Below are positions 1-64,000 of a DNA stretch of 64,000 bases, in pieces; the stretch's first letter is position 1, and every line of letters begins with the position of its first letter. The position numbers and the translations under genes were made by a program. This stretch comes from Bacteroidales bacterium. Lineage in GTDB: Bacteria > Bacteroidota > Bacteroidia > Bacteroidales > UBA1402. Location of the stretch: assembly GCA_017464285.1 (NCBI GenBank), contig JAFUDT010000004.1:124001-188000 (forward strand), given 5' to 3'. The notes under the pieces are model-generated. The model was not told the DNA's origin. It was given only the letters and a program-made list of their open reading frames with translations, and did no database searches.

Positions 1-189
1 GATCAGGTCGATCAGCCATTTCAGGGTTTCGACATCCTTGCCGGGCACGGCAGAACAGACATCGAGGAAATTCGCACCAGCCTCGGTCTGAATTTTCGCC
101 AGATGGCGGATCCAGTCGGCGTTTTTTTCTGCGATTGCCTTGGCGACAGAAGGAATCGCTCCGTTGATTTTTTCTCCGATAATAATCAT
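1..189 (-). CDS. Methyltetrahydrofolate:corrinoid methyltransferase, N-terminal part (cut by window edge)
   Basis: I translated this 63-residue N-terminal fragment by hand; it starts at the ATG whose complement is 187-189 and runs off the window at position 1. It begins MIIIGEKINGAIPSVAKAI and continues with EAGANFLDV and then a region ending KWLIDLI. This matches the start of the pterin-binding (DHPS-like) TIM barrel of AcsE/MeTr and of the folate module of MetH, where the GE(R/K)IN and GA..LD(V/L) segments are conserved. The family moves a methyl group between N5 of tetrahydrofolate and a corrinoid cofactor. It is divergent from the methyltransferase operon at 1129-5979, whose corrinoid protein would be its natural partner; that pairing is inferred from context. 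A strong Bacteroidales promoter lies just upstream. Only the first quarter is visible, so a MetH-like multidomain protein cannot be excluded. Confidence 0.82.
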   Translation of the reverse strand, partial: MIIIGEKINGAIPSVAKAIAEKNADWIRHLAKIQTEAGANFLDVCSAVPGKDVETLKWLIDLI

Positions 190-221
190 GACACTCTTTT
201 CCGTTGAAGAATTACTACGCA

Positions 222-251
222 CAAAAATACGGATTGGGCAGCTATTCTCAA
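222..251 (-). promoter_or_regulatory. Promoter of the MeTr gene
   Basis: Read on the minus strand, TTG (249-251) is followed by exactly 19 bases and then TATTTTTG (222-229). This fits the Bacteroidales consensus TTG-N19-TAnnTTTG. Transcription would start near 215, giving a leader of about 25 nt before the start codon at 189. Confidence 0.7.
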
Positions 252-295
252 AAGAATAAATGCAGTTTTTTTCTGTAGTTTTTGCTATCAATTAT

Positions 296-325
296 CTGTT
301 TTTCTCTGTCAAAGCATTACCTTTG
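296..325 (+). promoter_or_regulatory. Possible promoter of the outer-membrane protein gene
   Basis: TACCTTTG at 318-325 matches the -7 box TAnnTTTG. The -33 position 19 bases upstream reads CTG rather than TTG, so the match is partial. The leader would be about 95 nt. Confidence 0.4.
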
Positions 326-425
326 TCGGGAAATAAGGCTCGTCGCATGTCTGCTGCGGTCGTGTTCTGTAGCTGCTGCCTCTCATGTGGCGTCCCGCTT
401 TTGACAACATTTAAACAAATTGATT

Positions 426-980
426 ATGAAAAGAATGATGATTGTGGCCATCGCCCTGCTTACGGCGGTTATGGCAAATGCTCAGGCAAGTTTTCAGCTG
501 GGTTATCTGGGAAACAACAGCAAAACGGAAACAGCATTGGGGTCCACCAGCGACAGCTATGGCGGATTTATGGTAGGAGCCGATTACAATTTGACTCTGA
601 CCGGCGATCTTAAGGTTGCCCCCGGCCTGAATCTGGACCTGTCTTTCGACGATGACTATACGGAATTTGGTTTCTTCATTCCGATTGACTTTAATTACGG
701 TTTTCAGATTAACGATCAGGTAAGCCTTTCCGTGTTCGCCGGACCGACGGCCTATTTGGGCATTTTGTCGCAGTCGAAAACCGGCGCGGTGACGTACGAT
801 TATTATGAAAACGACTACAGTCGCTTCGAACTGCTTCTGGGCGGTGGTCTGTGGTGTGACATCATGGATTTGATCCGTGTAAAGGCCGGGTACAAATTCG
901 GACTTCTGGACAATTGCAAACTGGATGCCGTCACGAATAAGAACAACTGTCTCTACCTGTCTGTCGGTTATCTTTTCTAA
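426..980 (+). CDS. Small outer-membrane beta-barrel protein
   Basis: The protein has 184 residues from the ATG at 426; a TTG at 420 would add only two residues before this methionine. It opens with a signal peptide (MKRMMIVAIALLTAVMANAQ) cut after Ala-Gln, followed by alternating hydrophobic and polar strands and a C-terminus ending in VGYLF, whose terminal Phe is typical of outer-membrane barrels. Length and strand pattern suggest an 8-stranded barrel of the OmpW/OmpX or PorT-like type. It sits between the divergent MeTr gene and the corrinoid methyltransferase operon on the same strand as the latter, but with its own candidate promoter. A role as a channel for that operon's substrate is possible but unproven. 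Confidence 0.75.
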   Translation: MKRMMIVAIALLTAVMANAQASFQLGYLGNNSKTETALGSTSDSYGGFMVGADYNLTLTGDLKVAPGLNLDLSFDDDYTEFGFFIPIDFNYGFQINDQVSLSVFAGPTAYLGILSQSKTGAVTYDYYENDYSRFELLLGGGLWCDIMDLIRVKAGYKFGLLDNCKLDAVTNKNNCLYLSVGYLF

Positions 981-1025
981 GCAGGAATCCGCCCGTCAGG
1001 TGTGACCTGTATTTATTGTTTGTTG

Positions 1026-1056
1026 TTGCATAATTCGGAAGTTTCCGTTATTATTG
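1026..1056 (+). promoter_or_regulatory. Candidate promoter of the methyltransferase operon
   Basis: TTG (1026-1028), 20 bases, then TATTATTG (1049-1056), close to TTG-N19-TAnnTTTG but one base long in spacing and with one mismatch. The next gene starts at 1129, so the leader would be about 65 nt. I see no riboswitch-like fold, and no cobalamin-riboswitch B12 box was recognised. Confidence 0.45.
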
Positions 1057-1128
1057 CAAACTGAAATCTATAAAGTCCGGACTTTTGACCTCAAGAGTCC
1101 GGCTTTGGATTATCGAAAGGGATAGAGA

Positions 1129-2256
1129 ATGAAGGATGTTTTTGACAACAAGTTGAGGGATTCCCAGGCAACGGCTGTCTCCCCGATTAGTCCGGAAAAA
1201 TTTGATATAGAGGAATATGCATCTTATGAGGCTCCTCTCAACGAGCGTTGTGCCCGGTTCTGGCAGGCTCCGTCCGGAGTGCTGGTCTATCGGCGTATGC
1301 GGGTGGCCGAGGTCTTTTCGGCCGGCAGCCGTGATATGCAGGCTTCGCTGGCTTGGCAGCTGGGAGCATTGAAGGAAAGCATGAAATTCAAGGCAGACAT
1401 ACCCAACTTCCTGGAGCCCTGGTATGGCCTGGGAGTCTTGGCTACGGCCTATGGTGTCGATTATGTGTGGGCCCCGGGACAGGCTCCTGCCATAGAGGGT
1501 AAATTCGCCTCGACGGCCGATCTGCTGGCGGCTTCCTTCAAACCGGTGGCCGAAACGCCGGAGGGCCGTCATAACCTGGAGATGATAGAGTATTTTCTGG
1601 ACAAGACCAGAGGCCGCTTACCGTTGTCTTATTGTGATATCCAGTCCCCTTTGAACACCTTAAGCAATATTATCGATACCAGCCAGTTCTACCTTGATTT
1701 CTGCCTGGATCCGGACTCCATGCAGGCGGCCATGGACAGAACGGCCGACCTGACGGTGGACTTTGTCCGCAAGCAGACAGAAATGATCGGAGACGCACTG
1801 GTCAAGCCGGGTCATGGCTTCTCCTCCAGCCGTGTTTTTGACGGACTGGGTCTTAGCGATGACAGTGTCACGATGATGTCTCCCGACCTGTACCTCGACC
1901 TGGCTGTGCCGGCCATGGTCAAGGCCGGACTTCCTTTCGGCGGCCCTGTGTTTCACTCCTGCGGCAACTGGTCGGACAAGAAAGCCGATATCGTCGGCAT
2001 CCCCCACCTGCGCATGGCCGACGGCGCCTTCTCCCTGGCCACCGATCCCGGAGCCAATCCCACCGAGGGCTTTGCCGATACCTTCGCCGGGACGGGGGTG
2101 GTGCTCAATGTCCGCATTGTCGGCGGTCCCGAGCTGGTGGAAGCCAAGGTACGTGAGCTCTGGAAGCCGGGCATGAAGCTCATTGTGGTCACCTATTGCC
2201 AGACGCCTGAAGAACAGGCTTATGTCTATGATAGAATTCATGAAATATGTCAGTAG
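1129..2256 (+). CDS. UroD/MtaA-family corrinoid methyltransferase (first copy)
   Basis: This 375-residue protein belongs to the uroporphyrinogen decarboxylase-like TIM-barrel superfamily, in the branch of zinc-dependent methyltransferases (MtaA, MtbA, MtvB-type O-demethylases, CmuA). The zinc set of that branch is present: His276-x-Cys278 in the segment FHSCGN, and Cys357 in VVTYCQT. True UroD enzymes of haem synthesis lack this His-x-Cys...Cys site, so a haem role is unlikely. By context it is either the enzyme that demethylates the substrate onto the corrinoid protein at 3572 or one that moves the methyl group from it to a thiol. It is the first gene of the operon, and its stop overlaps the start of the MFS gene by 10 bases, indicating translational coupling. 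It is longer at the N-terminus than the second copy (375 versus 332 residues), and the two are clearly diverged, so they probably have different partners. Confidence 0.85.
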   Translation: MKDVFDNKLRDSQATAVSPISPEKFDIEEYASYEAPLNERCARFWQAPSGVLVYRRMRVAEVFSAGSRDMQASLAWQLGALKESMKFKADIPNFLEPWYGLGVLATAYGVDYVWAPGQAPAIEGKFASTADLLAASFKPVAETPEGRHNLEMIEYFLDKTRGRLPLSYCDIQSPLNTLSNIIDTSQFYLDFCLDPDSMQAAMDRTADLTVDFVRKQTEMIGDALVKPGHGFSSSRVFDGLGLSDDSVTMMSPDLYLDLAVPAMVKAGLPFGGPVFHSCGNWSDKKADIVGIPHLRMADGAFSLATDPGANPTEGFADTFAGTGVVLNVRIVGGPELVEAKVRELWKPGMKLIVVTYCQTPEEQAYVYDRIHEICQ

Positions 2257-3545
2257 AAACGATTAAACCGGGCAATTACCGCTGGCGTGTGGTCGCCTTG
2301 CTCTTTTTCGCCACGACCATCAATTATATCGACCGTCAGGTGCTTGGAATGCTCAAGCCCTTTATCGCCGACGATCTGATGATTACAGAGGCTGGTTACG
2401 GCTATATCGTATCGGCATTCCAGGCGGCCTATGCGCTGGGGCTGCTTTTTGTCGGCCGCCTGATCGACAAGTACGGTACGCGCATCACCTATGCGGTGTC
2501 CATTGCCCTGTGGAGCCTTGCCGGCTGTTTCCATGCCGCGGCCCGCAATGCCTTCGGTTTCGGTCTGGCCCGTTTTTTCCTGGGACTGGGCGAATCGGGT
2601 AACTTCCCTTCGGCCGTCAAGGCTACGGCAGAATGGTTCCCGAAGAAGGAAAGGGCCCTGGCTACCGGCCTGTTCAATTCCGGAAGCAATATCGGAGCCG
2701 TCGTGGCTCCGCTCATTGTGACGGGAGTGACTTTGAAGTGGGGCTGGCAATGGGCCTTCATCATCACGGGCATGCTCGGTTTCATCTGGATGGCTTTCTG
2801 GCTGCCGATGTACAAACTGCCCAAGCAGTCTCCCAAGTTGAGACAGTCGGAACTTGACTATATCAACCAGGACGGTGTCGAGGTCGAGACCAAGAAGGAA
2901 AAGGTGGCCTGGGGACAGTTGCTCAAGTTTAAGGGGACCATCGGTATCTGCCTGGCCCGTTTCGTCTGTGACTGGGTCTGGTGGTTCTTCCTGTTCTGGG
3001 CCCCCGACTTCCTGAACAAGACGCAGGGGGTCGATTTACAGCACATGCAGTGGGCACTGATTATCATCTACACCTTCGCTGCCTTCGGCGGAGTGGCCGG
3101 GGGCGGTCTGTCCTCCTGGCTGATCAGGCGGGGCCGTCCGGTGGCCTTTGCACGCAAGGCTGCCATGCTCTTCTGTGCCCTGCTGGTCGTACCTGTCATC
3201 ATTTTGCCTTCGTCCAAGTCGATAGTGGTCGCCATTGCCCTGATCAGTCTGGCTACTTTTGCCCATCAGGGCTGGGCCTCCAACATCTATACGCTGGTAT
3301 CGGACTATTTCCCCAAAAATCTGGTAGCGACACTGACTTCCCTGGCCGGCTTCTGCGGGTCGGTCGGAGGCGTGCTGGCAGCTTCTTTCGTGGGTAACAT
3401 CCTGCAAATCACCGGCAGCTATTTCGTTGTCTTCCTGACGGCCGGTCTGGCCTATCTGGTGGCCTGGCTCTTCCTGCAGCTGTTCCTGCCCCGTGACGGT
3501 CAGGCTTACAAGGCCGACGAGCTGCCTTCCAAAACAAGTAAATAA
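2247..3545 (+). CDS. MFS transporter, anion:cation symporter (ACS/ExuT-like) family
   Basis: This is a 432-residue integral membrane protein with about 12 hydrophobic segments. The N-terminal signature NYIDRQVLGMLKPFIADDL, the motif GRLIDKYGTR between TM2 and TM3, and the FLGLGESGNFPSAVKATAEWF stretch are typical of the ACS family, which imports hexuronates, aldonates and other organic anions with a cation. It overlaps the upstream methyltransferase gene by 10 bases and is followed 26 bases later by the corrinoid protein. It is therefore almost certainly the importer of the methylated substrate or the exporter of the demethylated product of this pathway. The ACS membership suggests an organic anion, possibly a methyl-etherified or methyl-esterified uronate or aromatic acid. 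That substrate guess is inference only. Confidence 0.88.
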   Translation: MSVETIKPGNYRWRVVALLFFATTINYIDRQVLGMLKPFIADDLMITEAGYGYIVSAFQAAYALGLLFVGRLIDKYGTRITYAVSIALWSLAGCFHAAARNAFGFGLARFFLGLGESGNFPSAVKATAEWFPKKERALATGLFNSGSNIGAVVAPLIVTGVTLKWGWQWAFIITGMLGFIWMAFWLPMYKLPKQSPKLRQSELDYINQDGVEVETKKEKVAWGQLLKFKGTIGICLARFVCDWVWWFFLFWAPDFLNKTQGVDLQHMQWALIIIYTFAAFGGVAGGGLSSWLIRRGRPVAFARKAAMLFCALLVVPVIILPSSKSIVVAIALISLATFAHQGWASNIYTLVSDYFPKNLVATLTSLAGFCGSVGGVLAASFVGNILQITGSYFVVFLTAGLAYLVAWLFLQLFLPRDGQAYKADELPSKTSK

Positions 3546-3571
3546 TCAATGGAAAATAAAAGCATACAACT

Positions 3572-4249
3572 ATGAGTGAGATTCTGGAAAAACTCTTCGA
3601 ATGTGTCGAGTTCGGTAAAATCAACGCTGCCTCTCCCTATCCTCCCCAGCTCAGAGGGCAGGACGGTGCTTCTGAATATACGCAGAAAGCACTGGCCGAA
3701 GGCTTCTCTCCTGCGGAAATCATGGACACGGCTCTGATTCCTGCCATGACCAAAGTGGGGCAGAAGTTTTCTGAAAACAAGATCTTCGTACCCCAGATGC
3801 TTTTGTCGGCCAAGGCAATGAACGCAGCTCTGGTATATATCAAGCCTTATTTCTCCTCCGGTGAAATAAGGCGCAAGGGCACCTTTATCATGGGAACGGT
3901 CAACGGTGACCTGCACGATATCGGTAAAAACCTGGTGTGCATGATGGTCGAGGGTGCCGGCTGGGATGTGATCGACCTGGGGGTCGATGTCGGCCCGGAG
4001 AAATTTGTGGAAAGTGTCCGGCAGCATCCTGATGCCTACGTTGGTTTATCGGCGCTGCTTACCACTACCATGCCCAACATGAAGACGATTATCGATGCCG
4101 TGCGTGCCGTCAGTCCCTCCACCAGATTTATTGTGGGCGGCGCACCCGTTTCGGCCGACTTCGCTGCATCGATAGGAGCTGATGCCTATGCCGACAATCC
4201 ACAGCAGGATGTCGAGGCCCTGGACCGTTTCCTCCAGGAAAGAGCCTGA
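3572..4249 (+). CDS. Corrinoid (cobalamin-binding) protein, MtaC/MtbC/MtvC-like
   Basis: This 225-residue protein has the two modules of methyltransferase corrinoid proteins: a helical cap domain (about residues 1-90) and a Rossmann-like B12 domain. The base-on/His-on motif D-x-H-x-x-G is present as Asp113-Leu-His115-Asp-Ile-Gly, so His115 would be the lower axial cobalt ligand. Further family marks are the GTVNGDLHDIGKNLV stretch, the DLGVDVGPEKFVE segment, and the C-terminal IVGGAPV loop. The protein would carry the methyl group as methyl-Co(III) between the methyltransferases of this operon and the divergent MeTr. It lies between the transporter and the second UroD-like gene with short gaps (26 and 14 bases). 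Confidence 0.93.
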   Translation: MSEILEKLFECVEFGKINAASPYPPQLRGQDGASEYTQKALAEGFSPAEIMDTALIPAMTKVGQKFSENKIFVPQMLLSAKAMNAALVYIKPYFSSGEIRRKGTFIMGTVNGDLHDIGKNLVCMMVEGAGWDVIDLGVDVGPEKFVESVRQHPDAYVGLSALLTTTMPNMKTIIDAVRAVSPSTRFIVGGAPVSADFAASIGADAYADNPQQDVEALDRFLQERA

Positions 4250-4263
4250 TAACGAGCGAAACT

Positions 4264-5262
4264 ATGAAAAAATGGATTGACGAAATAATGCGGACACATC
4301 GGGTGGCTGCAGTCCCCATCATGACCCATCCGGGGATAGAACTCATCGGAAAAACCGTCAGAGATGCCGTCACCGATGGGCAGGTCCACTTTCAGGCTGT
4401 GAAAAAGCTCTCTGAGGTGTACCCTTCGGCCGCCTGCACCACCATCATGGACCTGACCGTTGAGGCTGAGGCTTTCGGTGCCCCCGTCAATATGCCCGAA
4501 AACGAGATCCCGACGGTCTACGGCCGCCTGGTAGGTGATGCCGACGGTGTCGCCTCGCTGCAAGTCCCAGACCTGACGGCAGGACGGGTTCCGCAGTATT
4601 TGCTGGCCAACCGCCTTTGTGCCCAGGCCATCACCGACCGTCCGGTTTTCGGCGGCTGCATCGGTCCTTTCTCTCTGGCCGGCCGCCTGTACGACATGAG
4701 TGAGATCATGATGGCCATCTACATCGAGCCTGACACCATCAGTCTCCTGCTTGACAAATGCACCCGCTTCATCATGCAATATTGCCAGGCCATCAAAGAG
4801 GCCGGCTCTGCCGGCGTTGTCATGGCCGAACCGGCCGCTGGTCTGTTGTCTGACGAGGATAGTGTCCTGTTCTCCACGAAATATGTCAAGAGAGTCGTCG
4901 AGGCAGTCCAGGACGACAGTTTCACGGTGATCCTGCACAACTGCGGCAACACCGGACACTGCACCCGTTCTATGGTCGAAAGCGGGGCCCGGGCCCTGCA
5001 CTTCGGCAACCGTGCAGACATGCCCCGGATCATTGCCGAAGTTCCCGATTACGTCGTGGTCATGGGAAACATCGACCCGGTAGGTGTTTTCAAACAGGCC
5101 GATTCCCAGGAAGTCGGGCTTCGTACTTCCGAGCTGCTGCGGCAAATGTCGGGTCATTCCAATTTTGTCGTTTCTTCGGGCTGCGATTTGCCTCCCCTTG
5201 TCCCTGAGTCCAACATCAAGGCTTTCTTCCAGGCTGTTGACGAATTCAATGAGCAGGTATAA
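4264..5262 (+). CDS. UroD/MtaA-family corrinoid methyltransferase (second copy)
   Basis: This 332-residue protein has the length of MtaA and CmuA-type enzymes. The zinc ligands are His225-x-Cys227 in VILHNCGNTGH and Cys307 in VVSSGCDLPP. The pattern after the last cysteine (CDLPPLVPESNIKAF) is the usual C-terminus of this branch, as is the GPFSLAGRLYDM segment near residue 137. In methanogens such enzymes transfer the methyl group from the corrinoid protein to coenzyme M; in acetogens relatives act on the methylated substrate itself. Which of the two UroD-like proteins here is the substrate enzyme cannot be told from sequence. The stop codon is immediately followed by the ATG of the reactivation protein. 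Confidence 0.87.
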   Translation: MKKWIDEIMRTHRVAAVPIMTHPGIELIGKTVRDAVTDGQVHFQAVKKLSEVYPSAACTTIMDLTVEAEAFGAPVNMPENEIPTVYGRLVGDADGVASLQVPDLTAGRVPQYLLANRLCAQAITDRPVFGGCIGPFSLAGRLYDMSEIMMAIYIEPDTISLLLDKCTRFIMQYCQAIKEAGSAGVVMAEPAAGLLSDEDSVLFSTKYVKRVVEAVQDDSFTVILHNCGNTGHCTRSMVESGARALHFGNRADMPRIIAEVPDYVVVMGNIDPVGVFKQADSQEVGLRTSELLRQMSGHSNFVVSSGCDLPPLVPESNIKAFFQAVDEFNEQV

Positions 5263-5979
5263 ATGGATGCGGCATTCAGAAAATATGAGTTCCCGATAGC
5301 GGAGGTGCTGCCAACGGTCGATCAGTTGTCAGATTTTCTGCACCTGGACGATGAGCAGCATCCGGCCTGGCAGTTTATCATTGACAAGCTGGAGGAAATC
5401 CGTGGACTCGACCTGAAGGCTGTCGGCGGTTACCGTATTTATCCTGTCGGCCAGTTGGACGTCAAGGCGGGGACCCTTGCTTTTGCAGAGGGGATGCTGG
5501 CCCCCCGTCCGCAAGTCTGCGGCTATCTCAGGGAAAGTGAGTTTGCCGCCCTGTTTCTTTGTACGGCCGGCTTTTATTTCACGGAGGAGTCCCATGCCTA
5601 TAACGACCGGGACGAAATTCTGGAGTCCTATCTCATCGACGCCATGGGCTCCAGCACGGTCGAAAATGCCATGAACAGGATTCAGGAAATGCTGAGCCGG
5701 GATATGGAACAGCAGGGGTTGCATATTTCCAACCGTTACAGTCCGGGCTACTGCAACTGGCCCTTGGCCGATCAGAAGAACCTCTTTGCCCTGATCGGGG
5801 ATCAGCCTACTCCGGTCAGACTGGGCGAGTCCTGCCTGATGACCCCTATCAAGTCGGTCAGCGGCATCATCGGCATCGGCTCTCAGATGAAGAAAAGGGA
5901 GTACGGCTGTGCCATTTGTGAAAACAAGACCTGCACTTATCGGCGCATTCTCTCCCGCAGCCGGACTCAGGCCGGTTGA
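5263..5979 (+). CDS. Free-standing MetH-type cobalamin reactivation protein
   Basis: This 238-residue protein resembles the C-terminal activation domain of cobalamin-dependent methionine synthase, which binds S-adenosylmethionine to remethylate oxidised Co(II). The SAM-binding motif R-x-x-x-G-Y is present as Arg158-Tyr-Ser-Pro-Gly-Tyr163, followed by Trp-Pro, and the SVSGIIGIGSQM segment is the usual later motif of this stand-alone family. The C-terminus carries Cys216-x2-Cys219-x4-Cys224, which is absent from MetH and might hold a metal or iron-sulphur centre. The gene begins on the base after the previous stop, so it is strictly coupled to the methyltransferase. It most likely keeps the operon's corrinoid protein active. 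No RamA-type activator is seen in the window. Confidence 0.82.
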   Translation: MDAAFRKYEFPIAEVLPTVDQLSDFLHLDDEQHPAWQFIIDKLEEIRGLDLKAVGGYRIYPVGQLDVKAGTLAFAEGMLAPRPQVCGYLRESEFAALFLCTAGFYFTEESHAYNDRDEILESYLIDAMGSSTVENAMNRIQEMLSRDMEQQGLHISNRYSPGYCNWPLADQKNLFALIGDQPTPVRLGESCLMTPIKSVSGIIGIGSQMKKREYGCAICENKTCTYRRILSRSRTQAG

Positions 5980-5983
5980 GTCC
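5963..5983 (+). terminator. Possible terminator of the methyltransferase operon
   Basis: GGACTCA (5963-5969) and TGAGTCC (5977-5983) form a 7-bp hairpin that includes the stop codon of the last gene. It is followed by CTCTTCC rather than a clean T run, so termination efficiency is doubtful. Confidence 0.35.
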
Positions 5984-6011
5984 CTCTTCCGGCGATGATT
6001 TCCCCTGTTTT

Positions 6012-6863
6012 TCAGATTTGTGCTGTGGCGGGATAGCTGATGGCCGCTGATATGTGGCCGTTCATCCTTTTCAGATCGGCGGCAGCGGTGCGGGCATCGT
6101 GGTAGAACAGCAGCCGGCTGCCGGTCTGATAAGCCTCGTGCAGGATCCGGACTTTTTCTTCGGCGGCAGCCAGAGCGCAGTTGTCGATGGCGGCGATGCA
6201 GCCTTGGGTGATGTGCATGCACATGGGAATGACATCTCCTGAAAAGACCCAGTTGCCCTGGTCAGTCTCGATAAAGGAGACCAGCTGATCGAAGGTATGC
6301 CCCTGGACTATCCGCAGTCTCAGGCCCGGGAACAGCTCGAAGCCCTGGGCCGGTTCGTCTTCGGCCCGGAGCAGCTGCAGCCGGCCGGCTTCCTGGACAG
6401 CCTGCATGTTTTCTTTGAGATAGGCATCACTCTCCCAGAACTTGGGGTGGAGAGAGTTCTCCCACTGTCCGACGGTGGTCCAGTGGCGGGCATTGGGAAA
6501 GGTCATGACCATCCGTCCGTCGGACAGGAACTTGGTACATCCGCCGCAGTGGTCGAAATGCAGATGACTGAGTACGACGTCGGTGATATCCTCTGCGCGG
6601 TAGCCGTGGGCTTCAAGTGCTTTTTCGATGTCCGTCAGGTCGTGAAAGCGATAATAGCTCATACCGACAGGCTTCAGCCCTACGCCTGTGTCAAACAGCA
6701 CCTTCCTCTCGCCGTAGTCCACCAGCAGGCAGCGCATGGCCAGCGGGCAGCGGTTCTCCTGATCGACCGGGTATTTACTGCTCCAGACTTTGCGCGACAT
6801 GACTCCGAACATGGCCCCTCCGTCGGTGGAAAAAAAACCGCTTTCGATGGTGAAGATTTTCAT
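6012..6863 (-). CDS. Metallo-beta-lactamase-fold hydrolase
   Basis: I place the start at the ATG complementary to 6861-6863 (MKIFTIESGFF), giving 283 residues; the open frame runs further upstream but through a GC-rich leader with no family similarity. The metal motif is His100-Leu-His102-Phe-Asp104-His105, with later ligands likely in the segments VQGHTFDQ and FSGDVIP. The FDTGVG and SHLHFDHCGG stretches place it with lactonase/AttM-like and other MBL-fold hydrolases that carry two metals. The physiological substrate is not deducible. It is convergent with the methyltransferase operon and divergent from rmlD. The leader contains a long hairpin and a run of nine C; see findings. Confidence 0.85.
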   Translation of the reverse strand: MKIFTIESGFFSTDGGAMFGVMSRKVWSSKYPVDQENRCPLAMRCLLVDYGERKVLFDTGVGLKPVGMSYYRFHDLTDIEKALEAHGYRAEDITDVVLSHLHFDHCGGCTKFLSDGRMVMTFPNARHWTTVGQWENSLHPKFWESDAYLKENMQAVQEAGRLQLLRAEDEPAQGFELFPGLRLRIVQGHTFDQLVSFIETDQGNWVFSGDVIPMCMHITQGCIAAIDNCALAAAEEKVRILHEAYQTGSRLLFYHDARTAAADLKRMNGHISAAISYPATAQI

Positions 6864-6901
6864 GATTTCTCTATATTTGTAGACTCTTTTACCCCCCCCC
6901 T

Positions 6902-6934
6902 GTCCCGGACGGGAGCCGGCCCTCTTTCCGGGAC
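6902..6934. repeat. 8-bp inverted repeat in the divergent MBL/rmlD intergenic region
   Basis: GTCCCGGA (6902-6909) and TCCGGGAC (6927-6934) are perfect complements with a 17-base loop; the plus strand continues TTTTCC. A run of nine C (6892-6900) lies directly beside it. Candidate -7 boxes flank it: TATATTTG on the plus strand (6872-6879) and TAATTTTG on the minus strand (6953-6960). Confidence 0.6.
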
Positions 6935-6969
6935 TTTTCCGGAAGGCAGGGACAAAATTACGAATTAAT

Positions 6970-7845
6970 ATGGAAAAGAAAACGATATTGGTCACGGGAG
7001 CCAACGGTCAGCTGGGCAACGAACTCCGGCTGCTGGGGCCCCGATATCCCCAATTCAAGTTTGACTTCATTGACATACAGGAACTGGATCTCTGCCAGCC
7101 CCGGGCTGTGTCCGACTATTTTGAAACCCTGCGTCCGGACTATTTGATCAACTGTGCAGCCTACACGGCGGTCGATAAGGCCGAGAGCGATGTGGCACTG
7201 TGCTGGCGCGTGAACCGCGATGCCGTGGAGCATCTGGCCAAGTCGGCCTCGATCTGCGGCTGCCGCTGCCTGCATGTCTCCACTGATTATGTCTTCGACG
7301 GTAAGGGGCTGGGACGCCCTTATCTCGAAACCGATCCTACCGGCCCGGTGTCTGTCTATGGGCAGAGCAAACTCGCCGGCGAGGAGGCTTTGCTCAAGTA
7401 CTGTCCCGATGCAGTCATCCTGCGTACAGCCTGGCTGTATTCCCCCTTCGGGAACAATTTTGTCAAAACCATGCTGCGCCTGGGTAAGGCCGGTTCGGCC
7501 CTGCGTGTCGTCAACGATCAGCTGGGTACCCCCACTTATGCCGCCGATCTGGCAGTCGCCCTGATGACAGTCATCCTCTCGGCCGAGGAGGGGAAGTACG
7601 CTCCCGGCATCTATCACTTCACGGACGAAGGCAGTTGCACGTGGTACGAATTCACCCGGGAAATCCACTGTCAGGCCGGACTTTCGGTCCAAGTCACTCC
7701 GGTCACGACGGCAGAGTATCCGACGGCCGCTGTCCGACCCGCCTACAGCATTCTGGACAAGACCAAGATAAAAATGACCTATGGCCTGACCATCCCTGAT
7801 TGGAAAGACAGCCTGTCACAGTGTTTAAAACGCATTGATTATTAA
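6970..7845 (+). CDS. rfbD: dTDP-4-dehydrorhamnose reductase
   Basis: This 291-residue extended short-chain dehydrogenase is the last enzyme of dTDP-L-rhamnose synthesis, reducing dTDP-4-keto-L-rhamnose with NAD(P)H. The nucleotide-binding loop is GANGQLG at residues 10-16, and the catalytic pair is Tyr130-x3-Lys134 (YGQSK). The NCAAYTAVDKAE and STDYVFDG segments are signature stretches of RmlD. The product is needed for rhamnose in cell-surface glycans and fits the GT2 rhamnosyltransferase-like gene at 29670. The other rml genes are not in the window. The gene ends 10 bases before a GH105 enzyme. Confidence 0.93.
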   Translation: MEKKTILVTGANGQLGNELRLLGPRYPQFKFDFIDIQELDLCQPRAVSDYFETLRPDYLINCAAYTAVDKAESDVALCWRVNRDAVEHLAKSASICGCRCLHVSTDYVFDGKGLGRPYLETDPTGPVSVYGQSKLAGEEALLKYCPDAVILRTAWLYSPFGNNFVKTMLRLGKAGSALRVVNDQLGTPTYAADLAVALMTVILSAEEGKYAPGIYHFTDEGSCTWYEFTREIHCQAGLSVQVTPVTTAEYPTAAVRPAYSILDKTKIKMTYGLTIPDWKDSLSQCLKRIDY

Positions 7846-7855
7846 ACTGATAGAA

Positions 7856-9076
7856 ATGAAAAAGATACTGTTGTTCGCCGCAGTCGTTTTGACGATGGCC
7901 TCTTGCCGGCCCAAACAGGCCCCCTTGTGGAACCGCCCCGGCCAGCCTCTCTCGGTTTGGATGGCTCAAAGCGAGTTACAGCGCCATCCCAATGCCAACA
8001 CGCTGGACAATATGCAGGGCCGCTACAAGTGGAACTATACTTCCAGCATCGAGCTACTGTCCTTCCTGGACCTCCATCGCGCCACCGGCGACAGCACCTA
8101 CCGGGACTATGTACAGCAGTTTGTCGATTCCATGATCAGCCCCGGTGGAGAGATCAGGACCTACAAACTTTCCAACTTCAACCTGGACCATGTATGTCCC
8201 GGACGTTTGCTTTTCGATTTCTGGGAAAAGACCGGAGCGGAGAAATACCGTACGGCCATGAACACCCTTTTTGAGCAGCTGCAGCAACAGCCGCGCACCA
8301 GCGACGGCGGGTTCTGGCATAAGCAGGTTTATCCTTGGCAGATGTGGCTCGACGGCCTCTACATGGGGGAGCCTTTTTATGCCCGCTATGTCTCCACGTT
8401 CGTCCCCGACGAACAGCGTCAGGCCTATTATGACGATATTGTCCACCAGATAACGACGGTGGCCGGACATACCTTCGACCCGGCAACCCGGCTCTACCGC
8501 CATGGCTGGGACGAGAGCCGTGAAATGTTCTGGGCCGATTCTCTCACCGGCCAGTCGGCTCATTGCTGGGGTCGCGGCCTGGGCTGGTATGTCATGTCTC
8601 TGTGCGATGTGCTTGACTATCTGCCCCAGGGCGCCGGCCGTGACTCGGTGGCCGACATCCTGCGCAATATCCTCTACGTGTTGCCCGACTATGCCGACCA
8701 TGGCACGAAAATGTGGTACCAGGTGCTGGACTGCCCGGGCCGTAAGGGTAACTATCTGGAATCGACCGGTTCGATCATGTTTGTCTATGCTCTTCTGAAA
8801 TGTGTCAGGACAGGCATCCTGTCCGAGAAATACACCTTTCTGGCCAAGGACTGGTACCGGAGCTTTGTCAGGTGCTTTGTACAGGAGAATCCCGACGGGA
8901 CCATCTCTATCACAGACTGTTGTGCCGGGGCCGGGCTGGGCGGACCGGCTCTTCGCAGCGGCAAGTTCGACTATTATGTCAGCCAGACGCAGATCATTGA
9001 CAACGACTGCAAGGCGGTCGGCCCCTTTATCTGGGCATCGATGATGTACGAAGACCTGCTGCACGAAGGAAAATAA
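7856..9076 (+). CDS. GH105-type unsaturated (rhamno)galacturonyl hydrolase, lipoprotein
   Basis: This is a 406-residue protein from the ATG at 7856, chosen because it opens a lipoprotein signal (MKKILLFAAVVLTMASC, lipid-attached Cys17). The body is an (alpha/alpha)6 barrel of the GH88/GH105 group: WLDGLYMGEPFYARY places the likely catalytic Asp at 166, and MWYQVLDCPGRKGNYLESTGS is the conserved GH105 stretch near the C-terminal third. These enzymes hydrate the 4,5-double bond of unsaturated uronides released by pectate or rhamnogalacturonan lyases. A lipid anchor puts it in the periplasm or at the surface. It follows rmlD by 10 bases, so co-transcription is likely, though the functional link is loose. 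A pectate lyase lies at 54919. Confidence 0.85.
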   Translation: MKKILLFAAVVLTMASCRPKQAPLWNRPGQPLSVWMAQSELQRHPNANTLDNMQGRYKWNYTSSIELLSFLDLHRATGDSTYRDYVQQFVDSMISPGGEIRTYKLSNFNLDHVCPGRLLFDFWEKTGAEKYRTAMNTLFEQLQQQPRTSDGGFWHKQVYPWQMWLDGLYMGEPFYARYVSTFVPDEQRQAYYDDIVHQITTVAGHTFDPATRLYRHGWDESREMFWADSLTGQSAHCWGRGLGWYVMSLCDVLDYLPQGAGRDSVADILRNILYVLPDYADHGTKMWYQVLDCPGRKGNYLESTGSIMFVYALLKCVRTGILSEKYTFLAKDWYRSFVRCFVQENPDGTISITDCCAGAGLGGPALRSGKFDYYVSQTQIIDNDCKAVGPFIWASMMYEDLLHEGK

Positions 9077-9079
9077 ATT

Positions 9080-9109
9080 TTGGAGTAACCTCTCTATATG
9101 CTATATTTG
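9080..9109 (+). promoter_or_regulatory. Promoter of malate dehydrogenase
   Basis: TTG (9080-9082), 19 bases, TATATTTG (9102-9109): an exact Bacteroidales sigma-ABfr-type promoter. Transcription should start near 9116, about 45 bases before the mdh start codon. Confidence 0.8.
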
Positions 9110-9160
9110 CTACCCGAATTAGGGAAATAGGAATTGTCTAATAATCAAACAATAAGCATT

Positions 9161-10096
9161 ATGTCAAAAGTAACAGTGATTGGAGTCGGCAATGTCGGTG
9201 CAACGGCAGCTGACGTGATAGCCCGTAATGAAGTGGCCGACGAGGTCGTTCTGCTTGATATCAAAGAAGGTATTCCCGAAGGTAAGGCTCTGGATATGAA
9301 GCAGGCTTCCTGCATGCTGAGCATGGATACCAAGATAGTCGGAACGACCAATGACTACGCCAGGACGGCTGGTTCGGACGTCGTGGTGATCACTTCCGGC
9401 ATCCCGCGCAAACCCGGCATGACCCGTGAAGAACTCATCGGGGTGAACGCCGGTATCGTCAAGAGTGTAGTTACCAGCGTACTGAAGTATTCTCCCGAGG
9501 CTATACTGGTGGTCATCAGCAACCCGATGGATACGATGACCTACCTGACGGTCAAATCCACCGGCCTGCCCAAACACCGTGTCATCGGCATGGGTGGAGC
9601 TTTGGACAGCTCCCGTTTCAAGACTTATCTGTCCATGGCCCTGGGCGATGTCAACCTGAACGATATCGAAGCCACCGTTATCGGCGGTCACGGCGATACG
9701 ACCATGATTCCTCTGACCCGTTTTGCCACCTACAAGGGTGTTCCCGTCAGCCAGCTGCTGAGCCGCGAACAGCTTGACAAGGTTGTCGCCGACACCATGG
9801 TGGGCGGTGCCACCCTGACCAAAATGCTGGGCACCTCGGCCTGGTATGCTCCCGGTGCCGCTGCTGCCTATGTGGTTGAAAGCATCCTGCACGACCAGAA
9901 GCGTGTCATTCCTTGCTGTGTCTATCTCGAGGGTGAATACGGCCAGAAGGATATCTGTATCGGCGTACCGGTGCGTATCGGCCGCCAGGGTTGGGAAGAA
10001 GTCATCGACTTCAAGTTGAACGATGAGGAAAAGGCACTGTTCGAGAAGAGCGCTGCCGCCGTTCGCAAGACCAACGAAGTGCTGGCCACCCTCTGA
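9161..10096 (+). CDS. mdh: Malate dehydrogenase, LDH-like type
   Basis: This 311-residue protein interconverts malate and oxaloacetate with NAD. I chose the ATG at 9161 (MSKVTVIGVGNVGATAADV), which puts the GxGxxG loop eight residues in, as in the family; the frame opens further upstream without similarity. The loop RKPGMTREEL carries the substrate-selecting arginines, ISNPMDTMTY the NAD site, and VIGGHGDTTMIPL the catalytic histidine. In Bacteroidales the enzyme runs in the reductive direction on the way to fumarate and succinate. It has its own strong promoter and no tightly linked neighbours. Confidence 0.96.
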   Translation: MSKVTVIGVGNVGATAADVIARNEVADEVVLLDIKEGIPEGKALDMKQASCMLSMDTKIVGTTNDYARTAGSDVVVITSGIPRKPGMTREELIGVNAGIVKSVVTSVLKYSPEAILVVISNPMDTMTYLTVKSTGLPKHRVIGMGGALDSSRFKTYLSMALGDVNLNDIEATVIGGHGDTTMIPLTRFATYKGVPVSQLLSREQLDKVVADTMVGGATLTKMLGTSAWYAPGAAAAYVVESILHDQKRVIPCCVYLEGEYGQKDICIGVPVRIGRQGWEEVIDFKLNDEEKALFEKSAAAVRKTNEVLATL

Positions 10097-10164
10097 TATT
10101 AGTGAACCCTCCAAAGCGGGCTCTTCGATCCTGTCGGGGAGAAGGGCCTGCCTTTATTTTTGTC

Positions 10165-10689
10165 ATGAGAATCAGACTTATTCTTGCCAGCCTGCTGATG
10201 GCGGCCTCCGTAACTGTCCAGGCCCAGAATATCTTCTTCGTCGAGGAAGAATTTGGAGAAACGCCTTCTACGGACAATACTTTTGTCAGCAATCTGCTCA
10301 TGGTCGAGCAGGGCAAGGGCCTTGTCCGCATCCGGCAGGACGAACGTCTGCTCCGCCGGCTGGGCAATCCCGGGGTGAACGTTCCGGACAATGTACTGGT
10401 GACAGGCGATCAGACCTACCTGCAGTTGACGGGCTACCGTATCCAGATTTTTTCGGGCAACAATCATGCGGCTTCCAAGGCGGAGGCTTTCCAGAAGGAA
10501 GGAGCTGTCAAGGCTGCCGTACCCGAACTGACCACCTACGTCCGTTATTCTGCTCCCTTCTGGCGGCTGCGTGTGGGCGACTTCCTCACCTACGAGGAGG
10601 CCTACGAGATGCTGCTGTATTTCCGTAAAAACTTTGCCTACGGACGGGAAATGTCCATTGTCCGTGAAAAAATCAATGTGGCCTTATGA
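10165..10689 (+). CDS. SPOR-domain envelope protein
   Basis: This 174-residue protein from the ATG at 10165 ([21 protein letters not shown]) has a signal peptide cut after Ala-Gln. The C-terminal half (about residues 90-170) is a SPOR domain, recognisable by [11 protein letters not shown] at its start and [19 protein letters not shown] at its end. SPOR domains bind denuded peptidoglycan at division sites. The N-terminal 90 residues match nothing I know. It overlaps the folE start by four bases (ATGA), so the two are translated together, an arrangement without an obvious functional reason. Confidence 0.88.
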
Positions 10690-11282
10690 TTGACAAACGA
10701 CTGATACTTGACACTGAGAGCAATGAGACTCAGGAGCTGCTCTCCGGGCATTATCGGGAAATCCTCTCCTTGCTGGGCGAAAATCCCGACAGGGAAGGTC
10801 TGGCGAAGACTCCCTACCGGGTAGCCAAGGCCATGCAGTTCCTGACCTACGGTTACCGGATGGACCCTGAGGCCGTGTTGCGCTCGGCAATGTTTCATGA
10901 GGAGTACCGCCAGATGGTCATTGTCAAGGACATCGATTTCTATTCCATGTGCGAGCATCACATGCTGCCTTTCTATGGCAAGGCTCACGTGGCCTATATC
11001 CCCGACCGGCACATCACCGGCCTGAGCAAGATTGCCCGGGTGGTGGATATCTTTGCCAAGCGTCTGCAAATCCAGGAACGTATGACCACCCAGATCAAGG
11101 AGTGCATTCAAAATACACTGAATCCCTTGGGTGTGATGGTGGTTATCGAGGCACAGCATCTGTGCATGCAGATGCGCGGTGTGGAAAAGCAGAACTCTGT
11201 CACGGTGACCTCCGACTTTACGGGAGCCTTCAACCAGGCCAAGACCCGGGAGGAATTCATGAATCTGCTGCATAAGCACTAA
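10686..11282 (+). CDS. folE: GTP cyclohydrolase I
   Basis: This 198-residue protein converts GTP to 7,8-dihydroneopterin triphosphate, the entry to tetrahydrofolate and, in QueC-containing bacteria, to queuosine (a queC is at 54123). The zinc ligands are Cys89 and His92 in the [14 protein letters not shown] motif and Cys160 in LCMQMRG. The length is normal for the bacterial enzyme. The start codon overlaps the stop of the SPOR protein. Tetrahydrofolate is also the methyl acceptor predicted for the locus at 1-5979. Confidence 0.97.
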
Positions 11283-11293
11283 GCCCCCGGTAT

Positions 11294-12256
11294 ATGAACA
11301 TCTGTGTCCTGGACGGATATGCTGCCAATCCCGGCGACCTGTCATGGCAGGCTTTCGATGCCTTGGGAACGCTTAAGGTCTATGACCGGACTGCTCCCGG
11401 GGAAATCGTCTCACGGCTGGCAGACACGGAAATAGCCTTGACCAACAAGGTGGTGATATCAGCCCGGACAATGGATGCCCTCCCCAAATTGAAATACATC
11501 GGTGTACTGGCCACCGGCTACAACGTCGTGGATGTGGCAGCCGCCCGGGCCAGGGGTGTCGTTGTCACGAATATTCCGGCCTACAGCACCGATTCCGTGG
11601 CTCAGCTGGTGTTTGCTTTCCTTTTGAATATCTGCCAGCAGGTGCAGCTGCATTCCGACCTGGTGCATCAGGGCCGTTGGGTGAGCAGTCCCGATTTTTC
11701 CTTTACGGCGGCCCCGCTCGTCGAGCTTGCCGGCAAGACAATGGGCCTCGTCGGCTTGGGCAACATCGGACAGGCCGTTGCCAGGATAGCCCTGGCATTC
11801 GGCATGAAGGTGCTGGCTTTAACCTCGAAGACTGCCGTACAGTTGGCGGCAGCCGGTTTGTCAGAACTGCAGGCAGTCGATGCTCACAGTCTGTTTTCCC
11901 AAAGCGACGTGTTGAGTCTGCATTGTCCCCTGACAGAAGAGACCCGCAGCCTGGTCAATGCCCGGACGCTGTCCTGGATGAAACCGACGGCCATACTGAT
12001 CAATACAGGTCGGGGCGGACTGATAGACGAGGCGGCTTTGGCAGCCGCTTTGGCCGATAACCGTCTGGCGGCAGCCGGTTTGGATGTCCTCTCGACCGAG
12101 CCGCCCCGGGCCGACAATCCCTTGCTTACGGCCCCACATTGTTATATCACCCCTCACTTGGCCTGGGCCAGCGTGGAGGCTCGCCGGCGTCTGATACAAA
12201 TAGCCGCTGACAACGTTCTGGCTTTTCTAAGCGGAAAGCCAGTCAATCTTTGCTAA
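11294..12256 (+). CDS. D-isomer-specific 2-hydroxyacid dehydrogenase (glycerate/hydroxypyruvate type)
   Basis: This 320-residue NAD-dependent dehydrogenase has the two-domain formate/glycerate dehydrogenase fold. The Rossmann loop is GLVGLGNIGQAVA, the arginine motif is NTGRGGLIDEAAL, and the glutamate-histidine region is LSTEPPRADNPL...ITPHLAWAS. The pattern is closest to hydroxypyruvate reductase HprA. Substrate specificity within this family is hard to read, so I give no symbol. It begins 11 bases after folE and probably belongs to the same transcript. Confidence 0.85.
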   Translation: MNICVLDGYAANPGDLSWQAFDALGTLKVYDRTAPGEIVSRLADTEIALTNKVVISARTMDALPKLKYIGVLATGYNVVDVAAARARGVVVTNIPAYSTDSVAQLVFAFLLNICQQVQLHSDLVHQGRWVSSPDFSFTAAPLVELAGKTMGLVGLGNIGQAVARIALAFGMKVLALTSKTAVQLAAAGLSELQAVDAHSLFSQSDVLSLHCPLTEETRSLVNARTLSWMKPTAILINTGRGGLIDEAALAAALADNRLAAAGLDVLSTEPPRADNPLLTAPHCYITPHLAWASVEARRRLIQIAADNVLAFLSGKPVNLC

Positions 12257-12286
12257 TACAATCACTAATTATCTATCTCGAAACAC

Positions 12287-13315
12287 ATGAAACATTCGTT
12301 TTTACCCATGCTGGCCCTGACCCTGCTGTTGGTTTCCTGCCAGCCTAAGTCCGGATTCAGCTATCGCATAGACGGAGTCTTGCCCGATTCTTCACTCAAC
12401 GGTCAGAAAGTCTATCTGATGAGTGTCGGCAACCAGCCGATCGATTCCACGACCATCAACCAGAACCGTTATACCATCAAGGGACGGAGTGACAGCTCTG
12501 TCATCTGCCAGATCAACGCCGGCAATCAGAGGCTGTATACCCTGCTTATCCTCGAAAAAGGCCGGATCAGCATCGCCCAGAATGCCAATGTGGCTACAGG
12601 TACGCCGATGAATGATTCCATCGCCGCCTTTGTGTCATGTCTGGAAAAGATTTCAGATGAATCCAAGAGCTTGGAGGAATGGAATACCCGTTCGAGAGAC
12701 TTCTCGCTTGCCTCGCTCGAAAACAATGAAACCAGGGAAGTGAAGACTTTCATCGCCCTGTTCTACCTGGCCAACGTCGGTCCGTCCATCGAAAACTACG
12801 ACCGTATCATGTCGGTCTTGCCGGAAGACATCAAACAGTATCCGCTGATTGCCCAGATGGATGAGGAATACGATGCTTTGCGCAGAACGGCGGCCGGACA
12901 GATGTTTACCGACTTCACCATCCCGGGCGGCAACCTGGACGGCAGTGATGCCCGTCTGTCGGACTATGTCGGCAAGGGGAAATACATTCTGGTCGATTTC
13001 TGGGCCAGCTGGTGCGGGCCTTGCCGTCGTGAGATACCGGTCATTGCCGAGGTGTATCGCCAGTATCACGGCAAGAACTTCGATATTCTGGGAGTGGCCG
13101 TATGGGACGAGCGTCAGGCCAGTCTCGATGCTGCCAAGGAACTGGGCATAGTCTGGAATCAGATTGTCGACGCACAGCAGATTCCGACTACACTGTACGG
13201 TATCAAGGGAATTCCTCACATCATCCTCTTTGCTCCTGACGGCACCATTGTCGAGCGTGACCTGCGCGGCAACCATCTGAAAGAAGTCGTAGCCGCCTGC
13301 GTGGGCAAAAAATGA
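12287..13315 (+). CDS. TlpA/ResA-like thiol-disulfide oxidoreductase lipoprotein with DUF4369-type N-terminus
   Basis: This is a 342-residue lipoprotein ([18 protein letters not shown], lipid Cys18). The N-terminal half, rich in beta strands ([19 protein letters not shown]), is of the DUF4369 type often fused to thioredoxins in Bacteroidota. The C-terminal half is a TlpA-like thioredoxin domain with the active site Cys243-Gly-Pro-Cys246 in [11 protein letters not shown] and a cis-proline in the [10 protein letters not shown] segment. It probably reduces or isomerises disulfides in the periplasm. The stop overlaps the ogt start (ATGA). Confidence 0.92.
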
Positions 13316-13818
13316 CAGTATTTTATCGGCATTACGATTCGCCCTTGGGCAAGGTCTTTCTCGCCAGTGACGGCGAGGCTCTGACTGGACTTTGGTTCGA
13401 AGGCCGGCGTCATTTCACCTTGCTACCGGAAAAACGAGGCGAAGAAACTATTCTACCAGTCCTGGAGGAAACTTGCCGCTGGCTCGATACCTATTTCAAC
13501 GGCCAGGTTCCGGATTTTACACCCGCCTTACGCTTGCAGGGCTCCCCTTTTCGTCGGGCGGTCTGGCAGCTGTTGCTCGATATTCCCTATGGACAGACCG
13601 TTTCCTATGGCCGGCTGGCTGCCCGGGTGGCCCGGATTTTGGGATGTGGCCGCATGTCTGCCCAGGCTGTCGGCGGAGCTGTCGGTCACAATCCTGTATC
13701 GCTGATAGTTCCCTGTCACCGGGTTATCGGGACCGACGGCAGCCTGGTGGGCTATGCCGGTGGTCTGGAACTTAAAGCCCGTCTGCTGTCATTGGAACAA
13801 AAAACCATAGTCGGATGA
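13312..13818 (+). CDS. ogt: Methylated-DNA--protein-cysteine methyltransferase
   Basis: This 168-residue protein repairs O6-alkylguanine by moving the alkyl group to its own cysteine. The acceptor is Cys135 in the [11 protein letters not shown] motif. The [24 protein letters not shown] segment holds the helix-turn-helix and its arginine finger follows. A small insertion is seen before the asparagine hinge ([24 protein letters not shown]). The start overlaps the preceding gene by four bases. Confidence 0.95.
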
Positions 13819-13832
13819 GTCGGCGCTGACTA

Positions 13833-13862
13833 TTGTTGTTGCCTCGACTTGTCATAACTTTG
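13833..13862 (+). promoter_or_regulatory. Promoter of the MATE gene, very close to the start codon
   Basis: TTG (13833-13835), 19 bases, TAACTTTG (13855-13862), an exact match to the Bacteroidales consensus. The start codon is at 13870, only seven bases after the -7 box, so the transcript would be leaderless or nearly so. Confidence 0.7.
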
Positions 13863-13869
13863 CGTCCTG

Positions 13870-15210
13870 ATGAGGAACGGCCCTATTCAACTGTCCGACC
13901 ATTTTTCCTACCGTAGGCTGTTACGCTTCACGCTACCTACCATCGGGATGATGGTTTTCACCTCGCTCTATGGCTTGGTGGACGGCTTTTTTGTTTCCAA
14001 CTATGCCGGTAAGACGGCTTTTGCTGCCGTTAATTTCGCCTGGCCCTTCCTGGGCATGTTGGGGGTGGTGGGTTTCATGTTCGGCAGTGGCGGCAATGCC
14101 ATTGTCTCCCGCCTGCTGGGCCAGCGACATCCTGAAAAGGCCCGGGAGGTGTTCTCGATGCTGGTCTGGCTGGCCTTGGGTATCGGTGTGGTAATGGCTC
14201 TGCCGGGCTGGTTTTTCCTTCGTCCGATTATGCTGTGGTTGGGCGCCTCCGAGGAAATACTGCCTCAATGTGTCCTTTACGGGAGAATCATCCTGCTGGC
14301 CCTTCCCGCCACTCTGCTCCAATACGAATTCCAGACCTTCCTGTCCACCGCTGAAAAACCTCAGCTGGGATTTCAGTTCACCTTTGCCGCCGGGATGACC
14401 AACATGTTACTCGATGCCCTGTTCATCGGAATCTTCAAGTGGGGCGTGGCCGGGGCTGCCCTGGCTACGGCCCTGGGGCAATGTGTGGGCGGTATCGGCC
14501 CTCTCCTCTATTTTTGGCGGCCTAACACGAGCCTGCTGCGTCTGACTCGTTTTCTCTTTGATGGAAAGGCGCTGCTCGAGACCTGCATCAACGGCTCTTC
14601 GGAACTGCTTTCAAGCATTTCCATGTCGGTCATATCCATGCTCTACAATTTCCAGCTGATGCGTTATATCGGCGAAAACGGCGTGGCGGCCTACGGCACC
14701 CTGATGTACGTGTGTTTTATTTTCGTCGCCTGGTTTGTCGGTTACTGTGTGGGTGTCTCCCCCCTGATAGGCTATCATTATGGAGCGGAAAACCGCGTCG
14801 AGCTGAAAAGCCTGTTCAGGAAAAGCCTGCTGCTCATATCTCTGTTCTCTGTCCTGATGACAGCCTTTGCCGAACTTTCAGCCGGTGTGCTCAGTGATTT
14901 GTACGTAGGCTATGACCCGCAGCTCAGGGCTCTTACGTTGAGAGCATTCCGGGTGTGCAGCCTTTCTTTTCTTATCAGCGGGTTCAATATATTCGGCTCC
15001 TCTCTGTTCACGGCGCTGGGCAATGGCCCGGTGTCGGCGGCCATCTCCTTCTTCCGTACCTTGGTCTGTGAAGTCGCAGCAGTGCTGATCCTACCCCTTC
15101 TGTTGGGCATCGAGGGAATCTGGCTTTCTGTTCTGGTTGCCGAGGCTGTCGCCTTGCTGCTGACGCTCTTTTTCGTCGTCCTCTACCGTAACCGCTACGG
15201 GTATTGCTAG
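13870..15210 (+). CDS. MATE-family multidrug/metabolite exporter
   Basis: This 446-residue membrane protein has about 12 hydrophobic segments in two related halves. The first half carries MMVFTSLYGLVDGFFVSNYAG and FMFGSGGNAIVSRLLGQ, the second FVAWFVGYCVGVSPLIGYHYGA, as in the DinF/NorM superfamily (MepA-like). It would export cationic compounds in exchange for Na+ or H+. The gene is expressed from its own promoter with almost no leader. Its last four bases overlap the convergent HD-domain gene. Confidence 0.9.
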   Translation: MRNGPIQLSDHFSYRRLLRFTLPTIGMMVFTSLYGLVDGFFVSNYAGKTAFAAVNFAWPFLGMLGVVGFMFGSGGNAIVSRLLGQRHPEKAREVFSMLVWLALGIGVVMALPGWFFLRPIMLWLGASEEILPQCVLYGRIILLALPATLLQYEFQTFLSTAEKPQLGFQFTFAAGMTNMLLDALFIGIFKWGVAGAALATALGQCVGGIGPLLYFWRPNTSLLRLTRFLFDGKALLETCINGSSELLSSISMSVISMLYNFQLMRYIGENGVAAYGTLMYVCFIFVAWFVGYCVGVSPLIGYHYGAENRVELKSLFRKSLLLISLFSVLMTAFAELSAGVLSDLYVGYDPQLRALTLRAFRVCSLSFLISGFNIFGSSLFTALGNGPVSAAISFFRTLVCEVAAVLILPLLLGIEGIWLSVLVAEAVALLLTLFFVVLYRNRYGYC

Positions 15211-17258
15211 TCCTGCTTCTTTTCGGCAGGATAGACAATGCGGGCATGATAGATGCTCTGCAGTTTTTCCTTGAGGACGTTTTTCACAGTCTCCAGTTCC
15301 AGGAAGGTGATGGGCACGCTTTTGTAGGCTCCGTCGGCCACCTGCCGGTCGATGAGGTTGTCCACCAGGTCTGACAGGCTCTTTTCATCGTAATGTTTCA
15401 TGCTGCGCGAGGCGGCCTCGACCGTGTCGGACATCATCAGGATAGCTGTTTCCCGGGAAAAAGGATTGGGACCCGGATAGAAAAACGACCGAGGAACTTC
15501 CTCCTCGGGATGCTCGTTTTTGTAGAGCGTGTAGAAATAGCGGGCCGGACCGCTGCCGTGGTGGGTGGCGATAAAATCCCTGATAATCTTGGGCAAGCGG
15601 TGCTGACCGGCAATTTTCAGGCCGTTGGGAACATGGTCGGTGATGATTTTGGCAGCCTCTTCGATGGGCATGTTCACCAGAGGATTGACACCGTCCAGCT
15701 GGTTCTCCGTATAAAACGAGGGCTGGGCCATCTTGCCTATGTCGTGGTAAAGGGCACCGGTACGCACCAGCTGGGCGTTGGCTCCGATGGCTGTGGCCGC
15801 GGCTGAGGCCAGATTGGATACCTGCAGTGAATGCTGGAACGAGCCCGGGCAGTTTTCCGAGAACTGGCGCAGCAGGGGAGTGTTGATATTGGCCAGTTCC
15901 ATGAGCGTGACATCCGAGGTGTAGCCGAACAGCCCCTCACAGACGTAGATGAGCAGATAGGCCGACAGCATCAGCAGCGCATTGACGGCAAAATAGACAT
16001 ACATCTTCCATTGTACGACCAGACCGCCTTCCTGCAGCAGTGCCAGCCCTGTATAGGTGAGTGAATAAACCAGGAAGGTCCAGACAATGCACAGGATGAG
16101 CTGTGAACGCTGCGTAAGCCGTTTGAGGGACAGGATGGTGGCCATGCCCACAGGCAGCTGGAGCATCAGGAACTCGAAGGGGAAGGGCACAATGGGGGCA
16201 CACAGGAGTATGGTGATGACAAAGGCAAAGAAGGCCGTCCGCGAATCAAAGAAGGTACAGATAAGTACCGGAATGATGGCATAGGGCAGCATGTAGATGT
16301 TCAGCAGGGCATCGTTGCGTACCACCAGCGCACTGAGCACCACCATGACGACTATCAGGATAAGGATGAACAGGATATTGTGGCTGTGCCGGAAAATCTC
16401 AGGGCTGATCCTGATCAGAAACAGGGCCAGCAATATCAGCAGGATGCAGACCCAGCAACCCTGACCGATCAGTACGTTCTGCGATCCGGCACGGTCGTTG
16501 CGTTCTTCCGAGTGACGCTTGAAAGACAAGAGCTTGAGATAGGTGTCATGGTTGATGATCTCTCCCTGGTCAATGATGCGTTCACCCCGCTGTACCATGC
16601 CGAAGGTCTGGGAAACCCCGGAGAGCAGGTCTTCGCGGACACGGTCGGAAGCAGCCTCGTCATAGCTGCAGTTCTCAGTCAGGTAGTTTTCGATGTGGCA
16701 ATTGCGCACCAGCACGTTTTCATCGATATTGTCCGGCAGGTTGGTGAGCAGGGCGGAATAGGCCCGTTTGGCGGTAAACAGGGCTGAAATGTCGCGAGGC
16801 TCACCCACTTTGTCTGTGACCATCATCACGGCTTTGACCTGCTCTTTCTCGAATCGGCTCATCAGTTCGGCCGGGACAATGCCGGCTTGGTACATCAGGT
16901 TGAGCTGATCGGTCAGGTAGGCCAGGTAATAGCTCGGTACGGTGGCCCGCAGGTAGCTGTGATAGTCGTTTTCCAGCCGTTCGAGCATTTGCGACAGTAC
17001 GACCGGGTCTTTTTGCAGGTAGGGACGGAAACTCTTCAGTACGCTGTCTTTTTCGGCCTGATAGGCGGCATCGGTCTTATAGATGGAAAAACTATAGGGA
17101 GCTGTCAGCAGTCCGTAGCGCCAAGGCTTACCTTCCTGAAACTGGTAGCGGAAGTGGCTCTCCCTGGGCAGGGAGTAGATGATGACGGCCCCTGCAATGA
17201 CAAAGAGCAACACCTTGAATATGGTGGAAGTAGTATTGATAAACCCCTTTTTAGCCAT
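15207..17258 (-). CDS. 7TM-HD phosphohydrolase, PgpH-like (probable cyclic-di-AMP phosphodiesterase)
   Basis: This 683-residue protein has an N-terminal membrane anchor, a large extracytoplasmic domain (about residues 45-265), a seven-helix membrane region (about 270-470) and a C-terminal cytoplasmic HD domain. The HD pair is His505-Asp506 in GALYHDIGKM, with further ligands in the segments IITDHVPNG and IATHHGSG. The architecture is that of PgpH, which degrades c-di-AMP in Listeria; it is universal in Bacteroidota. c-di-AMP control of turgor and wall is the expected role. It is divergent from gltX and convergent with the MATE gene (4-base overlap). Confidence 0.9.
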   Translation of the reverse strand: MAKKGFINTTSTIFKVLLFVIAGAVIIYSLPRESHFRYQFQEGKPWRYGLLTAPYSFSIYKTDAAYQAEKDSVLKSFRPYLQKDPVVLSQMLERLENDYHSYLRATVPSYYLAYLTDQLNLMYQAGIVPAELMSRFEKEQVKAVMMVTDKVGEPRDISALFTAKRAYSALLTNLPDNIDENVLVRNCHIENYLTENCSYDEAASDRVREDLLSGVSQTFGMVQRGERIIDQGEIINHDTYLKLLSFKRHSEERNDRAGSQNVLIGQGCWVCILLILLALFLIRISPEIFRHSHNILFILILIVVMVVLSALVVRNDALLNIYMLPYAIIPVLICTFFDSRTAFFAFVITILLCAPIVPFPFEFLMLQLPVGMATILSLKRLTQRSQLILCIVWTFLVYSLTYTGLALLQEGGLVVQWKMYVYFAVNALLMLSAYLLIYVCEGLFGYTSDVTLMELANINTPLLRQFSENCPGSFQHSLQVSNLASAAATAIGANAQLVRTGALYHDIGKMAQPSFYTENQLDGVNPLVNMPIEEAAKIITDHVPNGLKIAGQHRLPKIIRDFIATHHGSGPARYFYTLYKNEHPEEEVPRSFFYPGPNPFSRETAILMMSDTVEAASRSMKHYDEKSLSDLVDNLIDRQVADGAYKSVPITFLELETVKNVLKEKLQSIYHARIVYPAEKKQD

Positions 17259-17307
17259 AGTCTCTGTATGTGATTTTGAATAGGCCGATAAAAGTACGAA
17301 TAAAAAA

Positions 17308-17330
17308 TAGTACTTTTGTACTCTGTACTA
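17308..17330 (+). promoter_or_regulatory. gltX promoter region with TAGTAC inverted repeat
   Basis: TACTTTTG at 17311-17318 fits the -7 box TAnnTTTG, but no TTG lies 19 bases upstream. It is embedded in TAGTAC (17308-17313) and GTACTA (17325-17330), complementary arms 11 bases apart. Further GTAC copies occur at 17294 and 17318. An operator is possible but not shown. Confidence 0.35.
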
Positions 17331-17344
17331 AAAATTAGAAGTTT

Positions 17345-18865
17345 ATGGCTGAACCAAACCGCGTCAGGGTGCGCTTCGCCCCCAGTCCGACCGGCCCGTT
17401 GCACATAGGCGGGGTCAGGACGGCTCTCTATAATTATCTGTTTGCCAAAAATATGGGCGGAGACATGATTCTCCGTATCGAAGATACCGACTCCAAACGC
17501 TTTGTCCCCGGTGCCGAGGCCTATATCATCGAAAGTCTCACGTGGCTGGGCATCAAGTTCGATGAAGGTGTCGGTTTTGGCGGAGAGTACGGACCCTATC
17601 GGCAGTCCGAACGCCGGGCAATCTACAAACGCTATGTTGACGAACTCATTGCCAAAGGGAGGGCTTACTATGCTTTCGATACCCCTGCAGAACTGGAATC
17701 CAGGCATGCGCAGTCGCCCAATTTCCAGTACGATGCCCGTACCCGAGGCAGTATGGTCAACTCTCTGACTCTGCCGGCTGCTGAGGTAACGGCACGTCTG
17801 GCCCGCGGGGATGCCTACACGGTGCGTTTCAAGATCGATCCCGAGCAGGTTGTCGAAATCAACGACATGATCCGAGGTCAGGTCTGCTACAAGACCGATG
17901 TCCTCGATGACAAGGTGCTCTACAAGAGTGCAGACCAGTTGCCTACCTATCATCTGGCCAACGTGGTGGACGACCATCTGATGAAGGTTTCCCATGTAAT
18001 CCGCGGTGAGGAATGGCTGCCTTCGACACCCTTGCACATCCTGCTCTACCGGGCATTCGGCTGGGAAGACACCATGCCGCAGTTTGCCCATCTGCCGCTG
18101 CTGCTCAAGCCCGATGGCAAAGGCAAGCTGTCCAAGCGCGACGGTGACCGGCTCAATTTCCCGGTTTTTCCCATGGAGTGGAAGGATCCTGTCACAGGAG
18201 ACATCAGCAAGGGCTACCGTCAGTCGGGCTATTTCCCCGAAGCTGTGATCAATTTTCTGGCGCTGTTGGGCTGGAACCCGGGTACCGAGCAGGAAATCTT
18301 CACCATGGACGAGCTTATCGCCCAGTTCTCCTTTGCCCGCTGTAGCAAGGCCGGTGCCAAATTTGACTTCGAGAAGGGCAAATGGTTCAACCACCAGTAT
18401 ATGCTCCTGGCCGACGACCGCCGGTTGGCAGAGATGGTGATGCCCGATTTGGAGGCCCGCGGCCTGCAGACCGACATCGACTATGTGACCCGGGTCATTG
18501 CCCTGGTCAAAGGCCGGATGAATTTCCTGCACGAGTTTTGGGAGAATGCCTCCTATTTCTTCCAGGCCCCGCAGCTGTACGACGAGAAGACGGTGGCCAA
18601 GCGCTGGAAAGAAGAATCTCCCCGTCAGATGAACGAACTCTGTGAATTGCTCTCGGAGGACGATTTCTCCGACCCTGCCGCCATGGAGGCCAGGGCCAAG
18701 GACTGGTGCGAAGCCAAGGGGTACGGTATGGGCATCCCGATGAATGCCTTCCGTCTGGCTATTGTGGGCGAAGGCAAAGGGCCCCACATTTTCGATATTG
18801 TCACCTTGATCGGCAAGCAGGAGACGCTCAACCGCCTGCGCCGTTGTGTGGAGGTATTAGGATAA
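17345..18865 (+). CDS. gltX: Glutamyl-tRNA synthetase
   Basis: This 506-residue class I synthetase charges tRNA-Glu. The HIGH-type motif is HIGG at residues 20-23 in [19 protein letters not shown], and the KMSKS-type loop is KLSKR at 261-265. Length and motif order are those of bacterial GltX. It has its own upstream region and is followed after four bases by waaA, so the two are co-transcribed. Confidence 0.97.
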
Positions 18866-18869
18866 GTCT

Positions 18870-20117
18870 ATGTACAGCCTCGGTTTCCAAATCTATGTCT
18901 GGATCTTCCGGTTGGTGGCGGTCTTCCACAGCAAGGCCCGCAAGATGGTCCTGGGACAGCGGGAGACTTTTGAACGGCTGGAGTCCCTTCATGCGGTCCC
19001 CGGGGAGTATCTGTGGTTTCACGCGGCCTCCCTGGGTGAGTTTGAACAGGGACGTCCGCTCATGGAGGCGATCAGAAAGGAATATCCCGACCGGAAAATC
19101 CTGCTCAGTTTCTATTCCCCTTCCGGCTACGAGGTGCGCCACGACTATGCAGGGGCCGATGTGGTCTGTTATCTGCCGTTCGATCTGAAACGAAATGTCC
19201 GCCGTTTCCTGGCGCTCCTTCATCCTAAGGCGGTGTTTTTCATCAAATACGAATTCTGGCCCAATTATCTCAAGGCGCTGCATGACAGAGAGATTCCTGT
19301 ATTCTTGATATCCGGGATCTTCCGTCCGACGCAGGTTTTCTTCAAACCCTGGGGCGCTTTTTACCGACGTCTGCTGCGGTATTTCAGTTTCTTTTTTGTA
19401 CAGAATCCTGTCTCCGAAGAATTGCTCAGGAGTATCGGGCTGGGCGACAAAGTCCTGATGACGGGAGACACCCGCTGCGACCGGGTTCTCCAGGTGGCAG
19501 CCGGGAAGAAAGAGATCATCGGTCTGTCGGATTTCCTGCCCGACAAGTCCGGCTCGCCTGTATTGGTCGCCGGCAGCACCTGGCCTCCGGATGAAGAACT
19601 CATCATTCCCTTCTTCAATGAGCATCCCGAACTGAAACTCATTGTGGCTCCCCATCAAGTCAGCGAAAGCCATCTGGCCTATATTGAATCCTTGCTTGAG
19701 CGCCCTTACGTACGCTATTCTCAGCTGAACCAGACCCCCGACCCTCAGGCCGACTGTCTGCTTATCGACTGCTACGGCCTGCTTTCCTCGGTCTACGGCT
19801 ATGGAACGATGGCCTATGTGGGCGGAGGTTTCGGCGTAGGAATCCACAATACCCTCGAGGCGGCCGTGTACAGGATACCGGTGGTCTTCGGCCCCAACTA
19901 CCGGAAATTTGACGAGGCCAAGGCCCTGTTGGCCGACGGAGGCGCTTTCAGCATCAGTGACGCGGAACAGCTGGCCTCCCGGCTGAATCATTGGCTGCTC
20001 AAACCCGAAGACTGTCGGCAGGCAGGCTGTGCCGCCGGTGAATATGTCCAACGCAACAGTGGTAGTACGGAGCGTATTCTTGCTGCATTGAAACAACACT
20101 TTAAACAAGCCATATGA
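18870..20117 (+). CDS. waaA: 3-deoxy-D-manno-octulosonic acid (Kdo) transferase
   Basis: This 415-residue GT30 enzyme attaches Kdo to lipid IVA at the inner membrane, a core step of lipopolysaccharide synthesis. It begins with an N-terminal membrane anchor. The segment LWFHAASLGEFEQGRPL carries the conserved glutamate base, followed by RKILLSFYSPSGYE and, in the C-terminal Rossmann domain, GSTWPPDEEL and YVGGGFGVGIHNTLEAA, all typical of the family. It follows gltX by four bases and its stop overlaps the start of the YfhO-family gene. Confidence 0.95.
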   Translation: MYSLGFQIYVWIFRLVAVFHSKARKMVLGQRETFERLESLHAVPGEYLWFHAASLGEFEQGRPLMEAIRKEYPDRKILLSFYSPSGYEVRHDYAGADVVCYLPFDLKRNVRRFLALLHPKAVFFIKYEFWPNYLKALHDREIPVFLISGIFRPTQVFFKPWGAFYRRLLRYFSFFFVQNPVSEELLRSIGLGDKVLMTGDTRCDRVLQVAAGKKEIIGLSDFLPDKSGSPVLVAGSTWPPDEELIIPFFNEHPELKLIVAPHQVSESHLAYIESLLERPYVRYSQLNQTPDPQADCLLIDCYGLLSSVYGYGTMAYVGGGFGVGIHNTLEAAVYRIPVVFGPNYRKFDEAKALLADGGAFSISDAEQLASRLNHWLLKPEDCRQAGCAAGEYVQRNSGSTERILAALKQHFKQAI

Positions 20118-22579
20118 AACCAGATCCAAGAACTATGCTGAAAAAATGGTGGCCTTATCTGACGGCTGCCGTGGTCTTTGTGGCCTTGACGCTGATATAT
20201 TGTGCCCCTGTGCTGGAGGGACGTGTCATCCAGGCAGGGGACAACCTGAATTGGAAGGGCATGTATCAGGAAATGAAGACTTTCCAGTCTGAGACCAAAG
20301 AACGCACTTTCTGGACCGGATCTATGTTTTCGGGTATGCCTACCTATCAGATCGGCGGTGGCAACTACAAGGCAGCGCAGGTGCTCAAGCCTCTGCGCGA
20401 CTTTATCCGCCTGGGCAACCTCAAGAACGAGACCTTGCTCATTATTTTGGGCTATCTGATCTGCTTTTTTATCCTGCTCCGTTCTTTCAGGATTAACCCC
20501 TGGCTGTGTATCGTCGGAGCCGTTGCCATCGCTTTTTCTTCTTATTTCTTTATCATCATCGAGGCCGGACATAATACCAAAGCCCTGGGACTGGCCTGGA
20601 TGACGGCCGTACTGGCCGGTTTCGTGCTGATTTACCGTGGAAAATACCTTCTCGGAGCCATCCTGACGATGGTCTATTCCTTCATGGGGGTGATGTGCCA
20701 TCCTCAGATGACCTATTACATCTTCTTGTTTGCAGGCCTGCTCTTCATTGCCGAACTGTACATCCACATTAGGGAAAGGCGCATGAAGGAATTCGGCTTG
20801 GCCACCCTGTGCTTCGTCGCAGCACTGGCTGTCGGGGCAGGCACCCAGTATTCCAATATCAAGGCGAACAGTGAATACAGCCGTGAGACCATGCGGGGCG
20901 GACACTCCGAGCTTCAGAAGGCCACCGATGCCGAGAACAAGACGGGCGGCTTGGATTTGGACTATGCCACTGCCTGGAGCTATGGACTGGACGAGACTTT
21001 CACCCTGCTGATTCCCAATTTTAAGGGGGCCTCCTCGCACTATAATGTAGGCGAGAACTCAAGACTCTACAAGACTCTGGTGGGCAAGGGCGTTCCTCGG
21101 CGTTCCGCGGCCGAGTTCTGCCAATCGGTGCCCACCTATTGGGGTACCCAGCCCTTTACTTCCGGTCCGGTGTATGTCGGTGCCATTGTCTGCCTGCTTT
21201 TCGTTTTCGGACTGCTGGTGGTGAAAGGTCCTTACAAATGGGCGATACTGGCAGCCACTGTATTTTCGGTTCTGCTGTCCTGGGGACGCAACTTTATGCC
21301 CTTGACGGAATTATTCTTCCATTACTTCCCCATGTACAACAAGTTTCGGGCAGTATCGTCCATCCTGGTGGTGGCCGAGATCGCCATGCCTCTGCTGGCT
21401 TTCCTCTCGCTCAAGGCCTTGATGGACGGCTCAGTTTCCAGGCAGGAGGGACTCGGAAAACTCTGGATTTCGGCCGGCATCACCGGCGGCCTTTGTCTGC
21501 TGTTCGCTCTTTTCGGCAAAGTCCTGTATCATTTTACTGCTCCCGCCGATGCCCAGATGTTTGCCCAGCTGCCGGCCTGGCTGACGGAAGCCATTGTCGA
21601 TGAGCGGGCTGCCATGTTGCGCGCGGATGCTTTCCGTTCTTTGGCATTCATCGTTTTGGGCGCAGGTGTCGTGGCCTTGTTTATGCAAGAGAAGATCAAG
21701 CCCTCGGTCATGATTGTCCTGGTCGGTGTCCTGGTGCTGGCCGATATGTGGCCCGTCAACAAGCGATTCCTGAGCGATGCCGATTTTGTGACCGTGCGCC
21801 AGAACAACAGCTATTTCAAGATGCAGCCCTATGAGGAGGCCATCCTGCAGGACAAGGATCCGCACTTCCGCGTGCTGAACCTGGCCTCCAACACTTTCAA
21901 CGATTCACGCACCTCTTACTATTTGAAGTCGCTCGGCGGGTATCATGCCGCCAAACTGCGCCGCTATCAGGACTTGATCGACCAGCATCTGTCGAAGATG
22001 AATATGGATGTCATCAACATGTTGAACGCCAAATACATCATCTATCAGGACAACAACGGCAACGTGGTGCCGCAGCTCAATCCCCAGGCCATGGGCAATG
22101 CCTGGTATGTCGATTCGTTGTTGGTGGTCAATACCCCCAACGAGGAATGCGATGCCTTGAACCATATCGACCTGCACCATACTGCGGTGCTGGATGCCAA
22201 GTTTGCCGGCATGGTCGGCGACTTCCAACCCGGTCACGATGCCACGGCCCGGGTGAAACTGACCTCTTACAAACCCAATGGCCTGACCTATGAGACTTCG
22301 TCGGCCCAGGACGGCACGGTGGTCTTTTCTGAAATTTATTACCCCTATGGCTGGAAGGCCTATATCGATGAGGTCCCGACAGATCATTTCCGGGTCAATT
22401 ATGCCCTGCGTGCCATGAATGTTCCGGCCGGACAGCACCAGATACGCTTCGAGTTCCAGCCCGACAGCATCTACAAGGGAGACAGGGTGTCAATGATCTG
22501 TGCAATACTTATTTACCTGACACTTCTCTTCGGCTGCTGTCTGCTGATAAGAAACTGCCTGAAACGAAAGGAGGCCTGA
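20114..22579 (+). CDS. YfhO-family multi-spanning membrane protein
   Basis: This 821-residue protein has many hydrophobic segments in the first 540 residues and a C-terminal soluble domain. The pattern of an early acidic loop (GRVIQAGDNLNWKGMY) and a beta-rich C-terminus (TSSAQDGTVVFSEIYYPYGWKAYID) is that of the YfhO (DUF6044-like) family. In Bacillus YfhO is involved in glycosylating lipoteichoic acid; the GT-C-like fold suggests a lipid-linked sugar donor. In Bacteroidota the substrate is unknown. The start overlaps the waaA stop by four bases and a GT2 gene follows after two bases, which supports a role in surface glycans. Confidence 0.85.
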   Translation: MKPDPRTMLKKWWPYLTAAVVFVALTLIYCAPVLEGRVIQAGDNLNWKGMYQEMKTFQSETKERTFWTGSMFSGMPTYQIGGGNYKAAQVLKPLRDFIRLGNLKNETLLIILGYLICFFILLRSFRINPWLCIVGAVAIAFSSYFFIIIEAGHNTKALGLAWMTAVLAGFVLIYRGKYLLGAILTMVYSFMGVMCHPQMTYYIFLFAGLLFIAELYIHIRERRMKEFGLATLCFVAALAVGAGTQYSNIKANSEYSRETMRGGHSELQKATDAENKTGGLDLDYATAWSYGLDETFTLLIPNFKGASSHYNVGENSRLYKTLVGKGVPRRSAAEFCQSVPTYWGTQPFTSGPVYVGAIVCLLFVFGLLVVKGPYKWAILAATVFSVLLSWGRNFMPLTELFFHYFPMYNKFRAVSSILVVAEIAMPLLAFLSLKALMDGSVSRQEGLGKLWISAGITGGLCLLFALFGKVLYHFTAPADAQMFAQLPAWLTEAIVDERAAMLRADAFRSLAFIVLGAGVVALFMQEKIKPSVMIVLVGVLVLADMWPVNKRFLSDADFVTVRQNNSYFKMQPYEEAILQDKDPHFRVLNLASNTFNDSRTSYYLKSLGGYHAAKLRRYQDLIDQHLSKMNMDVINMLNAKYIIYQDNNGNVVPQLNPQAMGNAWYVDSLLVVNTPNEECDALNHIDLHHTAVLDAKFAGMVGDFQPGHDATARVKLTSYKPNGLTYETSSAQDGTVVFSEIYYPYGWKAYIDEVPTDHFRVNYALRAMNVPAGQHQIRFEFQPDSIYKGDRVSMICAILIYLTLLFGCCLLIRNCLKRKEA

Positions 22580-22581
22580 GG

Positions 22582-23658
22582 ATGAAGTATTCGATTGTTG
22601 TTCCGGTCTTCAATCGCCCCGATGAGGTTGACGAACTGCTTGAGAGTCTGACTCGGCAGACCTTGGACGATTTTGAGGTGATTATCGTCGAAGACGGTTC
22701 TTCGGAGCCTTGTCAGGAGGTGGTGGAGAGCTATGTCGACCGACTCCGGCTGAGTTATTACGCCAAGCCCAACTCTGGTCCCGGTCCTTCGCGCAACTAT
22801 GGGGTGGAACGCGCTCAGGGCGATTATGTGATTATTCTGGATTCTGATGTGGTGCTGCCTGCAACTTATCTGTCCGCTGTCGAAAAAGGCCTGCAGAAGC
22901 AGCCTTGTGATGCTTTCGGCGGTCCCGACCGGGCCCATAAGTCGTTCACGGCAATACAGAAGGCCATCAGCTATTCGATGACCTCGTTTTTCACCACCGG
23001 AGGTATTCGGGGCGGCAAGGCCAGGCTGGATAAGTTCCATCCCCGTTCCTACAACCTGGGAGTCAAGCGAGAGGTGTATCAGGCCCTGGGCGGCTTTTCA
23101 CCGATGCGTTTCGGTGAGGACATCGATTTCAGCTACCGATTGCTCGAACAGGGCTATACGACCTGCCTGCTGTCGGAGGCCTGGGTATGGCACAAACGTC
23201 GGGCGACTTTCGGAAAGTTCTTCAAACAGGTGTTCAATTCCGGTATTGCCCGCATCCATCTGAGCAAACGCCATCCAGGCACCCTTAAAATCGTACACCT
23301 GCTGCCTCTGGTCTTTACGCTGGGTGTTGTGGCCTGTCTGTTGGTCATCTTGTGCGGCCTTGGTCTCATCGCCACAGGGGCATGGCTCGACTATCATGGC
23401 CTTCGTCCCACCGACAACATGCACCAGGGCTTGGGTTTCGTCTTTTGTGTGCTGGGACTGTTGCCGCTGTTGCTGTATTCACTTGTCATCTTTATCGACT
23501 CGGGAATACGTAACGGGAATCCTTGGGTGGGCCTGCTGTCGGTACCGGCAGCTTTTGTGCAGCTTGTCGGCTACGGCCTGGGGTTTCTGACAGCCTGGAT
23601 CAGGCGCTATATCCTGAAAAAGGACGAATTTGCCGCTTTCGAGAAGAATTTTTATTGA
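22582..23658 (+). CDS. Membrane-anchored family 2 glycosyltransferase
   Basis: This 358-residue protein has a GT-A domain (about residues 1-225) with IVVPVFNRPDEVDELL at the start, the metal-binding region ILDSDVVLPATYL, and GEDIDFSYRLLEQG containing the ED pair near the acceptor site. It is followed by two to three hydrophobic segments (about 235-335). Such enzymes move sugars from nucleotide donors to lipid-linked or membrane-presented acceptors. It is two bases after the YfhO gene and convergent with the glycan operon. Donor and acceptor cannot be inferred. Confidence 0.88.
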   Translation: MKYSIVVPVFNRPDEVDELLESLTRQTLDDFEVIIVEDGSSEPCQEVVESYVDRLRLSYYAKPNSGPGPSRNYGVERAQGDYVIILDSDVVLPATYLSAVEKGLQKQPCDAFGGPDRAHKSFTAIQKAISYSMTSFFTTGGIRGGKARLDKFHPRSYNLGVKREVYQALGGFSPMRFGEDIDFSYRLLEQGYTTCLLSEAWVWHKRRATFGKFFKQVFNSGIARIHLSKRHPGTLKIVHLLPLVFTLGVVACLLVILCGLGLIATGAWLDYHGLRPTDNMHQGLGFVFCVLGLLPLLLYSLVIFIDSGIRNGNPWVGLLSVPAAFVQLVGYGLGFLTAWIRRYILKKDEFAAFEKNFY

Positions 23659-23705
23659 TGGAGGCAGGCTATGACTGTCATATCGGTTGGAAGCCGGTTT
23701 GGGTG

Positions 23706-24608
23706 TCAGCCAATCAGATGGCTGCTCAGGTTCCACCGGAAACGAATTAGCTTGTTGCCGCACTGCGGACGGAAAGTAAGCATGTAGTAAAGCCAGAGCA
23801 CCAGAGTACCGGCCCATTTGACCACTTCCTGCAAGATTCTTTTCAGGTACTCGCTGCGGGATATCTGCAGGGTCCGGGCCTTTTCGCTTTGCCCCATGCT
23901 TCGTGTCAGCTTGTCGAAATACTCTTTTTCCAATTTGTAGTGGGGAATGCTGTGGTAGAGTACGGCTCCCGGCAGATACATGAATTTCATGCCTGCTGAT
24001 TTCATCTTGTTGAATATGTCCTTTTCCTCACCGCTGGCCAGCCCTTGGCCTTTGCGCCCCAAGTCGGGATTGTACAGTCCGACTTGGTCGAAGACTTTGC
24101 GCCGGTAGGCAGCATTGCCGCCGCCGGGGTATCTGCCGCCTGGAAACTCTCTGATTTCGGAGCCATAGTAGAGATAGCCCGTGAGCAGCTGGCGGGTGAA
24201 ATAAGTCATCCAGTCGGGCTCGGCTCCGTCTTCGTAATGGGGGATAATGGGACCGCCTGCCGCATCGATCTCGGGGTGGTGTTCGAAGAAGTCGGCATAG
24301 ACCTGAAGATACTGCCCGTTGACCGTGGCATCGTCATCGACATAGACCAGTAAGTCGCCCTGTGCCTCCGAAATGCCTCGGTTACGGGCGTGCGACAGGC
24401 CCTGACGGGTCTCGGTAAAGCAGCGCAGGCAGACATCTGGAAAGTCCTGGGCAAAGCGTTGCAATTCGTCCTGGGTATGGTCGGTGCAGTTGTTGTCGAT
24501 GACCACGATTTCGTAGGACGAGCGGTCGCAATTGCCCTGGGCCAGGCTTTCGAGCACGCGATAGATATATTTGTCGCGGTTGTAGGTGCAGATGATGACG
24601 GAAATCAT
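23706..24608 (-). CDS. Family 2 glycosyltransferase (last gene of the glycan operon)
   Basis: This is a 300-residue protein from the ATG complementary to 24606-24608 (MISVIICTYNRDKYI), which overlaps the preceding gene by four bases. The GT-A domain shows IDNNCTDHTQDEL, HARNRGISEAQGDLLVYVDDDA with the DxD-like metal site, and GEEKDIFNKM. A hydrophobic stretch near the C-terminus (AGTLVLWLYYMLTF) may anchor it in the membrane. The substrate is unknown. Confidence 0.88.
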   Translation of the reverse strand: MISVIICTYNRDKYIYRVLESLAQGNCDRSSYEIVVIDNNCTDHTQDELQRFAQDFPDVCLRCFTETRQGLSHARNRGISEAQGDLLVYVDDDATVNGQYLQVYADFFEHHPEIDAAGGPIIPHYEDGAEPDWMTYFTRQLLTGYLYYGSEIREFPGGRYPGGGNAAYRRKVFDQVGLYNPDLGRKGQGLASGEEKDIFNKMKSAGMKFMYLPGAVLYHSIPHYKLEKEYFDKLTRSMGQSEKARTLQISRSEYLKRILQEVVKWAGTLVLWLYYMLTFRPQCGNKLIRFRWNLSSHLIG

Positions 24609-25528
24609 GACAGTCTTGTTTTGATTCTTCGGGCAACGCGGACCAGCGGAGCATAACAGCCGCGCCACAGTTCCTTGCCCATCGGGAAACTCCGGTTCAG
24701 TTCTTTCAGATATTGGTGTGTCTGTTTTAGGCCATAGCGGCAGTACAGGCCTGCCAACGACCAAGGGCTGAGCAGGTCGATTCGGTAGTCTCCCATGCCC
24801 TCCTCCATCAGGAAACGATTGATTCGGATCCTGACTTGCAGCGACTCCAGTTCCTTGGAAAAAGTCCTTTTTTCAAAAGAAATGCTTTCTGGGCGGTCGG
24901 TCAGGCAATAAAGACGGTCCTGGACAATCTGGATATGCCTGGCCGCACGGCTGGCATTCAGGGAGAACATGGCATCGTTGCCGATTGAGGTCTCTTCAAA
25001 CCGAAGGCCGTTCTCCTTGACGAGCCGGCTGGAAATGGCTTTGTTCCAGGGAGCCCAGACCATGTAGCGCACCAGTTGCTGTCTGCCGGTTTTGGCAGAT
25101 TGTTCGTAGTAGCTGTGAACGCGGGATACCCGTGGGCCTTGTCCCAGGATATTGAAATAGAGAATGTCTGTCGGATGCTGCAATTCACGGTCCAGGCAGT
25201 CGAAGCTGCCGGGAACATAGTAGTCGTCGGCATCAGCGAAGAGCAGCCATTCCCCGGCGGCATGTTCCAGCCCCACATTGCGGGCTCGGCCGGCACCTCG
25301 TCCAGGCTCGCTGTAGAGCACTTCCAGGGTCGCGGTCCGGGAGAGTTCCCCCGACTGCCTGACGAGCTGTTCCGCCTCAATGGGCTGGGGGGAGTTGTCC
25401 ACTACGAGCACCTGCAGGTCTTCCCGTGGCGGCAGGGAATGCAGCAGACGCAGTACCAGCTCCAGCTGTCCGGGCTGTTTGGCATAATGTGGTATGATTA
25501 CCGTATATCGAAAAGCAGGTCTGTTCAT
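24605..25528 (-). CDS. Family 2 glycosyltransferase
   Basis: This is a 307-residue GT-A enzyme from the ATG complementary to 25526-25528 (MNRPAFRYTVIIPHY), overlapping the upstream gene by four bases. Recognisable segments are LQVLVVDNSPQ, RGAGRARNVGLEHA and WLLFADADDYYVPGSF, the last with the acidic metal site. The C-terminal 100 residues (IDLLSPWSLAGLYCRYG) are typical of capsular GT2 enzymes. Donor and acceptor are unknown. Confidence 0.88.
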   Translation of the reverse strand: MNRPAFRYTVIIPHYAKQPGQLELVLRLLHSLPPREDLQVLVVDNSPQPIEAEQLVRQSGELSRTATLEVLYSEPGRGAGRARNVGLEHAAGEWLLFADADDYYVPGSFDCLDRELQHPTDILYFNILGQGPRVSRVHSYYEQSAKTGRQQLVRYMVWAPWNKAISSRLVKENGLRFEETSIGNDAMFSLNASRAARHIQIVQDRLYCLTDRPESISFEKRTFSKELESLQVRIRINRFLMEEGMGDYRIDLLSPWSLAGLYCRYGLKQTHQYLKELNRSFPMGKELWRGCYAPLVRVARRIKTRLS

Positions 25529-26364
25529 GACTCTTTTTTGACAATAAGCAGAGGAATACCGCCAATCTGGGCTGCCAGCTCGGAGAAACTGCTGTACCAG
25601 GAACCGAGGATACTGCCACAACGGGCCAGGGTCAGCATATCGACCAGTCCGTCTGTCACTCCCGCCCGGGTCTTTCGCGAAGCAGGCTGCATTGAGCAGA
25701 TGATATGGGAACCATAGCGTTGCAGCATGGTCTTTTTCGTTTCCTGGTCGTCTGTGGCAAGGAAAACACGTCCCTCCGGATGTTTGGCCAGGAAGGCGTC
25801 CATATGTTCGAAAAACAGTCCGAGCGGGCTGAATTCAATGGCCTGGGCATTGTCGGTGCGACGGATATGGACGCCAACCGATTCGTGGCCCAGTTGTGAA
25901 GCATACTGATCAACCCTCTGGGCGATGTCCGCTGTGGGGCGGAAAAACTCGGCGGTCAGGCCTTCGGGATAAGCCTGGCGGGCATAGCAGGTGGCCCAAT
26001 AGATCTGTTGCCCGGAGAATTGCTGTTTCAACTCTTCGGCGGTGGCTTGTACCGGCTGGCGTGTCTCATACAGACAGACATCGAACACGGCTCTCTGCAC
26101 CAGTCTGCTTAGTTGCAGGTTGCGTCCTCGTGGAAGCTGAAGACTCAGGAAATCAGTCCACGAGGCCTCCCTGAGACTGACTCCCGGGGCCTGGACGGGT
26201 TCAAACAGCACATGGAAAGGAGCATTCAGTCCACGGTCCTTGAACCAGATCACTTCCAGCCGACTGCCGATTTCACGGGATAGTACATAGGCCGACAGAA
26301 TGCTGCGCATGCGGTTGGCCAGCCCGCCTTGGGGCACGAGATAGATGGTCGGTGCCTTTTTCAT
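25525..26364 (-). CDS. Fucosyltransferase-superfamily glycosyltransferase
   Basis: This 279-residue protein begins with a nucleotide-fold start (TIYLVPQGGLANRMRSILSA). The GGLANRM motif and the VGVHIRRTDNA motif (H-x-R-R-x-D type) are the marks of the fucosyltransferase superfamily that includes GT11, GT23 and protein O-fucosyltransferases; the basic motif binds GDP-fucose. The C-terminus has GSWYSSFSELAAQIGG, also typical. It is shorter than NodZ or Fut8. GDP-fucose as donor is likely by family but not certain. It is in the middle of the operon and overlaps both neighbours by four bases. Confidence 0.75.
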   Translation of the reverse strand: MKKAPTIYLVPQGGLANRMRSILSAYVLSREIGSRLEVIWFKDRGLNAPFHVLFEPVQAPGVSLREASWTDFLSLQLPRGRNLQLSRLVQRAVFDVCLYETRQPVQATAEELKQQFSGQQIYWATCYARQAYPEGLTAEFFRPTADIAQRVDQYASQLGHESVGVHIRRTDNAQAIEFSPLGLFFEHMDAFLAKHPEGRVFLATDDQETKKTMLQRYGSHIICSMQPASRKTRAGVTDGLVDMLTLARCGSILGSWYSSFSELAAQIGGIPLLIVKKES

Positions 26365-27425
26365 GATTTCCGGACTAATTCTATCAATGCATCGACAAAG
26401 TGAGTCCAGTTGTGCTCGTCCAGAAAACGGCCATAGGCCCGGCGGTCAATCGGATCGGCGCGATGGGCCGCCACAATGCCGGGAATCTCGTCAAACTGCT
26501 CATAGGTATAGACCTTCAACTCCGGCATCAGGGCATAGTCTTTGAATGAACCCACTGCGGGACCGATGACTTTGCCACCATACGACAGAGAGTCCATCAA
26601 CACCCCCGAACTGAGGATGGATTCGGGACGATAGGTGCTGAGTACAAAATGCGATTGGGCGGTGAGTCGGCTGATATCATCTGTCGTAAGTCGCTTGGGG
26701 ATGAACTCTATGTTGTCGGTGACCAGTGCCTGTATTTCACGTTGAAGCTGCTCGGAGGAACAGCCGCCGCAGATGCATATTCCCGGTTTGAAGCCTGCTT
26801 GGTTGCGTAGCCAGCCAAGAAACTCCACAATGCCTTTGTAGGGGGTGATGCTGCCCCAGATGAGCAGGTCGTAACACTTGGCTGACGTTTGGGGCATGAC
26901 TGCGGAAACTCCCTCTCCCACTTCGGCGGCTCTTGTTCCCATTGCGGGAGGCTCCGGTTTCAGATGGTTTTTAGTGGGATGATGTATGAAATGGGCCTTG
27001 TGGGCGGCATAAGGATAGAGTTCGCAAATGGTTTCCAGCCCTTCGGAGGCGTGGGTGACTATCAGATTGGATAGTCGTGCTATTCGCCTGGCCATCAGGC
27101 GTTTGAGCCATTTCTTGCCCGTTTCGTGAGGCATTTTATTATGAAACACCCAGACGATTTTCCTACCGCAGAGCTTCAGCACTCTCAGCTGCAGCAGCAT
27201 CAGCAGCGAAAAGGGGATACCGTACTTAAAATCGGGAACACTCTCAAACCAGTTGAAGATAAAAACCTTGCCCCAGCGTGAGGGAGGTAGGATGCTGAGG
27301 ACAGAATGTCTCGAGACAGGATTCACCACCCTGGTTCCGGGATGGGCCTCAAGTGCGGTGATCATATCCCGTATGTAGGGATTCTTGTCCTTGGTATAGT
27401 TGGGGAAAACCGTAAATCGCAGCAT
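26361..27425 (-). CDS. GT-B fold glycosyltransferase (GT4-like)
   Basis: This 354-residue protein has an N-terminal half with the unusual start MLRFTVFPNYTKDKNPYIRD and WVFHNKMPHE, seen in a set of Bacteroides capsule glycosyltransferases. The C-terminal half, DLLIWGSITPYKGIVEFL and STYRPESILSSGVLMDSLSYG, corresponds to the donor-binding E-x7-E region of GT4 enzymes. The substrate is unknown. It lies six bases after the pyruvyl transferase and overlaps the next gene by four bases. Confidence 0.82.
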   Translation of the reverse strand: MLRFTVFPNYTKDKNPYIRDMITALEAHPGTRVVNPVSRHSVLSILPPSRWGKVFIFNWFESVPDFKYGIPFSLLMLLQLRVLKLCGRKIVWVFHNKMPHETGKKWLKRLMARRIARLSNLIVTHASEGLETICELYPYAAHKAHFIHHPTKNHLKPEPPAMGTRAAEVGEGVSAVMPQTSAKCYDLLIWGSITPYKGIVEFLGWLRNQAGFKPGICICGGCSSEQLQREIQALVTDNIEFIPKRLTTDDISRLTAQSHFVLSTYRPESILSSGVLMDSLSYGGKVIGPAVGSFKDYALMPELKVYTYEQFDEIPGIVAAHRADPIDRRAYGRFLDEHNWTHFVDALIELVRKS

Positions 27426-27431
27426 GGCCTT

Positions 27432-28679
27432 TCAGTATTTATGCCGGTCGTCAGTCATGTCTGACAAAAGAATCGTTTTCAGCTGGTCGAAGCACTTCGC
27501 CGCCTTTTGTCCGGCCAAATGCATGGCTTCCTGATCCGGTTGGAGGTTTTTAATACTCTCGGAGAACTCCTGAATCACTTTCTCTCTTCCCGTGGCAGAG
27601 AAGAGTCGGTCGCCCGAGATATCCACTGCCAGGTCCTCTTTGCCCAGCGCCGATAGCAGCCCGTTGATTTTGTGCTCGTAGCTCAGTGCCAGAAAGGGGA
27701 CGGCATTGTTCAATGCGAAAACGACAGAGTGATATCGCGCCCCGATGACACAGGAGGCACGGGCAATCAGTGTCTGCTGGATATCGGAACTGTAGGTATC
27801 GTTCAGAACGACGAGACGGTCATTCTGGCAATGTCGCTCCAAATCCTTGAAGAAGAGAATGTCGTCTCCTTCATAGGTCCCGTAGTCGAAAGTCTGGGGC
27901 AACATGAGCACCTGCTGACCGGGATATTGCCTGCAAATCTCCTGAAGTATTCCGGCATAGAAGCAGAGAACATCTTTCAGGGTCAGCTTGCCGCGGTAGG
28001 CATAGTGCCAGATGAGCAGATTCGGGACAAATACCACATAGTTCTCTTGGGTGAAATGTTCCAGTTCGGCCGGCAGGGTGGGATGTGGGCGGTCCAGAAA
28101 AGCGGTATCTACGGTGGAGACAAACCGAAGATCCAGTTCCCCGGCCAGTTCTTCGCTCTTTTTGTCGCGCAAAGACAGAAATGAAAAATAGTGAAGCAGC
28201 CGCAGGCTGATTTCCCGAAACAGGCGATTGTCCTTGGTCTGGGTGGGGAAAGGCCCGATCGAGCGGCCGTAATAGGCAATCTTACAGCCAGAATACCTGG
28301 CCATTTCCAGCATGAGCAGATGGTCCCAGTTTTGGAAACCGCCCATACAGATTCCACCGGGGGCGCATATGACCCAGGGATGCTCCCGATAGAGGCGTAG
28401 CAGTTTCCTGCTTGTAGGATGGCAGTGCCATAGCCAGCGTCTCCCCCTTTTGAGCCCGGCGTCGGCAACCTGATGGAACCATTTCCTGCTATGGACATTC
28501 AGGTAATGGATTTTGGGCATTCCAAGGGAGAATTGCCGGATGCTGTCGGCGTTGCCGTTGACCCAGAGCACAGTTATTTCCGCTGTCGGAAGGCTGTCCG
28601 ACAGGGATCTGACCAAGGCCCTGTGGGCTGATTCGTCTCCACGGTTGCAGAGTGGCTGGTTGACTATCAGGATCTTCAT
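27432..28679 (-). CDS. Polysaccharide pyruvyl transferase family protein
   Basis: This 415-residue protein of the CsaB/WcaK-like family adds a ketal pyruvate to a glycan sugar from phosphoenolpyruvate. The N-terminus KILIVNQPLCNRGDESAHRAL matches the family's NxGDxA-type loop, and the C-terminal half contains GARYHSVVFALNNAVPFLALSYEHK, the conserved histidine-bearing segment. Pyruvylation gives the polymer a negative charge. It follows the nitroreductase-like gene by seven bases. Confidence 0.88.
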   Translation of the reverse strand: MKILIVNQPLCNRGDESAHRALVRSLSDSLPTAEITVLWVNGNADSIRQFSLGMPKIHYLNVHSRKWFHQVADAGLKRGRRWLWHCHPTSRKLLRLYREHPWVICAPGGICMGGFQNWDHLLMLEMARYSGCKIAYYGRSIGPFPTQTKDNRLFREISLRLLHYFSFLSLRDKKSEELAGELDLRFVSTVDTAFLDRPHPTLPAELEHFTQENYVVFVPNLLIWHYAYRGKLTLKDVLCFYAGILQEICRQYPGQQVLMLPQTFDYGTYEGDDILFFKDLERHCQNDRLVVLNDTYSSDIQQTLIARASCVIGARYHSVVFALNNAVPFLALSYEHKINGLLSALGKEDLAVDISGDRLFSATGREKVIQEFSESIKNLQPDQEAMHLAGQKAAKCFDQLKTILLSDMTDDRHKY

Positions 28680-28686
28680 GGCAGCA

Positions 28687-29673
28687 TCAGTGAAAAGTAT
28701 TCGTCAAAGATATATCTTTTCTGGAAGAAAAAGCCACCTTGACCGATTCTTCCAGCTGTCCTGTGCCGACAATCAGGATGGGGACTTCGTTTTCGGGGAT
28801 ACCGAATCTGCCGAGTTCGGACAGCTTGTCGGCTTCGAATCCACAGGAAAGGGGGATAGTTCCTAAGCCAAGAAAATGCAGGGCATTGATCAGATTCATG
28901 GCGTATAGTCCACCGTCCACATAAGCCTGGTGGACCTCGTAGCTCAAGAAAGCTTTCAGGTTGGCGGTCACCAGAATGGCACAGGGTATTTCTGTTTCAA
29001 AACCTCTGGCTCCTCCTTGCCATTGAATCAACTGCAGGCAGGCTTCATGTCGGAAGACATGTGTTTTCCATCCTTGCCGGTTGCAGGCGGAGGGTGTTTT
29101 CTGGGCAAGCCGGAGCGCTTTCTCAATCAGTTCTTCCGATACGTCCTGAGAGGCAAAATGGCGTACAGAGTGTCTGCTTTCCAAGAGCTGTCCGAAGTCG
29201 CCGATGCCACCTTGCTGCAAGTGCTGACGGCTTTCAATCCGAGTGGATTCTGCGGGTGTGATATCATGAAAACCAGCCAGTCGAACCACTCTGTCAAACT
29301 GCTGCTCTATTTCCGGAATATCAACACCGTTTTGCTTGGTATGATGGATATAGAGGCAAATTGTCCTCAGCGGATAAAGGAGGAAATCTTTGTCTATGGA
29401 ACCGTACAGCCGATGATAGCTTTCCAGGCGTTCCAGCAGCACGGAGACTTTTTTCTGTCCGAAGCCCCTTTCGGGATTTCTCAGGGAAAGGCCTTTTTCC
29501 AGAGTGTGGTTTTGTCTGAGAATAGTGTATTGCATCTTCTCAATATCTTCGTCCGTTTTTCTGGAGGCATTGTATTTTCTGGTCAGCAGCCAGAAATGCC
29601 AGGCTTCTTTCAGCAGGCATAACTGCAGCTGACAGTCTGCTTTTATTCTGCCGGCGGATTTCAACAGTTTCAT
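28687..29673 (-). CDS. Nitroreductase-like flavoprotein in a glycan operon
   Basis: This is a 328-residue protein from the ATG complementary to 29671-29673 (MKLLKSAGRIKADCQLQLC), which overlaps the stop of the upstream GT2 gene. Residues from about 165 on form a nitroreductase fold: SRHSVRHFASQDVSEELIEKAL and KTPSACNRQGWKTHVF hold the usual FMN-binding arginine and serine residues, and FLGLGTIPLSCGFEADKL the second flavin loop. The first 160 residues are an extension with many basic and aromatic residues and no recognised domain. Such extended nitroreductases recur next to polysaccharide pyruvyl transferases in capsule loci, but their reaction is not known. Confidence 0.8.
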   Translation of the reverse strand: MKLLKSAGRIKADCQLQLCLLKEAWHFWLLTRKYNASRKTDEDIEKMQYTILRQNHTLEKGLSLRNPERGFGQKKVSVLLERLESYHRLYGSIDKDFLLYPLRTICLYIHHTKQNGVDIPEIEQQFDRVVRLAGFHDITPAESTRIESRQHLQQGGIGDFGQLLESRHSVRHFASQDVSEELIEKALRLAQKTPSACNRQGWKTHVFRHEACLQLIQWQGGARGFETEIPCAILVTANLKAFLSYEVHQAYVDGGLYAMNLINALHFLGLGTIPLSCGFEADKLSELGRFGIPENEVPILIVGTGQLEESVKVAFSSRKDISLTNTFH

Positions 29674-30566
29674 AAGGCCTTGTTTTTTTCTATGTTTCTG
29701 ATTTTCTCCCATCTTTTCCTGAGGTGCGAATCTTTGCGGGAAAACAGCAGTTTGGAGTGGATGGTCAGGGAGCGTATGGTTCTGTCTACGGCAATATAGC
29801 AACCCGAGTGAGTCAGCTGCAGATAAAGCATCTTGCTTTGGTATTTGATGCGCTGTCGCCGGTACGAGGAGGCCTCGTCCCCCTTGAAACTGGCTCCGCT
29901 CAGATGGATGATGCGGGCCTGAGGCAGCGAGTGAATCTCATAGTGCTGTCTGCATATCCGGTGACAAAGTTCTGTCTCCTCGTAATACATGAAAAACCGA
30001 GGATCAAAATTTCCCGTTTTTTGCAGTACCTCGCTTTTGACCATCAGGTCTGCCCCGGTGATATAGCCCACTTTAAGCGGTTGGCCGGTATGGTTGAAAC
30101 TGAGGTTCCTGCCAAACCGAAGGCGGTCGGGCACGTCGCGCAGCAGTTGGTTCAGTTCTTCATAGATGGAAGGGCGGTAGCGCAGGAAAGACTCGTTAGG
30201 TTGCAGGTCCTGCGTGTAGAGGTTCCCTCCGCAGGCTCCTACTTTGGGGCAGGCGTCCAGATAGTCGGACAGTATCTTGACGGCATTGTTGAGCAGGAGG
30301 GTGTCCGAATTCAGGAAAAAGATGTTTCTGCCTCTCGCCTGTCCGATGCCGATGTTGTTGGCCCGTCCGAATCCCAGGTTCTCCTGCTGATAATAATAGC
30401 GGATTCTGCTGTCTTGGGAGAAACGCTCGTAGCTGCCGTCGGTCGAGGCATTGTCAATGAGCAGCACCTCGAAGTCAATCCCCTGGGTTTTATCGAAAAC
30501 ACTGTCAATACAGGCGGCCGTCAGCTCGCAGGTATGATAGTTGACGATGATGACTGAGACATCCAT
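29670..30566 (-). CDS. Family 2 glycosyltransferase, rhamnosyltransferase-like
   Basis: This 298-residue protein resembles WbbL-type dTDP-rhamnosyltransferases. It starts MDVSVIIVNYHTCELTAAC and has NLGFGRANNIGIGQARG, FFLNSDTLLLNNAV (metal site) and GYITGADLMVKSEVL followed by FFMYYEETELCHRI. This order is standard for the rhamnosyltransferase group. A dTDP-rhamnose pathway gene (rfbD) is at 6970. It is two bases after the flippase and overlaps the nitroreductase-like gene. Confidence 0.85.
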   Translation of the reverse strand: MDVSVIIVNYHTCELTAACIDSVFDKTQGIDFEVLLIDNASTDGSYERFSQDSRIRYYYQQENLGFGRANNIGIGQARGRNIFFLNSDTLLLNNAVKILSDYLDACPKVGACGGNLYTQDLQPNESFLRYRPSIYEELNQLLRDVPDRLRFGRNLSFNHTGQPLKVGYITGADLMVKSEVLQKTGNFDPRFFMYYEETELCHRICRQHYEIHSLPQARIIHLSGASFKGDEASSYRRQRIKYQSKMLYLQLTHSGCYIAVDRTIRSLTIHSKLLFSRKDSHLRKRWEKIRNIEKNKAL

Positions 30567-30568
30567 GG

Positions 30569-32095
30569 CTAAGACTTGGTAAACTTGGCTTTGACATACT
30601 GGACAATCGCAGTCCGTTCGTTACGGTTCAGTCCCAGAAGGCAGATGCACAGCGGCACAACGCTGAAACAGACGGCCAGACTCAGCAGCAGTCTCGACCA
30701 GGAACTCTCCATATAGGTCACCACCGCCACGGGCGGCACGCACGAGAGAGCGGTGACGGTAATGATCGGCAGCAGAACCTGGCGGACATAGTCGCCGAGT
30801 GCCATATCTTGCTGTCTGTTCATGAATACGACACGAAGCACTTGTGCCAGTACGGAGGTAGCAATATTCACCATAAAGACACTCTCAGCCGGCAGATGCC
30901 AGACTTTGAGCATCAGGTAGGCAAGCGGCAGTGAAACAAGCAGCGAGCCGCCTACGAAAAGCTGATACCATTTGATTTGCCCGGTGGCCTGGATGGAGGT
31001 GGCCACCGGATAGCCCAGGGCGTCAATCAGCGCCGTGATGAGCAGCAGCCGTGAAAAGACCAGGGTGTGCTGTGGTACATCCTTGAGCCAGATGTCCAGA
31101 ATCATGGGCATTTCAAGATAGACTGGCAGTACCAGGATGAACAGCAGGAAATAGGAGAATTTGGAACTTTGGAACACCAGCTTGATCATCGCCTGATGTT
31201 CACCGGCCGCGTGAGCTTTGGTAATCTGGGGGTGGAAGGCCGTCACGAAGTTCTGGACAAACTGGTTGATATTGACATAAACCTGATAGGCTACTCCCCG
31301 GGCGGCATTGACGACCGGACCGAAAAACAGGTTGAGCAGCAGGTTGACCCCCTGGCTGCGCGCCACCCCCGACAGGGAGCCGATCACGTTCCAGCCCGTA
31401 TAGCTGAAAATTTCCCTAAACAGAGGCTTGTCCCAGAAGAAGGAATAGCGGCATTCTTCATAGCAATGGCGGCAATAAAGCACATAAAAGGCGCTGACTC
31501 CCAGATTGACCACCATCATCAGAAAAGCATAGAAGACCAAGCGGTCGAAGCTGGCCGACATCAGCAAAAAGACGATGCCCAGACGCAGCAGGGCTTCCAC
31601 CACGCTGCAGTAGGCAAAGACCTTCATCTTTTCCCGGGCGATGATGATGGAGCGGTAGGGCGTGGTGAGCATGGGCAGCATAAAGGACAGGATGGACAGC
31701 TGATAGACCCAGTTGACGGCCGTAGCCCGCTCGGGGGGATAGACCATCTTGACACGCAGGAACCATAGTCCGAGGGTTTCGGCCAGCAGCAGGATAATCA
31801 GTCCCAGACAGAGGAAAATGGTGATATTCAGATTGAAGACCTTTTTCAGGGCCGCATAGTCTCCACGTCCCAACTCGACGGAAAAATACCGGTTGCAGGC
31901 CGAGGCCATCACATTGTTAAGGAAGGAGAAGGCTACCACGACGCCTCCGACAGCATTGTAGATACCGAAGTCGCTCTCGCCCAGCAAGGCCAGGATCATA
32001 CGGGAGGTATAGAAGCTGATGATCATGATCAGCCCCATCCTGATGTAGAGCAGCAGGGTGTTGCGGGCGATTTGTCTTTGGTTGACGACCGACAT
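30569..32095 (-). CDS. Oligosaccharide flippase (Wzx-like, MATE/MOP superfamily)
   Basis: This is a 508-residue membrane protein from the ATG complementary to 32093-32095 (MSVVNQRQIARNTLLLYIR). It has about 12-14 hydrophobic segments and the N-terminal pattern SFYTSRMILALLGESDFGIYNAVGG found in Bacteroidota Wzx-type flippases. It would move lipid-linked glycan units across the inner membrane. It is the first gene of the eight-gene operon and starts 64 bases after the ahcY stop; no separate promoter is evident, so read-through from ahcY is possible. Confidence 0.88.
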   Translation of the reverse strand: MSVVNQRQIARNTLLLYIRMGLIMIISFYTSRMILALLGESDFGIYNAVGGVVVAFSFLNNVMASACNRYFSVELGRGDYAALKKVFNLNITIFLCLGLIILLLAETLGLWFLRVKMVYPPERATAVNWVYQLSILSFMLPMLTTPYRSIIIAREKMKVFAYCSVVEALLRLGIVFLLMSASFDRLVFYAFLMMVVNLGVSAFYVLYCRHCYEECRYSFFWDKPLFREIFSYTGWNVIGSLSGVARSQGVNLLLNLFFGPVVNAARGVAYQVYVNINQFVQNFVTAFHPQITKAHAAGEHQAMIKLVFQSSKFSYFLLFILVLPVYLEMPMILDIWLKDVPQHTLVFSRLLLITALIDALGYPVATSIQATGQIKWYQLFVGGSLLVSLPLAYLMLKVWHLPAESVFMVNIATSVLAQVLRVVFMNRQQDMALGDYVRQVLLPIITVTALSCVPPVAVVTYMESSWSRLLLSLAVCFSVVPLCICLLGLNRNERTAIVQYVKAKFTKS

Positions 32096-32159
32096 TGTCT
32101 TTATGTTGTTACCAGTCCTTGCAGTCAATCATATCAGTGTGCCTTTGCAGGGCTGAGAA

Positions 32160-33572
32160 TCAATATCTGTAATGCTCGGCTTTATAAGGGCCTTCCACCG
32201 GAACACCGATATAGTCGGCCTGGGCCTGGGTCAGTGTGGACAGTTTGGCTCCCACATGTTCCAGATGCAGGCGGGCCACTTCTTCGTCCAGGTGCTTGGG
32301 CAGCCGGTAAACTTCAACGGGGTAGGGCTTGGTCCACAGTTCAATCTGTGCCAGGGCCTGGTTGGTGAACGAATTGCTCATCACAAAGGACGGATGTCCC
32401 GTGGCACAGCCCAGGTTGACCAGACGGCCGTCGGCCAGCAGAATGACACTGTGCCCGTCAGGAAAGAAATACTGGTCCACCTGAGGTTTGATGTTACGGT
32501 GGCGGATGCCCGGAAAGGCTTTCAGCCGGGCGACCTGTATCTCATTGTCGAAGTGACCGATGTTGCAGATGATGGCCGCATCTTTCATCTTTTCAATGTG
32601 TTCGATGCGGATGACATCGCAATTGCCCGTGGTGGTCACATAGATATCCCCTTCGGCCAGGCTGTCTTCCACGGGTTTGACTTCGTAGCCTTCCATGGCC
32701 GCCTGCAGGGCGCAGATGGGGTCTATTTCATTGATGATGACCCGGGCTCCGTAATCTCTCATCGACTGGGCGCAACCTTTGCCGACATTGCCGTAGCCGC
32801 AGACCACGACCACCTTGCCGGCTATCATGACGTCGGTGGCCCGCTTGATGCCGTCAGCCAGCGATTCGCGGCAGCCGTAGAGGTTGTCAAATTTCGATTT
32901 GGTGACCGAGTCGTTCACATTGAAGGCCGGAAAGAGCAGCTGTCCGGCCGACATCATTTGGTAGAGCCGGTTTACACCGGTGGTGGTCTCTTCCGATACA
33001 CCGCGGATGCCGGGCACCATGTCCGACCAGAAGCGCGGCCGGGCTGCCAACACTTCTTTGAGAATGGCCTTCAGCTCCTGTTCATCCTCTCCTTGGGAAG
33101 GTGCCGAAAGGATGGAGGCATCCTTTTCAGCCTGTACTCCCATGTGAATCATCAAAGTGGCGTCGCCACCGTCATCGACAATCAAGGTGGGCCCCTGACC
33201 GCCAGGGAAGTTCAGTGCCTGCAACGTGCACCACCAGTATTCGGCCAGCGATTCCCCCTTCCAGGCAAAAACCGGCACACCTCTTTCCGCGATGGCGGCG
33301 GCAGCGTGATCCTGGGTGGAATAGATGTTGCAGCTGGCCCAGCGGACGCTGGCCCCCAGGTCGGTCAGTGTCTCGATCAGTACGGCTGTCTGGATGGTCA
33401 TGTGCAACGAACCGGTGATGCGGGCTCCCTTGAGCGGCTTGAGCGGCCCGTATTTGCGACGGACAGCCATCAGTCCGGGCATCTCTTTTTCGGCGATTTC
33501 GATTTCCTTGCGACCGAAGTCCTTGAGCTGAAGATCAGCTACTTTATAGGGTAATGTTGAAAATAGATCCAT
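32160..33572 (-). CDS. ahcY: Adenosylhomocysteinase
   Basis: This 470-residue tetrameric NAD enzyme splits S-adenosylhomocysteine into adenosine and homocysteine, ending the activated-methyl cycle. Diagnostic segments are [16 protein letters not shown], the NAD loop [14 protein letters not shown], and the C-terminal tail ending [11 protein letters not shown] with the NAD-contacting Lys and Tyr. It carries the insertion of about 40 residues ([17 protein letters not shown] region) found in many bacterial AhcY. The start ([16 protein letters not shown]) matches the family. A 190-base leader separates it from rnr. Confidence 0.97.
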
Positions 33573-33762
33573 AATAAAACTATAATAATTAAGTAGTTAT
33601 GTTGTTTCTTCACTCGCAGGCGACAAAAAACCTGCGGCGCGGTGTAGCGTTTTTCCCGGTCTTGCCGTCTTCTAAGTAGTTCATTGTCGATAACGACACT
33701 CTTTTTAATTTCCTCTATATATGTTGGAAGGTGTTCCTGCGTGAGCCGGGACACCTTCGCTT
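33573..33762 (-). other. Intergenic region between rnr and ahcY with two hairpins
   Basis: No gene is supported here. Two inverted repeats stand out: GAAGGTGT (33727-33734) with ACACCTTC (33751-33758) directly after the rnr stop, without a T run, and CGCAGG (33615-33620) with CCTGCG (33631-33636) enclosing a T-rich loop on the minus strand about 40 bases before the ahcY start. They may be a processing site and a leader element. Confidence 0.4.
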
Positions 33763-35550
33763 TTATGCCTTCTCAGTCTCGGCTGGCTGCCCATCTGCAG
33801 CTTCCTTGATGACTTCCTCGTCATCAGTCAGGACAAAGTCCAGCTGGCGGCGGTCCATATTGGCCCGGGCTACCAGCACATAGACGGGATCCCCCAGTCG
33901 ATAGGTCTTTTTGTGCCGCCGGCCGACCAGACAGTAGTTCTTTTCGTCGTAGTCGTAATGGTCGTCTTCCAGATCGCGCATGCTGACCAGTCCTTCGCAT
34001 TTGTTCTCGTCTATTTCGACAAACAGGCCGAATTCGGTCACCCCGGAGACATGTCCCTTGAACACCCGTCCCAGCTGGTCGGCCATAAATTCTACCTGCT
34101 TGCTCTTGACTGAGGCTCGTTCGGCCTGGGCTGCCAGCTGCTCCATGGCCGAACAGTGCTCGCAGCGCCGCTCCAGCCGTTCACGGTCGAAGGCCTTGCC
34201 GCCGTTCAGGTAGCGTTCCAGCAATCTGTGGACCATCATGTCAGGGTAGCGTCTGATGGGCGAGGTAAAATGGGTGTAATGGCTGAAAGCCAGCCCGTAG
34301 TGGCCGATATTTTCGGTCGAATAAACAGCCTTGGCCATGGCACGTATCGTGATGGAAGAGATCATGTTTTCTTCGGCCGTACCCTTGATCTCTTCGAGCA
34401 TCTTGTTGATGTTGCGGCTCACCTGCCGCTGGCCGCCATCGATGTTGAGACTATGGCCGAATGTTTTGATGAACTTTGAAACATCGGCGAGTTTTTCCAT
34501 GTCGGGCAGGTCGTGGACACGATATACAAAGGGCTTGGGCACAGGCTGTTTGCCGACAAATTCGGCCACTGTCCTGTTGGCCAGTAACATGAATTCCTCA
34601 ATGAGGTTGTGCGACTCTCCAGAGTCTTTGAAATAGATGGAGAGGGGCTTTCCCTTTTCGTCGGTCTTGAAACAGATTTCCCGGCTCTCGAAGCGGATGG
34701 CACCGTTATTGAAGCGCCGTTCCCGGAGAAGTTTGGCCAAGGTGTTGAGTTGGAGCATCTCCTGTTTCATGAGGTCGCTTTTGCCGTCGATAATGTCCTG
34801 GGCCTGATCGTAGTTCAGGCGGCAGTCTGACTTGATGACGGTGCGCCGGATACGTGAAGCCTTGACTTGGGCCTGGTCGTCCATTTCGAAGATACATGAA
34901 AAACAGCGCTTTTCTTCGTCGGGACGCAGAGAACAGACTTGGTTGCAGAGTCTTTCCGGCAGCATGGGGATGGTACGGTCCACCAGATAGACGGAGGTTG
35001 CCCGTTTCTCAGCCTCGCGGTCGATGACCGAATCGGGTTTGACATAGAAGGTGACATCGGCGATATGCACACCGATCTCCCAACGACCGTTGGATAGCTG
35101 CCTGATAGAAAGGGCATCGTCGAAATCCTTAGCCTCCTGAGGATCGATGGTGAAGGTCGGCACCTGACGGAAATCTTCCCGATAGCTGTATTCCTCCTGT
35201 CCGATTTCTTCAGAGAAGGCCATTGCCGCTTTTTCTGCCTCCTGTGGATAGCTCTCCGGCAGATCGAATTCCGCCATGATATCGTCGCCCATTACCTTGC
35301 GTTCTTTGCGCATGACTTCGGCCAGCTGATAGCGGCCTTCCCGTTCTGACTGCAGGAAGTGCTCTTCGTTGAGGTCGTGCAGCAGCCCGCTCACCATCTC
35401 CTTGCCCGCCTGGCGCGTAATGCCCAGAGCGGCGGCCACCTGCCGGTAATTGTATGCAGAGCGGCTGTGTTCACGGAAATAGTCCATGATCTGCTGCTTG
35501 ATAGTGCCCTTCTTCATGCGGGCTATTTTATTTCGCTTGCTTTTCAACAT
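33763..35550 (-). CDS. rnr: Ribonuclease R lacking its cold-shock domains
   Basis: This 595-residue 3'-5' exoribonuclease belongs to the RNase II/R family. It has an N-terminal winged-helix-like domain (about residues 12-80, MKKGTIKQQIMDYFREHS), the RNB catalytic domain with the acidic set Asp136, Asp142, Asp144, Asp145 in TIDPQEAKDFDDAL, and a C-terminal S1 domain starting about residue 500 (GHVSGVTEFGLFVEID). The two cold-shock RNA-binding domains that normally lie between the helical and RNB domains are missing: helical domain and the pre-RNB AEF-LPE-YP segment are joined within about 15 residues. The family's first catalytic Asp is usually near residue 270. The frame is open throughout, so this is an in-frame loss rather than a broken gene. 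It follows mutL by two bases. Confidence 0.9.
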   Translation of the reverse strand: MLKSKRNKIARMKKGTIKQQIMDYFREHSRSAYNYRQVAAALGITRQAGKEMVSGLLHDLNEEHFLQSEREGRYQLAEVMRKERKVMGDDIMAEFDLPESYPQEAEKAAMAFSEEIGQEEYSYREDFRQVPTFTIDPQEAKDFDDALSIRQLSNGRWEIGVHIADVTFYVKPDSVIDREAEKRATSVYLVDRTIPMLPERLCNQVCSLRPDEEKRCFSCIFEMDDQAQVKASRIRRTVIKSDCRLNYDQAQDIIDGKSDLMKQEMLQLNTLAKLLRERRFNNGAIRFESREICFKTDEKGKPLSIYFKDSGESHNLIEEFMLLANRTVAEFVGKQPVPKPFVYRVHDLPDMEKLADVSKFIKTFGHSLNIDGGQRQVSRNINKMLEEIKGTAEENMISSITIRAMAKAVYSTENIGHYGLAFSHYTHFTSPIRRYPDMMVHRLLERYLNGGKAFDRERLERRCEHCSAMEQLAAQAERASVKSKQVEFMADQLGRVFKGHVSGVTEFGLFVEIDENKCEGLVSMRDLEDDHYDYDEKNYCLVGRRHKKTYRLGDPVYVLVARANMDRRQLDFVLTDDEEVIKEAADGQPAETEKA

Positions 35551-35552
35551 GG

Positions 35553-37442
35553 TTAAAAACGTTTCATCAGTTCCTCACAGCTGAGGCGTACAATAATTCT
35601 TTTGCCGTCCGGTGTGTAGTTCTGGATGGCACAGTCGAAGAGTTGCCGGCAGAGTGTTTTCATTTCAGCCTGACTAAGAACCAGTCCGTAGGGAATGCTG
35701 GTCACCTGAGCCATTTTCAGGGCAAGCCGCTCTTTGAGTTCCCGGGAAAACTGCGGCATATCCTCATTGGCGGCATCGGTCAGATCCTGTATCATGGCAG
35801 AGGGCATGAGGCCCTGGGTCTGCTCGGGTATTCCTGTGATGAGCCAGTGCTGCCCATTCTGTTCAAAGCGGAAGCCCAGGTCGCCCAGGAGGGGCAGTAT
35901 CTGTTGGAACATGTCTGTCTGGTGCGGTCCCAGGACGAGCTCTTCGGGAAAAAGCAGAGTCTGTGAAACAGCCTGATGGTTCTCCAGCTGTTGGCTGTAT
36001 TGCTCGAACCAGATCCTGACCTGGGCACGATGCTGATCGATGAGCAGTAGCGCCTCGCCGTCCGGTATGAGCAGGTAGCGCCCGAAAATCTGGATAATCT
36101 GCCAATCGTTGCCGGCAGAGAGTTCTTCGTCTGAAAAAACAGTTTGCAGGACATCGGCTTCTTCCAGGCGCTGCCCCATTTCATCGAAACTTTCTGCCCG
36201 GAAGGCTTCCAGTCCCTGTGGGGCCTGGTCGCGGCTGGTGGGACTCGTTATTTCCTCCGGCTTGTAAAAGCGTTCCTGCGGACTTGCTGTGCTGCCCTGG
36301 TAGATCTTTCCCCAGTTGGGATCGACCGCTTTCTTGTGGAAGGGATTGTAGTTGGGATCGAAATTGACCCGGGGTTGAGGTACATCCCTCGAACCGCTGA
36401 AAACGTCAATCCGGGGAGCATCTTCCTGGTCGAAATCCAAAGAGGGGACCGCGTTGAACTTGCCGAGGCTCTCCCGGACCGAAGCATTCAGGATGGGCCA
36501 TATGATCTGTTCGTTCTCAAACTTGACTTCCGTCTTGGTAGGACTGATGTTTACGTCGATACTGTCGGTGGGAACTTCGAAAAACAGGAAATAGACGGGT
36601 TGCATGCCAGGAGCTGTCAGCGGCTCGTAGACTTCTGTGACAGCCTTGCGGAAATAGGGATGACGGATATGGCGCCTGTTGACGAAGAAATATTGCTCGT
36701 AGGCTTTTTTGCGGGCTGCCGAAGGATCTCCCACGAAGCCGCTGATGCGGACAAACTCGGTCTCCACTTCGACCGGGTAGAGTTTTTTGTTGAGCTGTTC
36801 ACCGAGCAGGGCTACGATACGCTGTCGCAATCCGGTTGCCGGCAGTTGGTAGAGCACTTCTCCGTTGTGACGCAGACTCATGCGGATGTCAGGATGAGCC
36901 AGGGCCTGCTCAATGAACTCGCTGCGGATGGCGGCGAACTGCTTGGCATTGCTCCCCATGAATTTGCGCCGGGCGGGTACATTATAGAAGATGTTGCGGA
37001 CAGAGAAACAGGTGCCTGGCTCGGCCACTACCGGTTCCTGGCTTTCCAGTACCGATCCGGCGATGACTACCCGGGTGCCCAGTTCGTCTTCTGCCTGGCG
37101 GGTAGTGAGCTCCACCTGGGCGATGGCGGCAATGGAGGCCAGCGCCTCCCCCCGGAAGCCCATGGTACGGATTGAAAACAGATCTTGACTCTTCCGCAGC
37201 TTGGATGTGGCATGCCGCTCGAAGCACAGACGTGCATCCTCGGCCGACATGCCCCGACCATTGTCCGAGATCTGAATCAGCGTTTTGCCGGCATCCTTGA
37301 TGCAGACATCGATGGTGGAGGCTCCGGCATCCAGGGCATTTTCCATCAGCTCCTTCACCACGGAGGCAGGCTGCTGGATAACTTCACCGGCCGCTATCTG
37401 ATTGGCGACACTGTCGGGCAATATGGCGATACAGTTTCCCAT
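35553..37442 (-). CDS. mutL: DNA mismatch repair protein MutL
   Basis: This is a 629-residue protein from the ATG complementary to 37440-37442 (MGNCIAILPDSVANQIAAGEV). The N-terminal GHKL ATPase shows ELMENALDAG, DNGRGM and TMGFRGEALASI. The C-terminal dimerisation domain has Asp469-Gln-His471-Arg-Ala-Gln-Val475 where endonuclease-type MutL has DQHAxxE, so the key glutamate is replaced and the nicking activity is questionable. It lies in a tight minus-strand series with a small membrane protein upstream (two-base gap) and rnr downstream. Confidence 0.94.
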   Translation of the reverse strand: MGNCIAILPDSVANQIAAGEVIQQPASVVKELMENALDAGASTIDVCIKDAGKTLIQISDNGRGMSAEDARLCFERHATSKLRKSQDLFSIRTMGFRGEALASIAAIAQVELTTRQAEDELGTRVVIAGSVLESQEPVVAEPGTCFSVRNIFYNVPARRKFMGSNAKQFAAIRSEFIEQALAHPDIRMSLRHNGEVLYQLPATGLRQRIVALLGEQLNKKLYPVEVETEFVRISGFVGDPSAARKKAYEQYFFVNRRHIRHPYFRKAVTEVYEPLTAPGMQPVYFLFFEVPTDSIDVNISPTKTEVKFENEQIIWPILNASVRESLGKFNAVPSLDFDQEDAPRIDVFSGSRDVPQPRVNFDPNYNPFHKKAVDPNWGKIYQGSTASPQERFYKPEEITSPTSRDQAPQGLEAFRAESFDEMGQRLEEADVLQTVFSDEELSAGNDWQIIQIFGRYLLIPDGEALLLIDQHRAQVRIWFEQYSQQLENHQAVSQTLLFPEELVLGPHQTDMFQQILPLLGDLGFRFEQNGQHWLITGIPEQTQGLMPSAMIQDLTDAANEDMPQFSRELKERLALKMAQVTSIPYGLVLSQAEMKTLCRQLFDCAIQNYTPDGKRIIVRLSCEELMKRF

Positions 37443-37444
37443 GT

Positions 37445-37762
37445 CTAAATCAGGGAGGAGATGCGGAAATACATAAACAGGACAATGAGCAGCATCACGA
37501 TGCACACGATGATCATGATACGGCTGAACTTCTGCATCTTTTCGCGGCTGCTGCCGCCCGGGACGGCCTTACGGAAACTGCCGCGGATGTCTTTTTCAAA
37601 ATCATGCTGAGGGGTCTGGGAGGGTTCTTCGGACATATTCATTTCTTTTTTGATGCGTTCATACCTTTTTTCACGTTCTTCCTTGAGTTTGTCATAGTAG
37701 ATGGGCTTATGATCAAACTGTCGTGGCTTGGGCTGCTTTAAAAACGGGAAGAGAAGACTCAT
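37445..37762 (-). CDS. Small single-pass membrane protein of unknown function
   Basis: This 105-residue protein has a charged N-terminal part (KPIYYDKLKEEREKRYERIK, probably a short helix), a middle region of low complexity, and one C-terminal transmembrane segment (IMIIVCIVMLLIVLFMYF) almost at its end. The topology suggests a tail-anchored protein facing the cytoplasm. I recall comparable small proteins next to mutL in Bacteroidota, but no function is known to me. It sits between the OstA-like gene and mutL with gaps of 11 and two bases, so it is part of that operon. Confidence 0.75.
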   Translation of the reverse strand: MSLLFPFLKQPKPRQFDHKPIYYDKLKEEREKRYERIKKEMNMSEEPSQTPQHDFEKDIRGSFRKAVPGGSSREKMQKFSRIMIIVCIVMLLIVLFMYFRISSLI

Positions 37763-37773
37763 ACTTTCGGTAT

Positions 37774-39426
37774 TTAAAGTTGACGGTTGCGTGTTCTGGC
37801 TGTTGCCGCCCGTTCACGGTTGGAGCGTCGCGGGGTGGCCTGCCGTCCGGGGTCTGCGGTTTCACCCGAAGACTCTGTCCTCCTGAATACATCTTCCGGA
37901 CCGACAGGCCTGAGCCCGACAGGCCAGCTGAAGGACTGCAGGTGCTTATCCTCGGGCGTAACCAGGGACAGGGGATAAAATTTCCCCTTGGGTTCCGGGG
38001 AGACGTTGACCGACTGCATTTTCCCTTCTTCATTCATGTACATCGACATATCCCCCTGTTCGAGGCGGACCAGGCCAATCATTTCCTCCTTCTCATTGTG
38101 CGGGATATAGATGGCATTGGTATTACCTTCGATGACTATGTGATAGACCTTGTTGTTCCTGAACCAGGCTGTCAGTTCATCGCCGGTAGACTGGTTGAAA
38201 AAGGAGGTGTCGGACTGTTCCTGGGAGACAATGCTGGCATTACGCTGAACATAGAGGTAATCCGGGGCCCCGTTCTTGACAAACAGTTTCATGAGATTCC
38301 CCCGTACCTGCTGGTTGTCCGACCAGATGATGGGTGAGCCGCACATATCAAGTACTGAATCCCGGGTCGAAAAGAAAACCGAGTCGCAGAGTGCCTGCAG
38401 GTCTACCCTGTAGCAGCGTACGTGATGATAGGCCATGAAAGTGTCGAAGATGGAATCTTTACGGGTTTTGAGGGTATCGGCATGAAGATAAAGCGTGTCA
38501 TTCCCGGAGAACTCCTTGAGCAGGGCCTTCCCGGTGATAAAGGTCTCTTCCCTGGCTTGGCTGTAATGTCCGTAGTCACCCAGTATATGTACCGATTGTG
38601 AAGAATCGGTCAGCAGCACATGCCCCCAGGCCTGGCCGATACCGGTGGTCTGGTTAAATCTGACCGTGTCGCCCGTCATATAGTTGGGGCTGCTGTTCAC
38701 ATAGGAGCGGTCCAGGAGCAGGCTCTCTCCGTCCAGGGTGTTGTACCAGCCACGGAAGGCATGAACCACCGATTTGTCTGAGGTGATGACCGAATGGGAA
38801 ACTATGGAGGCTATCCTGGTGTCGGTGTTGTAGTTGAGCGTATCGGTTGTCAGGACAAACTGGGGGTGGGTCAGTTGGACGTCCTGCTTGAAGAAGGCTG
38901 TCTTGGTGGCCGGATTGTAACGTCCGTAAACGGAGTTGAGCACATTGGTCGTGTCAACGATTCTGCCTCCCTGGAAGTAATAGCCGATATTGGCGATGCG
39001 GTCGTAGTCGAGATGGTCGGTGTAGAGTGTCATGTTCTGGTGTCTCATGATCACTTCCTGCCGCATCTGCGCCAGTTTGCGGTCTCCGTCGTAAAAGAGT
39101 GTCTCACCGTCGATGGTCAGCGTATCTCCTTGCGTGATATGTACATGTCCAAAGGCATAGAGAGAGTTGTCAGACTGATAGTAATGGGCTGTGTCACAAT
39201 ACATCCAGACACTGTCATGGCGAAATTGGACGTTCCCGACCAGCACCTGGTAGTCGGCATTCTGATCTTTGTCGAAGACCAGCGATTCGGCGTGCTCAAG
39301 GTATATCAGTTCCTGTCGGGCTGTCTTTTGTGCCTGGACAGAGACAACAAACAGGCATAAAAAACAAAACCATTGAATTTTATGCCTGATTGTCGGATAT
39401 GTCTGTCTTGTTTTTCCCATGTTCAT
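37774..39426 (-). CDS. OstA/LptA-like periplasmic protein
   Basis: This is a 550-residue protein with an N-terminal signal (IQWFCFLCLFVVSVQAQ). Its body is a long series of beta strands with repeated motifs of the OstA type: VLVGNVQFRHDSVWMYCDTAHYY, GHVHITQGDTLTIDGETLFYDG, and several later copies. These build the beta-jellyroll that carries LPS across the periplasm in LptA and LptD. The Bacteroidota protein is larger than LptA and lacks the LptD barrel. The C-terminal 50 residues are Arg/Thr/Ser-rich and likely disordered. The ATG at 39426 overlaps the surA stop; a second ATG at 39420 is possible. Confidence 0.85.
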   Translation of the reverse strand: MNMGKTRQTYPTIRHKIQWFCFLCLFVVSVQAQKTARQELIYLEHAESLVFDKDQNADYQVLVGNVQFRHDSVWMYCDTAHYYQSDNSLYAFGHVHITQGDTLTIDGETLFYDGDRKLAQMRQEVIMRHQNMTLYTDHLDYDRIANIGYYFQGGRIVDTTNVLNSVYGRYNPATKTAFFKQDVQLTHPQFVLTTDTLNYNTDTRIASIVSHSVITSDKSVVHAFRGWYNTLDGESLLLDRSYVNSSPNYMTGDTVRFNQTTGIGQAWGHVLLTDSSQSVHILGDYGHYSQAREETFITGKALLKEFSGNDTLYLHADTLKTRKDSIFDTFMAYHHVRCYRVDLQALCDSVFFSTRDSVLDMCGSPIIWSDNQQVRGNLMKLFVKNGAPDYLYVQRNASIVSQEQSDTSFFNQSTGDELTAWFRNNKVYHIVIEGNTNAIYIPHNEKEEMIGLVRLEQGDMSMYMNEEGKMQSVNVSPEPKGKFYPLSLVTPEDKHLQSFSWPVGLRPVGPEDVFRRTESSGETADPGRQATPRRSNRERAATARTRNRQL

Positions 39427-40772
39427 TTGATCCAGCCAGGGTATTGAAATTCACAGTTGCGCCAGTTCTCGTTGATGCGCACATAAACCTCCTGCTGTTT
39501 TTTCCTGATCCAGTCTTCAATGATTTTTTCACGCTTTTTCTGCAGGACCATTTCCTTGAGTTCCAGAAAATCCTCGGAGACGGAGGCCGGATGGGCTTTG
39601 GTCTTGCTCTTCACTCTGATGATGGCGCAAATCTCGCGGTTGCGTTTGTTGCGGGTATCGATCATACTGAAGGGACGGGAGATTTCCCCGACATTCATGT
39701 CATAGACCAGCTTGCCGATTTCTTGGGGCAGCTGTTCCATCTGAAAATGGGAGGTGCCGGTATATTCGTTGATCATCAGCCCGCCGTTGTTGCGGGTTTC
39801 CTTATCTTCGGAGAATAGCTGTGCGGCCGACTTGAAACTGAGCTTCTCGTTGCGGACCAGATCGGCGATGCTGTCCAGCCGCAGCATGGCATCATTGCGC
39901 TCCTTGGCAGACACCTGGGGCTTGAGCAGGATGTGGCGGCAGTTGATACGGTCGCCTCTCTTCTCGATGAGCTGGATGATATGGTAGCCGTATTCGTCCT
40001 CGACGATACGGGAAACCTTGCTCGGGTCGTTGAGGCTGAAGGCGACATTGGCAAATTCGGTTGTCAGCTCGCCGCGGCCCTTGAAGCCGATTTCTCCGCC
40101 GTCACGGGCATTGTCCCGGTCGGCAGAGTAGAGGATGGCCAGCGTGGAAAAGCGTTCGCCGTTGTTGATGCGTTCGGTGAACTCCCTGAGTCGGGATTTG
40201 ATTTCGTTGATTTCCTCGTCGGAGTATTTGGTCTCCACCGAAATGATTTCCACCTCGACCTGGGCCGGAATGACGGTGATGCTGTCGGGGGGCAGCTTCT
40301 TATAGTAGGCTCGCACTTCGGCCGGAGTGACGGTCACTCCCGACAAAATTTTGTCTTTCATCAGTCGGATGGTCTCTTCCTCACGGGCTATGTCCCGCTG
40401 CTCCTCCCGGATTTTGCTCAGGCTCTTGCCGAAGTATTCTTCCAGTTTCTCGCGGCTGCCCAGTTGTGCAATCATGTAGTTGATCTGCCGGTCGACAGCG
40501 GCAATGACATCGTTGTCGGTGACAATGATACTATCCAGCTCGGCTTGGTGCAGAAAAAGTTTCTGGATGGCCAGTTGCTCAGGAATGACACAGTTGGGGT
40601 CGCCGTTGAATCTCTGACCTTGGTAGAGTGCCTGCAGGCGGTGCGCTTCCACCTCCGATTTGAGAATGGCCTCGTCTCCCACCACCCAGACCACCTCATC
40701 GATGATGTTGGTCTGTGCCGGGGCCGTCAGGCTGCAGAGCAGCCCCAGGAGGCATAGGGTTTTTCTGTACAT
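39423..40772 (-). CDS. SurA-type periplasmic peptidyl-prolyl isomerase/chaperone
   Basis: This 449-residue protein has a signal peptide (MYRKTLCLLGLLCSLTAPAQ), a SurA-like N-terminal chaperone domain (INYMIAQLGSREKLEEYFG), and two parvulin domains (about 175-275 and 285-390); the first shows ARDGGEIGFKGRGEL and IVEDEYGYHIIQL, the second NCRHILLKP and RNNGGLMINEY. It would guide unfolded outer-membrane proteins. It is the third of three adjacent genes of this kind and is translationally coupled to the OstA-like gene, matching an outer-membrane biogenesis operon. Confidence 0.9.
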   Translation of the reverse strand: MYRKTLCLLGLLCSLTAPAQTNIIDEVVWVVGDEAILKSEVEAHRLQALYQGQRFNGDPNCVIPEQLAIQKLFLHQAELDSIIVTDNDVIAAVDRQINYMIAQLGSREKLEEYFGKSLSKIREEQRDIAREEETIRLMKDKILSGVTVTPAEVRAYYKKLPPDSITVIPAQVEVEIISVETKYSDEEINEIKSRLREFTERINNGERFSTLAILYSADRDNARDGGEIGFKGRGELTTEFANVAFSLNDPSKVSRIVEDEYGYHIIQLIEKRGDRINCRHILLKPQVSAKERNDAMLRLDSIADLVRNEKLSFKSAAQLFSEDKETRNNGGLMINEYTGTSHFQMEQLPQEIGKLVYDMNVGEISRPFSMIDTRNKRNREICAIIRVKSKTKAHPASVSEDFLELKEMVLQKKREKIIEDWIRKKQQEVYVRINENWRNCEFQYPGWIK

Positions 40773-40775
40773 ATA

Positions 40776-41645
40776 TTATTGTTCTGTCTGTGGAATATCG
40801 TAATAAATAATCTGTCCCTTTTCCAGGGCATCGCCGACCATCTCTTCTTCCAGCTGATGCAGAAACTCAGTCTTGCTGCTGTTGATGAGGATGTTCTTGA
40901 TACGCTTGCTGACGAATTCTATCGGCTCCGGACTTCCGGCCGTCAGGTAGCGGTCTATGTAGAGCAGGTAGTGGTATTTGTCGTCGTTTATTTCCAGTTG
41001 AGGCTGCGTTTTGAGAAACTTGGCCTGGTCCTTGATCTCGTAGGGAATCTGGTCCATGACATCGTCCAGCGTGACCCATTCTTCGAGGAAATTCTCGTAG
41101 GCGGTCGCCCGCTGCATGCAATAGTTCTCGATATGCTCCATGGACAGGCTGTCGCGTTTGCGGGCCCATTTTTTGAGCTGATCGGTCTGGGCGGCATTGC
41201 GCGGCACTTTGATGAACAACCCCTTGATCAGATTCTGTGATGAAAGGAAACGCTGTGCATTCTGTTCGTAGTACCGGGCAATATCCTCCTCGGTGACCGT
41301 CTGTTCCATTTTTCTGGCCAGGGCCTGCTGCTGATATTCGTAGATGATGAGCGAGCGGCGGTAGGCTTCGACCAGGGTACGGATTTCCTCTGACTCCTTC
41401 AGATTGCGGCAGGCTTCTTCATAGACAATGGTTTCCTTGATCCAGTTGTTGATGTAAAGCTCCGCCATCTTGAGGCTGTCCGACGAACTGGTGCCGGCAG
41501 GGATGGTCGACGTGATTTCGTCCAGATAGAGGACTTTCCCTTCCGCTTCGACAATCGGCACACGATCATGGTTCGGGTCGGGGCCGATACAGTCTTTCAA
41601 CCACATCGGCAGGGCCAGTATCAGAATGCACAAAAGTTGTTTCAT
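40776..41645 (-). CDS. SurA-N-like periplasmic chaperone without a parvulin domain
   Basis: This 289-residue protein has a signal-like N-terminus (MKQLLCILILALPMWLKDC); a cysteine at 19 may be lipidated but the lipobox is poor. The middle is helical and resembles the N-terminal chaperone domain of SurA (SLKMAELYINNWIKETIVYEEA, TEEDIARYYEQNAQRF). I find no parvulin motifs (no HIL or GxLGW/GYHI segments), so isomerase activity is unlikely. It lies between two parvulin proteins, with gaps or overlaps of a few bases, and probably works with them on outer-membrane clients. Confidence 0.75.
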   Translation of the reverse strand: MKQLLCILILALPMWLKDCIGPDPNHDRVPIVEAEGKVLYLDEITSTIPAGTSSSDSLKMAELYINNWIKETIVYEEACRNLKESEEIRTLVEAYRRSLIIYEYQQQALARKMEQTVTEEDIARYYEQNAQRFLSSQNLIKGLFIKVPRNAAQTDQLKKWARKRDSLSMEHIENYCMQRATAYENFLEEWVTLDDVMDQIPYEIKDQAKFLKTQPQLEINDDKYHYLLYIDRYLTAGSPEPIEFVSKRIKNILINSSKTEFLHQLEEEMVGDALEKGQIIYYDIPQTEQ

Positions 41646-43555
41646 GGTCTGAGCTTATTAAGGGTTTCATGGTAGAGTACTACGGGATATTTTTTTCTCA
41701 GGGCTTCTACCCATTTTTGTTCCAGCTCGTTCTGGTAGTCTGTAATGACCTGCCCCTTGATGTCTGCCGCCTCTTCCGGAGCCTTGAGTGTCTTGCCGTT
41801 TTTCAGTACCACGGGATACTTGGCTTCTGGAGTCCAGCTGCCGGTATGAAAGACCACCTGGTCAATGGTGGGATTGTCGCCTTGAGCGAACAGTCCCTGG
41901 ACCACTTTCACCTGGATGCTGTCGCGGTTGTAAAGCCGGTTGAGCACTGCTCCGATGGAATCTGCCGGCAGTTTCTTGACGGTCTTTCTGACCTGGGCAG
42001 CCAAAGGGGCATTCGTACAGGAAATGACCGCCCCCTTGAAACGGGGAGCCTCCCAAGTATAGGATTTGCGGTGAGCTTTGAAGTAGGCGGCCTGCCCCTG
42101 GAGATCATTGGCCCCTTTTTCCCAGACATCACGGTTGCTGATTTCAAAGAGCAGGATACCGTCGTGATACTCCTGCATGAGGTGCCCGAAATCGGGATAT
42201 TTCACTTCCAGTCTGCTGTCCTCATAGCGGAGAATCCGTTCATCAAGCAATTCTTCCCAGGCTGCGCAGAGGTCATTCTGACGACTGGCCTTCTCTGACA
42301 GGAAGGACAGGAAATCATCTGCCGTCAGGCGGAAGCCGTCACACACGGCCAGAGTGGATAAAGATTGGATCTCGGCCTTGAGGGATTCGTCCACAGTGGG
42401 ATGAGCGGAGGCTTTTTCGATGAAGGCTGCCAAGGCTGGCTTATTGATGCTGAGGTGATATTGCTGCTGTAGTTTGCGGCTGAGGCTTTTTTTGCCTTCC
42501 TGGGCCCTTTGGTCACGGCTGACAGCGGTTTTCAGCTCTTTCTCCAGTTCGGCCTGGGTCGGATGGGGCAGGACGGCATAACGCTTGACAATATGCCAGC
42601 CATAGGAAGTCTGGAAGGGCTGGGAGTAAGCTCCATCCTTCAGGGCAAAGACATTCTTCTCATAGTCATAGGGCAGTGATCCGGCGCGAAGCGGTTCGTA
42701 GCGTCCTTCGCGTTCCCTGACGTAATTGTCATCGTTGCGGGCACTGCCGGCAATGGTCTCAAAGGGAGTACCTGCCTGAAGCTGGGTGTAGATGTCCAGA
42801 ATTTCATTGCGGGCAGCCTGGCGCTCCTCGTCGGTAGAAGCCGGGCCCAGCATCTTGAGAATGTGACCGGAGGCGTATTGCCCCGGTACCTCAAACTTAT
42901 CGTAGAGTTTGATGATATGGTAGCCGAAACGGGAACGGAAGGGCAGGCTCACTTGTCCTTTGTCAAGGCTCATGGCTGTACGGGCAAAGGGAATGATGTA
43001 GCGTGAAGCCACCGTCGTGCCCAGAAGACCGTCGTTCTGAGCAGAACTCTCCTCGGATTCCTCCCGGGCGATACGGGCAAAGTCGCCCCCTTTGGCCAGA
43101 ATGCGGTGATGCAGCTCCATGGCCTTCTGAAAAGCCTTTAGCGTGTCGGCAGGGCGGGCGTCTGTTGGGAGGGCTATCAGAATATGACCCAGGTCGACAT
43201 AGGTGCGTGTCATGTCATAAGCCTCTCTGAGCAGGGCCTGTTCGGCCTGGGCGTCTGTCAGATAGGGTGGTGTCAGCTGACTGCGGTAACCTTTGAGCTC
43301 ACTGATGAACGAAGCAGTGGTGTCCAGCCCGGCAGCTTCAGCCTCGGCAACTTTCAGCTTGAAAACCACGAACATGTCGACGTAGTCATCGAAACTGAGA
43401 TCGTCTTCGACATTGTTGGCGGCATTTTTCTTCCAGATGTATTCAAATTCTCCCTGGCCGACGGGTTTGCCGTTGATTGTCATAACGACAGGCTCCTGGG
43501 CGGAAAGGACCGCCAGGAAACCTGCCAGAATGGTGAATGTCAGAAATTTTTTCAT
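41642..43555 (-). CDS. Tandem-parvulin peptidyl-prolyl isomerase (PpiD/SurA-like)
   Basis: This 637-residue periplasmic protein begins with a signal peptide (MKKFLTFTILAGFLAVLSAQ). After a helical N-terminal domain it carries two parvulin domains: one around residues 120-225 (LGHILIAL, FRSRFGYHIIKLYDK) and one around 230-330 (GHILKMLGPA, FQTSYGWHIVKRYA). The C-terminal 300 residues are helical and of unclear fold. It follows guaB by two bases and overlaps the next gene by four. Confidence 0.88.
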   Translation of the reverse strand: MKKFLTFTILAGFLAVLSAQEPVVMTINGKPVGQGEFEYIWKKNAANNVEDDLSFDDYVDMFVVFKLKVAEAEAAGLDTTASFISELKGYRSQLTPPYLTDAQAEQALLREAYDMTRTYVDLGHILIALPTDARPADTLKAFQKAMELHHRILAKGGDFARIAREESEESSAQNDGLLGTTVASRYIIPFARTAMSLDKGQVSLPFRSRFGYHIIKLYDKFEVPGQYASGHILKMLGPASTDEERQAARNEILDIYTQLQAGTPFETIAGSARNDDNYVREREGRYEPLRAGSLPYDYEKNVFALKDGAYSQPFQTSYGWHIVKRYAVLPHPTQAELEKELKTAVSRDQRAQEGKKSLSRKLQQQYHLSINKPALAAFIEKASAHPTVDESLKAEIQSLSTLAVCDGFRLTADDFLSFLSEKASRQNDLCAAWEELLDERILRYEDSRLEVKYPDFGHLMQEYHDGILLFEISNRDVWEKGANDLQGQAAYFKAHRKSYTWEAPRFKGAVISCTNAPLAAQVRKTVKKLPADSIGAVLNRLYNRDSIQVKVVQGLFAQGDNPTIDQVVFHTGSWTPEAKYPVVLKNGKTLKAPEEAADIKGQVITDYQNELEQKWVEALRKKYPVVLYHETLNKLRP

Positions 43556-43557
43556 GA

Positions 43558-45033
43558 CTACTCCATACGTGAATAGTTGGGCGCTTCCCGCGTGATGGCC
43601 ACATCGTGCGGATGGCTCTCGGAGACACCGGCCGGAGTGATGCGGGTAAACTTGGCATTGTGAAGGGCCTCGATGTCCTTGGCACCGCAGTAGCCCATGC
43701 CGGACCGCAGTCCGCCGATCATCTGATAGACCACTTCATAGAGCGAACCTTTGAAGGGAACCCGTGCCACGATGCCTTCGGGAACCAGTTTCCTGGAATC
43801 CTGTTCATCGCTCTGGAAATAACGGTCCTTGGATCCTTGTTCCATGGCTTCGATGGATCCCATGCCGCGGTACGACTTGAACTTTCGGCCGTTGAAAATG
43901 ATGGTTTCGCCGGGAGACTCTTCTACACCGGCCAGCAGTGAACCGGCCATGATGCAGTTGCCGCCGGCTGCCAGGGCCTTGACAATGTCGCCCGAGTAGC
44001 GGATGCCGCCGTCGGCGATGATGGGTACTCCAGAGCCTTTCAGCACTTCATATACGTTGTAGATGGCTGATAGCTGGGGCACACCGATACCGGCAATGAT
44101 GCGGGTCGTGCAGATGGAGCCGGGTCCGATGCCGACTTTGATGCCGTCAGCGCCGGCCTTGACCAGTTCCTTGGCGGCTTCTCCCGTAGCGATATTGCCT
44201 ACGACCACTTCCAGGTCGGGGTAGGTACGTTTGACCAGTTTCAGTGTCTCAATGACATTGCGGGAATGACCGTGGGCGGTATCTATGACTACGGCATCCA
44301 CTTGGGCCTCTTTGAGCGCGTGGATACGTTCCAGGGCATCTTTGGTGACACCTACGCCGGCAGCGACACGCAGCCGGCCTTTGTCGTCCTTGCAGGCCGA
44401 GGGCTTGTCTTTGGCCTTGGTGATATCCTTGTAGGTGACCAGTCCGACCAGATGGCCGTTGTTGTCGATGACCGGTAGTTTTTCAATCTTATAGCGCTGC
44501 AGGATATCGGCGGCAGCCTCCAGATTGGTGGACTGCTGGGTGGTGATCAGGTTGTCCTTGGTCATCACCTCGTCGATGATGCGGTCCATTTTCTTTTCGA
44601 AGCGCAGGTCGCGGTTGGTAACAATGCCGATGAGCTTGTTGTCGTTGTCAACTACGGGGATACCGCCGATGCGGTATTCCGACATCAAGGCCAGCACCTG
44701 CCTCACGGTCGATCCGGAGCGGATGGTGATCGGATCGTAGATCATTCCGTTTTCGGCACGTTTGACTATCTGTACCTGTTTGGCCTGTTCGGCGATGCTC
44801 ATGTTTTTGTGGATGACTCCGATACCGCCTTCACGGGCGATGGCTATGGCCATCTTGGACTCGGTCACTGTATCCATGGCGGCCGAGACAATGGGAATTC
44901 TCAGGCGGATATTTCTGGAAAACGAGGTGGAAAGATCCACATCACGGGGAATGACTTCCGAATAGGCAGGAATCAGCAGGACATCGTCGAATGTCAGGCC
45001 GTCATAGGCAATTCTATCTTCAATGAACGACAT
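43558..45033 (-). CDS. guaB: Inosine-5'-monophosphate dehydrogenase
   Basis: This 491-residue enzyme oxidises IMP to XMP, the committed step to GMP. A TIM barrel is interrupted by a pair of CBS domains (about residues 95-210: [16 protein letters not shown] is preceded by [37 protein letters not shown]). The catalytic loop is [12 protein letters not shown] with Cys308, and the flap holds [10 protein letters not shown]. Purine salvage genes lie at 51883-53750 but are not linked. It sits between recQ and the parvulin genes. Confidence 0.97.
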
Positions 45034-45081
45034 AATATAAGTAGTTTAGCGTATTATAATAATAACGATTGAAACACCGGA

Positions 45082-47259
45082 TTAGTTTCCATATTCCGAA
45101 ATAAATTTGATGCGTACCAGCCGGACTTCCTCTTCCGAGCAGTCTCCTACGACTTCCATGGCCTCGTCGACACTGTCGCTCGAAGATTCTCTGAAATAGT
45201 CAAGCAGGTCGGCAATGCGGTCTTCGTCAATAACCTCCTCCACGAAATAGGAAATATTGATCTTGGTTCCGGAATAGACAATGGCTTCAATTTCATCGAG
45301 CAGTTCTCCGAAACTGAGACCTTTGGACTGGGCCAGATCCTCCAGATCGACTTTGCGGTCGATGGCCTGGATGATGGAGACCTTCATCTTGGACTTGTTG
45401 GCCACGGTCCTCACTCGCAGATCTTCCGGTCTTTCGATTTCATTTTCCTCGACATGGCGTTTGATGAGTGCCAGGAAGTCCTTGCCATAGCGTTTGGCTT
45501 TGCCGGAGCCCACCCCCGGAATGTTCTGCAGCTCTTCCATGGTGATGGGATAGGTGGTGGCCATGGCTTCGAGCGAAGGATCCTGGAAAATGACGTAGGG
45601 CGGCAGGTTAAGCTGTTTGGATAGCTGTTTGCGCAGATTTTTCAGCATGGAGAACATGACCGGATCCACGGCGCTGGTGATGCTGCCCTGTACCTGGATG
45701 TCCTCGTCCAGGTCTTCGGGATCTTCCTGGACGGTAATCTTGAACTCCTTGGGCTTTTTAAGGAAAGCCTTGCCTGCGGCGGTGATTTTCAGGATGCCGT
45801 AGTTCTCAATCTCCTTGTCCAGGTAGCCCTCGATGAGGGCCTTGCGAATGACAGTGCCCAGTAGCTTTTCACCCTCCTCGGCACAGGAACCGAAAGTCTC
45901 CAGCTCGTCATGCTGATAGGAGGCCACATCGGCGGTATTGTTGCCCACCAGTATGTCGATGATATGATCGGTTTTGAACTTCTCCTTTACGGCGGCAATG
46001 GTGTCCAGAATGGTGGACAGCAGCTCGGAGGCGTCAATCTGCTTCTTGGGATTGAGGCAGTTGTCGCAGTTGCCGCAGTTGTCTTCCTGATAGGCTTCTC
46101 CGAAGTAGTGCAGCAGCAGTTTGCGGCGACAGTCGGCCGATTCGGCGTAGGCGGCCGTTTCGAGCAGCAGCTCCTTGCCGATCTCCTGTTCGGCCACCGG
46201 CTTGCCTTGCATGAATTTTTCGAGTTTCTGCAAATCCTTGTTCGAGTAAAAAGCCAGACAGATGCCTTCGCCGTCGTCACGGCCGGCCCGGCCTGTCTCC
46301 TGGTAGTATCCTTCCAGGCTCTTGGGAATATCATAGTGAATGACGTAGCGCACATCCGACTTGTCAATGCCCATGCCGAAAGCGATGGTGGCCACGATGA
46401 CATCCACTTGCTCCATGAGGAAGGCATCCTGGTTTTGGCTACGGGTGGCCGGATCCATGCCGGCATGGTAGGGCAGGGCTTTGATGCCGTTCACGCAGAG
46501 CATTTCGGCCATCTTTTCCACTTTTTTACGGCTCAGGCAGTAGATGATGCCCGACTTGCCCTCATGGTTACGGATGAACTTGATGATGTCTTTGTCCACA
46601 TCGGCTGTCTTGGGACGCACCTCGTAGTAGAGATTGGGTCGGTTGAAGGACGATTTGAAGACCGTGGCATCGATCATGCCCAGGTTTTTCTGAATATCGT
46701 GCTGCACCTTAGGGGTGGCCGTGGCTGTCAACGCAATGATAGGCATGCGGCCGATCTCGTTGATGAGCGGGCGGATTTTCCGGTACTCCGGCCGGAAATC
46801 GTGTCCCCATTCCGAGATACAGTGGGCTTCGTCCACGGCAAAGAGCGATATCTTGATGTTACGCAGGAATTCTATGTTTTCGACTTTAGTCAGAGATTCA
46901 GGCGCTACGTAAAGCAGCTTGGTTTTGCCTTCAAGGATGTCGGCCCGGACCTGGTCGATGGCCGATTTGTTCAGAGAGGAATTGATGAAATGGGCTACGC
47001 CGTCTTCTTCGCTGAAACTGCGCATGGCGTCCACCTGGTTCTTCATCAAGGCAATCAGGGGGGAGATGACGATGGCTGTTCCTTCCATCAGCAGTGCCGG
47101 CAGTTGGTAGCACAAAGATTTTCCTCCGCCGGTGGGCATCAGGACAAAAGTGTCTTTTCCGCTCATGATATTGCGGATGATGGCTTCCTGATTTCCCTTG
47201 AAAGTGTCGAATCCGAAGCAGGATTTTAATTTTTCAACCAATTCGTTTGAATTTGACAT
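45082..47259 (-). CDS. recQ: ATP-dependent DNA helicase RecQ
   Basis: This is a 725-residue protein from the ATG complementary to 47257-47259 (MSNSNELVEKLKSCFGF). Superfamily 2 motifs are clear: MPTGGGKSLCYQLPA (Walker A), AVDEAHCISEWGHDFRPEY (DEAH), and QETGRAGRDDG (motif VI). The zinc site follows as CGNCDNCLNP with an upstream cysteine, then the winged helix and an HRDC domain (about 510-600). About 120 residues beyond the HRDC domain include a second helical region and an acidic tail, as in other Bacteroidota RecQ. It has a candidate promoter just upstream and is separated from clpX by a terminator. Confidence 0.95.
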   Translation of the reverse strand: MSNSNELVEKLKSCFGFDTFKGNQEAIIRNIMSGKDTFVLMPTGGGKSLCYQLPALLMEGTAIVISPLIALMKNQVDAMRSFSEEDGVAHFINSSLNKSAIDQVRADILEGKTKLLYVAPESLTKVENIEFLRNIKISLFAVDEAHCISEWGHDFRPEYRKIRPLINEIGRMPIIALTATATPKVQHDIQKNLGMIDATVFKSSFNRPNLYYEVRPKTADVDKDIIKFIRNHEGKSGIIYCLSRKKVEKMAEMLCVNGIKALPYHAGMDPATRSQNQDAFLMEQVDVIVATIAFGMGIDKSDVRYVIHYDIPKSLEGYYQETGRAGRDDGEGICLAFYSNKDLQKLEKFMQGKPVAEQEIGKELLLETAAYAESADCRRKLLLHYFGEAYQEDNCGNCDNCLNPKKQIDASELLSTILDTIAAVKEKFKTDHIIDILVGNNTADVASYQHDELETFGSCAEEGEKLLGTVIRKALIEGYLDKEIENYGILKITAAGKAFLKKPKEFKITVQEDPEDLDEDIQVQGSITSAVDPVMFSMLKNLRKQLSKQLNLPPYVIFQDPSLEAMATTYPITMEELQNIPGVGSGKAKRYGKDFLALIKRHVEENEIERPEDLRVRTVANKSKMKVSIIQAIDRKVDLEDLAQSKGLSFGELLDEIEAIVYSGTKINISYFVEEVIDEDRIADLLDYFRESSSDSVDEAMEVVGDCSEEEVRLVRIKFISEYGN

Positions 47260-47284
47260 AGTGGCGATTTTTACAGAGCAAAAA

Positions 47285-47316
47285 CAAAAATAGGAAGAAA
47301 ATCCTGAGATGCGCAA
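47285..47316 (-). promoter_or_regulatory. Possible recQ promoter
   Basis: On the minus strand TTG (47314-47316) precedes TATTTTTG (47285-47292) by 21 bases, two more than ideal. The start codon is about 26 bases downstream of the -7 box. Confidence 0.45.
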
Positions 47317-47328
47317 GTATTTGGGGCA

Positions 47329-47360
47329 TAAAAAAAGGGGAATGATAGAAATTCCCCTTC
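47329..47360 (-). terminator. Terminator after clpX
   Basis: Read on the minus strand, AAGGGGAAT pairs with ATTCCCCTT (arms 47351-47359 and 47335-47343, loop of seven) and is followed by a run of seven T. It begins a few bases after the clpX stop and separates the tig-clpP-clpX transcript from recQ. Confidence 0.85.
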
Positions 47361-47363
47361 GTT

Positions 47364-48605
47364 TTAAGCATTTTTTAAGCGCAGCTGATTGGCCGCCTCG
47401 ATTTTCGACTTGGCGTAATCGAGGGTGATACGCAGGGTCTTCCTTTTCCCGGAGGGCGTTTCGTACATCTTGTCCATCATGATGGTCTCGGTGATGGCAC
47501 GCAGTCCCCGGGCTCCCAATTTGAACTCGATGGCCTTGTCGATGATGTATTCAAGCACATCCTTGTCGAATGTCAGTTTGACCCCGTCCATCTCAAAGAG
47601 CTTGACATATTGCTTGACGATGGCGTTTTTCGGCTGGGTCAGAATGGCTGACAGGGCGTCCCGGTCCAGCGGTTCCAGGTAGGTGAGGATGGGCAGGCGG
47701 CCGATGATCTCAGGAATCAGGCCGAAGGCTTTCAGGTCCTGGGGAGCGATGTATTGCAGCAAATTCTCCCGGTCGATGTGGGCGGTGTCCTTGCTCGCAC
47801 CGAAACCGACGGTCATGGTGTTCATGCGGGCCGCGATTTTTTTTTCGATGCCGTCGAAGGCCCCGCCGCAGATAAACAGGATGTTCTGTGTATTGACGGC
47901 AATCATTTTCTGCTCGGGATGTTTGCGGCCACCCTGCGGAGGAACATTCACGACCGATCCTTCCAATAATTTCAGCAGGCCCTGCTGCACCCCTTCCCCG
48001 CTCACATCGCGTGTGATGGAAGGATTGTCGCCCTTGCGGGCGATTTTGTCGATTTCATCAATGAAAACGATACCTTTCTCGGCGGCTTCCACATCGTAGT
48101 CGGCTACTTGCAGCAGCCTGGTCAGCAGGCTTTCCACGTCTTCTCCCACATAGCCGGCCTCGGTCAGGACCGTGGCGTCGACGATGGTGAAAGGCACTTG
48201 AAGCATTTTGGCTATGGTCTTGGCCATCAGCGTCTTGCCAGTGCCGGTGGGCCCCACCATAATGATGTTCGATTTTTCAATCTCCACTTCGTCGCCCCGG
48301 TCGACCTGCAAGAGACGTTTATAGTGGTTGTAGACCGATACGGACAGGAATTTCTTGGCTTCATCCTGGCCGATGACATAAAGGTCAAGAAAGGCCTTGA
48401 TCTCTTTTGGTGTGGGCAGATGATCGCGGTCCAGCTGATACTTGGCTTTTCCCCCCTTACTCTGTCCGAGATACTCCTTTGACATCTCGAAGGCCTGTTC
48501 CGCACATTCCGAGCAGATGTGCCCGCTCATTCCTGAAATGAGCAGATCCACCTCCTTGCGGCTGCGTCCGCAGAAATCACAGCGGTCTTCCTGTCCTCGG
48601 GCCAT
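47364..48605 (-). CDS. clpX: ATP-dependent Clp protease ATP-binding subunit ClpX
   Basis: This 413-residue AAA+ unfoldase feeds ClpP. The N-terminal zinc-binding domain is [11 protein letters not shown]...CSECAEQAF. Walker A is GPTGTGKT with Lys124, Walker B is [13 protein letters not shown], and the sensor/arginine region contains [11 protein letters not shown]. It lies one base after clpP; the order tig-clpP-clpX is conserved across bacteria. Confidence 0.97.
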
Positions 48606-48606
48606 A

Positions 48607-49275
48607 TTATTTGTTTTTCAGCATCACATCATCGATCATGCCATACTCCTTGGCTTCAAACGAGGACATCCAGTAGTCGCGGTCGGAGTCCTTCTCAATC
48701 TGTTCGAAGCTCTGTCCGGAATGGTCGGCGATGATCTGATAGAGCTCTTTTTTGAGCTTTTGTATCTCCCGCACGGTGATTTCCATGTCGGAGGCCTGCC
48801 CCTGCATGCCGCCCATGGGCTGATGTATCATCACGCGCGAGTGCTTGAGCGCATAGCGTTTGCCTTTTTCACCGGCGACAAGCAATACGGCGGCCATGGA
48901 GGCGGCCATGCCTGTGCAGATGGTCGAGACCTTGCTCGATACAAACTGCATCGTGTCATAGATGCCCAGGCCCGCATACACGCTGCCGCCCGGAGAATTC
49001 AGGTAGAGCGAGATGTCCTTGCCCGGATCTGCGGAATCCAGATACAGCAGCTGGGCCTGTACCACGTTGGCGGTATAGTCATCGATCTGGGTGCCCAGAA
49101 AGATGATGCGGTCCATCATCAGACGTGAGAAGACATCCATCTGTGCCACATTGAGGGGACGCTCCTCGATGATGGTCGGGCTGATGTAGTTATCGCTCAC
49201 CCGGGCATAGTCGTCCAGGACCTGGCCGTTCATGCCGAGATGGCCGACGGCAAATTTTCTGAAATCGTTATTCAT
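48607..49275 (-). CDS. clpP: ATP-dependent Clp protease proteolytic subunit
   Basis: This 222-residue serine protease forms the ClpXP barrel. The catalytic serine is Ser126 in [13 protein letters not shown] and the histidine is His151 in VMIHQPMGG; the aspartate follows in the C-terminal segment DRDYWMSS. The spacing of 25 between Ser and His is that of the family. The N-terminus is about 15 residues longer than in E. coli, consistent with a propeptide or N-terminal loop difference. Confidence 0.97.
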
Positions 49276-49290
49276 GGTTTTCGTACAGGT

Positions 49291-50634
49291 TTATTTCTCA
49301 AACAACTTATTGAACTCTTCGGTCGAAACTTCTTTTACATTGAGCTTGACGGCGGTCTTCAGGAAATCGGCCACCTTGCGGCTCAGGGCCTGGTCTTCCA
49401 GGTTGCGCAGCTGCTCCGGCTTCTTGAGCATTTCGCCGGCATACTGGGTCAGCAGGTCGTCGGGGACATTGGCCATGCCGTACTGGGCAAACTGTGCCTT
49501 GGTGATGGATTTGGCCGTCTCCATGATATCTTCCTCGCCCACTTTCAGGTCGTTCTTTTTGGCGATGTCTTCCTTCATCAGATGCCACTTCAGCTCCTCA
49601 ATCATCTTGGGCATGTCGGCATCGACGCTTTCGGCCGTCTTTTTCTTGTCGGTGGCCAGCAGCCAGCGTTTGAGGAAGGCTTCGGGGAAAGCCACGTCAC
49701 TGAGTTTGCCCACCAGTTTCTTCTCGGCGTCGACCATGAAGCGGTAGTCGCTTTCAGGAATGAACTGGGCGGCGATGTCTTCCCTGACTTTGGCGCGGAA
49801 CTCTTCCTCGCTCTTGACGGTGTCCTTGCCATAAATCTGGTCGAAGAGATCCTGGTTGACATCGCTTTCGACAAATCGGTTGATTTCCTTGACCTCGAAA
49901 GTGAAGTCCGAAGTGACTTCCTTGGCTTTCTCCTTGGGAAGACGCAGCAGGGAGGCAAGCTCTGCTTCACTGCCGTCATTGGCCTTGTAGGGGTTGTAGG
50001 TGACTGTGTCGCCTACCTTCACGCCAATCATCTTGGCCTTTTCGTCTTCATCCTTGAAGTAGGCGGGCAGAATCAGCGCACCTTCGACATGGACGGCGTC
50101 TTCGGCTTGGGAAATCTCCTTGAGGTCACCCTTGATGGAATCGCCGTCCTGGGAGACATCGACCTTCTCGTAGCGTCCGCCGCGGGCGGCATACGACTTG
50201 ACCTGGGCATTGACCATGTCCTCGGTGACAGTGATATTGTAGTAGGGAATCGTGTCCTTCTTGTTCAGGCTGTAGTTCAGCTCGGGAGCCAGGGCAATGT
50301 CGAAGACAAATTCCAGTTCTTCCTGGGTGTCCAGGTCCTGGGGCTTCTGATCGGCCGAGGGCAGTGGCTCACCCAGTATGTTCAGATTGTTGTCCTTGAT
50401 GTAGTTGAACAAGGAATCAGAGAGCAATTTGTTGACTTCGTCGGCCGTAACCCCCTTGGCATACATTTTTTTGATGATGCCCATGGGAACCATGCCCGGG
50501 CGGAAGCCGGGAATATTGGCTTTCTGACGATAGGTTTTCAGCGTTTTTTCGACTTTTTCCTGATAGTCGGCGCGGGTTAGATTAATCTTAATCTGTGCAT
50601 TGACAGCGTCAATAACTACTTTTTCTACGTTCAT
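49291..50634 (-). CDS. tig: Trigger factor
   Basis: This is a 447-residue ribosome-bound chaperone from the ATG complementary to 50632-50634 (MNVEKVVIDAVNAQIKINLT). The ribosome-docking motif appears as NIPGFRPGMVPMGIIKKMYG-like sequence at residues 35-55 (GFRPGMVP), followed by a weakly conserved FKBP-like domain (about 150-250) and the helical C-terminal arms. As in other Bacteroidota, the isomerase domain has diverged. It is the promoter-proximal gene of the clp operon. Confidence 0.94.
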   Translation of the reverse strand: MNVEKVVIDAVNAQIKINLTRADYQEKVEKTLKTYRQKANIPGFRPGMVPMGIIKKMYAKGVTADEVNKLLSDSLFNYIKDNNLNILGEPLPSADQKPQDLDTQEELEFVFDIALAPELNYSLNKKDTIPYYNITVTEDMVNAQVKSYAARGGRYEKVDVSQDGDSIKGDLKEISQAEDAVHVEGALILPAYFKDEDEKAKMIGVKVGDTVTYNPYKANDGSEAELASLLRLPKEKAKEVTSDFTFEVKEINRFVESDVNQDLFDQIYGKDTVKSEEEFRAKVREDIAAQFIPESDYRFMVDAEKKLVGKLSDVAFPEAFLKRWLLATDKKKTAESVDADMPKMIEELKWHLMKEDIAKKNDLKVGEEDIMETAKSITKAQFAQYGMANVPDDLLTQYAGEMLKKPEQLRNLEDQALSRKVADFLKTAVKLNVKEVSTEEFNKLFEK

Positions 50635-50655
50635 TTGTCTGAGAATTTTGAGCGG

Positions 50656-50685
50656 CAAAATTAGTCTTTATCTTTGAATTGGCAA
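50656..50685 (-). promoter_or_regulatory. Promoter of the tig-clpP-clpX operon
   Basis: On the minus strand TTG (50683-50685), 19 bases, TAATTTTG (50656-50663): an exact Bacteroidales consensus. Transcription would begin near 50650, about 15 bases before the tig start codon. Confidence 0.75.
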
Positions 50686-50813
50686 AACACTTTTTCATGC
50701 GTCTGACAAGGGGATTCGAAACTGTGCCTGCAAAAAGCGTACCACTTGTTCCCTGTTTGCCGGTTTCGATTCCTCGGTGTAACTTTGTGTGCCATTCTGA
50801 CTGACAGTTTACC

Positions 50814-51731
50814 GTGAACCGAAAAAACTTTCTCTATCGTCTGTTCTGGCTGCTGGCACTCTTGCTGGCAGGCGTACTGCTTACCTATGTGCTCACATTC
50901 ATCATACTCACAGCCCTCCACGGAGGCGATCTGACAGCTGCCCTGACGGGCTTTGGCAGTCGGGTGGGCGATTTGTGGCTGGTGCAGACCGTTCAGGCAG
51001 TTTGTGTATTCATACTGCCGGCCGTGCTGCTTACGCGTATTTGCCGTGAGGAGACAGCCTCTTGGCTTTCGTGGCGCCGGGCCGGAGGCCTGGACCTGCT
51101 TGTGGCCGCCCTGAGCGTGATGGCGGCCCTGCCGCTGGTCAATGTGCTGGTGGCGTGGAACGGGAGCTGGACACTACCCGCTTGGCTGTCGGAGGTGGAA
51201 ACCTGGCTGCAGGAGCAGGAACAGGCTGCCGGGCAAGTCACACAAACGATGCTGGGAGTAAGCGGACTGGGCGGCCTGGTGGTCAATTTTGCCGTCATAG
51301 CCCTGTTGGCCGGGTTGGGCGAGGAGATGATGTTCCGTGGGGCCCTGCAGCGTATGCTCTATGAAGGATTCTCTTCGCGTCGCCTGCGGACTGGGAGGGA
51401 GGGCTCGTCCGGGGCGGCCGTTGCCTCGGTCTGGCTGGCGGCTTTTCTTTTCAGTGCCATACATCTTCAGTTTTATGGACTGATACCCCGCATGCTGCTT
51501 GGTGCCTGGTTCGGTTATCTGCTCCTGTGGACCGACTCGCTTTGGGTGCCGGTAACAGCCCATGCAGTGAACAATGCCCTGTCGTTGTTCTTCGCTATGG
51601 CCGACCGCCGCGGTTGGATGGCGGCCGGGAGTGTCGATAGCCTGGGACTGGGGCGGAGCTGGTGGCTGTGTCTGGTGTCGGTAATGCTGCTGGTCGGCTG
51701 TGTCTGGTATTTCAGGCGTGGGCGTAGCTGA
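50814..51731 (+). CDS. CPBP-family intramembrane metalloprotease
   Basis: This 305-residue membrane protein starts at a GTG (50814); no closer ATG gives the first transmembrane helix. The CPBP/Abi motifs are Glu170-Glu171-x3-Arg175 in LGEEMMFRGALQ, His217 in FSAIHLQF and His250 in TAHAVNNAL. Related proteins are the eukaryotic CAAX prenyl protease Rce1 and the bacterial MroQ; substrates here are unknown. The loop with GREGSSG is a short insertion. It is divergent from tig. Confidence 0.88.
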   Translation: MNRKNFLYRLFWLLALLLAGVLLTYVLTFIILTALHGGDLTAALTGFGSRVGDLWLVQTVQAVCVFILPAVLLTRICREETASWLSWRRAGGLDLLVAALSVMAALPLVNVLVAWNGSWTLPAWLSEVETWLQEQEQAAGQVTQTMLGVSGLGGLVVNFAVIALLAGLGEEMMFRGALQRMLYEGFSSRRLRTGREGSSGAAVASVWLAAFLFSAIHLQFYGLIPRMLLGAWFGYLLLWTDSLWVPVTAHAVNNALSLFFAMADRRGWMAAGSVDSLGLGRSWWLCLVSVMLLVGCVWYFRRGRS

Positions 51732-51806
51732 CTGTCTTTTCTTTTTTTTGACTGTCCCGACAACGTTTTTTTTCTCTCCGTACCTCCATCTTATCAGAAT
51801 CTTTTT

Positions 51807-51814
51807 TACCTTTG
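51807..51814 (+). promoter_or_regulatory. Possible -7 box of the apt operon
   Basis: TACCTTTG matches TAnnTTTG; no TTG is found 19 bases upstream. A strong AGGAGG stretch follows at 51855-51860, which is unusual in a group that rarely uses Shine-Dalgarno sites. Confidence 0.4.
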
Positions 51815-51882
51815 GCTCCTGATGTCCCCTGCACCGTGGCATGGGCTGACAGACAGGAGGAAATTAAACTATCGTGCTGTTT

Positions 51883-52404
51883 ATGATACAAGATTTGGTT
51901 AAAAAACTCAGAACCGTTCCCGACTATCCTACCAAGGGAATTCTTTTCTACGATGTAACCACCCTGTTCAAAGATCCCGATGCATTGCGCGAGATACTCG
52001 ATACATTATACGACACCTATAAGGACAAAGGTATCACCAAGGTGGTGGGCGTTGAGTCCCGGGGACTGGTGCTGGCTCCGGCGCTGGCCATCCGTCTGGG
52101 CGCCGGCTTCGTCCCGGCCCGCAAACCGGGGAAGCTGCCGGCAGAGACCCTTTCCGCTTCCTACCGGAAGGAGTATGGTTTTGACGGCATTGAGATTCAT
52201 AGGGATGCTCTCCAGCCCGACGATGTGGTGCTGGTACACGATGATTTGCTGGCAACGGGCGGCACCATCGGTGCCGTGGTCGATTTGGTCCGCCAGTTTG
52301 ACGTCAGGCAGGTATATGCCAATTTCATCATCGAGATAGATGCTCTCGACGGCCGCCGGCATATGTCCTCCGACGTAGAGGTTACGAGCTTGTTACATGT
52401 TTAG
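51883..52404 (+). CDS. apt: Adenine phosphoribosyltransferase
   Basis: This is a 173-residue enzyme from the ATG at 51883 (MIQDLVKKLRTVPDYPTKGI); a GTG at 51874 would add three residues and is better spaced from the AGGAGG at 51855. It makes AMP from adenine and PRPP. The PRPP loop is VVLVHDDLLATGGT, and VESRGLVLAPALAIRLGAGFVPARKPGKLP is the base-recognition region. It is followed after 23 bases by a purine permease, so uptake and salvage are linked. Confidence 0.95.
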   Translation: MIQDLVKKLRTVPDYPTKGILFYDVTTLFKDPDALREILDTLYDTYKDKGITKVVGVESRGLVLAPALAIRLGAGFVPARKPGKLPAETLSASYRKEYGFDGIEIHRDALQPDDVVLVHDDLLATGGTIGAVVDLVRQFDVRQVYANFIIEIDALDGRRHMSSDVEVTSLLHV

Positions 52405-52427
52405 TTAAACCCTATAATTTAATTTTT

Positions 52428-53750
52428 ATGAGTCCGTTTCTGAACAAAGCCTTTGGATTTGATCCGAAGCAGCACAATGTGCGCACAGAGATTATGGCGG
52501 GTGTCACCACCTTCCTGACGATGGCCTATATCCTGGCCGTCAATCCCGGTATTTTCAGTGCCCTCGACATGCCCGGCGGAGCTGTCTTTACTGCCACCGC
52601 GCTCGCAGCCATCGTGGGTACGCTCGTTATGGCATTATATGCCAAGAAGCCTTTCGGCCTTGCTCCCGGTATGGGCCTTAATGCCTTCTTTGTGTTTACC
52701 GTTTGCCTGGGCATGGGACATAGCTGGCAGTTCGCTCTGACGGCTGTGCTTATCGAAGGCCTGCTGTTCATCATTCTGACGGTCACCAAGGTCAGAACCT
52801 GGCTCGTCAATGCCATTCCCGGCACTCTGAAGAAAGCTATCGGCGCCGGTATAGGTCTGTTCATCGCCTTCATCGGCCTGCAGAATGCCGAGATCATTGT
52901 CAACAATGATGCTACCCTTATCTCTTTGGGCGATATCACCCACGGCAAGGCTCTTCTTGGTCTGATAGGCCTCTTTATCACCGCGGGCCTTGTGATGGCT
53001 AAAATCCGCGGAGGCATTCTGTGGGGTATCCTTATTACGGCCGCCCTGGGATTGGTCTTCAAGGATCCTGCCACGGGAGCAGCCATCACTACTCTTCCCA
53101 CGGGTGTTGTTTCACTTCCCGCCAGCCTCGATCCCATCTTCTTCAAATTCGAATGGGGACAGATTCTCAGCTGGGATATGCTGGCAGTGGTCTTCACCTT
53201 CCTCTTTATCGATATGTTTGACACCATGGGCACCATCATCGGTGTGCACCAGGGTGCCGGTCTCACGACCAAAGGCGAGGAAATCCCGGGCGTTGAAAAG
53301 ATGTTCCTGGCCGACTCCATCGCCACGGTGGCAGGTGCCTGCTTCGGAACCTCTACGACCACGACCTACGTGGAGAGCGCTGCAGGTGTCGGCGAAGGCG
53401 GCCGTACGGGCCTTACGGCCTTCTCCATTGCCGTCTGCTTTGCCCTTGCCCTGTTCCTGAGCCCGATCTTCTTGGCCATCCCCGGCGCAGCCACGGCTCC
53501 TGCCCTCATCATCGTAGGTGTCATGATGATGTCTTCGGTCAAGAGTATCCACTGGGAAGACTACTGCAGGGCTATTCCGGCGTTTATCACCATCATTATG
53601 ATGCCTTTGGCTTACAGTATTTCCGACGGTATTCTCCTGGGTGTCATATCTTACGTGATTTGCCATGCTATTGCCGGCCGCTTCAAGAGTATCAACATCA
53701 CGATGTGGATTCTCGCCATCTTGTTTATCTGCAAGTATATCTTCATATAA
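52428..53750 (+). CDS. NCS2 purine permease, AzgA/PbuG-type
   Basis: This 440-residue membrane protein has the 14-helix nucleobase/ascorbate transporter layout. The N-terminus RTEIMAGVTTFLTMAYIL and GLAPGMGLNAFFVFTVC, and later DMFDTMGTIIGV and GTSTTTTYVESAAGV, are the hallmark motifs of the AzgA-like hypoxanthine/adenine/guanine subgroup. It probably imports purine bases by proton symport. It follows apt and ends before a strong terminator. Confidence 0.94.
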   Translation: MSPFLNKAFGFDPKQHNVRTEIMAGVTTFLTMAYILAVNPGIFSALDMPGGAVFTATALAAIVGTLVMALYAKKPFGLAPGMGLNAFFVFTVCLGMGHSWQFALTAVLIEGLLFIILTVTKVRTWLVNAIPGTLKKAIGAGIGLFIAFIGLQNAEIIVNNDATLISLGDITHGKALLGLIGLFITAGLVMAKIRGGILWGILITAALGLVFKDPATGAAITTLPTGVVSLPASLDPIFFKFEWGQILSWDMLAVVFTFLFIDMFDTMGTIIGVHQGAGLTTKGEEIPGVEKMFLADSIATVAGACFGTSTTTTYVESAAGVGEGGRTGLTAFSIAVCFALALFLSPIFLAIPGAATAPALIIVGVMMMSSVKSIHWEDYCRAIPAFITIIMMPLAYSISDGILLGVISYVICHAIAGRFKSINITMWILAILFICKYIFI

Positions 53751-53779
53751 AAGCGTTCAATACCGTTAAAATCTGAAAG

Positions 53780-53817
53780 GAAGAGGAATCCCCATTGAGG
53801 AGGTTCCTCTTCTTTTG
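53780..53817 (+). terminator. Terminator after the purine permease gene
   Basis: AAGAGGAA (53781-53788) pairs with TTCCTCTT (53804-53811) and is followed by CTTTTG. It separates the purine salvage pair from the TSCPD gene. Confidence 0.7.
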
Positions 53818-53830
53818 AAATTACATCGCG

Positions 53831-54115
53831 ATGAAACAGACCACCTTTGCCACCTGGGGTACCTGCTCCAAGTTTATCGTTTTCGAACTGGACGATGCGC
53901 AGTGTGTTCATAACGTTCAGTTTCTGGGCGGATGTTCGGGCAACACCCAGGGTGTGTCCCGTCTGGTGGAAGGAGCAAAAGCCGAAGAAGTCATCCGCCG
54001 GCTAAAAGGGATACGCTGCGGCAGCAAAAAGACATCCTGCCCCGATCAGCTGGCACAGGCTCTCGAAAAAGAACTTTCCGCCAGGACTGACGACCGGTTG
54101 CCCGCAAAACAATAA
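53831..54115 (+). CDS. TSCPD-domain protein (TIGR03905-like)
   Basis: This 94-residue protein begins TFATWGTCSKFIVFELDD and has CSGNTQGVSRLVEGAKAEEVI and CGSKKTSCPDQLAQAL. The C-terminal TSCPD sequence names the domain, which is found fused to class II (cobalamin-dependent) ribonucleotide reductases and as stand-alone small proteins such as this one. Four cysteines could bind a metal. The function of stand-alone forms is unknown. It is seven bases before queC, so they are co-transcribed. Confidence 0.88.
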   Translation: MKQTTFATWGTCSKFIVFELDDAQCVHNVQFLGGCSGNTQGVSRLVEGAKAEEVIRRLKGIRCGSKKTSCPDQLAQALEKELSARTDDRLPAKQ

Positions 54116-54122
54116 ATGCCCA

Positions 54123-54791
54123 ATGACACAGTTCGCCACATGCAAAGATACACTGATAGTCCTTTCCGGTGGGATGGACTCCGTGACGATGCTTTACGAT
54201 TATCAGGACCGGATTGCGCTGGCTGTCTCTTTCGACTATGGCAGCAAGCACAATGCCCGGGAGATTCCTTTTGCACGCCTGCACTCACAACGCCTGGGCA
54301 TTCCTCATCTGGTGATTCCGCTCGATTTCATGCAGCGCTATTTCAGGTCGTCGCTACTGTTGGGCGGTGAGGCTATTCCCGAAGGCGATTATGCCGATGA
54401 AAACATGAAATCGACCGTCGTCCCTTTCCGCAACGGCATTATGCTATCCGTGGCTGCCGGCTTGGCTGAATCCCATGGACTGGCCCATGTGATGATCGCC
54501 AATCATGCCGGCGACCACGACATTTACCCCGACTGTCGGCCGGCTTTTATCGACAGTATGAACCAAGCTGTTCAGAATGGCACCTATGCACGCCTGTCGG
54601 TGGAGGCTCCCTATACCCATTTGACCAAGACCGACATAGCCTTTCGGGGCAAGGCCCTGGGCATCAATTATGCCGAAACATGGAGTTGCTATAAGGGCGG
54701 AGAAAAGCATTGTGGCCGCTGCGGAACCTGTCTGGAGCGCCGTGAAGCCCTGGCCGTCGCCGGTATTGAGGATTCCACGCTTTACGAATAG
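54123..54791 (+). CDS. queC: 7-cyano-7-deazaguanine synthase
   Basis: This 222-residue ATP-dependent enzyme turns 7-carboxy-7-deazaguanine into preQ0 for queuosine in tRNA. The PP-loop is LSGGMDS (14-20). The C-terminal zinc site is CYKGGEKHCGRCGTC with four cysteines. NHAGDHDIYPDCR is a conserved substrate segment. queD and queE are not in the window; folE at 10686 supplies the shared precursor. Confidence 0.96.
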   Translation: MTQFATCKDTLIVLSGGMDSVTMLYDYQDRIALAVSFDYGSKHNAREIPFARLHSQRLGIPHLVIPLDFMQRYFRSSLLLGGEAIPEGDYADENMKSTVVPFRNGIMLSVAAGLAESHGLAHVMIANHAGDHDIYPDCRPAFIDSMNQAVQNGTYARLSVEAPYTHLTKTDIAFRGKALGINYAETWSCYKGGEKHCGRCGTCLERREALAVAGIEDSTLYE

Positions 54792-54869
54792 TTACTGTTT
54801 TTTTAGGGGGTAGCGTCACTGCCTTCTGTCTGTATTCAAATACGGGGTTGTTAAAAGTCTCTTCTTTTT

Positions 54870-54899
54870 TTGTCGTTATGATGCGAGTCGCTATCTTTA
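54870..54899 (+). promoter_or_regulatory. Promoter of the pectate lyase gene
   Basis: TTG (54870-54872), 19 bases, TATCTTTA (54892-54899), one mismatch at the last position of the TAnnTTTG box. The leader is about 15-20 bases. Confidence 0.55.
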
Positions 54900-54918
54900 A
54901 GGCCTGACTCTAAATAGT

Positions 54919-56166
54919 ATGACGATGAAAACCACGTTGATCTTACTGCTGGCATTTATGGCCGGCCTGGGCCTGCAGGCGCAGCCCTTGGCTTTCCCCG
55001 GAGCGGAAGGCTTTGGTAAATATACTACAGGCGGTCGTGGCGGCCGGGTAATGATTGTCACCACGCTGGCCGACCGAGGACCGGGGAGTCTGCGGGAAGC
55101 CGTTGAGGCCGAAGGGCCCCGTATCGTGGTCTTCGAAGTGGACGGCGACATTCATTTGGAGACACCCCTGCGTATCAACAACGATGATATTACCATTGCC
55201 GGACAGAGTGCTCCGGGTGACGGTATCTGCCTGTGCGACCGTCCTCTGGTGGTCAATGCCAGCAATGTCATTGTCCGTTATCTCCGTTGCCGTCTGGGCG
55301 ACAAATACGAGCACGATGCCGATGCCGTGAGCGGAGGCAATTACGGCCAGAAGAACGTCATCCTCGATCATCTTAGCGCCTCCTGGTCAATTGATGAATG
55401 CCTGTCTATTTACAAGACCGAAAATCTCACCGTGCAGTGGTGCCTGATTGCCAGCAGTCTGCGCAATTCCAAACATACCAAGGGCCAGCATGGCTTCGGC
55501 GGCATCTGGGGCGGTAAAAATGCCACCTTCCATCACAACCTGCTGGCACATCATTCCAGCCGTAATCCGCGCTTTTCCTCAGTCGAGGGCACGGAAAATG
55601 TCGATTATCGGGCCAATGTGGTCTACAACTGGGGTTACAAGGCCGCCTACGGCGGCGGACGCAACGGACGGATCAATTTCTGTCAGAACTATTATAAGCC
55701 CGGACCCGGCACCAAGAATCCGACTCGCATACTCGATGTCTCGGACGACGGTACCAGCCGCTACTTCGTGAACGGCAATTTCATCGAGGGACAGCCGGCT
55801 GCCACGGCCGACAACCGCCTGGCTGTCGGCGGCGGCAACCCTCACGAAGCTGTGGTCGATCAGGAGTTCCCCCGTATGCCCTTCAAGGTGGAGTCTTCTC
55901 CGTCAGCCCTGCTGAAGAGCGTTCTGAGGAATGTCGGTTGCAGCCGCTCACGCGACAGTTTCGACAGGGCAGTGGTCAGTCAGGTGCGTAAAGGCACAGC
56001 TCCTTGGGGAGATCAGGGTTTTGTCGATACCCCCGAGGACTGCGGCGGCTATCCTGTCTTGCGTCACCGCACCGCCCGTCCCGACCTCAATCGCAACGGT
56101 ATTCCCGATGCCCTCGAAAACCGCTATTCCGACATTGAGGACTACCTGAATTCGTTGGTGAAATAG
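54919..56166 (+). CDS. Secreted pectate lyase (PL1-like)
   Basis: This is a 415-residue protein with a signal peptide (MKTTLILLLAFMAGLGLQAQ from the second ATG at 54925; the ATG at 54919 is equally possible). The right-handed beta-helix is of the bacterial pectate lyase group found in Bacteroidota: FPGAEGFGKYTTGGRGGRV at the start, GPGSLREAVEAEGPRIVVFEVDG, and NVILDHLSASWSIDE with likely Ca-binding acids. The C-terminus PDLNRNGIPDALENRYSD looks like a single EF-hand/TSP3-type calcium loop. It would cut de-esterified homogalacturonan and yield unsaturated uronides for the GH105 enzyme at 7856. No SusC/SusD pair is adjacent. A decayed gene fragment follows immediately. Confidence 0.88.
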   Translation: MTMKTTLILLLAFMAGLGLQAQPLAFPGAEGFGKYTTGGRGGRVMIVTTLADRGPGSLREAVEAEGPRIVVFEVDGDIHLETPLRINNDDITIAGQSAPGDGICLCDRPLVVNASNVIVRYLRCRLGDKYEHDADAVSGGNYGQKNVILDHLSASWSIDECLSIYKTENLTVQWCLIASSLRNSKHTKGQHGFGGIWGGKNATFHHNLLAHHSSRNPRFSSVEGTENVDYRANVVYNWGYKAAYGGGRNGRINFCQNYYKPGPGTKNPTRILDVSDDGTSRYFVNGNFIEGQPAATADNRLAVGGGNPHEAVVDQEFPRMPFKVESSPSALLKSVLRNVGCSRSRDSFDRAVVSQVRKGTAPWGDQGFVDTPEDCGGYPVLRHRTARPDLNRNGIPDALENRYSDIEDYLNSLVK

Positions 56167-56454
56167 ATGAATCGGGGAGTTTGCGCGCACGGGCGAAACT
56201 ATCCCCTCGCCGCTACGTCTGTGATGCGCTATAATTACAGCGAGTGGGGCAGTGCATGGTCGTTCAGCACCCAGAACGCTAACTACTACATCTCCTTCAA
56301 TGTCAAGAGCGAGGACCGCGAGTCGCCTGTCGGTAATTTCTCCTTCGTGGATATGACGAACTCCAACAGCGAATAACACTGTCATGCTGAATGCCAATGT
56401 GTTGGCTGATGACGGTAACGTGTACGCCATCATGAGTTTGACAGTATCCTGATA
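56167..56454 (+). pseudogene. Probable remnant of a beta-rich secreted protein
   Basis: After the pectate lyase stop a frame reads SAWSFSTQNANYYISFNVKS and PVGNFSFVDM until a TAA at 56374-56376. The same frame then continues and ends LADDGNVYAIMSLTVS with TGA at 56452-56454; the part in between (56372-56400) reads more sensibly in the +1 frame as ANNTVMLNAN. Alternating hydrophobic residues suggest strands of a beta-sandwich domain. The most likely explanation is the 3' end of a surface protein gene carrying a stop or two compensating indels, with its 5' part lost. I cannot name the family. Confidence 0.4.
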
Positions 56455-56635
56455 ATATCAAACAAAAAGTGGTTTTTTGCAGGCGTGTGTTACGTTGAAG
56501 AATGTTTGTGATTTGCCGGTCTTGGCTGTCAGCTGTCTTCTTATTGCTTCTCCCGCCAGGAGTGTCAGTGCTGCAGTTTCGGATTGCCGCAATGTATTGC
56601 TGTCGTTCATTTCTTTGTGCTGAATGTCGTCAGTG
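56455..56635. other. Non-coding stretch upstream of the orphan CRISPR repeat
   Basis: I see no gene, promoter or repeat copy here. The plus-strand frame starting at 56502 is not supported; its downstream part reads through the CRISPR repeat. Confidence 0.5.
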
Positions 56636-56667
56636 GTTTCAATCCACGCGCCCGCAGGGGGCGCGAC
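56636..56667 (-). CRISPR. Single orphan type I-C CRISPR repeat
   Basis: These 32 bases begin GTTTCAATCCACGCG and end GGGGGCGCGAC. In the opposite strand they read GTCGCGCC...GTGGATTGAAAC, the classic form and exact length of type I-C repeats, including the GC-rich hairpin and the ATTGAAAC end. No second copy is found in the flanking 100 bases and no cas gene is in the window, so it is not an array. It lies between a decayed gene and a terminator. Confidence 0.8.
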
Positions 56668-56707
56668 CTCGGGCAGGGAGGGGCAATCCTTGTTATGGCT
56701 ACGATAA

Positions 56708-56742
56708 TATAAAACGGCAGAAAACTTCTGTCCTCTGCCGTT
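56708..56742 (-). terminator. Terminator of the conserved secreted protein gene
   Basis: AACGGCAGA (56713-56721) and TCTGCCGTT (56734-56742) pair over a 12-base loop. On the minus strand the hairpin is followed by TTTTATATT, downstream of the gene ending at 56780. Confidence 0.75.
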
Positions 56743-56779
56743 CGGTTTCTGGTTAGTCTGTCCAATATCCTTGCCGGGT

Positions 56780-57331
56780 TTATTTCTCCTTGGGATGCAG
56801 CTTACGGTAGATTTTCATGGAGCTCATCAGGTTTCTGAATTCCCCTTTTGAAATTTGAGCCACGCGGAGGTATTTGTCGCGTTCGATGGTAAATTCCACA
56901 TAACGGGAGAACAGCTGTTTGCCTGAGTAAACCTTGACAAACTCTGTGTCTTCTTTGGGCTGGAGAGGGTTGAGACAGCCGAGTACCTCGTTGACAGAGC
57001 CTTTTGGCATCTTAAAGAAATCGTAAAGGGTCTCCAGCGTTTTCATGGCTTCGTCCAGCGAGGTCCCGAGCGGAATAAAGAGCTCCGAAACAGGATCGGC
57101 ATAGACTTGGATGATTCTGTTGCCGATGGCCATCTGTCCGACAGAGAGATAATAGAGTGTCTCTCCTTCCTGGGGTATGGAGAAGACTTCCAAAGAGGTG
57201 GTCTCTTCATCGGGGCCGACCTCGACCAGTGTGTTTCTGCTGAAAAGGAGGCTACTCATTGCCTGTACAGAGGTCGTCAGGGACATGACAGCCAGGAGCA
57301 GGATCGTGATAGTTTGCTTCAGATATTTCAT
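56780..57331 (-). CDS. Conserved secreted protein of unknown function (Bacteroidales)
   Basis: This is a 183-residue protein from the ATG complementary to 57329-57331, with a signal peptide (MKYLKQTITILLLAVMSLTTSVQA). The mature part has the segments SRNTLVEVGPDEETTSLEVF, IIQVYADPVSELFIPLGTS and LFSRYVEFTIERDKYLRVA. I recall similar proteins in Bacteroides as single-copy hypothetical genes; no domain name or function comes to mind. It has a terminator downstream and lies after another terminator, so it is a single-gene unit. Confidence 0.75.
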   Translation of the reverse strand: MKYLKQTITILLLAVMSLTTSVQAMSSLLFSRNTLVEVGPDEETTSLEVFSIPQEGETLYYLSVGQMAIGNRIIQVYADPVSELFIPLGTSLDEAMKTLETLYDFFKMPKGSVNEVLGCLNPLQPKEDTEFVKVYSGKQLFSRYVEFTIERDKYLRVAQISKGEFRNLMSSMKIYRKLHPKEK

Positions 57332-57376
57332 AGCTGTGGTTTTTGTTCGGGCAAAAATACACAATAGGAAGTAAAA

Positions 57377-57409
57377 CACAAAAAGAGGCCTTCCCCTTTT
57401 GGGAAGGCC
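57377..57409 (-). terminator. Terminator of the GT2 gene
   Basis: GGCCTTCCC (57387-57395) and GGGAAGGCC (57401-57409) form a 9-bp stem with a five-base loop; on the minus strand it is followed by TCTTTTTGTG. It lies eight bases after the stop of the gene at 57417. Confidence 0.88.
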
Positions 57410-57416
57410 GGCAAAA

Positions 57417-58790
57417 CTACCGCGATACCTGGCCGGAGGCCTGTCTGCGTGCCGCCATTTCCATCTGGAAGAGCTGCTCGCGGATTTGGACAAGCAGCTC
57501 AATAGCAGCCTCTTCAAGCCGGGCATGGTGGAACTCTGTGACAAGTTTCGGGACTGTCTGGCCGTCCAGTAGGGGAGCGAAGTGCCGGGCAAACACTTTC
57601 AGATTCTCGTCCAGGGCTCGGGCGTCAGACTCGCAAAAACGGGCCTCAGAGTCGCAGATTCGGGTTGGAGATTCGAGGCTGACCGCTTCCGAAGCCGACG
57701 GTGGCGTGGCTGTCATGAGCTGCTGCTTGAGAAACTGGAGGATGCGCAGGGCATCGGCTTTCTCGTGGAAGGCCCGGACAAAGTGGGGCAGATCCTTGAA
57801 ATTCTCCCGCAATGGCTGCCAGGGAGACGTTTCCTTGAACTGTGCGGCCAGAAAATCCAGAAAAGGCTGGCGTATGTCGTGACGAAAGAGTTCGGGCAGC
57901 AGCTCATAGGCACGACGGACTTCATCGAACAGTGCGGGAGGATATACCGGGTAGCTGTGCCAGTCGCCCCGGTTGCCTTTGATCAGTGCCGGTCCGGTGC
58001 CGAAGCCGACGCGCGTGGAGAGCCGGGCCGAGGGATAGACACATTGTCCGTTCCAGTGTAGCACCTCTCCGTGCTTGCAGAATTTCTGCAGCAGGTAGAA
58101 ATCTTCGCCGCTTTTGGCCGGGGTCATGCCGCCCACACGGCAATAACTGCGGCAGGGAAAGACCAGCGCCGACCCCAAAGCCGTAAAGGCGTAGGGGGAG
58201 CCGATGCGCAGCATGTTCAGATGATAGCAGCGCATGTAGATCTCGTAGTGCAGGATGGCCCGGTCGTTGCCCAGGCCGAGCGGGTGATAATAGGGCACGG
58301 CCAGGGCCATGGCCGTGGGACGGGCCCGGAAACTCCCGATCAGGCTTTGCAGGTAGCCTGTTGCGATATGGGTATCTGCATCTAAGCTGACAATCAGGTC
58401 GTCGGGAGAAGCCGTTTTCACTATGGCTTCGAACAGGGTTTTGCGGGCCATGCCGACTCCGTATTGCCGCCCCTGCCAGCCTCTTCCACGGCTACTGCGG
58501 TCAATAAGGATCACCCGACAGTCGGCGTGATGTCGGCGGCAGTCGATTTCCGTCCTTTCAGCAGAAGGCTGTCCGGGGCGATAGTCGCCCAATTTCCGCA
58601 GATATTCCATCGTCCGGCGGTTGCTTTCACAGATGTCGGGCTGTGAAAGCCAATAGTCCTCTGGCTGATTGACACAGACGTAGACGTGCATGGAACAGTC
58701 TGCCTCCTGACTGAACAAGGCAGCCATGGTTCGAGGCAGGTAATCGGCCTCGTCCATGGCTGGTATAGCGATATAGATAACGGGTTTCAT
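57417..58790 (-). CDS. Family 2 glycosyltransferase-like protein with C-terminal heptad repeats
   Basis: This is a 457-residue protein from the ATG complementary to 58788-58790 (MKPVIYIAIPAMDEADYLP). The GT-A part (about residues 1-260) contains IVSLDADTHIATGYLQSL, with the DxD-type site, and GGMTPAKSGEDFYLLQKF. A helical region follows. Near residues 370-395 the protein holds a seven-residue unit repeated three to four times (VSLESPT, RICDSEA, RFCESDA, RALDENL), encoded by 21-bp tandem repeats at 57619-57681. No membrane segment is apparent. The substrate is unknown. It is separated from trpS by 35 bases. Confidence 0.78.
   Translation of the reverse strand: MKPVIYIAIPAMDEADYLPRTMAALFSQEADCSMHVYVCVNQPEDYWLSQPDICESNRRTMEYLRKLGDYRPGQPSAERTEIDCRRHHADCRVILIDRSSRGRGWQGRQYGVGMARKTLFEAIVKTASPDDLIVSLDADTHIATGYLQSLIGSFRARPTAMALAVPYYHPLGLGNDRAILHYEIYMRCYHLNMLRIGSPYAFTALGSALVFPCRSYCRVGGMTPAKSGEDFYLLQKFCKHGEVLHWNGQCVYPSARLSTRVGFGTGPALIKGNRGDWHSYPVYPPALFDEVRRAYELLPELFRHDIRQPFLDFLAAQFKETSPWQPLRENFKDLPHFVRAFHEKADALRILQFLKQQLMTATPPSASEAVSLESPTRICDSEARFCESDARALDENLKVFARHFAPLLDGQTVPKLVTEFHHARLEEAAIELLVQIREQLFQMEMAARRQASGQVSR
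57619..57681 (-). repeat. Three imperfect 21-bp tandem repeats inside the GT2 gene
   Basis: On the plus strand the units at 57619, 57640 and 57661 each start CGGG and share TCAGA-TCGCA or a close variant. The period of 21 keeps the frame and adds seven residues per copy. A fourth, weaker unit follows towards 57700. Confidence 0.7.
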
Positions 58791-58825
58791 GAGCGGACGT
58801 CTCAGCACAGAGAATCGGGCGCCGT

Positions 58826-59818
58826 TCAGAAGGGTTTGATCCCCATAATCTCGCGCACTTCGCGAACGGTCTTGGAGGCGCTCTCGCGGGCCTTCTCCGC
58901 ACCGTCTACCGTAACGCGATGCAGGTATTCTTCGTTGTTGCAGATGTCCAGATAGCGTTCCCTGATGGGGGTGGTAAAGGCAATGATATCAGCTGCCAGC
59001 TGTTTTTTCAGGTCGCCGTAGCGAATTTCGCAGCTGTTCCATTTGTCGTTGAAATACTCAACCGTATCAGGTGTAGACACTACTTTGAGCAGCGTGAACA
59101 GGTTTTCGATATAGTCGGGCTTGGGTGAATCGGGTGCTGTCGGACCTTGGTCGGTGAGCGCTTTCATCACTTTTTTCTGGATTACCTTCGGCTCGTCGCA
59201 AAGATAAATGCAGTTGCCTTCCGACTTGCCCATTTTGCCGCTGCCGTCGAGCCCTGGAATCTTGATGAGCTCTTCACCGAAATTATAGGCGGTGGGTTCC
59301 TTGAAGTATTCCACTCCGTAGAGACCGTTGAACCGGCGGGCAAAGCGGCGGGTCAGTTCCAGATGCTGTTCCTGGTCCTTGCCCACGGGTACCTTGTCGG
59401 CCCGATGTACCAGAATGTCGGCGGCCATGAGCGTCGGATAGGTCAGCAGGCCGGCATTGACGTTCTCAGGCTGTTTGCGGGCCTTTTCCTTGAAAGAGAC
59501 GGTTTTGGACAGCTCTCCTAGGTAGGCGTGCATATTGAGCAGCAGATAGAGTTCGACGGTCTCGGGCACATCGCTCTGAACATATAGGGTGGCCACCTCC
59601 GGGTCGAGCCCGCAGGCCAGATATTCGCACAGGATGTCCTTGACGTTGTCGTGCAGGGCACGTGGGTCGGGATGGGTGGTCAGCGAGTGATAGTCGGCAA
59701 TGAAGAAGAAACAGCGGTTCTCGTGCTGCATGCGGACGAAGTTGCGCAGGGCTCCGAAATAATTGCCCAGGTGAAGATGTCCGGTCGAGCGGATGCCGCT
59801 CAGTACTGTATCTGCCAT
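58826..59818 (-). CDS. trpS: Tryptophanyl-tRNA synthetase
   Basis: This 330-residue class I synthetase charges tRNA-Trp. The HIGH-type motif is GHLHLGNYFGAL near residue 13 and the KMSKS-type motif is KMGKSEGN near residue 195. MAADILVHRADKVPVGKDQEQHLE is the typical tryptophan/adenylate region. Length is normal. It is preceded by a terminator and followed by the GT2 gene. Confidence 0.97.
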   Translation of the reverse strand: MADTVLSGIRSTGHLHLGNYFGALRNFVRMQHENRCFFFIADYHSLTTHPDPRALHDNVKDILCEYLACGLDPEVATLYVQSDVPETVELYLLLNMHAYLGELSKTVSFKEKARKQPENVNAGLLTYPTLMAADILVHRADKVPVGKDQEQHLELTRRFARRFNGLYGVEYFKEPTAYNFGEELIKIPGLDGSGKMGKSEGNCIYLCDEPKVIQKKVMKALTDQGPTAPDSPKPDYIENLFTLLKVVSTPDTVEYFNDKWNSCEIRYGDLKKQLAADIIAFTTPIRERYLDICNNEEYLHRVTVDGAEKARESASKTVREVREIMGIKPF

Positions 59819-59856
59819 GGTGATAAAAGCTATAAGATTAAACTATGGAAAGGGTA

Positions 59857-59893
59857 AAAAAAGAGACTCACTTGGCATCATGAGTCTCTTTTT
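59857..59893. terminator. Bidirectional-looking terminator between secDF and trpS
   Basis: AAAAAGAGACTCA (59858-59870) and TGAGTCTCTTTTT (59881-59893) form a long stem with a ten-base loop and T runs on both strands. It lies 18 bases after the secDF stop and mainly terminates that minus-strand transcript. Confidence 0.88.
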
Positions 59894-59911
59894 ATGAATC
59901 AGATCCGAAGA

Positions 59912-62908
59912 TTATTCTTCTCCGGCAGGCACTTCATCGGAAAAGTGCTGGGATTTGCGCTGGATGTCGTAGGCCAGCGGGCAGGCGATAAACAGTGTGC
60001 CGTAGGTACCGATAATGACACCGACCAGCATGGCGAAAGCGAATCCACGGATGGAGTCACCGCCGAAAAGCAGGATGGCCAGCAATACGATAGCCGTACT
60101 CAACGAAGTGCTGAACGTACGCAGCAAGGTCGAGTTCAGGGACTGGTTCATCGTAAGCCGTTTGTGACGGCTGGGATACATACCTGTAGTCTCACGCACA
60201 CGGTCGAAGACAACCACCGTATCGTTGACGGCATAACCGATGATGGTCAGGATGGCCGCGATGAAGGTCTGGTCGATTTCCAGGCTGAAGGGCAGGATAC
60301 CCCAGAAGATGGAGTAGATGCCGAAGATGAACAGCACAGTGTGGGCCAGGGAGGCCAGTACGCCGACACTGAAGGCGAAGTTGCGGAAACGGAACAGGAT
60401 GTACAGGGCGATGACCACCAAAGCGATGGCAACAGCCCAGATGGCCGAAATCTTGATGTCGGAAGCAACGGTCGGACCTACTTTCTGCGAAGAGACAATG
60501 TAGGTACTGGTGAAATCGGACAGCGAAGTCCCTTCGGGCAGCATGTTCTTGAGGTTCTCGTAGAGCAGGGCTTCAATCTCATCATCCAGCGTGTCGCTGT
60601 TTTCGTTGATGCGATAGTTGGTGGAGATACGCACCTGATTGTCGCCTCCGATGGTGATAACCGAGAGGGATGATCCTTCAAAGGCATCGGCGAGTTCGGT
60701 ACGGACATCTTCGGTCGATACAGACTGGTCGAAACGGACAACGTAGTTACGGCCGCCGGAAAAGTCGATGCCCTGGCTCATACCGCGGAAGCCCAGGAAC
60801 AGAACGGCGATGACAATGAAGCAGCAGGTAAGTATGTAGCCGGCTTTGCGTTTGCCGATAAAGTCGAAGTGCGGGTTCCTCAGGAAGCCGGAGGATATCT
60901 TGGTCGTGAAGGTCAGATCAAGAAGTTTGTCCTTCTCCAGGCGCGAAGTATAGATGAGACGGGTCAGGAATACGCCGCAGAAGAAAGAGGTGAGGATACC
61001 GATGATCAGGGTGGTGGCAAAACCCTTGATGGGGCCTGTGCCGAAGACGAACAGCACAATACCAGTCATCAGGGTGGTCAGATTGGCATCGAAGATGGCC
61101 GAGAAGGCGTTCTTGTAGCCTTCGGTGACAGCTTTCTTGATGTTCTTTCCGGAGGCCAGCTCTTCCTTGATACGCTCGTAAATAAGCACATTGGTATCGA
61201 TGGCCATACCCAGTGTCAGGACGATACCGGCGATACCGGGCAGGGTCAGGACTGCCTGGAAGGAGGCCAGAATACCCATCAGGAAGAAAACGTTGCACAG
61301 CAGGCCGAAGTCGGCAATCAGACCGGCCTTCCAGCCATAGAAGAAGACCATGTAGACCAGAATCAGCACGAAGGCAATGATGAACGAAACCAGACCGGAG
61401 TGGATGGCTTCCTTACCCAGCGACGGACCGACGATGTCTTCCTGTACGATACGGGCAGGAGCCGGCATCTTACCGGATTTGAGCACGTTGGCCAGGTCCT
61501 TGGCTTCGTTGACGGTGAAGTTGCCGGAGATTTCACTCCGTCCGCCGGTAATTTCATTGCTCACGCGGGGATAGGAATATACGTAGTTGTCCAGTACGAT
61601 GGCAATGCTTTTGCCGATGTTGTCTTTGGTCAGGCGGGCCCAGGTCTTGGCACCTTCGGCATTCATTTCCATGTTGACTACAACCCGGTTGGTGGCCTGC
61701 TCGAAGTTGTCGCGGGCATCGGTGATGACATCACCCTCAAGCGGGGCGCTGCCGTCACGGTTGCTCACTTTGATGGCAATCAGTTCATAAAGGTTGCTCT
61801 TTTCAGAGATCGGCTTGACAGACCAGAGGAACTTCAGGTCGCGCGGCATGAGCTCGCGCACTTTGGGCAGGTTGAGGTATTCACTCACCTTGGCGGTGTC
61901 ACGTCCCAATACATAGCCTACGCAGGGGCTGGGAGCAACGCCGCTTTCCGACTGGTTGACCTGCAGTACGGCAAACAGGGGGTATTCTTTTTTCCAGACT
62001 TCCAGATTCTGAATCTCGTTCTGCTCTTCCTGGTCGATTTCGCCGACTTCCTGCAGCAGTTTGTCCTCCTCGGAGGTGACGGCGGCTACGGCTTCTTCGA
62101 CGACGGCTTCCTCGGCGGGAGTTCCTTCTTCAGGAGCAGCAACCGCATTCATATTGCGGATGACGGTATTGGCTTCGATCAGATTCTGATAGATGTCGGT
62201 CAGGTTGTAGGTCTCCCAGAACTCCAGGTTGGCCGAACCCTGCAGCAGTTTGCGGACACGTTCGGGCTCCTTGACACCGGGCAGCTCGACCAGGATACGG
62301 CCGTTGGTCTCCAGGCGCTGGATGTTGGGCTGTACCACGCCGAAACGGTCGATACGGGTACGCAGCACGTTGAAGGAATTGTCGATGGCGCTCTGAATGT
62401 CCTCTTTAAGCACCTTGATCACCTGTTCGTCGGTCGAAGTCGGATCGATGCGGCCTTTCATTTCGAAAGTGCTGAAGATGGCCGACAGGCGGGCATCCGG
62501 ATCCAGGGCCTTGTATTCTTCGACAAACAGATCCAGATAATCGCGATTGGTCTCGGTCTGTCTGGCAGAAGCGGCAGCCAGGGCCTTGTTGAAGTTTTCA
62601 TCGGGGTTATTGCCGGACAGGGATTTCAGCACGCTGGGCAGAGAAAGCTCCAGAACGATGTTCATACCACCTTTCAGGTCGAGGCCGAGGTTCAGTTCCT
62701 TGCCTTGGCAGTCTCTGTAGGTGTTCCCCAGATAAATCTTTTCAAGGGCAATGGAATCCAGATAGTTGCGTTCCATTACTTCATCGCCTTGGGCATAGGT
62801 CTTGGCATCTTTCTGCACTTTGTTGGTAACCAAAGTGAAAGACAGATAGAAAAGACAAACCAAAGCCAGCAGGATGGCGATCAGTCTAACAAATCCTTTG
62901 TTTTGCAT
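59912..62908 (-). CDS. secDF: Fused protein translocase subunit SecDF
   Basis: This is a 998-residue protein from the ATG complementary to 62906-62908 (MQNKGFVRLIAILLALVCLF). SecD occupies about residues 1-640: an early periplasmic segment LNLGLDLKGGMNIVLELSLP, the large P1 domain, and TM helices with LPGIAGIVLTLGMAIDTNVLIYERI. SecF follows from about 680: GFRGMSQGIDFSGGRNYVV and AAILTIIGYAVNDTVVVFDRVRE. An acidic, low-complexity insert rich in Glu (around residues 275-315) is typical of Bacteroidota. The protein uses the proton-motive force to complete Sec export. A -7 box lies at 62957. Confidence 0.97.
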   Translation of the reverse strand: MQNKGFVRLIAILLALVCLFYLSFTLVTNKVQKDAKTYAQGDEVMERNYLDSIALEKIYLGNTYRDCQGKELNLGLDLKGGMNIVLELSLPSVLKSLSGNNPDENFNKALAAASARQTETNRDYLDLFVEEYKALDPDARLSAIFSTFEMKGRIDPTSTDEQVIKVLKEDIQSAIDNSFNVLRTRIDRFGVVQPNIQRLETNGRILVELPGVKEPERVRKLLQGSANLEFWETYNLTDIYQNLIEANTVIRNMNAVAAPEEGTPAEEAVVEEAVAAVTSEEDKLLQEVGEIDQEEQNEIQNLEVWKKEYPLFAVLQVNQSESGVAPSPCVGYVLGRDTAKVSEYLNLPKVRELMPRDLKFLWSVKPISEKSNLYELIAIKVSNRDGSAPLEGDVITDARDNFEQATNRVVVNMEMNAEGAKTWARLTKDNIGKSIAIVLDNYVYSYPRVSNEITGGRSEISGNFTVNEAKDLANVLKSGKMPAPARIVQEDIVGPSLGKEAIHSGLVSFIIAFVLILVYMVFFYGWKAGLIADFGLLCNVFFLMGILASFQAVLTLPGIAGIVLTLGMAIDTNVLIYERIKEELASGKNIKKAVTEGYKNAFSAIFDANLTTLMTGIVLFVFGTGPIKGFATTLIIGILTSFFCGVFLTRLIYTSRLEKDKLLDLTFTTKISSGFLRNPHFDFIGKRKAGYILTCCFIVIAVLFLGFRGMSQGIDFSGGRNYVVRFDQSVSTEDVRTELADAFEGSSLSVITIGGDNQVRISTNYRINENSDTLDDEIEALLYENLKNMLPEGTSLSDFTSTYIVSSQKVGPTVASDIKISAIWAVAIALVVIALYILFRFRNFAFSVGVLASLAHTVLFIFGIYSIFWGILPFSLEIDQTFIAAILTIIGYAVNDTVVVFDRVRETTGMYPSRHKRLTMNQSLNSTLLRTFSTSLSTAIVLLAILLFGGDSIRGFAFAMLVGVIIGTYGTLFIACPLAYDIQRKSQHFSDEVPAGEE

Positions 62909-62956
62909 TGCACTAAGAATGAGTTTATTAATGATATTCGTTGTCAAATCAAGGCG

Positions 62957-62964
62957 CAAAGATA
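62957..62964 (-). promoter_or_regulatory. Possible -7 box of secDF
   Basis: On the minus strand this reads TATCTTTG, matching TAnnTTTG, with about 50 bases to the start codon. The -33 element at 19 bases is not a clear TTG. Confidence 0.45.
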
Positions 62965-63024
62965 CTCCTTTTTTTTGTAAGTAGAAGGAAAAGCATGCAT
63001 AAATTTTCTCTATTCCTGCGGGCT

Positions 63025-63055
63025 TGTGGCTGCGGAGGCTTTGTGTTATCTTCGC
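63025..63055 (+). promoter_or_regulatory. Possible promoter of the Rieske-like lipoprotein gene
   Basis: TTG (63025-63027), 20 bases, TATCTTCG (63048-63055), close to consensus but with one extra spacer base and one mismatch. The start codon is at 63077. Confidence 0.4.
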
Positions 63056-63076
63056 GGCAGATAATCCAAGGATAAT

Positions 63077-63526
63077 ATGCCGAAATTGCTTGCACATGTA
63101 AAATGGCTCTGCCTCCTCGCCTTATTGTCTTTGCTGCCGGCTTGCCGGCGGACGCGCTCGTCCATCCCCGATGTGCCGGTGCGCATAGAGCGCAGTCTGT
63201 CAGTCATCAACTGCTTGTTTCCGGGCAGCAGCTGGCGGCTGACTTCACGTCAGCTGGCCGCCGATCAGACGGGCTTTGGCGGCGTGATGCTGGTTTGTGC
63301 CTTCGACGGAACTTACCATGCCTTCGATCTGAGCTGTCCGGTCGAAGCCTCGGCGACCGTCCGCGTGGGAAAACCCGACGATATGCTGAGGGTTGAATGC
63401 CCGTCTTGCGGTGAACTGTACGACTGTAGTTTCGGCCTGGGAACCCCCACCCGCGGTATTGCCGACGAGCCGCTCAAAAGGTATGCCGTGTCGCTTTCCG
63501 GCGGCACGGTCTATATCCATAACTGA
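63077..63526 (+). CDS. Rieske-fold-like lipoprotein with altered metal ligands
   Basis: This 149-residue protein begins with a lipoprotein signal (LLALLSLLPAC, lipid Cys23). The rest resembles a small Rieske domain: GTYHAFDLSCPVEASATVRV, then LRVECPSCGELYDCSFGLGTPTRG and LKRYAVSLSGGTVYIHN. In true Rieske proteins C-x-H and C-x2-H bind a [2Fe-2S] cluster; here the pattern is Cys87-Pro-Val and Cys108-Pro-Ser-Cys111, so both histidines are replaced. A zinc or different cluster site, or none, is possible. Comparable lipoproteins are common in Bacteroidales and uncharacterised as far as I know. Confidence 0.72.
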   Translation: MPKLLAHVKWLCLLALLSLLPACRRTRSSIPDVPVRIERSLSVINCLFPGSSWRLTSRQLAADQTGFGGVMLVCAFDGTYHAFDLSCPVEASATVRVGKPDDMLRVECPSCGELYDCSFGLGTPTRGIADEPLKRYAVSLSGGTVYIHN

Positions 63527-63556
63527 CGCCCGGCCTGACGATCCGGGTAAAAAACT

Positions 63557-63587
63557 TTGGCGGTTGCTGTAATTTGTCGTAATTTCG
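63557..63587 (+). promoter_or_regulatory. Possible tRNA promoter
   Basis: TTG (63557-63559), 20 bases, TAATTTCG (63580-63587). The predicted start near 63594 is about ten bases before the tRNA. Confidence 0.4.
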
Positions 63588-63604
63588 CGGCGGAAATCAA
63601 GGCT

Positions 63605-63688
63605 GCCGGAATGGTGGAATGGTAGACACGAAGGACTTAAAATCCTTTGGCCATCGCGGCTGTGCGGGTTCGAGTCCCGCTTCCGGTA
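63605..63688 (+). tRNA. tRNA-Leu (anticodon TAA)
   Basis: The acceptor arms GCCGGAA (63605-63611) and TTCCGGT (63681-63687) pair with one G-T, and the anticodon stem AAGGA/TCCTT encloses the loop CTTAAAA with anticodon TAA. The T arm GCGGGTTCGAGTCCCGC is perfect, and the long variable arm (TGGCCATCGCGGC region) marks a class II tRNA. The discriminator is A, as expected for Leu. CCA is not encoded. Confidence 0.95.
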
Positions 63689-63701
63689 CATCCCCGCCCG
63701 A

Positions 63702-64000
63702 TTAGAGTTTCAGCCAGTTCTCGACGATGATTCTCCCCTGAGGTGTCAGTACGCTTTCGGGATGAAACTGTATGCCGTGCAGCGGCAGGTGTTTGTGGCG
63801 TAAGGCCATTATTTGCCCGTCGTCGCTTTCGGCCGTGATTTCCAGGCAGTCCGGAAAATCTTTTTTGTCGACAGCCCAGCTATGGTAACGTCCCATGACT
63901 ATCCTGGCCGGCAATCCCGAAAAAATCGGATCGTTGCCGTACTGTGTCCCTTCTGTAGCCACGCCGTGGTAGACGTCGGACAGGTTGACGAGGCGGGCTC
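63702..64000 (-). CDS. Class I glutamine amidotransferase, TrpG/PabA type (C-terminal part, cut by window edge)
   Basis: The last 98 codons of the gene are visible; the frame is open to the window edge and reads ARLVNLSDVYHGVATEGTQ just inside it. The C-terminal catalytic histidine and glutamate are in GIQFHPESVLTPQG, and GRYHSWAV with SDDGQIMALRHK are typical of the small subunit of anthranilate or aminodeoxychorismate synthase. The nucleophilic cysteine lies outside the window. TrpG is somewhat more likely than PabA from the sequence, but neighbours are not visible. Confidence 0.88.
   Translation of the reverse strand, partial: ARLVNLSDVYHGVATEGTQYGNDPIFSGLPARIVMGRYHSWAVDKKDFPDCLEITAESDDGQIMALRHKHLPLHGIQFHPESVLTPQGRIIVENWLKL

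Follow-up and report, generated by a model that had tools for sequence, protein, structure and literature searches.

A putative corrinoid-dependent methyl-transfer system for pectin O-methyl sugars in Bacteroidales

The window, the whole stretch of 64,000 nucleotides analysed here, probably encodes part of a corrinoid methyl-transfer system for pectin O-methyl sugars, above all those of rhamnogalacturonan II (RG-II). The observed elements comprise the genes themselves, a protein fusion, motifs, synteny and co-occurrence in other genomes. We also put forward, tentatively and as a nearly balanced judgement, that some gut Bacteroidales have dropped the folate route and draw on the methyl-ether carbon of pectin sugars for their methionine, with a UroD-like demethylase domain replacing the folate domain of the synthase, and that the clade of the window also feeds sugar methyl groups to folate through an ETF-linked MetF.

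Organization of the locus

The locus comprises two divergent operons, the first starting inside the window and continuing to its left, on contig section L002 (L002 coordinate = window coordinate + 13000):

Window 1..189, minus strand: first 63 codons of MeTr, a methyltetrahydrofolate:corrinoid methyltransferase of 267 aa
L002 11562-12377, after MeTr: EtfB (ETF-beta)
L002 9732-11549, after EtfB: EtfA-MetF fusion (ETF-alpha and MetF)
L002 8671-9708, after EtfA-MetF: UroD-C, the third UroD
L002 7051-8289, after UroD-C: FucP-like permease
Window 426..980, plus strand: small beta-barrel protein of the outer membrane, located between the divergent operons
Window 1129..2256, plus strand: UroD-A, UroD-superfamily methyltransferase of 375 aa, zinc site H276/C278/C357
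Window 2247..3545, plus strand: MFS transporter, closest in NCBIfam to TIGR00893, the galactonate type
Window 3572..4249, plus strand: MtgC/MtbC-like corrinoid (B12-binding) protein, lower cobalt ligand His115
Window 4264..5262, plus strand: UroD-B, MtaA-like methyltransferase, H225/C227/C307
Window 5263..5979, plus strand: MetH-type reactivation protein, PF02965, 32.2 bits

All genes claimed by an earlier, sequence-only reading of this DNA were found where it had placed them, the zinc sites and His115 included. Its description of the locus as self-contained had to be given up: the window cuts the locus, the MeTr operon is completed by genes to the left, and the locus probably relies on unlinked genes too.

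The five genes from UroD-A to the reactivation protein are tightly spaced, with a 10-base overlap followed by gaps of 26, 14 and 0 bases. The gene order of the window locus recurs identically in L036, a yak-rumen MAG, and from UroD-A onward in L057, a goat MAG, so the arrangement is not due to chance. Membership of the beta-barrel protein in an operon is uncertain, and a similarity search with this protein found no counterpart in L036. The corrinoid protein scores above the cut-off for both PF02607 and PF02310 and carries the D-x-H-x-x-G motif that includes His115, and the reactivation protein is the single PF02965 match in the whole genome, which is 83.5% complete. The MFS transporter remains below the cut-off of TIGR00893 (281 against 395 bits); its gene often lies immediately 3' of UroD-A in other Bacteroidales. 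A weak B12-binding match near 44.1 kb of the window was taken as false, the open reading frame reading as an IMP dehydrogenase. Near the operons in L002, L015, L247, L036, L168 and L144, Rfam matched no cobalamin or SAM riboswitch.

MeTr starts at window position 189, 940 bases from UroD-A, and its end, L002 12386, lies 614 bases outside the left edge of the window. It exceeds the cut-off of PRK07535 (309.5 against 259 bits) and is a stand-alone protein, not part of a fused MetH, an outcome that would have weakened the claim of the earlier reading. The MetF part of EtfA-MetF matches PF02219 with 59 bits (cut-off 24) over model positions 15-179 of 287. The earlier proposal that the organism imports a methylated compound, strips off the methyl group and passes it to tetrahydrofolate gains support for this clade, in which the divergent MeTr gene lies beside ETF-alpha-MetF, ETF-beta, a UroD and a fucose-permease-like transporter. 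UroD-A, UroD-B and UroD-C are kept in G208 (96% complete), a genome in which a search for the cap-domain corrinoid protein found none, which counts against the proposed system.

UroD-type methyltransferases

The zinc ligands of UroD-A comprise an invariant His and first Cys and a near-invariant third Cys among 18 sequences, and those of UroD-B are invariant in 10 sequences and align with MtaA (4AY7). A haem-pathway identity, which the earlier reading had named as an outcome that would weaken its claim, is rejected on the scores of the HemE model TIGR01464, UroD-B reaching 74.7 bits against a cut-off of 302.95 and UroD-A and UroD-C being absent from the matches. UroD-B also stays below the curated cut-offs of PRK06252 (131.7 of 244 bits) and MtaA (101.6 of 400 bits). 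The AlphaFold model of UroD-A (pLDDT 92) has MtaA (4AY8) as its top Foldseek match, and VIA-align superposes it on UroD and MtaA chains with tied scores (Z 20-22, ~300 residues, rmsd 3.5-4.2), in a list whose missing families are not counted as excluded; by its modelled fold UroD-A is a member of the UroD superfamily. The structure prediction of UroD-C, made with three sequences, reached a pLDDT of 49 and was set aside.

The zinc ligands of UroD-family methyltransferases follow a rule that separates sulfur from oxygen substrates (Kountz and Balskus, PMC10418091). Under this rule the His-Cys-Cys site of UroD-B fits sulfur, whereas the His-x-Asp motif of UmN, a domain described below, and the site of UroD-C, which lacks the third Cys, fit oxygen. 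UroD-A has sulfur-type ligands; its substrate may therefore be something other than an O-methyl sugar, perhaps a methyl-sulfur compound. In several genomes its neighbours are housekeeping genes and pointed to no substrate.

UmN and its carbohydrate context

The UmN domain bears only a distant resemblance to UroD-A (hhalign 53-59%, E ~1e-4); neither Pfam nor NCBIfam gives a call for it, and a PDB profile search returned no match up to E = 1. Among 24 UmN loci in other genomes, GH31 and/or a sodium:solute symporter adjoin in 19 and GH141 is present in 14, and UmN is kept in GH31-symporter operons whether fused or unfused. A PL11 rhamnogalacturonan lyase occurs at four further UmN loci and likewise in the genome of the window. 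In L144, a single plus-strand run comprises GH31, UmN, the symporter, the corrinoid protein (68%), UroD-B (61%), the reactivation protein (49%) and GH141. The GH31 finds its best model in alpha-xylosidase, at 489 bits and below the cut-off of 606. The genome of the window has the GH31-symporter pair (64% and 57%) and GH141 (46%), on contigs other than that of its UmN fusion.

A relative of UroD-C in L168 is found with a GH139 protein, a corrinoid protein and UroD-B; the GH139 protein scores 880 bits to 9HYQ, and GH139 is a family of 2-O-methyl-fucosidases (PMC12282258). UroD-C had been set down as a candidate for 2-O-methyl-fucose before this neighbour came up. No GH139 was found in the ~86% of the assembly of the window's genome that was covered. 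Taken with the other gene contexts of relatives, these neighbourhoods, which were out of sight of the earlier reading, suggest pectin O-methyl sugars as substrates.

The UmN fusion and methionine synthesis

In the genome of the window, UmN shares one polypeptide with homocysteine-methyltransferase and B12 domains, and the gene of this fusion is unlinked to the window locus. The fusion matches PF02574, the homocysteine S-methyltransferase domain, with 265 bits, carries the GGCCG zinc motif and D-x-H-x-x-G in 11 of 11 copies read, and has no pterin-binding domain PF00809. It is the only homocysteine methyltransferase found in this genome, where searches for a pterin-containing MetH, MetE and stand-alone MetF found none; these absences are weak because the genome is only 83.5% complete. 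The alternative offered by the earlier reading, that a UroD-like protein acts in methionine synthesis, is only partly borne out by this fusion, and no sign emerged that UroD-A or UroD-B methylates homocysteine. An AHCY and a MetY-like enzyme, both encoded in this genome, are predicted to supply homocysteine.

Seven genomes have the fusion as their sole MetH-like protein, and stand-alone MetF and MetE were not found in them; MetF is retained in ten other genomes, which have a MetH-type protein. Almost all close genomes are MAGs. By coordinates, the MetH and MetF genes often lie close together, so their joint loss may be one event. In four genomes with the fusion (G395, G400, G406 and G407) no MetF-like protein was found, so the methyl donor there cannot come from a known MTHFR. 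Free homocysteine methyltransferases adjoin related gene sets in L143 and L167.

Proposed pathway and comparison with known systems

In the pathway that we infer, as to substrates, direction of flow, choice of partners and the compound handled by UroD-A and the MFS transporter, UroD-type enzymes would take the methyl group from an imported methyl sugar and load it on Co(I) in a corrinoid protein, UroD-C, beside the FucP-like permease, handling 2-O-methyl-L-fucose and the UmN domain handling 2-O-methyl-D-xylose freed by GH141 and GH31. The methyl group would pass to homocysteine, yielding methionine, via the fusion and possibly via UroD-B too, tetrahydrofolate being a further acceptor, via MeTr, in this clade; the ETF-linked MetF could oxidise the carbon of methyl-THF to methylene-THF, and the reactivation protein would restore Co(I).

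The O-demethylation layout of acetogens combines a UroD-type MT1 with a MeTr-type MT2. OdmABC/MtvABC of acetogens and MtoABC of Methermicoccus are alike in the UroD-type MT1, the separate corrinoid protein and a MeTr/MtrH-type MT2 to pterin, whereas the present system differs in its predicted pectin O-methyl sugar donors, MetH-type activator domain, Bacteroidales host and homocysteine as a further predicted acceptor. In CmuA, which demethylates chloromethane, a corrinoid domain is joined to one resembling UroD; the Phocaeicola UmN-B12 proteins (~600 aa) share this architecture, with GH141, GH31 and the symporter alongside.

Type 1 mlp clusters likewise unite MtaA-like His-Cys-Cys proteins, a corrinoid protein and an activator, but are defined by the lack of a tetrahydrofolate methylase gene within 20 kb and by a Ram/RACE-type reductive activase (PMC10418091); here MeTr lies within that distance, the activator is of the PF02965 type, and relatives show a carbohydrate context. 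MetH, also in its split B. thetaiotaomicron form (PMC7311316), shares the zinc-motif homocysteine, cap and B12 domains and the separate reactivation protein, whereas the fusion has a UroD-like and no pterin domain, and genomes relying on it lack a detected stand-alone MetF. MesA-MesD are folate-independent core methionine synthases of the MetE family, with a corrinoid protein as the presumed methyl donor of MesA-C (PMC7857596); they make methionine without methyl-THF, as is predicted here, and differ from the present homocysteine domain, which is of the MetH type and has its own corrinoid and donor domains in the same chain. GH141 BT1002 frees 2-O-methyl-xylose-alpha-1,3-fucose from RG-II, in a family that also includes a xylanase (PMC10154630), and GH139 BT0984 releases 2-O-methyl-fucose; both are hydrolases that leave the methyl ether intact, and their relatives are encoded beside these UroDs.

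Alternative explanations

There is an appreciable, if lesser, chance that the MeTr/ETF-MetF branch runs towards methyl-THF, as methionine supply or electron sink, and not towards methyl oxidation: MTHFR chemistry can run both ways, and no MetF other than ETF-MetF was found in this genome (G000), G393 and G409. The company of the FucP and UroD-C genes, which are predicted to form a methyl-donor pair, and the possibility that an ETF takes up electrons speak for oxidation, though neither fixes the direction. An ordinary folate-dependent split methionine synthase, with MeTr as folate module, the fusion as homocysteine and B12 module, the reactivation protein as fourth piece, an accessory UroD domain and ETF-MetF making methyl-THF, seems improbable. 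It would account for all four MetH functions residing in separate genes of G000, as for its sole MetF, and B. thetaiotaomicron has a separate reactivation domain (PMC7311316); but G395, G400, G406 and G407 combine the fusion with no detected MetF-like protein, and the tie of UmN to GH31-symporter operons holds regardless of fusion.

The window operon might instead handle methyl-sulfur or methyl-selenium compounds in the manner of the mlp clusters, the sugar genes belonging to the other UroDs only; the MFS transporter would import a methylated thiol, UroD-A would load its methyl group on the corrinoid protein, and UroD-B would methylate another thiol. We regard this as unlikely, although UroD-A and UroD-B both show the His-Cys-Cys pattern of UroD-family S-methyltransferases and the mlp core consists of a pair of such UroDs with a corrinoid protein and an activator. 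In other genomes, UroD-B and the corrinoid and reactivation proteins sit with GH31, GH141 and UmN or with GH139 and UroD-C, UroD-A itself adjoins GH28 in L041 and L052 (related clusters in L038 and L059), and the MeTr gene less than 1 kb away is excluded by the mlp definition. Methoxylated aromatics as methyl donors, as in acetogen O-demethylases, would fit the joint presence of MeTr and UroD genes but would make the sugar-gene neighbours coincidental; as sugar hydrolases and sugar transporters recur there across Bacteroidales families, we consider this highly improbable.

Biological implications

Enzymes that free 2-O-methyl-xylose and 2-O-methyl-fucose from RG-II were already known. Searches of literature titles and abstracts, with subscription journals mostly outside their reach, found no UroD-MetH fusion, no ETF-alpha/MetF fusion, no anaerobic-gut route for the use of methyl-ether sugars and no corrinoid demethylation of sugars. 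If true, the proposed demethylation of pectin O-methyl sugars would explain the use of methyl sugars by gut and rumen Bacteroidales and their methionine synthesis without the usual folate branch, adding a folate-independent source of methionine, and its B12 dependence would tie pectin use to vitamin B12. The reading points to specific genes that can be tested in isolates, Phocaeicola coprophilus An818 for example.

Organization of the locus

The locus comprises two divergent operons in a source genome of 2.37 Mb that is 83.5% complete: (i) a leftward one encoding MeTr, the methyltetrahydrofolate:corrinoid methyltransferase, followed by EtfB, EtfA-MetF, UroD-C and FucP, and (ii) a rightward one encoding UroD-A, an MFS transporter, a corrinoid protein, UroD-B and a MetH-type reactivation protein. 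Examination of open reading frames, domains and motifs found every gene that the sequence-only reading had assigned to a corrinoid methyl-transfer locus, each correctly described, within a window spanning C19:124001-188000. To these genes the analysis adds:

1-189, minus strand: start of MeTr, a stand-alone enzyme of 267 aa, the remainder of which lies left of the window
left of the window, behind MeTr and on its strand: EtfB; EtfA-MetF (605 aa, ETF-alpha and MetF-like domains); UroD-C; a FucP-like permease
32160-33572: AHCY

The gene order is identical in L036, a yak-rumen MAG, and retained from UroD-A onward in L057, a MAG from goat; just FucP, UroD-C, UroD-A, MFS and UroD-B occupy the equivalent position in L037 and L039. 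L036 and L057 also keep, 3' of the operon, a metallo-beta-lactamase-fold protein resembling YtnP lactonases (6012-6863) and, near it, a GH88/GH105-type hydrolase (7835-9076), consistent with pectin use. The heptamer AGTCCGG is repeated at 1069-1110, immediately 5' of UroD-A; it is absent from the L036 upstream sequence and is probably not a conserved operator.

Corrinoid methyl transfer is almost certainly the function of the system. Its way of working resembles that of corrinoid O-demethylation systems, from which it is predicted to differ in its MetH-type activator and sugar substrates, and the adjacent MeTr places it outside the definition of a type 1 mlp cluster.

UroD proteins

The predicted structure of UroD-A (pLDDT 92) has MtaA as its top Foldseek match, and a second structural alignment leaves UroD and MtaA chains tied (Z 20-22). 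The His-Cys-Cys site is retained in UroD-A and UroD-B, aligning in the latter with the MtaA ligands; UroD-C retains His-x-Cys, with no cysteine at the third position. Under the published rule that a His-Cys-Cys site marks enzymes acting on sulfur, and a substituted site those acting on oxygen (PMC10418091), the zinc ligands of UroD-A are of the sulfur type.

UroD-A was detected in 8 of the order's 393 sampled genomes and on 24 named contigs, chiefly from rumen and gut; it usually has no linked corrinoid protein. Of 30 genomes examined, comprising those that encode UroD-A and three from genus g113, 29 contain at least one cap-domain corrinoid protein, and most contain a second, non-MetH one. 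G208 (L027, L149), which belongs to the genus of the source genome and is 96% complete, retains UroD-A, UroD-B, UroD-C and FucP; a cap-domain corrinoid protein, MetH, MetF and MetE were sought there and none was found. Elsewhere, UroD-A is fused C-terminal to a second UroD-like protein, UroD-A' (L053, 8900-11125; L054, 8639-10840; L056, 4310-6595), the two being adjacent genes in several other genomes, and L167 (6051-7670) encodes a UroD/thioredoxin-like domain fusion flanked by a corrinoid protein on one side and a homocysteine S-methyltransferase on the other.

Probable methyl acceptors

The sole homocysteine S-methyltransferase found in the source genome is a 1003-aa fusion, unlinked to the window operons, whose gene is separated by 38 bases from that of a PL11 rhamnogalacturonan lyase, both being read from one strand. 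A UroD-like part (UmN) forms its N terminus, alongside homocysteine, B12-cap and B12-binding domains; pterin and reactivation domains are absent. All 11 copies read keep the zinc motif GGCCG, D-x-H-x-x-G and YHLDG, a motif of UmN. In other genomes UmN is free (~354 aa) or joined to a corrinoid domain alone (~600 aa, Phocaeicola group); since its likeness to UroD is distant, its membership of that superfamily is only probable. Domain content, namely the missing pterin domain, separates the fusion from MetH, although its likely role is that of a methionine synthase.

MetE was absent from all 19 genomes compared. Ten of them encode a stand-alone MetF (G108, G357, G111, G211, G019, G064, G408, G394, G402, G405); none was found in the other nine (G000, G393, G409, G395, G208, G400, G406, G407, G398), in seven of which the fusion is the only MetH-like protein, counts that overstate the support, as the genomes are related and neighbouring genes can be lost jointly. 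The other two are G208, without a cap-domain protein, and G398, with only free UmN and a corrinoid protein. Similarity confirmed a MetH-type protein with a pterin-like domain for most, not all, of the ten: its pterin part went undetected in G111, and the G108 frame has only 783 aa. Because fusion and MetH-type protein coexist in G357, G111, G211 and G408, the fusion seems to have arisen before the folate branch was lost.

Together with this gene profile, the fusion and the free homocysteine methyltransferases that in L143 and L167 adjoin related gene sets make homocysteine the probable acceptor; the source organism, encoding AHCY and a MetY-like enzyme, would make it.

Folate is a somewhat less secure but still favoured acceptor in this clade, as suggested by MeTr and the ETF-linked MetF, which could run in either direction. 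Among the matches listed from the order's 393 sampled genomes, EtfA-MetF was matched across both halves in the source genome (G000) alone; the protein is also present in G393 and G409, and in all three it is the sole MetF found. The ETF-alpha/MetF-like fusion, at 9732-11549 of L002 (left of the window) and adjoining ETF-beta and MeTr, suggests an ETF-linked MTHFR; L002 positions equal those of the window plus 13000.

Predicted sugar donors

In other genomes, GH31 and/or a sodium:solute symporter adjoins UmN in 19 of 24 loci, GH141 being additionally present in 14; of the remainder, four have PL11 and one has neither. In L144 a single run comprises GH31, UmN, symporter, corrinoid protein, UroD-B, reactivation protein and GH141, and in L165 and L166 the corrinoid protein/UroD-B/reactivation cassette is divergent from GH141-GH31-UmN. 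A search of the source genome for a GH31-symporter pair and a GH141 found both. The GH141 enzyme BT1002 frees 2-O-methyl-xylose-alpha-1,3-fucose from RG-II (PMC10154630), and the best model for the GH31 is alpha-xylosidase, with a score under its cut-off; by the published assignments of BT_0338 (GH141) and BT0339 (alpha-xylosidase), B. thetaiotaomicron also has such a pair. A Gfo/Idh/MocA-like oxidoreductase, recognized by eye beside UmN, GH31 and symporter (L143, 7629-8678; L145, 5609-6673), possibly acts on the demethylated sugar.

For UroD-C, the neighbouring FucP made 2-O-methyl-fucose a candidate, named before a UroD-C relative was found in L168 beside a protein matching both GH139 structures deposited with PMC12282258; GH139 was not found in about 86% of the source genome. 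UroD-A has no sugar-substrate clue like those for UmN and UroD-C; GH28 lies near it in L041 and L052, and L169 has GH2 beside a UroD-A'-like gene and a corrinoid protein.

O-methyl sugars are reasonably likely methyl donors for UmN and UroD-C. Read as a whole from sequence and gene context, the system would take methyl groups from the O-methyl sugars of pectin (RG-II) to homocysteine and, in this clade, may also pass them to tetrahydrofolate.
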